The position numbers and the translations under genes were made by a program. A DNA stretch of 25,355 nucleotides from a virus, in the IMG/VR virus record IMGVR_UViG_3300046713_000298, positions 1 through 25,355 of that record; one strand, 5' to 3'. The notes under the pieces are model-generated. The model did no database searches, was not told the origin of the DNA, and was given only the letters and a program-made list of their open reading frames with translations. Each line of letters begins with the position of its first letter. Position 1 is the stretch's first letter. Below, piece by piece: positions 1-25,355 of the stretch.

Positions 1-1
1 C

Positions 2-871
2 GACCAGGGGCGGCCGCTGCCGGGGCGCCCGACGCTGTGCAAGCGGTGGAACTGGACGGACAAGCCCGTACGGAACCTGCTCGCTGCCACCGATCGGTGG
101 TGGGATCCGCTCCGTGGGCCTGCTCCGACCAGCCGCGTCGAACTGTCGTCGCACCATCATCCGGGTCGCGGTCCAGCTCAGGTCCAGGTCGGGTCCAGCC
201 TGGGTCCAGCTCAGGTCCAGGTCGACAACGGAAGAACCTCGACTATCGAGACCGAAAGTCCAGCTCAGGTCCAGGTCGGGTCCAGCCTGGGTCCAGCTCA
301 GGTCCACACGCGTGGGGATCCACCCTCACCCTCACCCTCACCTCCACCGGAGAAGAAGACAGACGTCGCGGACGGTTCCCGGCAGCCGCCTCCGGCGGAG
401 TCTGCTCCCACGAAGGAGCAGCGGAGGGCGGACTTCGACCAGTTGCTCGAGGTCTGGAACACCGAGATCGTGCCGACTGCGCGCAAGCGCGGGGCACAGG
501 TGGCGCCCCACGAGCGGCTACAGCCCTCGTCTGGCCTCGGAAAGCTCGTTCGCCAGCGCCTCGACCAGCACGGCCTCGACCGCTGCCTGTCCGTCGTCCG
601 CTGGTTCGGGTCCGCCGATCACCCGCGGGCGCAGTTCCTCCGCGACGGGGGGCACGAGCTCTCGACGCTGATGCGCCCGCAGAAGTTCGACGAGTACGCG
701 GCCTTCGCCGAGGCGCCTGTCGCGCTCGTCGGACGCCACAAGCACGACCCCGCCCCGGCCCGCGCGCCTCCTCCCGTCATGTCTCGCGAGGAGTACGAGC
801 GCGAGTTGGCGCTCCAGGCCGAGATCGACCGGAAACGGGAAGCAGAGCGGAGGCCGTTGTGGACGAAGTAG
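2..871 (+). CDS. O-like phage replication initiator, 5' partial
   Basis: The frame is open from the window edge to TAG at 869-871, giving 289 visible residues; the true start lies upstream. The visible N-terminus (about residues 4-35, including GRPTLCKRWNWTDKPVRNLL) reads like the end of a winged-helix domain of phage replisome organisers. A Pro/Gln/Val linker follows, encoded by two iteron arrays, then a PSPSPSP stretch. The C-terminal part (about residues 143-235, with VWNTEIVP, LDRCLSVVRWF, FLRDGG and LMRPQKFDEY) matches the conserved helical C-terminal domain of these initiators. The role is inferred as origin binding and recruitment of the loader encoded next door. The 3' end overlaps the downstream GTG by 13 bases. 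It is the only gene here ending in TAG. Family assignment is by motif recognition, not by search. Confidence 0.75.
   Translation, partial: DQGRPLPGRPTLCKRWNWTDKPVRNLLAATDRWWDPLRGPAPTSRVELSSHHHPGRGPAQVQVGSSLGPAQVQVDNGRTSTIETESPAQVQVGSSLGPAQVHTRGDPPSPSPSPPPEKKTDVADGSRQPPPAESAPTKEQRRADFDQLLEVWNTEIVPTARKRGAQVAPHERLQPSSGLGKLVRQRLDQHGLDRCLSVVRWFGSADHPRAQFLRDGGHELSTLMRPQKFDEYAAFAEAPVALVGRHKHDPAPARAPPPVMSREEYERELALQAEIDRKREAERRPLWTK
171..225 (+). repeat. Iteron array 1 (five 11-bp units), candidate replication origin
   Basis: GTCCA recurs at exactly 11-bp spacing at 171, 182, 193, 204 and 215. The units are GTCCAGCTCAG, GTCCAGGTCGG, GTCCAGCCTGG, GTCCAGCTCAG and GTCCAGGTCGA. An 11-bp period puts each unit on the same face of the helix, as expected for initiator binding sites. 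The array lies inside the initiator coding sequence, between its N- and C-terminal domains, the same arrangement as the lambda origin within gene O. Function as an origin is inferred. Confidence 0.6.
258..312 (+). repeat. Iteron array 2 (five 11-bp units)
   Basis: This is a second array with units at 258, 269, 280, 291 and 302. The block 258-306 is an exact 49-bp copy of 171-219, displaced by 87 bp (29 codons, so the reading frame is kept). The fifth unit has diverged after GTCCA. The 32 bases between the arrays (226-257) are less GC-rich than their surroundings and could be the unwinding or spacer segment. A (CCCTCA)x3 microsatellite follows at 323-340 and encodes a Pro-Ser linker. Confidence 0.6.
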
Positions 872-1863
872 GCGACATCCCCGACATCGACGCCGTGCTG
901 AGCGTGGCCCGTCCGACGCTGCTCGATCCGGAGCTCGAGCCGGAGCCGGTCCTCTGCCGCACCTGCCGCAAGGAGCACCGGTGGTCGTGGTGGCCCGGTC
1001 GAGGCACCGTCCGCGGCCGCTGGTGCCCTCCACCGAGCCCCTGCACCGCGTGCGCGTTCACGCAAGAGCTGCTCGACGACCGGGCCGAGCTGGTCCGACG
1101 GCAGGAGATTGCCGAGATCGCCGAGGTCCACCGGAAGGCTCGCTGGTCCGCTCGCCTCGTTCAGCAGCTCGACGAGAGCTGGACCGACTTCGCGCGTCGC
1201 GTGAAGCGCCAGCCCGGACAACTCGGAGTCGCGGTCGCCGACCTGCCCGCTTCGCGGATCGTGGGCAACTGGAGGCCGGGCGACGGAGGGATCTTCCTGT
1301 CTGGCCCGATCGGATCGGGCAAGAGCCAATGGCTGTCGGCGCTGCTGACCGAGTTGATCGCTCCGACGTCGGGCGGTCGCGTGACGCTCGACGTGGAGCA
1401 GCAGGTTCGCCTCGGCGTTCCTCCCGCAACGGCCCGTCGCGCGGTCGAGACCGGCTGCAACGTGTGGGTCACACCGAAGGGGGCGCAGCGCTACCAGGCG
1501 CTCGTCGTCGACGAAGACGAGATCGTGCGGCGCGTTCGGCTCTCGTGGAAGGGCGACCAGGTGCCGCTGCTGAAGATCTCGCGCAGTCCGGTGCTGCTCT
1601 ATGACGACATCGGGACGGTGATCCTCTCGCACGGGAAGGGCGCGGACCTTGCTCGGGACTGCCTCGACCGCATGATCGACCTGCGGTGGCGCGAGGGGAG
1701 GCCGCTGCTCGCCACCAGCAACCGGTCGCTCGACGAGATCTGCGACGCGCTCGGTCGCAAGACGGCCGATCGACTGCGCGCGCTGTTCGACCACCAGCTC
1801 GAGCTCCGCGGCGTGCCAGAGGATCTCGTCGCCAAGGGCTTCTCGTGGCGGAGGATCCCGTGA
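859..1863 (+). CDS. DnaC/IstB-like helicase loader ATPase with zinc-finger region
   Basis: A 334-residue AAA+ ATPase expected to load the replicative helicase at the origin. Walker A is GPIGSGKS (149-156), Walker B is VLLYDDIG (245-252), a sensor-1-like LLATSN lies at 283-288, and RLRALF (305-310) has the place of an arginine-finger/sensor-2 segment. The N-terminus carries five cysteines, C33-x2-C36, C56 and C62-x2-C65, a probable zinc-binding region. The GTG at 859 is chosen because a GGAGG lies just upstream (849-853) and it overlaps the end of the initiator gene. The reading frame is open further upstream, but that part overlaps the initiator and is not protein-like. Adjacency to an O-like initiator parallels lambda O-P and other initiator-loader pairs. 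Confidence 0.85.
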   Translation: MDEVGDIPDIDAVLSVARPTLLDPELEPEPVLCRTCRKEHRWSWWPGRGTVRGRWCPPPSPCTACAFTQELLDDRAELVRRQEIAEIAEVHRKARWSARLVQQLDESWTDFARRVKRQPGQLGVAVADLPASRIVGNWRPGDGGIFLSGPIGSGKSQWLSALLTELIAPTSGGRVTLDVEQQVRLGVPPATARRAVETGCNVWVTPKGAQRYQALVVDEDEIVRRVRLSWKGDQVPLLKISRSPVLLYDDIGTVILSHGKGADLARDCLDRMIDLRWREGRPLLATSNRSLDEICDALGRKTADRLRALFDHQLELRGVPEDLVAKGFSWRRIP

Positions 1864-2399
1864 TCCTCGCCATCGACCCGGGCCACGAAGGTGGCGCCGT
1901 CCTGCTCGACGGGCGGGGTCTCCCCGTCGCGTGGTGGAGCTGGAAGCCCCTCGATCGCAAGAGCGGGCGCGTGTACGCGATCGACCGCTCCGACGCCGCG
2001 TGGGACCGGATCACGGTCCGCACCCTCGCGGGCGTCGGTGCCGAGCTGGCGCTCTCGCTGCGGGAGGAGCGGCAATCCGGCCTCCATCTCGTCGCCGAGG
2101 GGCTGTTCGTACACCCCGGCGCGCGAGGAGGTCGGGCGCACGCCGCGATCGAGCTCGGGAAGTCGGTCGGGTGGCTCACCGCCCCTCTGCTGGAGTCGGC
2201 GCTCAGCTACGAGGAGCCCCGCTCTGCGGTGTGGCGTCCGGCGGTGCTGGGTCCAGGGTCGAACGCCTCGAGCGACATCGCCGAGGCGCGGGCGCTGGCG
2301 CTGTGGTCGAGGCGGTGGACCGGTCCACCATGCCCCGACCCGCACGTCGCGGAAGCCTACTGTATCGGGTGGTGGCGACACACGAGGAGGGCGGCGTGA
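1860..2399 (+). CDS. RuvC-like Holliday junction resolvase
   Basis: A 179-residue protein of the RNase H-like RuvC superfamily, expected to cleave four-way junctions and so remove branches from replicated phage DNA before packaging. The N-terminal strand MILAIDPGHEGGAV carries the first catalytic Asp (D6). E80 sits in HLVAEGLF at the position of the second acidic residue. The C-terminal segment DPHVAEAYCIG (160-170) supplies the last acidic residues (D160, E165) in the usual helix. GTG 1860 overlaps the loader's TGA as GTGA and follows a GGAGG at 1850-1854. Its length is close to that of bacterial RuvC. The placement of the active-site residues is by pattern, so the exact subfamily is uncertain. 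Confidence 0.75.
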   Translation: MILAIDPGHEGGAVLLDGRGLPVAWWSWKPLDRKSGRVYAIDRSDAAWDRITVRTLAGVGAELALSLREERQSGLHLVAEGLFVHPGARGGRAHAAIELGKSVGWLTAPLLESALSYEEPRSAVWRPAVLGPGSNASSDIAEARALALWSRRWTGPPCPDPHVAEAYCIGWWRHTRRAA

Positions 2400-2641
2400 G
2401 GCACTGGGAGCAAGAGCCGGACGGTACGTGGGCGCTGGCCGACCGCGGGAGCGCCCTGTTCTACGTCCGCTCGGACAACCCGAAGGGCTGGGGCACCGTC
2501 ACCGCGACGAGCCCAACGACCGACCTCGAGATCCGGCGTGGCCACAACGACGTGGCGGGCTCGCTGGAGGAGTCGATCGAGGTCGTGAAGGCGCTCGTCG
2601 AGGCGTACCTGACGTACGTGGCGGCGCAGAGGGGATCGTGA
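2396..2641 (+). CDS. Small hypothetical protein
   Basis: An 81-residue protein that I do not recognise. It starts at GTG 2396, overlapping the resolvase stop as GTGA, with a GAGGAGG upstream. The first half looks beta-rich and contains two aromatic clusters (HWEQEPDGTW and ALFYVRSDNPKGWG). The second half is one predicted amphipathic helix (SLEESIEVVKALVEAYLTYV). There is no Cys, no signal peptide and no membrane segment. Position suggests a replication or early accessory role, but this is only context. Confidence 0.7.
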   Translation: MRHWEQEPDGTWALADRGSALFYVRSDNPKGWGTVTATSPTTDLEIRRGHNDVAGSLEESIEVVKALVEAYLTYVAAQRGS

Positions 2642-2669
2642 CGCGAACCGGCGCAATTCGGAGGGAACC

Positions 2670-2966
2670 GTGGTGCTGACCTTGCTCGACGACCAGGTGT
2701 TGATCCGCCGCGCTCCGGCGGAGACGGTCACGACCGGCGGGCTCGTGCTGCCCGACCGCGACGTGCCGATCCCGCTGCGGGGGACGGTGCTGGCGGTGGG
2801 GCCCGGCAAGGCGCCGACGTGTCCCTGTGGCGTGCGGGTGCCGGTGGCCGTCCAACCGGGGGACGAGGTACTCCACGCGCGGTACGCGGGCACCGACGTC
2901 GAGGTGGACGGGGCACCGTGCCTCGTGGTGCGAGAGGCGGACGTGCTGGGAGTGCTGACGCCGTGA
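2670..2966 (+). CDS. GroES-like co-chaperonin
   Basis: A 98-residue protein of normal GroES length. It shows the GroES pattern throughout: an N-terminal LLDDQVLIRR strand, the mobile-loop region TVTTGGLVLPD (about 20-30), GTVLAVGPGK near residue 40, the VQPGDEVL segment, and a C-terminal VVREADVLGVL strand. GroES caps the GroEL folding chamber; phage versions such as T4 gp31 adapt host GroEL to fold capsid protein. No GroEL gene is present here, so it would work with the host chaperonin. A Cys pair (TCPCG, about residues 51-55) sits in a loop not usual in GroES. GTG 2670 is preceded by GGAGGG; GTG 2673 is an alternative. It lies 28 bases after the previous gene. Confidence 0.85.
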   Translation: MVLTLLDDQVLIRRAPAETVTTGGLVLPDRDVPIPLRGTVLAVGPGKAPTCPCGVRVPVAVQPGDEVLHARYAGTDVEVDGAPCLVVREADVLGVLTP

Positions 2967-3448
2967 GCTCCACCGCGCGAACGGGCAAGGCGATTGCCCT
3001 GCAACGTTTTGTCGCGGGCCGCAACACGACGGAAATCGCCGAAGAGCTAGGCGTAGATCGCATCACGGTCTGGCGGTGGCGGCGAGAGCCGGAGTTTGCC
3101 GAGGAGCTGGCGAACATCCAGCAGCAGATCCTCTCGGACGTGCACGATCAGGTTCTGGCCAGCGCGCTGAAGTCGATCGGCGTGATCGTGGAGATCCGCG
3201 ACGACGAGAAGCAGTCGGGGTTCACCCGACTGCGCGCGGCCGTCGCGATCCTCGAGCTACTCGGTCGCCACAAGGGCAGCCCCGTCTCCCCCGTGGTGTT
3301 GGAGGGGGAGATCGAGACCGAGGAGCAGCTCACCGAGGCGCTGAGCCAGATCCCCGAGGACGTGCTGCGCCGGGAGGTCGAGCGCCGGGCGACGGAGCGG
3401 GCCAGCCGGCCGGCGAGGCGGCGGAAGCCGAAGGTGAAGGACCTGTGA
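2963..3448 (+). CDS. Terminase small subunit-like HTH protein
   Basis: A 161-residue protein. The N-terminal third contains a clear helix-turn-helix (TTEIAEELGVDRITVWRWRR, about 22-41), as in small terminases that recognise the packaging site. The middle is helical and probably oligomerises (IQQQILSDVHDQVLASALKS). The C-terminus is a Glu-rich stretch followed by a strongly basic tail ending in ARRRKPKVKDL. GTG 2963 overlaps the GroES-like stop as GTGA. It faces the large subunit, which is encoded convergently. The terminase role rests on HTH architecture and position; a transcriptional regulator is the main alternative. Confidence 0.65.
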   Translation: MSSTARTGKAIALQRFVAGRNTTEIAEELGVDRITVWRWRREPEFAEELANIQQQILSDVHDQVLASALKSIGVIVEIRDDEKQSGFTRLRAAVAILELLGRHKGSPVSPVVLEGEIETEEQLTEALSQIPEDVLRREVERRATERASRPARRRKPKVKDL

Positions 3449-3579
3449 GGGTGCCCGCCCGAGTGGCGCCGCCGGATTGCCGGAGTCGAACCGGTACTAT
3501 TCGAGTATGAATCGAACGTCCCCACCTGGAGACAGCGTGTAGGCGGCGCGCGGTGGGCGGGCACGATGGACGTAACGGA
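3449..3579. other. Structured convergent intergenic region with nested inverted repeats and tRNA-like core
   Basis: 131 bases between the convergent terS and terL genes, without an open frame worth calling. GTGCCCGCCC (3451-3460) pairs with GGGCGGGCAC (3555-3564), and GCGCCGCC (3466-3473) pairs with GGCGGCGC (3542-3549), separated by a 4x4 internal loop. Inside, read on the minus strand, there is a T-arm (CCGGTTCGACTCCGG, within 3495-3479), an anticodon-like arm with a perfect 5-bp stem and 7-base loop TTCATAC (3516-3500, anticodon CAT), and a D-arm-like hairpin (3533-3518). A canonical 7-bp acceptor stem next to the T-arm is absent. It may be a degenerate tRNA-Met-like element, a structured 3' UTR or a bidirectional terminator. 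Confidence 0.45.
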
Positions 3580-5004
3580 TCAGGCCGCCATCAGCCGCTC
3601 GTCGACCCACCCGACCTCGACGCAGATCGCAATCGTCCCGTACCGGAGTGAGTCGGCGGCGTGCTTGAGGTCGTCGTCCTTCCCGCTCCAGTACGACAGG
3701 GCGTCGTGGACCCGCCCGCACTCCGAGGTCACGATCTGGAGCGACGGCGACGACCAGCCGTCGAGCTCGGCGGTGTGGTCGAGGAGCTGGTTCACGCGGG
3801 CCACCTGCGACTCGACGCTGTCAGGGCCCTTGAGGGCACGCCGGAACAGGATCTTCGGCTGGTCCGGCTTGCGGCCCTGGAGCTTCGCCAACTCCTGCTC
3901 GAACAGCTCGTTCATGCTGCGCGCGCCCTCGCTCTTGCCCGCCGAGTTGGTGTCGCCGACGGCCCACGACACGTGCTCGAGCTCGAGTCCCGCCGCGCGC
4001 ACCATGTCCCGGACGGCCCGCGCCTCCCGCTCCACGGACATCCGCTCCGGGTTCGTCCACTCGCTCAGGACCCGGATCACCGCCTCGGTCCGGCCGCCGA
4101 TCTGCACCGGCTGGTAGGCGAGCAGCGTCCAGTGGCTGTGTCCCGCCCCTTCGCCGTGGTCGACCGACAGGCAGACGTAAACCCGCCCCGAGCGAGGCCA
4201 GCCGACCCGGAGGTCGTGCACCAGGAGCTGGTTGCGGTCGCTGTACCCGGTGAAGCACCGGTCGATCGCCACGCCTTCCCACGCGCCCTCGATCCGCTGG
4301 CGGTAGCTCCAGGGCTGCCGCGCCGCCTCGCGGATCCGGTCCTGCACCTGCTCCTCGGTGTACCAGGGGCAGTTCGCCGCGGACAGGCCGATCTGGTGGA
4401 AGGTCCAGTCGCCGGCCTGCACCCCGTCCTCGACGATCGCGCGCAGCCACTTGACCGGTCGGTTCACCGCCGTGAACGTCATCCACACCCAGCCGTCCGT
4501 GTCGAACACGCGGGCCAAGGCTTCCTCGAAGTGGCCGGGCGGCGGGGGCTCGTCGAGCAGCACGCCGTGCAGCGACGCCGATGCCATCGCATCGGGGCGC
4601 TGTTCGTACGAGTTGAGCTGGATCGTCGACCCGCCGACCGTCACCGCCTTGTTCCCGTGGGTGAACCCCCGCGCCGAGTCCCACCGCGACCCCCGCTCGA
4701 GGTGCCCGCGCAGGAAGTGTTCGAGGTAGCGACCGTGGGTGTCGTTCATCAGCTTGTTCGTCGGCGCCATGATCCGCAGCCGCACGGGCTCGCTGGCTCG
4801 GTCGGCGAGGATCGCGGCCAGCGCCACCTTCGCGATGGCGTGGTAGGTCTTGCCCGTTCTGTTGGCGGCCAGTACGCAGGACCGGCGCGCGTCCTCCTCG
4901 TAGAACGCGCGCAGCCCCGGGGACGGCGTGAACAGCAGCCGAGGCCGATCCTGGGGAACGCGACGGAGCCGACGGGCCGCGCGACGAGCGGCGGCGGAGA
5001 TCAC
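3580..5004 (-). CDS. terL: Terminase large subunit
   Basis: A 474-residue packaging motor: an ATPase that translocates DNA into the prohead and a nuclease that cuts the concatemer. Walker A is LAANRTGKT (45-53). Walker B is VLLDEP (148-153). WVWMTFTAV (172-180) is the coupling motif. The C-terminal RNase H-like nuclease has D282 (CLSVDHGEG), D351 (AVGDTNSAGK) and the H448/D451 pair (LKHAADSLRYG). GTG 5004 overlaps the portal stop as GTGA, so it is probably translated by coupling; I see no strong Shine-Dalgarno. The frame is open much further upstream, but that portion is antisense noise over the portal gene. Unusually, it lies on the strand opposite to terS. Confidence 0.92.
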   Translation of the reverse strand: MISAAARRAARRLRRVPQDRPRLLFTPSPGLRAFYEEDARRSCVLAANRTGKTYHAIAKVALAAILADRASEPVRLRIMAPTNKLMNDTHGRYLEHFLRGHLERGSRWDSARGFTHGNKAVTVGGSTIQLNSYEQRPDAMASASLHGVLLDEPPPPGHFEEALARVFDTDGWVWMTFTAVNRPVKWLRAIVEDGVQAGDWTFHQIGLSAANCPWYTEEQVQDRIREAARQPWSYRQRIEGAWEGVAIDRCFTGYSDRNQLLVHDLRVGWPRSGRVYVCLSVDHGEGAGHSHWTLLAYQPVQIGGRTEAVIRVLSEWTNPERMSVEREARAVRDMVRAAGLELEHVSWAVGDTNSAGKSEGARSMNELFEQELAKLQGRKPDQPKILFRRALKGPDSVESQVARVNQLLDHTAELDGWSSPSLQIVTSECGRVHDALSYWSGKDDDLKHAADSLRYGTIAICVEVGWVDERLMAA

Positions 5005-6701
5005 CGGCCGGGCGGACCCGGGGGCGGCCCGCCCCCGAGGCCCGGACCGGGGAGCACGTGGATCGGGGCGGGCGGAGGCGGTGGCGTGGTCGGCTGGAAG
5101 GCGGGCGTACCCGCCGAGCCGAGCAGCTTGGCGGCGGTCTCCGGGTTGACCGCCCCCGCCCACTGCACGAGCGCGAGTCCGGCGTCGCGCGGCAGCAGGC
5201 CCGCACCCACGTCCTCGATGATCTGGAGCAGGCTCGCGGTCTGGCGGCCGTCGGGCGCCGCGTCCTGCGCCGTGCCCGCCAACGCGGCGAGGGTCTGGGC
5301 CCGGAGCTGTTCCATCTGCTTCCGGGTGTCGAGCGCGAGGATATCGGCCTGCGCGTCGTCGAGGTCGGTGCCGGGGTGCAGCTCCTGGTACGCCATGGCG
5401 CGGTCCATGAGCCCGCGATCCATCTCCTGCCCGATCCACTCGTCGACCGTCTTGCGCTCGTCGGCGGTGAGCGCCACGCCGGCGTACCGGGCGCGGAAGC
5501 CCTTCGCGGAGCACGACACGCCCCAGCCGCGGTTGACGGCTGCGACCACCTCCGCGAGCTGCACGTCGCCGAGCCGGAAGTGGACGAGGTCCCGCAGCGC
5601 GACCCGCCGCTTCCCCGCCTGGCTGACGGTGATCGAGGCGCCGGACGCCGGGCTCAGCGACTCGATCGCGACGTCCGACGGGCTGAGGTCGAAGTGGACC
5701 GCAAGGCCGTTCTGGTAGTAGCGGACGGTCTGCTCGGCCGCCACGATGTCGATGCTGGCGCCCCACGCACCGACCTCGACGTTGCCCGAGCCGGTGCCTT
5801 CGAGCTCGAGCACCGCGGTGGGGTCGGGCGTGATCAGCCGCACCGGGTGATCGCCGGCCTTGGCGGTCGCGCCGCCCCGTACGCGCGCGTTCGCGATCCA
5901 CCGCTGGTCCCAGCCCGCCCTCAGGAAGCCGTGGACCATGCCGGTCCACATGAGCCCCACCTGCAACGTGCCGAACGCGATCTCCTGGTGCTGGTGCGGG
6001 TGCCAGACGCCGTTCCCCTGCCCGGCCGAGTGGTACAGCACCGCGGGCAGCACGGGGTTGCCCTGCTCGTCGCGGTACGGGTAGCTGGCGCCCTCCCAGG
6101 CGCCCGGGTCGGCGAACGCGGCCGTCACGTCGCGCTGGCGGTCGGCGGTCCAGACCGAGTAGCTGCCGACCCCAGAGGCGATGCTCCACCGGAACCAGAA
6201 CCACGCCTTCTCCGAGGGCCGACCGGGGATCGGGCGCTGGTCCGCGCGCCAGATCGTCACGGGTCGGCTGCGGTTCGTGGGCGCGGTCTCGACGGTCAGC
6301 AGGTCCGGCGTCACGAGGGAGAACGTCGGGTGTCCGAGGTCGCTGTCCCACCCCACGAACACCGCGGACTCGCGCAGGCCCTTGACGTAGCGCATGTGCT
6401 GGCGCGCCATCTGCCACCAACCGCCGCGCTGGAAGCTGTCGTCCAGTACCGCGGTGGTCCCGCCGCCGATCTGCGGCTGGGTGTCGTACATCGTGCTGGT
6501 CTGGTCGATGACCGAGCTGAACAGGTTCGCGCTGGTGTCCCACTCGCCGACGAGCGCCGCGCGCGCCGGGCCGAGTTGGCGCCACCCATGCTCCGCCAGC
6601 AACGGTCGCCACGTCCCTTCGAGCATCTGGCGCAGTCGCCAGGACTCGACGATCCGCTGCTGATCCTCGGCTGGCGTGACGAGCGGAAGCGGACCGTACA
6701 C
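5001..6701 (-). CDS. Phage portal protein
   Basis: A 566-residue protein forming the dodecameric DNA entry and exit ring at the capsid vertex. Support comes from size, adjacency to terL, and portal-like composition: an N-terminal helical region with ANLFSSVIDQTSTM, a mixed middle with repeated Trp/Tyr motifs (WFWFRWSIASG, YPYRDEQGNPVLPAVLYHS), and a long helical C-terminal part (TADERKTVDEWIGQEMDRGL onwards) ending in a Pro/Gly-rich tail. GTG 6701 is chosen because a GAGGGG lies just upstream on the minus strand. It is first in a two-gene minus-strand operon, portal then terL, the reverse of the usual terL then portal order. The portal family (SPP1 gp6-like or another) cannot be fixed by eye. 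Confidence 0.8.
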   Translation of the reverse strand: MYGPLPLVTPAEDQQRIVESWRLRQMLEGTWRPLLAEHGWRQLGPARAALVGEWDTSANLFSSVIDQTSTMYDTQPQIGGGTTAVLDDSFQRGGWWQMARQHMRYVKGLRESAVFVGWDSDLGHPTFSLVTPDLLTVETAPTNRSRPVTIWRADQRPIPGRPSEKAWFWFRWSIASGVGSYSVWTADRQRDVTAAFADPGAWEGASYPYRDEQGNPVLPAVLYHSAGQGNGVWHPHQHQEIAFGTLQVGLMWTGMVHGFLRAGWDQRWIANARVRGGATAKAGDHPVRLITPDPTAVLELEGTGSGNVEVGAWGASIDIVAAEQTVRYYQNGLAVHFDLSPSDVAIESLSPASGASITVSQAGKRRVALRDLVHFRLGDVQLAEVVAAVNRGWGVSCSAKGFRARYAGVALTADERKTVDEWIGQEMDRGLMDRAMAYQELHPGTDLDDAQADILALDTRKQMEQLRAQTLAALAGTAQDAAPDGRQTASLLQIIEDVGAGLLPRDAGLALVQWAGAVNPETAAKLLGSAGTPAFQPTTPPPPPAPIHVLPGPGLGGGPPPGPPGR

Positions 6702-6782
6702 GTGGCCCCTCGTGCAATCAGGGTGGCGTTATGCTACGACTGTCGCATTATAATGCGACGACTGTTGCATTAGGGGGAACCG
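6702..6782. promoter_or_regulatory. Divergent promoter/operator with 18-bp palindrome
   Basis: This gap separates the minus-strand portal operon from the plus-strand head operon. It holds a perfect palindrome, GTCGCATTATAATGCGAC (6742-6759), centred on ATTATAAT, so a consensus TATAAT -10 box is present on both strands (6749-6754 plus, 6752-6747 minus). A 14-mer CGACTGTCGCATTA (6737-6750) is repeated with one mismatch at 6759-6772, two helical turns away. No good -35 box is visible for either strand, suggesting an activator or a non-standard sigma factor. GGGGGA at 6773-6778 is the ribosome binding site for the next gene. Confidence 0.6.
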
Positions 6783-7634
6783 GTGACGACTCCGACGGGA
6801 ACGATCTCCACGAACGGCGCGCCGGCCTCGACGCCCTCGACAGCAGGCCCGGTGGTCCAGGCGGCCCTCGCGCCCTCGGCCGTGCAGGCTCCAGTCGCCG
6901 CACCGCCCGCGTCGGCGCCCGCCGCTCCGACGCCGACGCAGTACACCGCCGAGCAAGTCACGGCCTACCAGCAGCAGGTGCAGGCGCACTACCAGGCACA
7001 GCTGCAGGCGGCGCAGCAGCAGGTGCAGGCCGACATGGCGCTGCGGGTGGCGCTCGCGCGCGCGGGCGTCCACCACGACGGGTACGCGGAGTTCCTGGCG
7101 GGCCAGTACAACGGGCTGGCGCCGACGACCCGGCCCCGGCCCGAGCAGTGGATCGAGACCGCCCGCCAGCAGCACGCGGCGATGTTCGCCGGTCCCGGCG
7201 CCGCGGCGCCTCAGGCGCCCGTGCCATCCCCGGGAGGACCGTTCCCGCCTCCCTCGATCGGGGCGCCTCCGACGTTCGCGGCGCCTTCCGCCCCTCCGCC
7301 TGCTCCGCCGGGGTGGGTCTGGACCGCGCAGGGGTGGGTACAGGACACGCGCGCCGCTCCGCCTGCAGCCTCCTTCAGTTGGCCGACGCCGGTTCCGCAG
7401 CCCGCTCCGCCCGCGTGGCCTCCGGCGCCCGCTCCGACGTTCGCGGCTCCGCCCGCGCCGGCCGGCTGGCCGCAGCTCGTGCGGAGCAACCCCGACCAGG
7501 GCGCGCCCTCGGGGACCGGATCGCCCGTCGACCCGCCGATCACGGCGGACCTGATTAACCGCATGGACCAAGCGACGTTCGCGCGACGCTGGCCCGAGAT
7601 CGACACGTTCATGAGGGCCCGCCCGCGCGGGTGA
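6783..7634 (+). CDS. Candidate capsid scaffolding protein
   Basis: A 283-residue protein directly upstream of the major capsid gene, the usual scaffold position. It is extremely rich in Ala, Pro and Gln. Residues 1-52 are low-complexity. A helical Gln/Ala-rich segment (about 53-85) resembles the coiled core of scaffolds. A long Pro/Ala linker follows, with two Trp clusters (PPGWVWTAQGWVQ). The C-terminus (ADLINRMDQATFARRWPEID, then a basic end) forms a short charged helix like the capsid-binding tail of many scaffolds. GTG 6783 follows GGGGGA. No protease is encoded nearby, so if it is a scaffold it may leave intact or be cleaved by another enzyme. Assignment is from context and composition. 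Confidence 0.55.
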   Translation: MTTPTGTISTNGAPASTPSTAGPVVQAALAPSAVQAPVAAPPASAPAAPTPTQYTAEQVTAYQQQVQAHYQAQLQAAQQQVQADMALRVALARAGVHHDGYAEFLAGQYNGLAPTTRPRPEQWIETARQQHAAMFAGPGAAAPQAPVPSPGGPFPPPSIGAPPTFAAPSAPPPAPPGWVWTAQGWVQDTRAAPPAASFSWPTPVPQPAPPAWPPAPAPTFAAPPAPAGWPQLVRSNPDQGAPSGTGSPVDPPITADLINRMDQATFARRWPEIDTFMRARPRG

Positions 7635-7644
7635 CGGAGGATCT

Positions 7645-8616
7645 GTGGCCAACGAGGTCATCATCGCGAACGAGGGCAACTTCCTCGTCACCAACGTCAT
7701 GGCGCGGCGGCTGGAGATGCTGCTGCACCAGCGGCCCTTCATGCACCGGCTCTGCCGCTACATCGGCGACACGCGCAGCAGCGGGTCGAACCAGATCAAG
7801 CAGGGCCAGATCGACGACGACGACATCGGGACGAGCGTGAACGAGAACAGCGCGATCTCCGGCAACACGGACATCACGAGCGGTTCGTACACCTCGACGC
7901 CGGGCCGCATCGCGATCAAGCGCGTGGTGTCCGACATCCTCCAGGGGATCGACGCGACGGGGCAGCTCAACGCCGTCGCGCTCGCCCAGTACAACTTCAA
8001 CGGGGTGCAGCGCGGCTTCGACGCCCTCGTGGCGGCGGCGACCCCGAGCCTCACGGGCACCGCCGGCACGTCGGGCGTCGCGATGTCGGTGGACGACTGG
8101 TTCACCGCTCAGCAGACGCTGGTCGAGCGCAACATCGACGGCCCGCTGGCCGCGCTGCTCCACCCGCACCAGTGGACGAACCTGCAGACGGACCTGCGCG
8201 GCGAGGTCGGCCCGTGGCAGTTCGATCCGCAGGTCGCCGCCGCGGTGCGCAACAGCACCGGCCAGAACTACAAGGGCATGCTCAACGACGTCCAGATCTG
8301 GACGAGCACCCAGGTCGCCGACGCCAACACGGGCGCGGACCACGACGGCTCGATGTTCCAGATCCCCGACGAGTCGACCGCCAACGCCGCGACGGGCAAG
8401 TTCGACGGGGACGCCGCGATCTCGTACTCCGAGGGCTCGCCCGAGCCGGTCACGCTGATCCCCGGCACCCGCGTCATGGCCCCGGGCGGCGTCGTGTACA
8501 GCACGCTCACCGCGGACGGCGACAAGGCCAACCAGGCCGTCGTGACCAACTACTTCGCGGCGGCGCAGGTCGCCGACGCCAACAAGGGCATCAAGATCCG
8601 CACCGACCACGCCTGA
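7645..8616 (+). CDS. Major capsid protein, HK97-like fold
   Basis: A 323-residue protein and the best candidate for the shell protein. The N-terminal arm (ANEGNFLVTNVMARRLEMLL) is helical. The middle holds the typical capsid-family elements: a helix with QYNFNGVQRGFDALV, then LAALLHPHQWTNLQTDL, a motif seen in many HK97-fold capsid proteins, followed by a beta-rich domain with YKGMLNDVQIWTSTQV and the late strand VTLIPGTRVMAPGGVVYS. GTG 7645 follows GGAGG at 7636-7640, a strong site suited to a highly expressed gene, and lies 10 bases after the scaffold stop. The next gene follows after 22 bases. Confidence 0.8.
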   Translation: MANEVIIANEGNFLVTNVMARRLEMLLHQRPFMHRLCRYIGDTRSSGSNQIKQGQIDDDDIGTSVNENSAISGNTDITSGSYTSTPGRIAIKRVVSDILQGIDATGQLNAVALAQYNFNGVQRGFDALVAAATPSLTGTAGTSGVAMSVDDWFTAQQTLVERNIDGPLAALLHPHQWTNLQTDLRGEVGPWQFDPQVAAAVRNSTGQNYKGMLNDVQIWTSTQVADANTGADHDGSMFQIPDESTANAATGKFDGDAAISYSEGSPEPVTLIPGTRVMAPGGVVYSTLTADGDKANQAVVTNYFAAAQVADANKGIKIRTDHA

Positions 8617-8638
8617 GCGCGGGTCCGAGAGAGGGAAC

Positions 8639-9448
8639 GTGTCCGGCTTCATCGTCGAGTCCCCGAACGCGCAACGCGCCACCGACGAGGGTGGGCGCGT
8701 TCGCGACGTGCCGCGCCCGAACTTCGTCTTCTACTACCACCCGGCGGAGTGGCAGCTCGACGAGCGCGGCGAGCTCATTCCCTCGATCGGGCACTTCTCG
8801 CTCGCGCCGGGATCGGGCGCCGACCCGAACGGCGACTTCAGCCAGCGACACGCCGAGATGACCAGCAAGGGGTTCGTGCGGATCCCTCACGACGTGCTCG
8901 GTGCCGCGCTGCCGGACTACGTGGCGAAGTACACGAACCACCGCGGCAAGGCGGTCCACCGGACCGTGTTCCAGACGCCGTACAACGACGGCACCGGCAC
9001 CACGCGGTGGCTCGACGACATCGAGTCGCGCCGGGCGTTCGTCGCCTTCCTGCGCCGCAAGGGGCTCATCGCGCGCCCGCGGCCCGAGGTGGTCGAGGGC
9101 AAGCTCCGCGAGGAGGAGCGCAAGCTCGGGCGCCTCGCCGACACCGAGCCCGCGAGCAACGCGCTCGCCCGAGACCGGTACGCGCAGAAGGTCGCGCGCG
9201 GCCAGCACGCGATCGAGACGCTGCAAGCCGAGCTCGCCGAGTCGATCGCGGTGTACGGACGCCCGGTGGCCCCGGCCCGCGGGGCCCTGCTCGCGCTCCT
9301 ACAGGCTGATGAGACCGTGACGCCCGAGGCCGAGGCCGTCGTGCGCAAGGTGCGGACCCGGAAGCCGAAGCCCGAGGGGGCGCCCGCCCCGGCCGAGCCC
9401 GCTCCGACCGAGGGGGGTGGGTTCGAGCTCGGCGGGGACGACGAGTGA
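8639..9448 (+). CDS. Head-region protein of unknown function
   Basis: A 269-residue protein immediately after the capsid gene. I do not recognise the family. The first 150 residues are mixed alpha/beta with several aromatic motifs (NFVFYYHPAEWQL, FVRIPHDVLGAALPDYVAKY). Residues about 150-205 form a charged helix or coiled coil (LREEERKLGRLA, HAIETLQAELAESIAVYG). The tail is Pro/Ala/Gly-rich and acidic. GTG 8639 has GAGGGA upstream. Candidates by position are a head accessory, decoration or connector protein. It overlaps the next gene as GTGA, so the two are translationally coupled. Confidence 0.75.
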   Translation: MSGFIVESPNAQRATDEGGRVRDVPRPNFVFYYHPAEWQLDERGELIPSIGHFSLAPGSGADPNGDFSQRHAEMTSKGFVRIPHDVLGAALPDYVAKYTNHRGKAVHRTVFQTPYNDGTGTTRWLDDIESRRAFVAFLRRKGLIARPRPEVVEGKLREEERKLGRLADTEPASNALARDRYAQKVARGQHAIETLQAELAESIAVYGRPVAPARGALLALLQADETVTPEAEAVVRKVRTRKPKPEGAPAPAEPAPTEGGGFELGGDDE

Positions 9449-9702
9449 GCGCCGGCCTCCCGATCGGCTCGCTCGTCGCGGTCGAGTCCTCAGCGACCCG
9501 AACCGCGGTGATCGCGTTCGCCCGCAAGCTGTACGCCGACCAGCTCCGGATCTGGCAGCGCAACAAGAGCGACAACGCGCGCAACAAGCCCGCCGCGCCC
9601 ACGCTTGCGCAGTGCCTCGCCAAGAGCGTGCAGATCCGGACGAAGCGGGAGCGCGACTCCCGGTACTGGAACGACCTGGTCAGCGCGCACCCCGTGCACT
9701 GA
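9445..9702 (+). CDS. Small basic hypothetical protein
   Basis: An 85-residue, strongly basic, helical protein starting at GTG 9445, which overlaps the upstream TGA. It has a helix with AFARKLYADQLRIWQRNKSD and a second with LAQCLAKSVQIRTKRERDSR. Its basic charge would suit nucleic-acid or capsid-interior binding, but no family motif is visible. The 38 bases after it (9703-9740) contain a short GGGG/CCCC hairpin and an AGGAGG for the next gene. Confidence 0.65.
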   Translation: MSAGLPIGSLVAVESSATRTAVIAFARKLYADQLRIWQRNKSDNARNKPAAPTLAQCLAKSVQIRTKRERDSRYWNDLVSAHPVH

Positions 9703-9740
9703 TCCTCGCCCCCGGGGCCTGACCCCAGCAGGAGGAACCG

Positions 9741-10508
9741 ATGGCCGCTGGCCGACACCTGAGCACCAACCCGAACACCCGGTTCACTCGCGACCTGTTC
9801 GTCAAGCAGGACACGGGCCGCCGGCACGGGGCGTTGATCGCGCAGCGCGGGATCGCGCGCAACGAGTTCATCGAGGCCTTCTACGACTTCCAGCAGAAGG
9901 CTGGGTCGACCCCGATCCTGCCTTGGACGAGCACGAAGACGGGCACCGACGAGGCCGCCGACTTCGTGGCCAACACCGCCGACGGCGTCTACCGGTTCAC
10001 CTGCGGAGGCACCTCCGAGGCGCAGACGATGCGGATCGACTGGGGCGATCAGTTGCTCATCAACGTGAGCAAGGAGCCTCGGATGGAGTGCCGGATCAAG
10101 CCGGCACCGGCAGGCGCGAACTACGGCACCACCACGCGGCTCCTGGTCGGGTTCGCGAGCGCGTACAACTCGACGCTCGACAACGTGGTCACGAACGCCT
10201 GGTTCCGGCTGGGCGACCACGCCGACCTGAACATCTACTGCGAGGCCGACGACGGCACGACCGACACCGACGACTCGGACACGGGCGCGGATTGGGTGGC
10301 CGCCACCTACTCGACGCTCGAGGTCGACATCGACAGCGCGCTGGTGGCGCACTTCTCGGTGGACGGGGTCGAGGTCAAGACGGCCAGCCTCGCCGCGCTG
10401 GCGGCCAACACGGTCGTGCAGCCGATGATCGCCTTCCAGCGTGCCAGCGGCACCGTGCTCGACGTCGCCAACATCGACTACGTCCACCTCTCGTGGAAGC
10501 GGAGCTGA
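9741..10508 (+). CDS. Beta-rich virion protein, lectin-like (ConA/LamG-type) candidate
   Basis: A 255-residue protein starting at ATG 9741 behind a strong AGGAGG. After a basic helical N-terminus (about 1-55), most of the protein reads as alternating short beta strands: ADGVYRFTCGG, DWGDQLLINV, RMECRIKPAP, TRLLVGFASAY, LNIYCEADDG, YSTLEVDIDS, VQPMIAFQRASG. This strand pattern, ending with VANIDYVHLSW, is that of a jelly-roll or concanavalin-like sandwich as in decoration and surface-exposed phage proteins. A role as capsid decoration or head fibre is inferred from its place in the head block. Tail function is the alternative. Confidence 0.55.
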   Translation: MAAGRHLSTNPNTRFTRDLFVKQDTGRRHGALIAQRGIARNEFIEAFYDFQQKAGSTPILPWTSTKTGTDEAADFVANTADGVYRFTCGGTSEAQTMRIDWGDQLLINVSKEPRMECRIKPAPAGANYGTTTRLLVGFASAYNSTLDNVVTNAWFRLGDHADLNIYCEADDGTTDTDDSDTGADWVAATYSTLEVDIDSALVAHFSVDGVEVKTASLAALAANTVVQPMIAFQRASGTVLDVANIDYVHLSWKRS

Positions 10509-10510
10509 CC

Positions 10511-10930
10511 ATGAAGACCATCGTCCTGCCCTCCCGGGGCCAGCCCTCCGCGGCTGAGGTCGCCGGGTTCCACGAAGCCCGCGACCGCGAGCTCGCGCGG
10601 ACCCGCGAGAACGTGACCAACGCCGTCGGGATGCTGGGGCTCCCCAAGCTCTACGTCCAGGCGCTCCAGGTCGGCGTGCCGGTGCTCGTCGACACCGCCT
10701 CGGTGCTCGACCGCGCGCTGCACCCGGAGGCGCCGGGCGGTCCCGGGCTGACGCGGGGCGAGCTCTCGCAGCTCGCGCGAGGCGCGGGGCACGAGTTGGA
10801 GCGGCGCATCAACGAAGGGCTCGCCCACCTCGTCACCGCGGACCCGGGCCCCTCGGTCGGCCCCGACGAGACGCCCGCCCCGCCCGCCCCGGTCACGCCG
10901 GCCCCGGCCCCGACCACGCCGGCCGCCTGA
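10511..10930 (+). CDS. Hypothetical helical protein with Pro/Ala tail
   Basis: A 139-residue protein starting at ATG 10511, two bases after the previous stop. The first 100 residues are helical, with SAAEVAGFHEARDRELART and LPKLYVQALQVGVPVLVDT. The last 30 residues are a Pro/Ala/Thr linker. There is no recognised domain, no signal peptide and only a weakly hydrophobic stretch. A long out-of-frame ORF covers the upstream gene in this frame; the ATG is chosen because it begins right at the gene boundary and the protein-like sequence starts there. Confidence 0.65.
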   Translation: MKTIVLPSRGQPSAAEVAGFHEARDRELARTRENVTNAVGMLGLPKLYVQALQVGVPVLVDTASVLDRALHPEAPGGPGLTRGELSQLARGAGHELERRINEGLAHLVTADPGPSVGPDETPAPPAPVTPAPAPTTPAA

Positions 10931-10933
10931 TCC

Positions 10934-11716
10934 GTGTGGCCTGCCCCGCGATGGCTGCTTCCCCGGTTCGTCCAGCTCGGACGGGCGGAGACGCTCGACT
11001 GCCCGCTGTACGACAGCAGGGGGCAGCCCGTCGCGGTCACGGCCGGCACGTTCTCGCTCCTCGACCCCGAGGGCGTGGCGGTGGTCGACGCGGCGGCTGT
11101 GACCGTCACGGCTGGCGTGGCCTCGTACCCGCTCCTGTCCACGTTCGCCGACGACTACACCCTGCCGCAGACGCCGTGGCGCGAGCGGTGGGTCCTCGAC
11201 GGCAAGACCTACGAGCGGGAGGTCCACGTCTGTCGGGTCGCGCCGGTCGCGCACCTGACGACGGAGGAGCTGTTCCGGATGCACCCGCAGTGGCGGAAGC
11301 AGCTCCAGTCCGCGCGCACCTCGACCACCTACGGGGAGCCGGTCGAGGACGCCTGGAACGAGATGATCCGCCGGTTGCTGGGCGACAACCTGCTGCCCCA
11401 GCGCACCCTCAACTGGTGGACCCTCGCGACGGTCCACAAGTACTGGGCGGCGTCGCTGGTGGCGCGTGACTTCTGCGCCGACAACCCCAACGACAACCGA
11501 TGGGCCGCGTTCGCCGACGCCTACTGGAAGCGGAGCCAGGAGGAGTACGAATCCTACACGAAGATCCAGGCGGACGCCGACGAGGATGGGATCGCCGAGA
11601 ACCCGGGCCAGCTCGAATCGGTCGAGCCGCAGCTCTACCTCACGAACGTCCCCGCGACGTGGTACCCGCCGGGCTGGTCGGGCGGGATCGGGGGCGGCGG
11701 TGGGTGGTGGCGGTGA
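10934..11716 (+). CDS. Head-tail connector candidate with N-terminal beta domain
   Basis: A 260-residue protein. The N-terminus (about 15-100) is an Ig-like beta domain (LDCPLYDSRGQPV, GTFSLLDPEGVAV, VASYPLLSTF, REVHVCRVAP). The C-terminal half is helical, with LTTEELFRMHPQWRKQ, ATVHKYWAASLVARDF and WAAFADAYWKRSQEEYESY, the helix layout of gp6-type head-tail adaptor proteins. It ends in a Gly/Trp-rich tail. GTG 10934 is three bases after the upstream stop; GTG 11713 of the next gene overlaps its TGA. The fold assignment is by pattern, so the connector call is moderate. Confidence 0.55.
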   Translation: MWPAPRWLLPRFVQLGRAETLDCPLYDSRGQPVAVTAGTFSLLDPEGVAVVDAAAVTVTAGVASYPLLSTFADDYTLPQTPWRERWVLDGKTYEREVHVCRVAPVAHLTTEELFRMHPQWRKQLQSARTSTTYGEPVEDAWNEMIRRLLGDNLLPQRTLNWWTLATVHKYWAASLVARDFCADNPNDNRWAAFADAYWKRSQEEYESYTKIQADADEDGIAENPGQLESVEPQLYLTNVPATWYPPGWSGGIGGGGGWWR

Positions 11717-12153
11717 GCACGCCTCGCACCCAGCACGACCAACTCCAGCGGATCCGCCAGCAGATCGAGACGGACACCGAGCTGCGCGCGATGGAGACGC
11801 TGTTCAGCCTCGGACAGCCGGGTAGCCTGCTCCACCGCCGGTTCCGGTTCGAGCTGCCGACGAGCAGCTACGGCGCCCCGGGCCAGTCGCCCAATGCGGA
11901 TCTGCAGCTCGACGTGATCGACGACCTCGTGATCCTCGTCGCACACGACGTCGACCCGCACCAGGAGGACGCCTCGTGGCGCCTCGCCTCTGACGACGTC
12001 GCCAAGCTGCTGATCGGCCTGATGGCGTCGGATCTCGGCCAGGAGATGCGGATCGCGGGCGGTGGGTCGGCCCCCTCGATCCGCGGCCAGACGATCGAGC
12101 AGCGGATCCGGCTGCAGTACCGGTACTACCTCACGCTCCCGGAGCCGACATGA
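11713..12153 (+). CDS. Tail terminator / tail completion candidate
   Basis: A 146-residue protein between the connector candidate and the tail-tube gene, the normal position of the tail terminator. It begins with a charged helix (HDQLQRIRQQIETDTELRAM), followed by alternating strands and helices: FRFELPTSS, LQLDVIDDLVILVAHDV, WRLASDDVAKLLIGLM, and a final strand IRLQYRYYLTLPEP. This fits the alpha/beta fold of lambda gpU-like proteins. GTG 11713 overlaps the upstream stop as GTGA and ATG 12150 of the next gene overlaps its own stop as ATGA. No decisive motif is visible. Confidence 0.5.
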   Translation: MSTPRTQHDQLQRIRQQIETDTELRAMETLFSLGQPGSLLHRRFRFELPTSSYGAPGQSPNADLQLDVIDDLVILVAHDVDPHQEDASWRLASDDVAKLLIGLMASDLGQEMRIAGGGSAPSIRGQTIEQRIRLQYRYYLTLPEPT

Positions 12154-12722
12154 GCGCTGAATCCTGGGGATTGTTCGCCAACAATGGGTACCTGAACGCC
12201 TACGACGGATCCGGCGCCTCGCTCACGCGGCTGAAGTACATCGTCGGCGACGTCAAGATCAGCGGCCTGATGCGGATCTGCAACACGCCGGTGGACGCGC
12301 ACATTCGCGGCGGGTTCTTCGGCACCGGCTACGGGGAGCCGACGATCCCGACGATCACGCTGTCCGAGCGGCTGATGCAGCTCGCGGCCGCCGCCTCGCC
12401 CGGCACGGTGGGGGAGTTCCTCAGCGGCACGGGCGCGTACGCCGCGAACTATTCGACGTTCGGGTCGGGGTTCCCCTACGCGGTCCACCTCGAGCTCGTG
12501 GCGAAGGGCTCGGCGCTCGGCAAGCCCGACAACACGCTGAAGCTCTGGCACGTCCAGTTCCCGAGCTGGGATCTGGCGCAGGGCGACCCGTGGACGCGGT
12601 CGTGGACCGGTCGCGTGCTGGGCGTGCCGGGGTTCTGGGCGTCGTCGGTCGGCGGGGCGGGCACGGTCGCCAGCATCGACGGCGCGATCTACAGCCGGAG
12701 GATCGACCAGGATGGGAACTGA
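12150..12722 (+). CDS. Major tail (tube) protein candidate
   Basis: A 190-residue protein directly before the tail assembly chaperone, where the tube subunit is normally encoded. It is beta-rich: YLNAYDGSGASLTRLKYIVG, VKISGLMRICN, YAVHLELVAKGS, NTLKLWHVQFPSW and RSWTGRVLGVPGFW. The strand-turn-strand ending near a conserved Trp and a Gly-rich C-terminus match siphovirus tube proteins. ATG 12150 is coupled to the upstream gene. Its stop overlaps the chaperone start by 11 bases. Confidence 0.65.
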   Translation: MSAESWGLFANNGYLNAYDGSGASLTRLKYIVGDVKISGLMRICNTPVDAHIRGGFFGTGYGEPTIPTITLSERLMQLAAAASPGTVGEFLSGTGAYAANYSTFGSGFPYAVHLELVAKGSALGKPDNTLKLWHVQFPSWDLAQGDPWTRSWTGRVLGVPGFWASSVGGAGTVASIDGAIYSRRIDQDGN

Positions 12723-13200
12723 CCCGACACAGACGGCCTGGACGCTGGGCCCGTACACGACGACGCTCCGCCGCCCCGAGAAGTTCAGCGACCGCTGGGG
12801 GATCCAGCTCGCGCGCGAGGACGCGATCGGGCGGACCGACCTGCTCGTGTTCGTGCTCGCCGCCGCGATCGGGCTGTGCGATGAGCGCGTTGCCGAGTAC
12901 GTCGACGAGAAGCACCGCCTCGCGCGCCGGCTCGGCCTCGCGCACTGGGGCGCCTGCGTCGTCGACTACCTGACGAGCATCGACCCGCCGGCGACGCGCG
13001 CGCAGATCCTCGCCGCGGGACAGGCTGCCTTCCAGCTCTGCCTCGACGCCACGGTCACCCAGACCGCGATCCAGGAGGCGACGGATTTTTCGAGTCCCCA
13101 GCCGGCCGCTTCGACCTCGAGCAGCTCGACGTCGAGCGCGACTGGGGACAGCAGCCTGGCTGGTTGGGCACCCTCGACCCCGCCGACGCCGCCCGGCTGA
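12712..13200 (+). CDS. Tail assembly chaperone, short (gpG-like) form
   Basis: A 162-residue unshifted product. The N-terminal 120 residues are helical (DLLVFVLAAAIGLCDERVAE, HRLARRLGLAHWGACVVDYL), as in tail assembly chaperones that coat the tape measure. After residue 126 the sequence degenerates into a Ser/Thr/Pro-rich tail (ASTSSSSTSSATG), which is what a short form looks like past a frameshift site. The real conserved C-terminus is in the -1 frame. ATG 12712 overlaps the tube-protein stop. The tape measure follows one gene later. Confidence 0.8.
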   Translation: MGTDPTQTAWTLGPYTTTLRRPEKFSDRWGIQLAREDAIGRTDLLVFVLAAAIGLCDERVAEYVDEKHRLARRLGLAHWGACVVDYLTSIDPPATRAQILAAGQAAFQLCLDATVTQTAIQEATDFSSPQPAASTSSSSTSSATGDSSLAGWAPSTPPTPPG

Positions 13201-13256
13201 TCGCGCGGCACCGCAGGAGGCAGCGTGAGCAGCACGATCGCCACCGTAAGCCTTGA
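12712..13256 (+). CDS. Tail assembly chaperone, frameshifted (gpGT-like) form
   Basis: Predicted 181-residue fusion made by a -1 shift near 13086-13091: 126 residues in the first frame, then 55 in the -1 frame to TGA 13254-13256. The extension begins FESPAGRFDLEQLDVERDW and continues with LGTLDPADAARLIARHRRRQ. This is protein-like: charged, helical and typical of the T extension that recruits tape measure and tube protein. The in-frame tail is low-complexity by comparison. The extension overlaps the first 32 bases of the next gene (13225). The shift itself is inferred from the conserved G/GT arrangement in siphovirus tails and the T-run; its efficiency is unknown. Confidence 0.7.
13083..13091 (+). 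promoter_or_regulatory. Programmed -1 ribosomal frameshift site
   Basis: The sequence GGATTTTTC contains a run of five T. In the zero frame it reads GAT TTT TCG; sliding back one base after TTT gives TTC GAG. The zero frame then continues as low-complexity Ser/Thr codons, whereas the -1 frame encodes the chaperone extension. It is not an ideal X XXY YYZ heptamer (GGATTTT is the nearest fit), so the exact slip position within the run is uncertain. A downstream stimulatory structure is plausible in this GC-rich stretch but not demonstrated. Confidence 0.65.
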
Positions 13257-13608
13257 CCTGCGACCGCTGGTGGCCCGCTGGGGCGAGGCCGCACGACAGG
13301 CGGCGATCGACCAGCTCCAGTTCGACGCCCTGAAGATCGTCGCCGACGCCAAGCGCCCCGGGCAGTGGCCGGTGGACACGGGACGGAGTCGCGGCCTGCT
13401 GTTCGCGACGGAGCCGTTCGTCAACGGGGACCGCGTCACGATCAAGATCCTGGACGCCGCGCCGTACGCCTCGTACATCCACCAGCGCGGCTCGGCGACG
13501 CTCGTCTGGGACGCCCTGATCCTGCAGCCGCTCCAGGCGCTCTCGGGCCGGCGGTTCGTGCAGGCGATCGCCGCGCGGATCCGACAGATCCAGCAGCGTG
13601 CCGCGTGA
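13225..13608 (+). CDS. HK97 gp10-like protein
   Basis: A 127-residue protein with the HK97-gp10 signature: an N-terminal helix (RWGEAARQAAIDQLQFDALK), then PVDTGRSRGLLFA, in which the Asp-Thr-Gly turn is typical, then a strand pair with VTIKILDAAPYASYIHQRG and a C-terminal helix (RRFVQAIAARIRQIQQ). Such proteins act at the head-tail interface or in tail completion. GTG 13225 has GGAGG just upstream (13216-13220). It sits between the chaperone and tape measure rather than between connector and tube gene, an uncommon position. It starts inside the frameshifted chaperone extension. Confidence 0.7.
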   Translation: MSSTIATVSLDLRPLVARWGEAARQAAIDQLQFDALKIVADAKRPGQWPVDTGRSRGLLFATEPFVNGDRVTIKILDAAPYASYIHQRGSATLVWDALILQPLQALSGRRFVQAIAARIRQIQQRAA

Positions 13609-15404
13609 GCGGCGAGGACGCGACCGCAACCGTCGGCGTCAACGTCCAGCCGTTCGTCACCGGGATCCAGCAACTCGTCCCGTCGGCGCAGGATGCTGCG
13701 ACCAAGTCCGCCAAGGTGATGAGCGACACCTACTCGGCGGAGTTCAGCAAGATCAGCACGATCGGCGCTGCGGCGGCCCGGCAGGTGGGCGGCGAGTTCG
13801 GGCGGCTGGGCAGCGACATCAACCGGATCATCAAGCCGTTGACGATGATCGCCCCGGAGCTGGGCGCGATCGGCGCGGCGGCGGTGGTCGTGGGTGGCAC
13901 CGCGCTGGCGATCAGGGGCATGGCGGACGCGGCCGTCAGCGCCGATGCCGAACTGACGAAGCTCGGCATCCACTTCGACCCCGAGGCGACTGCGAACATC
14001 GCCGCCTACACGAAGGCGCAGAAAGAGCTCCAGATCGTCTGGGACGAGACGAAGGTGTCGAGCGGATCGGGCATCGCGCTCGCGATGGCGACCATCGACA
14101 CCGCGTTCGCCACCGACATCGGCACGATCGAGCGCTGGCTCGGGGACGCGGTCAAGGTCACCGACCAGATCAAGGCGATGGAGACCGCGATCCCGCGCGC
14201 GGCGGGCTTGATGGCAAGCCCGCTGTCCAACGCGGTCGCCCCCGGCACCGGGGGCACGGCCCCAGTGGACATGATGACGACGTCCACCATGACGGCGGCC
14301 GAGGCGCAGAGCGAGTACGTCCAGTCGCTCCAGGATCAGGTCAAGCTGGAACCGACGCTGGCGAAGGAGATCAACGACCGGATCGCGGCGATCAAGAAGA
14401 CGAATCAGGAGCAGAAGATCGCGGATCAGATCGACTTCGCCCACCAGCAGCAGGCCGCGGCGGCCACCAAGCAGCTCACCCAGACCTACAACCAGCTTCA
14501 CGACGCGATCCTGGGGCCGCGCGAGCAGATCCAGGCCGAGTACCAGCAGACGATCGACAAGATCGAGCAGTGGAAGGCCGACGGCGCGGATCTGGTGCTG
14601 GTCCACAAAGCCGAGGCCGCCGCGCTCGACCTCGAGCTGCGCAAGCTGCACGACTACGACTTCGCCCAGGAGCAGATGTTCCACCACGCCGATCGCGCGT
14701 GGGACGACTACTATGCGAAGCTCGACGCCGGCCTCGCCGATCTGAAGGTCGCCGTCGCGGACGCGGACCGAGCGATCACCAAGGCGCAGATCGCGATGTA
14801 CGCGCGAGCGACTGAAGCCTCGGCCGCCTCCACCGCCCAGATCCTCGGCAACATCGCGTCGGTCGAGAGCACCGAGGTGCAGTCGCTCCAGAACCGGATC
14901 AACATGGGCGACGAGCTCACCGCCGCGCAGGTCCGGCAGGGCAACGAGGCGATCCGGACGCAGCGCGACCTCTCGATCCTCCAGGCCGGGATCTCGTCGT
15001 CGCTCGCGGGGCTGTCGACCTACACGGCGCTGACGAGCGAGTTCGTACCGCCGCCGATCGCCGCCGGGATCGCGGGGGGCGTGGCGATCTCGAGCTTCGC
15101 CGCAGCCGTCGCGGGGATCGAGGCGGGCCGGCCCGCGTTCTTCAAGTACCAGGGGTTCGGCGCCGATCAGGCCGCCCCAGCCTCGGGGGAGCAGATCGTC
15201 TCGGCGAAGGGCGGATCCGTCGACACGAGCCATGGGTCGGACTCGGGCGTCGGCCGCGCGGGCCAGGGACCCCAGGCACCGGGCGGCAAGGGCAACGTGG
15301 ACCGCACCCGGGGCGGCGGTCAGATCGACTTCAGCCCGGAAGCCAGCCGCCTCCTCCGCTGGAAGCACCGCGCGGGCAAGCGCGATCCGAGGGGGCGCCG
15401 GTGA
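13605..15404 (+). CDS. Tape measure protein
   Basis: A 599-residue protein following the tail chaperone, long and helical as expected for the protein that sets tail length. The N-terminus has a short TVGVNVQPF strand, then helices. Two hydrophobic stretches, about 86-103 (AIGAAAVVVGGTALAIRG) and 482-504 (IAAGIAGGVAISSFAAAVAG), match the membrane-inserting segments common in tape measures. Between them are long coiled-coil regions rich in Gln, Lys and Glu (residues about 225-420). The C-terminus is Gly/Pro-rich and basic. GTG 13605 overlaps the previous stop as GTGA. For a tape measure it is short, so a short tail is expected. I see no peptidase motif. Confidence 0.8.
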   Translation: MSGEDATATVGVNVQPFVTGIQQLVPSAQDAATKSAKVMSDTYSAEFSKISTIGAAAARQVGGEFGRLGSDINRIIKPLTMIAPELGAIGAAAVVVGGTALAIRGMADAAVSADAELTKLGIHFDPEATANIAAYTKAQKELQIVWDETKVSSGSGIALAMATIDTAFATDIGTIERWLGDAVKVTDQIKAMETAIPRAAGLMASPLSNAVAPGTGGTAPVDMMTTSTMTAAEAQSEYVQSLQDQVKLEPTLAKEINDRIAAIKKTNQEQKIADQIDFAHQQQAAAATKQLTQTYNQLHDAILGPREQIQAEYQQTIDKIEQWKADGADLVLVHKAEAAALDLELRKLHDYDFAQEQMFHHADRAWDDYYAKLDAGLADLKVAVADADRAITKAQIAMYARATEASAASTAQILGNIASVESTEVQSLQNRINMGDELTAAQVRQGNEAIRTQRDLSILQAGISSSLAGLSTYTALTSEFVPPPIAAGIAGGVAISSFAAAVAGIEAGRPAFFKYQGFGADQAAPASGEQIVSAKGGSVDTSHGSDSGVGRAGQGPQAPGGKGNVDRTRGGGQIDFSPEASRLLRWKHRAGKRDPRGRR

Positions 15405-18400
15405 GCGCGCTCTCGCCCCGGTTCTGCCTCGCCCTGCTGTCGCGGGACCTGAGTACCGACACGCTCGCCGCGGTGGGCGCGGGCACGTTCGACTCCTCCT
15501 ACACCGAGGACGGCGCCGGACCCGGAACGCCCGAGCCGCAGGAGGACGGCTCGACGTGGCGGGTCCAGATCGGCCAGGCGCAGTCGGTGGGGCTGACGGT
15601 GGGCACGGCGCGCGGCGCCTACCCCGGCCTCGACGGCGCGCAGGTGGTCTACCGCCTCGCCTCCGACAGCGCGTCCACAGACTACCGGAGCTGGGAGGAC
15701 CCGATCCTGATCACGGGCTGGTCGGCGCCGACGGGCGGATGGGCCAGCAACGCCGACTGGGACCAGATCGCCGTCACCGTGATCGCCGAGACCGGCGTGA
15801 TCGTGATCGTGGCGGTCGACCAGGACGAGAACGACGCGCAGACGTTCTCGTGGGACCCGCGCACCGACACCTGGACGTCGCTGTACGACTGGGACGCGGG
15901 CGCGGCCGACGGGCTCGTGCTTCCCGTGGGCCTCGCCTACGACGCCGCCCGGGCCCGGCTCCTGCTCTGGTCCGGCTACAACGCCGCGGGGGTGCGCCAG
16001 CAGACCGCCTACGAGTCGACCGACGGTGGCACGACGTGGACGATCTACGCGCGCGGGTTCGCCGAGGGCTTCACCGACGACTCGGGCACGGGCGTCGGCA
16101 CCTACAGCACGACGGGCAGCTTCTTTCCGGTGCTCGGAGACGACCTCGACTGGCTCATGATCGCCAACGAGGATCTCTCCGACCTCACCCTGACGATGTC
16201 CACGCCGAACGCGGCGAACGGCGTCCACCTCGCGAGCAGCGACGCGGGCGTCACCTGGGACCTGATCACGGACCTGTCGGCGGTGGGCCCCGGGCAGCCG
16301 CTCAAGAGTCCGGCCGGGTTCGTGTACTGCAAGGTCGATCTGGCCGACTCGAACCACCTCAAGGCCGTGATCACCGCGAGCGCGCGGGCCCGGTTCTCGA
16401 CGTCGGTCACGATCTCCAGCGCCCGGTCGTACTCGGGCTGTTGGGCCTGCGCGGACGCCGACGGGACGCTGTACGTCGTGGGCCGAGGCGCCTCCGGGGG
16501 CGCGACGATCGGCAAGCTGCACCTGTTCCGGTCGCTCGACGGCGGGCTGACCTGGGACGACTACGGCTGGCTCCTGTGGGACTCGGGTAGCTCGAGCCAC
16601 TACCTCGACCCGCGCGCGCTCGTCGCGGCACAGGGGAAGCTGCACCTCGTCTGCACGTCGCAGGGCACCGGGACCCCGAACAGCATCCAGGTGGTCTCGC
16701 TCGGCGGCTGGTCCCAGGTCGCGCACGGGTCGGGGGCAACGAACTACGTGCGCAACCCGACGCACCGCTTCGGGTTCGGGGGCGCCGACAGCACCGCGAC
16801 CAACGGCTACGCGCTCGGGTACCTGCCGTTCGCGTTGCCCGCCAACGTGGGCTGGACCGGGGTCACGACCACCGGGACGACGAGCCTCGCCGCAGCGACC
16901 CCGGCGCTGCTGCTGACGACCACCGCCGGGCAGGGTGAGACGTTCTCGGCGCAGTCGAGCAACAACGCGACCTACGCCGCCGTCGACGTCGACGTGAAGC
17001 TGGACGCCTCGGGCAACGTGACGCTCGCCACGCTCAGCACCGCGGGCGGTGGCGTCGGCTTCCAGGTCGCGATGTCGAAGGCGGGCGGCGCCGGCTGGTT
17101 CTACGTCTGCGCCGTCGACATCGGCACCGACGGGATCCAGGTCCGGGACGCGATCACGAGCGGCACGCCGTCGATCCGGTCGACCGTCTCGATGTCGATG
17201 ACGAGCCAGTTCACCCGGATCCGCGTCCATCTGACGAAGGGGACGGCGACGGTCTGGTACAGCCGCGACTACGGCGTCACCTGGACCCGGCTGTCGAACG
17301 GCGTCACGATCACCGACAACGGGACCGGCGTGGCGTCGGGCGGCGACATCCTGCTCTGGGGCAACGGGACCACCCAGGTGGGGAAATCGTACTGGCGGCT
17401 CGTGGGCTTCGCCGCGGCGGCGGACTGGCAGTACGGCGTCGACGGCATCAACGCCGTCGGGGACAGCCCCGCGACCGGCCCGCTCGGCCACGCGTTCGGC
17501 AAGGCGGTCGCTCCACCCTCGTCCGGCGGCTACCCGATCCCCGAGGGCACGGCGTCCGGTGCCGATCTGGCGCTGCTGTCGGCGACGGGCGGCCCCACGC
17601 ACACGGGCGAGGTCGTCGACCTGCCCGTCAGCCACCAGTACGGGGCCGAGAACATCGACCCGATCGTGAGCCCGAGCCCGCGTCGGACGTGGCGGTCGTT
17701 GGCCAACACCGCGGCGGCGTTCGTCTGGGACCAGGGCGCGAACGAGGAGAAGTCCTTCGGCGGCGCACTCGCGCTCGTCGTCTCGTCGACCGTCCGGCAG
17801 TGGGTGCTCCAGATCGACGACGGCGCCTCGCCCCCCGTCGGCTGGACGACGCTGGGTACCCTCGACCTCGCGGCGGGCACCGGGCTCACCTTCACCCGCA
17901 CGGGCCGCACGATCGCACCGGACACCGGCACCGCCACCCTCTCGCGCCGGTTCGCCGAGAACGAGTTCGCGGGCGGGACGTGGACCTTCGACGACGGGAC
18001 CTGTTGCAAGATCGCGTCGTCGACGGGCGGCTTCTGGACGGACAGCGCCACCGTCAAGCAGGTGTCGCTCACGCTCGAGGCCGTGGCGGGCACCGAGCCC
18101 TCGTCGGGCAGCGCCGGTATCCTGTGCGCGCCCGCCGGTGTGCTGGTCGTCTACCCGTCGAGCCAGCTCCGGCGCCGGTACGTCCGGGCCCGCGCCGCGG
18201 CGTCGCAGCCCTGCGTCGGAGGCCAGTACGAGGCCGGGTGCGTCGCGGTGGGGCGGCTCGTGGCGCTGTCCGACCCCGAGTGGACGTGGTCGGCGACGAC
18301 CGGGCTCGTGCGCCAGTTCGCCACCTCCAGCGATGGCGTCACGACCGCCACCGAGCTCGGCCCGGCGGTACGGACGCTGACCTACACCTGGGGCACGGCC

Positions 18401-18709
18401 CCGCTCGCGTACGCCCAGACGCTCGCGACGGCGCCCGACATGTTCAAGGGCACCGGCGGCGTCGGGATCGGCTCGGCACTCAATGCGCCTGTCGACCTCC
18501 CCGGGCTCGTGGCGCAGCTCGAGTCGGGCGCGATCCCGTGCGTCGTGATCCCGCGCGCCCCGGCGGCAGCGGCGAGCACGACCGACCCGCGGCGGTTCCT
18601 CCTCGGGCGCGTCTCCTCCGGGAGCCTGTCCGTGGGCGCGTCGAGCGGCACGGAGGGTACCAACGAGTTCGCGACGGGGCCGAGCCTGTCTGTGGTCGAG
18701 CTCAAGTGA
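15401..18709 (+). CDS. Large tail protein with Asp-box (BNR) repeats
   Basis: A 1102-residue protein, the largest in the window. It carries four Asp-box motifs of the form SxDxGxTW: STDGGTTW (206-213), SSDAGVTW (279-286), SLDGGLTW (378-385) and SRDYGVTW (621-628). The first three lie in a region of repeated strands consistent with a sialidase-type beta-propeller. The last lies in a strand-rich domain (about 480-640) resembling a concanavalin-like sandwich. The C-terminal 400 residues are beta-rich without a recognised motif. Asp boxes are structural turns and do not prove hydrolase activity. Position after the tape measure suggests a distal tail or host-binding role. GTG 15401 overlaps the tape measure stop. 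Confidence 0.65.
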   Translation: MSALSPRFCLALLSRDLSTDTLAAVGAGTFDSSYTEDGAGPGTPEPQEDGSTWRVQIGQAQSVGLTVGTARGAYPGLDGAQVVYRLASDSASTDYRSWEDPILITGWSAPTGGWASNADWDQIAVTVIAETGVIVIVAVDQDENDAQTFSWDPRTDTWTSLYDWDAGAADGLVLPVGLAYDAARARLLLWSGYNAAGVRQQTAYESTDGGTTWTIYARGFAEGFTDDSGTGVGTYSTTGSFFPVLGDDLDWLMIANEDLSDLTLTMSTPNAANGVHLASSDAGVTWDLITDLSAVGPGQPLKSPAGFVYCKVDLADSNHLKAVITASARARFSTSVTISSARSYSGCWACADADGTLYVVGRGASGGATIGKLHLFRSLDGGLTWDDYGWLLWDSGSSSHYLDPRALVAAQGKLHLVCTSQGTGTPNSIQVVSLGGWSQVAHGSGATNYVRNPTHRFGFGGADSTATNGYALGYLPFALPANVGWTGVTTTGTTSLAAATPALLLTTTAGQGETFSAQSSNNATYAAVDVDVKLDASGNVTLATLSTAGGGVGFQVAMSKAGGAGWFYVCAVDIGTDGIQVRDAITSGTPSIRSTVSMSMTSQFTRIRVHLTKGTATVWYSRDYGVTWTRLSNGVTITDNGTGVASGGDILLWGNGTTQVGKSYWRLVGFAAAADWQYGVDGINAVGDSPATGPLGHAFGKAVAPPSSGGYPIPEGTASGADLALLSATGGPTHTGEVVDLPVSHQYGAENIDPIVSPSPRRTWRSLANTAAAFVWDQGANEEKSFGGALALVVSSTVRQWVLQIDDGASPPVGWTTLGTLDLAAGTGLTFTRTGRTIAPDTGTATLSRRFAENEFAGGTWTFDDGTCCKIASSTGGFWTDSATVKQVSLTLEAVAGTEPSSGSAGILCAPAGVLVVYPSSQLRRRYVRARAAASQPCVGGQYEAGCVAVGRLVALSDPEWTWSATTGLVRQFATSSDGVTTATELGPAVRTLTYTWGTAPLAYAQTLATAPDMFKGTGGVGIGSALNAPVDLPGLVAQLESGAIPCVVIPRAPAAAASTTDPRRFLLGRVSSGSLSVGASSGTEGTNEFATGPSLSVVELK

Positions 18710-20238
18710 CCCCGGCCTACTGGCTGCTCGAGGTCACGATCGACGGACGGGTGTTCCGCTGGTCGACGACCCGGGTCGTGGTCGAGGGGACGACCTACTT
18801 CGCCGGGCTCCAGGATCTCACCACCGAGGCGGGCGCCGATCAGGTGTCGTTCTCGGTCGTCGACCCCTCGATCGACTGGCCCGCCCTCGCGCCTCAGGCC
18901 GACGGTGGATCGGCGGTCCTCCGGCGCTGGCGGACCGACCAGGCGCTCGACCAGGCGCTCGCGGTGACGTCGGGCGAGCTGCGCGTGGGCTCGTGGGGCG
19001 CCCGTGACGACCCCTTCGCCGCTACGATCTGGCGGACCGTCGGCACCTCGCTCGGGACCGCGGTGCCCGACACGACCGCCCGGATCGCCGACGACACCTG
19101 GCCCGACACCGATCCGGACTCCGTGATCGGCGACGAAGGGCGCAGCTACCCGGTGATCCTCGGCTACCCGGGCCGGATCGACGAGTCGACGCTGGTGCCC
19201 GTAGTGCCGCTGCCGTTGGCGCAGTGGAACACGAGTGCCACGCTCACGATCGCGATCGTCGCCGAGGACGGGGCGCAGGCGATCACCTCGATCGCCGTCT
19301 ACAACGCCGCGACGCTCGCGACGACCACCGAGACCGCGTCGGCGGGCACCGACCAGCTCGGGCACGATCTCCGGTACTGCGGGTTCCAGGCGGACAGCGC
19401 CGCATGGCCGCTCACCGCCGATCAGCCGCGCGAGCTGTACGCGGCGTACTCGGTCGCCGGTGGCGGGGGGCCGCGGACCGCCTACGACGTGCTCGTGTAC
19501 GGGCTGCGTCGGTGGGCCCGCGACTCGGCGGACTGGGCGCGGCTGCCCGAGTCGAAGGCCGGGCTCGAGCGGTTCCTCGTCGACACCTGGATCGACGACC
19601 CGCAGTCGGACTGGTGGGCCTGGTACGAGTCCGCGCTGCTGCCGTTCGTGCCCTTCCAGATCCGCACCTCGGACCGGGGCCGGTACCTCGTCGAGCAGCG
19701 CTACGCGAGCGACCCGCGCCGTCGGGTGCGGTCGATCGACGCCGACCGGGGCGAGGCGGCGATCACGAGTGCTATCCAGCTCTCGGACACCGGCCCGTAC
19801 AACGAGTTCACGGCGAACTACCGCCCCGATCGCGAGGGAGACTGGCTCGGGCGGATCCTGCTCACCGGGCGCTCGGGCGTCGTCTCGGCGCGCGCGCTGG
19901 GCGCCGACGTCTCGGCGCTCGTCACCACCGCCGACCGCTCGGCCCTCTGCTCGCGGTCGGAGGCGCGGTACGGCGCACGACCGGCCCCGTCGGTGGACCT
20001 GGATTGGTGCTGGGACGAGGGCACGGCCCGCGCGGTGCTGGCGTGGATGGCCGAGCGGGACGCGCTGCCGGCCCGGATCGCCACCTACCTCGTCCTCGAC
20101 GGCGACACGCTGCGCGAGGGGGACGAGGTGCTCCTGACGGACACGCCGCGGGGGCTTGTCGACTCCCCCGCGATCGTCACCACTCCGCCGACACTGACGG
20201 CGACGGGCACAGCGATCGACTTCCGGATCCCGGCATGA
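18706..20238 (+). CDS. Tail hub / baseplate-like protein candidate
   Basis: A 510-residue protein coupled to the previous gene by GTGA. It opens with YWLLEVTIDGRVFRWSTTRV, a strand-rich start like distal-tail or hub proteins, and continues as mixed beta domains (GTTYFAGLQDL, DQVSFSVVDPSIDW, YPVILGYPG). A middle region is helical (YDVLVYGLRRWARDSADW, AGLERFLVDTWIDD). The C-terminal region ends with the strand cluster YLVLDGDTLREGDEVLLTD and IDFRIPA, reminiscent of hub or tail-tip proteins. The role is inferred from place between the Asp-box protein and the fibre genes. No peptidase or lysozyme motif is visible. The long upstream ORF in this frame is antisense to nothing real and was trimmed. 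Confidence 0.55.
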   Translation: MTPAYWLLEVTIDGRVFRWSTTRVVVEGTTYFAGLQDLTTEAGADQVSFSVVDPSIDWPALAPQADGGSAVLRRWRTDQALDQALAVTSGELRVGSWGARDDPFAATIWRTVGTSLGTAVPDTTARIADDTWPDTDPDSVIGDEGRSYPVILGYPGRIDESTLVPVVPLPLAQWNTSATLTIAIVAEDGAQAITSIAVYNAATLATTTETASAGTDQLGHDLRYCGFQADSAAWPLTADQPRELYAAYSVAGGGGPRTAYDVLVYGLRRWARDSADWARLPESKAGLERFLVDTWIDDPQSDWWAWYESALLPFVPFQIRTSDRGRYLVEQRYASDPRRRVRSIDADRGEAAITSAIQLSDTGPYNEFTANYRPDREGDWLGRILLTGRSGVVSARALGADVSALVTTADRSALCSRSEARYGARPAPSVDLDWCWDEGTARAVLAWMAERDALPARIATYLVLDGDTLREGDEVLLTDTPRGLVDSPAIVTTPPTLTATGTAIDFRIPA

Positions 20239-20243
20239 CGTCA
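20236..20243. other. Convergent stop codons forming an 8-bp palindrome
   Basis: The hub gene ends in TGA at 20236-20238 and the minus-strand lipoprotein ends in TGA at 20243-20241. Together with two bases between them they form the perfect palindrome TGACGTCA. There is no room for separate terminators, so the two transcripts must overlap or stop within genes. No stem long enough for an intrinsic terminator is seen here. Confidence 0.5.
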
Positions 20244-20501
20244 CGCAGCCCCGGGACACGTCTCCTTGACGACCTCCTGCTCCTTCTCGGCGCAGGCCGT
20301 GGGACTGCTGCACGGCCCCGAGCGGATGTCGAACTCCTTCCCGTTCCAGCCCGCTGCGAAGGTGTACTGCACGAGCCCGTTTGGGATCGTCTCCCAGCAC
20401 TCCCAGATCGAGCACCCATTACCGACCTCGACGGGGATGCAGCCCGAGTCGGCTGGGACGCCTTGTTCTGGCTTGCACGCGACCAGCACCAACACCAGCA
20501 T
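20241..20501 (-). CDS. Small cysteine-rich lipoprotein
   Basis: An 86-residue protein on the strand opposite its neighbours. ATG 20501 is preceded on the minus strand by GGAGG at a good distance. The N-terminus MLVLVLVAC has a lipobox-like LVAC with Cys9 as the lipidated residue, but the signal is very short and lacks a positive N-region. Six further cysteines (21, 30, 35, 64, 70, 82) would allow three disulfides, so the mature protein is probably outside the cytoplasm. Known small phage lipoproteins such as T5 Llp block receptors and prevent superinfection; that role here is a guess. Its stop is two bases from the convergent hub-gene stop. Confidence 0.6.
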   Translation of the reverse strand: MLVLVLVACKPEQGVPADSGCIPVEVGNGCSIWECWETIPNGLVQYTFAAGWNGKEFDIRSGPCSSPTACAEKEQEVVKETCPGAA

Positions 20502-20556
20502 GCGACCTCCGTCGAGAGGTTCGCTCAGACCGCCCTTTCTATTCCAGAGGTGACCC
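20502..20556. promoter_or_regulatory. Short divergent intergenic region, probable start sites
   Basis: 55 bases between the divergent lipoprotein and fibre-associated genes. It contains a ribosome site for each: GGAGG on the minus strand near 20506-20510 and GAGGTGA (20546-20552) on the plus strand. A pyrimidine-rich stretch (CCCTTTCTATTCC, 20532-20544) is the least GC-rich part. A promoter for the lipoprotein would have to lie here or inside the next gene; no clear -10/-35 pair is visible. Confidence 0.35.
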
Positions 20557-21072
20557 ATGGCGCGTGAGGCGAGCGGAACGCTCAAGATCGAGGCGCTGTT
20601 CGAGGAGCGCCTCACGGGGCGCGGGGTGGGCAACGACACCGCCCGGATGCCCCACAACCTGACGATCGTCGATGCCTTGACCACCACCGGGACCGCATCG
20701 GGGCAGATCGACCGCGTCTACTCCGTCAAGGACGGCTCGGTCGACGGCACCGGCACCACGATCGATCTGGTCGGCACCTCGATCACCGACGCGCTCGACA
20801 CCGGGCTGACGTGCAACTTCACCAAGATCAAGGTCTTGGTGATCACGAACACCCACGCCACGAACAACCTCCTCATCGGCGGTTCGACGCACGTGCTGCC
20901 GATCCTGTCGGGTGGCACCGACCACCTGGTGCTGGCGCCCGGTGAAACGTTCGCGTGGGACTTCGGGGCGGGCGGGCGCACGCTGACGAACTCGAGCACC
21001 GACGAGCTCAAGCTGGCGAGCAGCGGCAGCGCCACCACCTACTCCGTCGTGATCGCCGGCACGAGCGCCTGA
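20557..21072 (+). CDS. Beta-rich tail protein, fibre-associated candidate
   Basis: A 171-residue protein starting at ATG 20557 after GAGGTGA. It reads as a beta sandwich: FTKIKVLVITNTHATNNLLI, GGTDHLVLAPGETFAWDF, RTLTNSSTDELKLASSGS and a final strand TTYSVVIAGTSA. This pattern, with a PG-turn before an aromatic strand and an ending like VVIAGTSA, is common in small virion proteins next to tail fibres. No enzyme motif is present. One base separates it from the fibre gene GTG. Confidence 0.6.
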   Translation: MAREASGTLKIEALFEERLTGRGVGNDTARMPHNLTIVDALTTTGTASGQIDRVYSVKDGSVDGTGTTIDLVGTSITDALDTGLTCNFTKIKVLVITNTHATNNLLIGGSTHVLPILSGGTDHLVLAPGETFAWDFGAGGRTLTNSSTDELKLASSGSATTYSVVIAGTSA

Positions 21073-21073
21073 C

Positions 21074-22735
21074 GTGCCCAACCGTGCCGCCGCGTCCGGG
21101 CCCTGGCTCACCGACGTCGACCCGACGTCGGGCGAGGACCGGACCGCGGGCTACACGACGGGCGACACGTGGGTCAACACCGCCACGCCCTCGATCTGGG
21201 AGCTGGTCGACCACACGACGGGCGACTGGCGGCAGGTGTACCCGGGCGGCGGCGGCTCCGGCACCCCGGCCAGCACCGTCGTCGACGAGCGGACGCTCAA
21301 CCACGCCGCGTCCGCCGTCGGCGTGTCGACGGACTATGCGCGGGCCGACCACACCCACGGGGCGCCCGCGATGCCGTCGGCCTCCGACGTGGGCGCGGTC
21401 CCCACGACCCGCACGCTGACCGGCACCGCGCCGATCACGGTCGACGGGGACAACAGCCCGCACGATCTGAGCGCCGACCGGACGATCGCGGTCGCGACGG
21501 CGACGACGGGAGCGCTCGGCGTCGTGATCCTCGCGACGCCGAGCGCAGACACCACGGCCGGCCACGTGGTGCAGGCCAGCGACGCGCGGCTGTCCGACTC
21601 CCGGGCTCCGAGCGGCTCGGCGGGCGGCGACCTCACCGGCACCTACCCGAACCCGACGATCGCGTCGCATGCCGTCACCGGCGCGAAGTTCCGCCAGAGC
21701 GCCGGCTACTCGCTGGTCGGCGTCACGGGCAGCTCGACGGCGGACGTCGCCGACATCACGGCCGCGGCCGACAACACGATCGCCGGACGCAAGGGCACGG
21801 TCGGGTTCTACACCATGGCCGCCTGGCTCGCTGTTCTGCTGACCGTCGCCGGCGACATGATCACGTTCGACGGCACGAACGTGATCCAGTCCGCAATGGT
21901 CAACCCCGGATTCGGCAACGGCGCGGACGGGAACGTGACGTACTCGGCGAACACGACGCTGGCCGCCAATGTCAACGCCGGAAATATCACGGTCAACTCG
22001 GCCGTCCGCGTCACGGCCGCGGGGTTCCTGATCCGGGCGACGGGTACGTTGACGCTCACGGATAATACGAGCTTCATCTCGAACAACGGCGGCGCGGCTT
22101 CGGGCGCCACCGGTGGGACGCAGGGCGCGACCGCCACCCTCGGAGGCGGATCGGTCGGCGGGAACGGCAAGTCGATCGCCGCCGCTGGCGACGCGTCGGG
22201 GAGCCGGACCAACTCGTGGCCGTTTTCGACCTCGGCCACGAACACCGGCACGGGGGGCGACGGGGGCAGCGACGGCGCGGGCCACGCGGGGGGTGCGGGG
22301 ACGACCCCGGGCGCGGTCTCCGCGAACTCCAAGAGCTTCGGGTTCGCCTCCTACGACTTCGGGAGTACGGGCGGCGCCGGCGCGCTCACGAACCTCACCG
22401 GCGGCTCGGGCGGTGGCGGCGGGGGCAGTCCCGGCTCCGGCTCGACGTCGGGCGGCGGCGGTGGAGGCGGCGGGGTGCTGATCGTGTGGGCGTATATCGT
22501 GACCGGCTCCGGCCTCATCGAGGCGAACGGTGGCACGGGCGCCGACGCGACGGGGACCAACGCGGGCGGCGGTGGTGGTGGGGGTGGAGGCGCCTCGATC
22601 CTGGTGACGCACCTGATCCAGGGGTCTGCGCCCACCGTGAGGGCGTCGGGCGGCACCCACGGCGGCAAGGTCGGAACCGGTAGTGTCGGCAGCGACGGCG
22701 CAGCCGGCTACGCTGAAACCCGGTTGATCGCATGA
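21074..22735 (+). CDS. Glycine-rich tail fibre / adhesin
   Basis: A 553-residue protein. The N-terminus has GDTWVNTATPSIWELVDH and a Gly linker, then a shaft with the fibre motifs YARADHTHGAP (about 96-106) and GGDLTGTYPNPTIA (about 184-197), both common in trimeric tail fibres. From about residue 339 it is very Gly-rich, with runs of six or more Gly near residues 450-470 and 497-506 alternating with hydrophobic strands (GVLIVWAYIVTGSGLIEANG, ASILVTHLI). This resembles glycine-rich adhesin tips, which can fold as polyglycine-II sandwiches. It is the best candidate for the receptor-binding protein. GTG 21074 is one base after the upstream stop; the end overlaps the next ATG. Confidence 0.7.
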   Translation: MPNRAAASGPWLTDVDPTSGEDRTAGYTTGDTWVNTATPSIWELVDHTTGDWRQVYPGGGGSGTPASTVVDERTLNHAASAVGVSTDYARADHTHGAPAMPSASDVGAVPTTRTLTGTAPITVDGDNSPHDLSADRTIAVATATTGALGVVILATPSADTTAGHVVQASDARLSDSRAPSGSAGGDLTGTYPNPTIASHAVTGAKFRQSAGYSLVGVTGSSTADVADITAAADNTIAGRKGTVGFYTMAAWLAVLLTVAGDMITFDGTNVIQSAMVNPGFGNGADGNVTYSANTTLAANVNAGNITVNSAVRVTAAGFLIRATGTLTLTDNTSFISNNGGAASGATGGTQGATATLGGGSVGGNGKSIAAAGDASGSRTNSWPFSTSATNTGTGGDGGSDGAGHAGGAGTTPGAVSANSKSFGFASYDFGSTGGAGALTNLTGGSGGGGGGSPGSGSTSGGGGGGGGVLIVWAYIVTGSGLIEANGGTGADATGTNAGGGGGGGGGASILVTHLIQGSAPTVRASGGTHGGKVGTGSVGSDGAAGYAETRLIA

Positions 22736-23091
22736 GCGAGAGGCAGGCCAAGGCCGAGATCCGGACGCTGCGGGAGCAGGTGCGGGCGCTGTCCCCCGTC
22801 GAGCCCGCGGGAGAGGGGGAGATCGTCTACCTGCTGATCCCGCATCCGGCGCCCCACGACGACGCCGAGATCTGCCGGCTCTCGGTGGCACTGGGCTGCA
22901 ACGCGGTGATCAGCGGGACCGCGGCGCACACCTACCATGCGCAGGCGCTCGTCGCGGGGCTGGACCTCAGCCGGCCCGTGATCTGGCGTCACCGGCGAGC
23001 GCCCGAGTCGCCGCGGGCGCTCGACCCCGCCGAACTGCTCGCCCGGATCGAGGAGCTCGAGCGGCAGATCCGCGCCTACCCCAAGCTCTGA
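22732..23091 (+). CDS. Hypothetical protein, fibre-linked
   Basis: A 119-residue protein starting at ATG 22732 overlapping the fibre stop as ATGA. Charged helices lie at both ends (SERQAKAEIRTLREQVRAL and AELLARIEELERQIRAYPKL), suitable for coiled-coil oligomers. Between them is a compact alpha/beta segment with EIVYLLIPHPAPHDDAEICR and CNAVISGTAAHTYHAQALV. No known family is recognised. Tight coupling to the fibre gene suggests a fibre assembly or accessory role. Confidence 0.6.
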   Translation: MSERQAKAEIRTLREQVRALSPVEPAGEGEIVYLLIPHPAPHDDAEICRLSVALGCNAVISGTAAHTYHAQALVAGLDLSRPVIWRHRRAPESPRALDPAELLARIEELERQIRAYPKL

Positions 23092-23104
23092 CCCAGGAGA
23101 TCCC

Positions 23105-23455
23105 GTGCCCAGTCGTCCCGTGTCCTACGACTACAGCGAGGCCACCGACTACAGCGCCAAGTCGACACTGACCTTCGTATACGGCACCACGCCGACCTAC
23201 CAGATCGACGGACAGGCCGTCACCGTCGTGACCGACCTCGGTGGCGCCGGTGGGCTCCGCGCGACGTTGCAGGAGTTCATCGCCGACGACGCGGATGGCC
23301 AGACCGACGTCACGGACCTGCAGAAGCGCACCCAGGGCGGGATCGTCGTGACTCGATCCTCCGACCTCTCGACGGTCGTGATCGGCCCTCGACCCGGCGT
23401 CCCGTGGGTGCGCGCCGTCGCGCTGCACGACCTGCTCGTAGCCCTCGGCTACTGA
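23105..23455 (+). CDS. Hypothetical protein at end of tail operon
   Basis: A 116-residue protein starting at GTG 23105 behind AGGAG (23095-23099). It contains strands TLTFVYGTTPTYQID, AVTVVTDLGGAGGL and GGIVVTRSSDLSTVVIG and ends with a helix (WVRAVALHDLLVALGY). I do not recognise it. It is the last plus-strand gene before a minus-strand pair that converges on it, with stops only seven bases apart. Confidence 0.6.
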   Translation: MPSRPVSYDYSEATDYSAKSTLTFVYGTTPTYQIDGQAVTVVTDLGGAGGLRATLQEFIADDADGQTDVTDLQKRTQGGIVVTRSSDLSTVVIGPRPGVPWVRAVALHDLLVALGY

Positions 23456-23462
23456 CGCGCCG

Positions 23463-23561
23463 TCACGGGGTGAGGCACCGGTAGACGACGTACAGCGCGA
23501 CCAGCACGACGAGTCACCCCACGACCACGATCGAGAGGTGCTCTCGTCGCTCGTCGCTCAC
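23463..23561 (-). pseudogene. Tiny single-pass membrane protein interrupted by in-frame TGA
   Basis: From GTG 23561 the minus strand reads MSDERREHLSIVVVG, then TGA (23516-23514), then LVVLVALYVVYRCLTP and a final TGA (23465-23463). Without the internal stop it would be a 32-residue protein with a charged N-terminus and one membrane helix that the stop cuts in half. The GTG overlaps the stop of the upstream minus gene as GTGA, the coupling style used by real genes in this genome. The likely explanation is a nonsense mutation or a base error; readthrough is less likely. Confidence 0.45.
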
Positions 23562-23833
23562 GGGCGCTCCGGACCGTACGTCCCCACGACGTACCCGTCG
23601 AGGCGGTCGAACAGCGGCGCCTCGGTGGGCTCCCCGAGGGCGCAGGCGCAGGTGCCCTGCTCGACGTCGACGACCCCGCGGCCTCCCTGGCCCGGGTGCT
23701 CGACCTCGACTGAGGCGCAGTGGTCTGCACAGGCCAACTGCACCGCCGCGCCGTACCCGGTGGCCTGTCGCCAGAGCCAGTAGGGCACCGTCGAAGCAAC
23801 CGTTAGAATCAGGAAGATCCGGACCACAGGCAT
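23558..23833 (-). CDS. Small membrane-anchored or secreted Cys protein
   Basis: A 91-residue protein from ATG 23833. The N-terminus MPVVRIFLILTVASTVPYWL is a signal anchor or uncleaved signal. The rest has four cysteines in two pairs (LACADHC, residues 35 and 39, and GTCACALG), suggesting disulfides outside the cytoplasm, and ends in FDRLDGYVVGTYGPERP. No ribosome site is strong; ATG 23848 and GTG 23872 are alternative starts. It is transcribed away from the AT-rich promoter region and is followed by an overlapping tiny membrane gene. Likely a moron-type envelope gene, but no family is recognised. Confidence 0.5.
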   Translation of the reverse strand: MPVVRIFLILTVASTVPYWLWRQATGYGAAVQLACADHCASVEVEHPGQGGRGVVDVEQGTCACALGEPTEAPLFDRLDGYVVGTYGPERP

Positions 23834-23872
23834 CGGGTGTCGATCCATCGACCAATCTGCTAACCGATCCAC

Positions 23873-23935
23873 TGCCGGATCCGCACTAACGATATATCGA
23901 CAGTTCGGCTATTATATCGACCAGCGGAGGTCAGC
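23873..23935. promoter_or_regulatory. Divergent AT-rich promoter region
   Basis: This lies between the minus-strand membrane gene and the plus-strand gene at 23936. It contains the palindrome CGATATATCG (23890-23899), a direct repeat TATATCGAC (23893-23901 and 23913-23921), and TATAAT on the minus strand (23916-23911), with TATTAT on the plus strand (23910-23915). The segment CGAC...TTATATCGAC (23898-23921) resembles 6737-6759 of the other divergent region. No -35 box is clear. GCGGAGG (23924-23930) is the ribosome site of the plus gene. Confidence 0.5.
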
Positions 23936-24217
23936 GTGGAATCTGCGATCCTGTCCGTGATCCCGGTCGAGTTCCTCCAGGAGCTCGCCGCGCAGGCGCT
24001 CCAGGAGCAGAAGCTCGCGGTCCCGGAGATCGTCGCCGAGCTCGTGGCGCTCACGATGCGCCTTGGGGTCCTCAAGCGGATCAAGGAGCCCTGGCGAACG
24101 GTGGTCGCCAAGTTCGAGAAGCAGCTCCTCACCTTCGCGATCTCGGAGATCGTCAAGGTGGCCGAGGACAAGCTGATCGCGGCTGGCCTGCTCCCCGCCC
24201 CGGCCCCGGCCGCCTGA
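23936..24217 (+). CDS. Small helical hypothetical protein
   Basis: A 93-residue protein starting at GTG 23936 behind GCGGAGG. It is almost entirely helical: FLQELAAQALQEQKLAVPEI, VAELVALTMRLGVLKRIKEP and KQLLTFAISEIVKVAEDKLI, ending in an Ala/Pro tail. No membrane segment or motif is recognised. It is first of a four-gene coupled run (to the window end) that includes the Tad2-like gene and membrane proteins. Its TGA overlaps the next ATG by one base. Confidence 0.65.
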   Translation: MESAILSVIPVEFLQELAAQALQEQKLAVPEIVAELVALTMRLGVLKRIKEPWRTVVAKFEKQLLTFAISEIVKVAEDKLIAAGLLPAPAPAA

Positions 24218-24567
24218 TGCACACCAAGACGACCGATGAGACCCTGCCGCCCCGCGACTTCGGCTGGGCGATCCGCGCGCTGAAGGCCGGTCACCGTGTG
24301 CGGCGAGCCGGCTGGAACGGGAAGGGGATGTGGATCGCGCTGACGCAGGGTCCGCACCTGCACCGCCACCCGACCTCCGCCGGCGACCCGACCGGTTGGA
24401 CCGGGCGGCTGAACGGCGCTGCTGCTGCGCTGCAGACCGCGGAGAGCCCCGACGAGATCCGCATCGGCGACCACATCGACATGCGCGCAGCCGACGGCTC
24501 CCTCGTGATCGGCTGGCTCGCGAGCCAGACCGACATGCTGTCCGAGGACTGGGAGTTGGTGATCTGA
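24217..24567 (+). CDS. tad2-like: Tad2-like (DUF2829) anti-Thoeris protein
   Basis: A 116-residue protein with both conserved blocks of the DUF2829 family. The N-terminal block starts FGWAIRALKAGHRVRRAGWN (15-34) and continues GKGMWIAL (35-42). The C-terminal block is IDMRAADGSLVIGWLASQTD (87-106) followed by MLSEDWELV (107-115). Phage Tad2 proteins of this family bind and sequester the gcADPR signal made by Thoeris ThsB, blocking that defence. A loop region (43-86) separates the blocks. ATG 24217 overlaps the previous TGA. Family recognition is strong from the blocks; anti-defence activity of this copy is inferred. DUF2829 proteins in general are often annotated as unknown. Confidence 0.8.
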   Translation: MHTKTTDETLPPRDFGWAIRALKAGHRVRRAGWNGKGMWIALTQGPHLHRHPTSAGDPTGWTGRLNGAAAALQTAESPDEIRIGDHIDMRAADGSLVIGWLASQTDMLSEDWELVI

Positions 24568-25055
24568 TGCGTCGCGTCCTCGCGATCGGTGCGGTGCTCG
24601 CGGGCATGCTGCTCCTGCTCGTCGCGATGTCGGCGCTCGCCGAGCCACCGCAGTGGCCTCCGCCGGAGGTGACGACCCAGCCGCACCCCGACCCGGCCGC
24701 CGCACCCCCGATCCCCCCCGCTGTGTCCACCGGCGCCCCGGCGGTGGACGCGGACACCACCGGGGCCGACTTCCTCGGATGGGTGACGGTCCTGCTCAAG
24801 CTCGCGACGGCGTTCGGAGCCGGCGTGGGCTCGGGCGGGCTCGGCTACCACCTCACTTGTCGTCGGGACCAGCTCTCGCTCAGCCGCGGGCCGATGGATC
24901 TCGACGCCCTCAAAGCGCAGCTCGACCGGATCGAGCAGCGCCTGGAGTGGATACCAGCGGAGATCCCACCGTCCCGCTCCCCGCCGCGTCCCGCGGACCT
25001 GCCCGCGCCGCTGCCCCTTCCCGCAGCGCAGCCCACCATCGTGACGCCGCTGTGA
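24567..25055 (+). CDS. Two-segment membrane protein with signal peptide
   Basis: A 162-residue protein coupled to the Tad2-like gene by TGATG overlap. A basic start MRR is followed by a hydrophobic stretch (4-22) and a possible signal-peptidase site after SALA (25). A Pro-rich linker (27-52) leads to a second membrane segment, FLGWVTVLLKLATAFGAGVG (69-88), followed by a basic turn CRRD, a helix DLDALKAQLDRIEQRLEWIP (111-130) and a Pro-rich tail. This could be a holin- or spanin-like lysis protein, but no lysin is in the window to support this. The ORF extends upstream out of any likely start; ATG 24567 is taken. Confidence 0.65.
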   Translation: MRRVLAIGAVLAGMLLLLVAMSALAEPPQWPPPEVTTQPHPDPAAAPPIPPAVSTGAPAVDADTTGADFLGWVTVLLKLATAFGAGVGSGGLGYHLTCRRDQLSLSRGPMDLDALKAQLDRIEQRLEWIPAEIPPSRSPPRPADLPAPLPLPAAQPTIVTPL

Positions 25056-25355
25056 TGCCGGGCTCCGATGTCCTCGAGCGGATCCGGGCGGAGCTCGGCG
25101 GGTCGGGGGCGCTCCAGGGGCCCGTCTACTCCCCGTCCGGCCGCGAGCTGACGTCGAGCGAGGCGGTGGAGTGGCGCGTCACTCGGGTGGACGCGAAGCT
25201 CGAGCTCATGATCGAGCTCGGGCGCGAGCCTCAGGCGACGCTCGGGATCCCCGACCTCCGGCCGGTGCCCGTGTGGGTGCAGGCGGCCGTGCTGTCGATC
25301 GGGGTGGGGCTGTTCGTGACGCAGGGGTTCGGCCTACTCGCGGTGCTGATCCTCT
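25055..25355 (+). CDS. Membrane protein, 3' partial
   Basis: Starts at ATG 25055, overlapping the previous TGA, and runs open off the window end (100 residues visible). The first 60 residues are soluble and helical (SDVLERIRAELGG, WRVTRVDAKLELMIELGR). Residues about 74-100 are hydrophobic (VWVQAAVLSIGVGLFVTQGF, then GLLAVLIL), one membrane helix or a hairpin. A lysis-module holin is possible given small size and position near the tail-lysis boundary, but this is a guess. The stop is not visible. Confidence 0.6.
   Translation, partial: MPGSDVLERIRAELGGSGALQGPVYSPSGRELTSSEAVEWRVTRVDAKLELMIELGREPQATLGIPDLRPVPVWVQAAVLSIGVGLFVTQGFGLLAVLIL

Follow-up and report, generated by a model that had tools for sequence, protein, structure and literature searches.

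Tad2 proteins are the closest described relatives of the gene reported here, and the ligands seen in their PDB entries are gcADPR isomers for SPO1 Tad2, 1',2'-cADPR and cGG for HgmTad2, cGG for SptTad2 and His-ADPR for ModTad2. The gcADPR pockets of Tad2 are built from two protomers by the loops b1-b2, b3-b4 and b4-a3 along with strand b4 and helix a3, and the cyclic dinucleotide (CDN) site lies in an insertion between b2 and b5 (PMC12043709). SPO1 Tad2 does not bind 3'3'-cGAMP (PMC11722364). Here we analyzed a window of 25,355 nucleotides, which is the whole stretch of DNA studied (positions 1 to 25,355 of the virus record IMGVR_UViG_3300046713_000298), and the following gene of this family was found in it:

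24217 to 24567, + strand: tad2-like gene, ATG...TGA, 116 aa, with PF11195 at residues 14-115

The Pfam search placed the protein in PF11195, the 'Thoeris anti-defense 2-like domain' formerly called DUF2829 (E 1.7e-23, 83.4 bits against a cut-off of 25, residues 14-115), and this score is far above chance. Conserved block 1 (residues 14-44, DFGWAIRALKAGHRVRRAGWNGKGMWIALTQ) and conserved block 2 (residues 88-115, DMRAADGSLVIGWLASQTDMLSEDWELV) are both intact, a tail of 12 residues is present at the N-terminus, and all 16 positions that are invariant in an alignment of 49 sequences are kept (A18, R30, G32, W33, N34, G35, G37, M38, M89, W100, S103, Q104, D106, L108, D111 and W112), 14 of them inside the two stretches assigned below to the pocket loops (30-38 and 99-112). 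The first-pass annotation had described an open reading frame with both DUF2829 blocks among small or membrane genes of no known family; the reading frame and its blocks were confirmed, and the description of the neighbours was borne out. PADLOC and NCBIfam gave no match for tad2 or the genes beside it. An independent contig of this phage (38 kb) encodes the same protein with 100% identity, and PHROGs assigns the protein to phrog_1048 and phrog_872, neither of which has an assigned function. It is an ordinary-looking member of the Tad2 family, the small proteins that soak up infection alarm molecules.

An alignment to Tad2 structures, proposed along with the annotation, was done at the level of both sequence and fold, and both match. 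The phmmer search against solved chains gave HgmTad2/AcrIIA7 at 4e-17, a second AcrIIA7 at 2e-15, SptTad2 at 1e-14 and SPO1 Tad2 at 4e-10, with the ModTad2 chains weaker and in two pieces (6-7e-9), and profile A1 gave 2.5e-31 to 5.5e-20 against the same solved Tad2 chains. An AF2 model of the monomer, built from the 49-sequence alignment, has a mean pLDDT of 80.6; the two conserved blocks score 90 or more for the most part, and the insertion between them about 57-65. When this model was searched with Foldseek, the best 24 matches were all Tad2 chains (E 3.2e-6 or better; the next match had E 0.8), and VIA gave Z 12.0-13.0 for ten Tad2 entries and at most 5.9 for any other entry. The closest solved chains carry the names AcrIIA7 or 'Inhibitor of Type II CRISPR-Cas system', and DUF2829 is found in AcrIIA7 (PMC6739104), which came from a functional anti-Cas9 screen (PMC6739867), so the protein could be read as an AcrIIA7-type anti-CRISPR against Cas9; but AcrIIA7 is the same protein as the solved sponge HgmTad2, holding 1',2'-cADPR and cGG, and we regard this reading as extremely improbable. 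The window protein is probably an immune-signal sponge, a reading well supported by its sequence and modelled fold. The annotation had called it a probable Thoeris signal sponge; the family and the sponge function stood on the Pfam search, the solved-structure matches and the fold, whereas gcADPR as the target is plausible rather than settled.

With the loop roles taken from PMC12043709 and the secondary structure as predicted, RAGWNGKGM (30-38) and GWLASQTDMLSEDW (99-112) were assigned as the conserved motifs that would line the gcADPR pocket. Pocket residues, whose loss was to be looked for, are retained in these motifs and in 16/16 invariant columns, as read at the level of loops rather than of single contacts. 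The a3 loop is SQTD, the same as in SPO1 Tad2, HgmTad2 and SptTad2, and SVSD in ModTad2; the WxPSVSD block of ModTad2 is absent from the window protein, which has WLASQTD instead. The ModTad2 fold is shared (Z 12.5) and ModTad2 binds His-ADPR (entry 9eib; PMC13299392), which would fit a family member that sequesters His-ADPR and counters type II Thoeris in the manner of ModTad2. We consider this quite unlikely, in view of the weaker two-piece match to the ModTad2 chains (6-7e-9) and of GWLASQTD standing where ModTad2 has TWTPSVSD, a thin contrast in which the part of the block in deciding the ligand is read from a single binder.

The distance between WNGxxM and WxxS, which measures the insertion, is 61 residues in the window protein, 60 in HgmTad2, 54 in SptTad2 and 42 in both SPO1 Tad2 and ModTad2. 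HgmTad2 and SptTad2, the two near the window protein in spacing, were both solved with cGG, and the short-insertion SPO1 Tad2 lacks 3'3'-cGAMP binding (PMC12043709, PMC11722364); these points favour a member of the same family whose main target is a cyclic dinucleotide (of CBASS, or cGG of TIR-STING), in which case the insertion would be the pocket that functions and gcADPR would be bound weakly or no longer. However, the residues of the gcADPR loops are fully conserved, the insertion is unlike that of HgmTad2 in sequence, being barely alignable to it and modelled with low confidence (pLDDT about 57-65), and many of the sampled sequences have long spacings too (at least 49 residues in 39/49 relatives), so that insertion length alone is weak evidence on the ligand. 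This alternative is given only tentative credit, and binding of cyclic dinucleotides by the modelled insertion is only a possibility. Taken together, SQTD and the long insertion favour a ligand of the gcADPR type, to which a cyclic dinucleotide may perhaps be added, and Thoeris gcADPR is the likeliest target by analogy with the solved proteins.

In a tree of 53 rows and 96 columns, the window protein and 41 uncharacterised phage proteins were separated from all four solved Tad2s across a branch of 91/91, a split that is unsure with so few columns and long branches; the sequences sampled were the closest relatives of the window protein and not a census of the family. Because no solved member lies on the window protein's side of this tree, transfer of the ligand by homology is uncertain. 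It is conceivable, though we think it rather unlikely, that members of the large phage/prophage clade of the window protein, which has no solved member here, have switched to another TIR- or cGAS-type signal, or that they bind two different signals at once, one in the conserved pocket and one in an insertion that evolved independently.

The window is part of a phage genome that is circular and about 37.9 kb long. Genome G001 (IMGVR_UViG_3300046782_000916) has an end repeat of 127 bp and is a circular permutation of the window's phage with 99.0-99.96% identity. The minus strand carries the large terminase subunit (phrog_2, 1.7e-18) and what is likely the portal (window 3580-6701); these point away from the genes presumed to encode capsid and tail, which run from 6783 onwards on the plus strand. 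The terminase has one weak phage match (30% over 38%, Cellulosimicrobium phage DS1) and no relative in cellular genomes, the putative capsid protein has no match among 50,697 phage records, the matches of ThyX are spread across many hosts, and no tRNAs were found in the phage genome. The lineage is far from cultured phages. Two sister phages were used for comparison, L091 (IMGVR_UViG_3300046812_000756) and L093 (IMGVR_UViG_3300046780_001027). The surroundings of tad2 are as follows:

23873 to 23935, + strand: AT-rich intergenic stretch before the operon, putative promoter/operator
23936 to 24217, + strand: helical protein of 93 aa with no family match, opening the operon, conserved in both sisters
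24567 to 25055, + strand: 162-aa membrane-anchored protein, directly downstream of tad2, conserved in the sisters
25055 to 25355, + strand: small membrane protein, cut at the contig end and complete in L002:5839-6153
L002:6156-6764, after the small membrane protein: peptidase-like protein in which the M15-type motifs SRHIQGLAID ... DAVHW were recognised by eye

Both junctions of tad2, with the 23936 gene and with the 24567 gene, are TGATG stop-start overlaps, and the junction after the 24567-25055 gene is TGTGATG. Downstream of tad2 in G001 there are two membrane proteins, the M15-peptidase-like protein and two more small membrane proteins, and the homologue in L091 has a weak endolysin match (E 0.012). 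From this gene content and the M15-type motifs, tad2 probably sits in a lysis operon. The genome is 71% GC, and the stretch at 23873-23935 is one of the few in it that are AT-rich; it is nearly identical in sister L091 and holds two copies of the direct repeat TATATCGAC, 20 bp apart and the only two in the 38-kb genome; no sigma-70 consensus was found there, and the stretch is a possible operator or promoter of the lysis operon. A small ORF at 23558-23872 (-), divergent from the tad2 operon, has an N-terminal hydrophobic segment and Cys residues and is conserved in L091.

The gene at 23936 has relatives in the two sisters at 75% and 64% identity, and relatives of the genes downstream of tad2 are also kept in L091 and L093. 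PF11195 has no match anywhere in the L091 and L093 contigs, which may be incomplete. Similarity of DNA to L091 extends as far as the final base of the stop codon of the gene before tad2 and is picked up again 13 bp inside the gene after it. The tad2 slot is occupied in the sisters (L091:5283-5482 and L093:413-615) by two mini-ORFs of 30-35 aa (VALATLLGWGVVAGVVGAFAGLVYAHLRGL; MDSTALERWVASIVVLCLGVALGVGVTCGIVWLLT) with one hydrophobic segment each, which look like membrane peptides. The slot of L093 also has an orphan Cys/Trp-rich gene of about 200 aa (L093:613-1215), for which Pfam, PADLOC and NCBIfam gave nothing, PHROGs gave no confident match, and IMG/VR gave no further copy; its position makes it a candidate for another cargo function. 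As the sisters keep the flanks, lack tad2 and have unrelated small genes in its slot, tad2 appears exchangeable and looks like a swappable counter-defence cargo.

The first-pass annotation had further suggested that this place may hold more anti-defence functions, with 23936 as a candidate. The variable position of tad2 in the sisters agrees with the general suggestion, but all three phages have kept the gene at 23936, which is therefore probably a core gene of the lysis region. A further anti-defence role is the less likely reading for it and was rejected, as it has no family match and is common to all three phages. Its product is helical in AF2, where the five models disagree (pLDDT 76 down to 43).

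Relatives of the Tad2-like gene are very common, being present in at least 595 of 599 candidate stretches in IMG/VR among the matches listed and in 191 cultured phage records, and the nearest ones (50-58% identity) include prophages, mostly of Alphaproteobacteria. In the annotated cultured phages examined, the junction at which the gene sits differs from phage to phage, and its neighbours are often genes for lysis, terminase, capsid or tail; this varying position fits a mobile cargo gene. The location of tad2 inside a probable lysis operon and these frequent terminase, capsid, tail and lysis junctions could also be taken as signs of a late virion-assembly or lysis accessory protein with no anti-defence role. 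Yet the gene is missing from two sister contigs that keep the flanking genes and so looks dispensable, its position varies between phages as that of cargo does, and the pocket residues are strictly conserved; an accessory role is, in our judgement, very unlikely.

Two further observations were made on the relatives. A domain of about 50 aa is fused to the front of many Tad2-like proteins, namely those of L009, L014, L017, L021, L022, L027, L035, L048, L054, L057, L062 and L063, with the consensus ..EYNxYRGWxxPxDENGxDEGYLVEYxDGGxxNHPxHAGYISWSPxxxFDNAYR; it is part of phrog_872, has no Pfam model and might serve as another binding part or in oligomerisation. In Escherichia phage Huey (PQ850609.1, 37079-38194) a Tad2-like gene and a second gene beside it, both annotated as anti-CRISPR, adjoin the lysis cassette; these labels probably derive from AcrIIA7 and might mislead.

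With good confidence, and by analogy with the solved members, we propose that the window protein is a Tad2-family sponge which would bind a nucleotide signal of the host TIR type, the likeliest being a gcADPR isomer from type I Thoeris. It would assemble as a homotetramer with two ligand pockets between dimers, like SPO1 Tad2 and HgmTad2, and would capture but not degrade what a TIR-type defence protein of the host produces, in pockets to which neighbouring protomers would contribute the RAGWNGKGM loop and the GWLASQTDM...DW loop and helix. The NAD-depleting effector would in this way be kept off during late infection, and the long insertion between the blocks may supply a second pocket for cyclic dinucleotides, by which CBASS could be blunted too. 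The position of tad2 in the operon suggests late expression, and this would suit Thoeris because its sensor ThsB1 recognises the major head protein (PMC12043709).

The analysis adds a well-supported Tad2-family gene to a phage lineage remote from cultured phages, and the comparison of three sister genomes indicates that such a gene can fill a swappable slot within a lysis operon. If the long-insertion clade binds both TIR and cGAS-type signals, sponges for two signals would be what the family usually looks like and not a special case. The gene as it stands makes a useful though ordinary annotation. What is added here to the first-pass annotation is the evidence for a cargo slot, the possibility of two signals and the lower standing of 23936.

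Among the known systems, HgmTad2 (AcrIIA7; PDB 8kbi-8kbm, 8wjc) is the best PDB sequence match, with 42% identity over 94 residues in VIA. It has the PF11195 fold, both blocks including GWLASQTDML and a long insertion (spacing 60 against 61 in the window protein), but the sequence of this insertion is unlike, it lies in another part of the tree, and the 12-residue N-terminal tail is the window protein's. SptTad2 (PDB 8wjd, with cGG) shares the fold (Z 13.0), 39% identity and the SQTD motif, whereas its insertion is seven residues shorter and it stands on a separate branch. SPO1 Tad2 (PDB 8sme/8smf/8smg) agrees in fold (Z about 12) and in the gcADPR loop motifs GWNGK.M and SQTD...EDW, and it differs in its short insertion (spacing 42), in WVPSQTD with no G before it and in not binding 3'3'-cGAMP (PMC11722364). 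ModTad2 (PDB 9eib, 8v3e) has the fold (Z 12.5-12.8) but carries SVSD in place of SQTD and a short insertion, and is a His-ADPR binder (PMC13299392). The phage relatives in phrog_872/phrog_1048 (such as Ruegeria phage 45A6 ANH49101.1 and Azospirillum/Rhodobacter prophage proteins) have the same blocks at 52-58% identity, and several of them differ from the window protein in having an extra N-terminal domain of about 50 aa (GYLVEYxDGG...GYISWSP).
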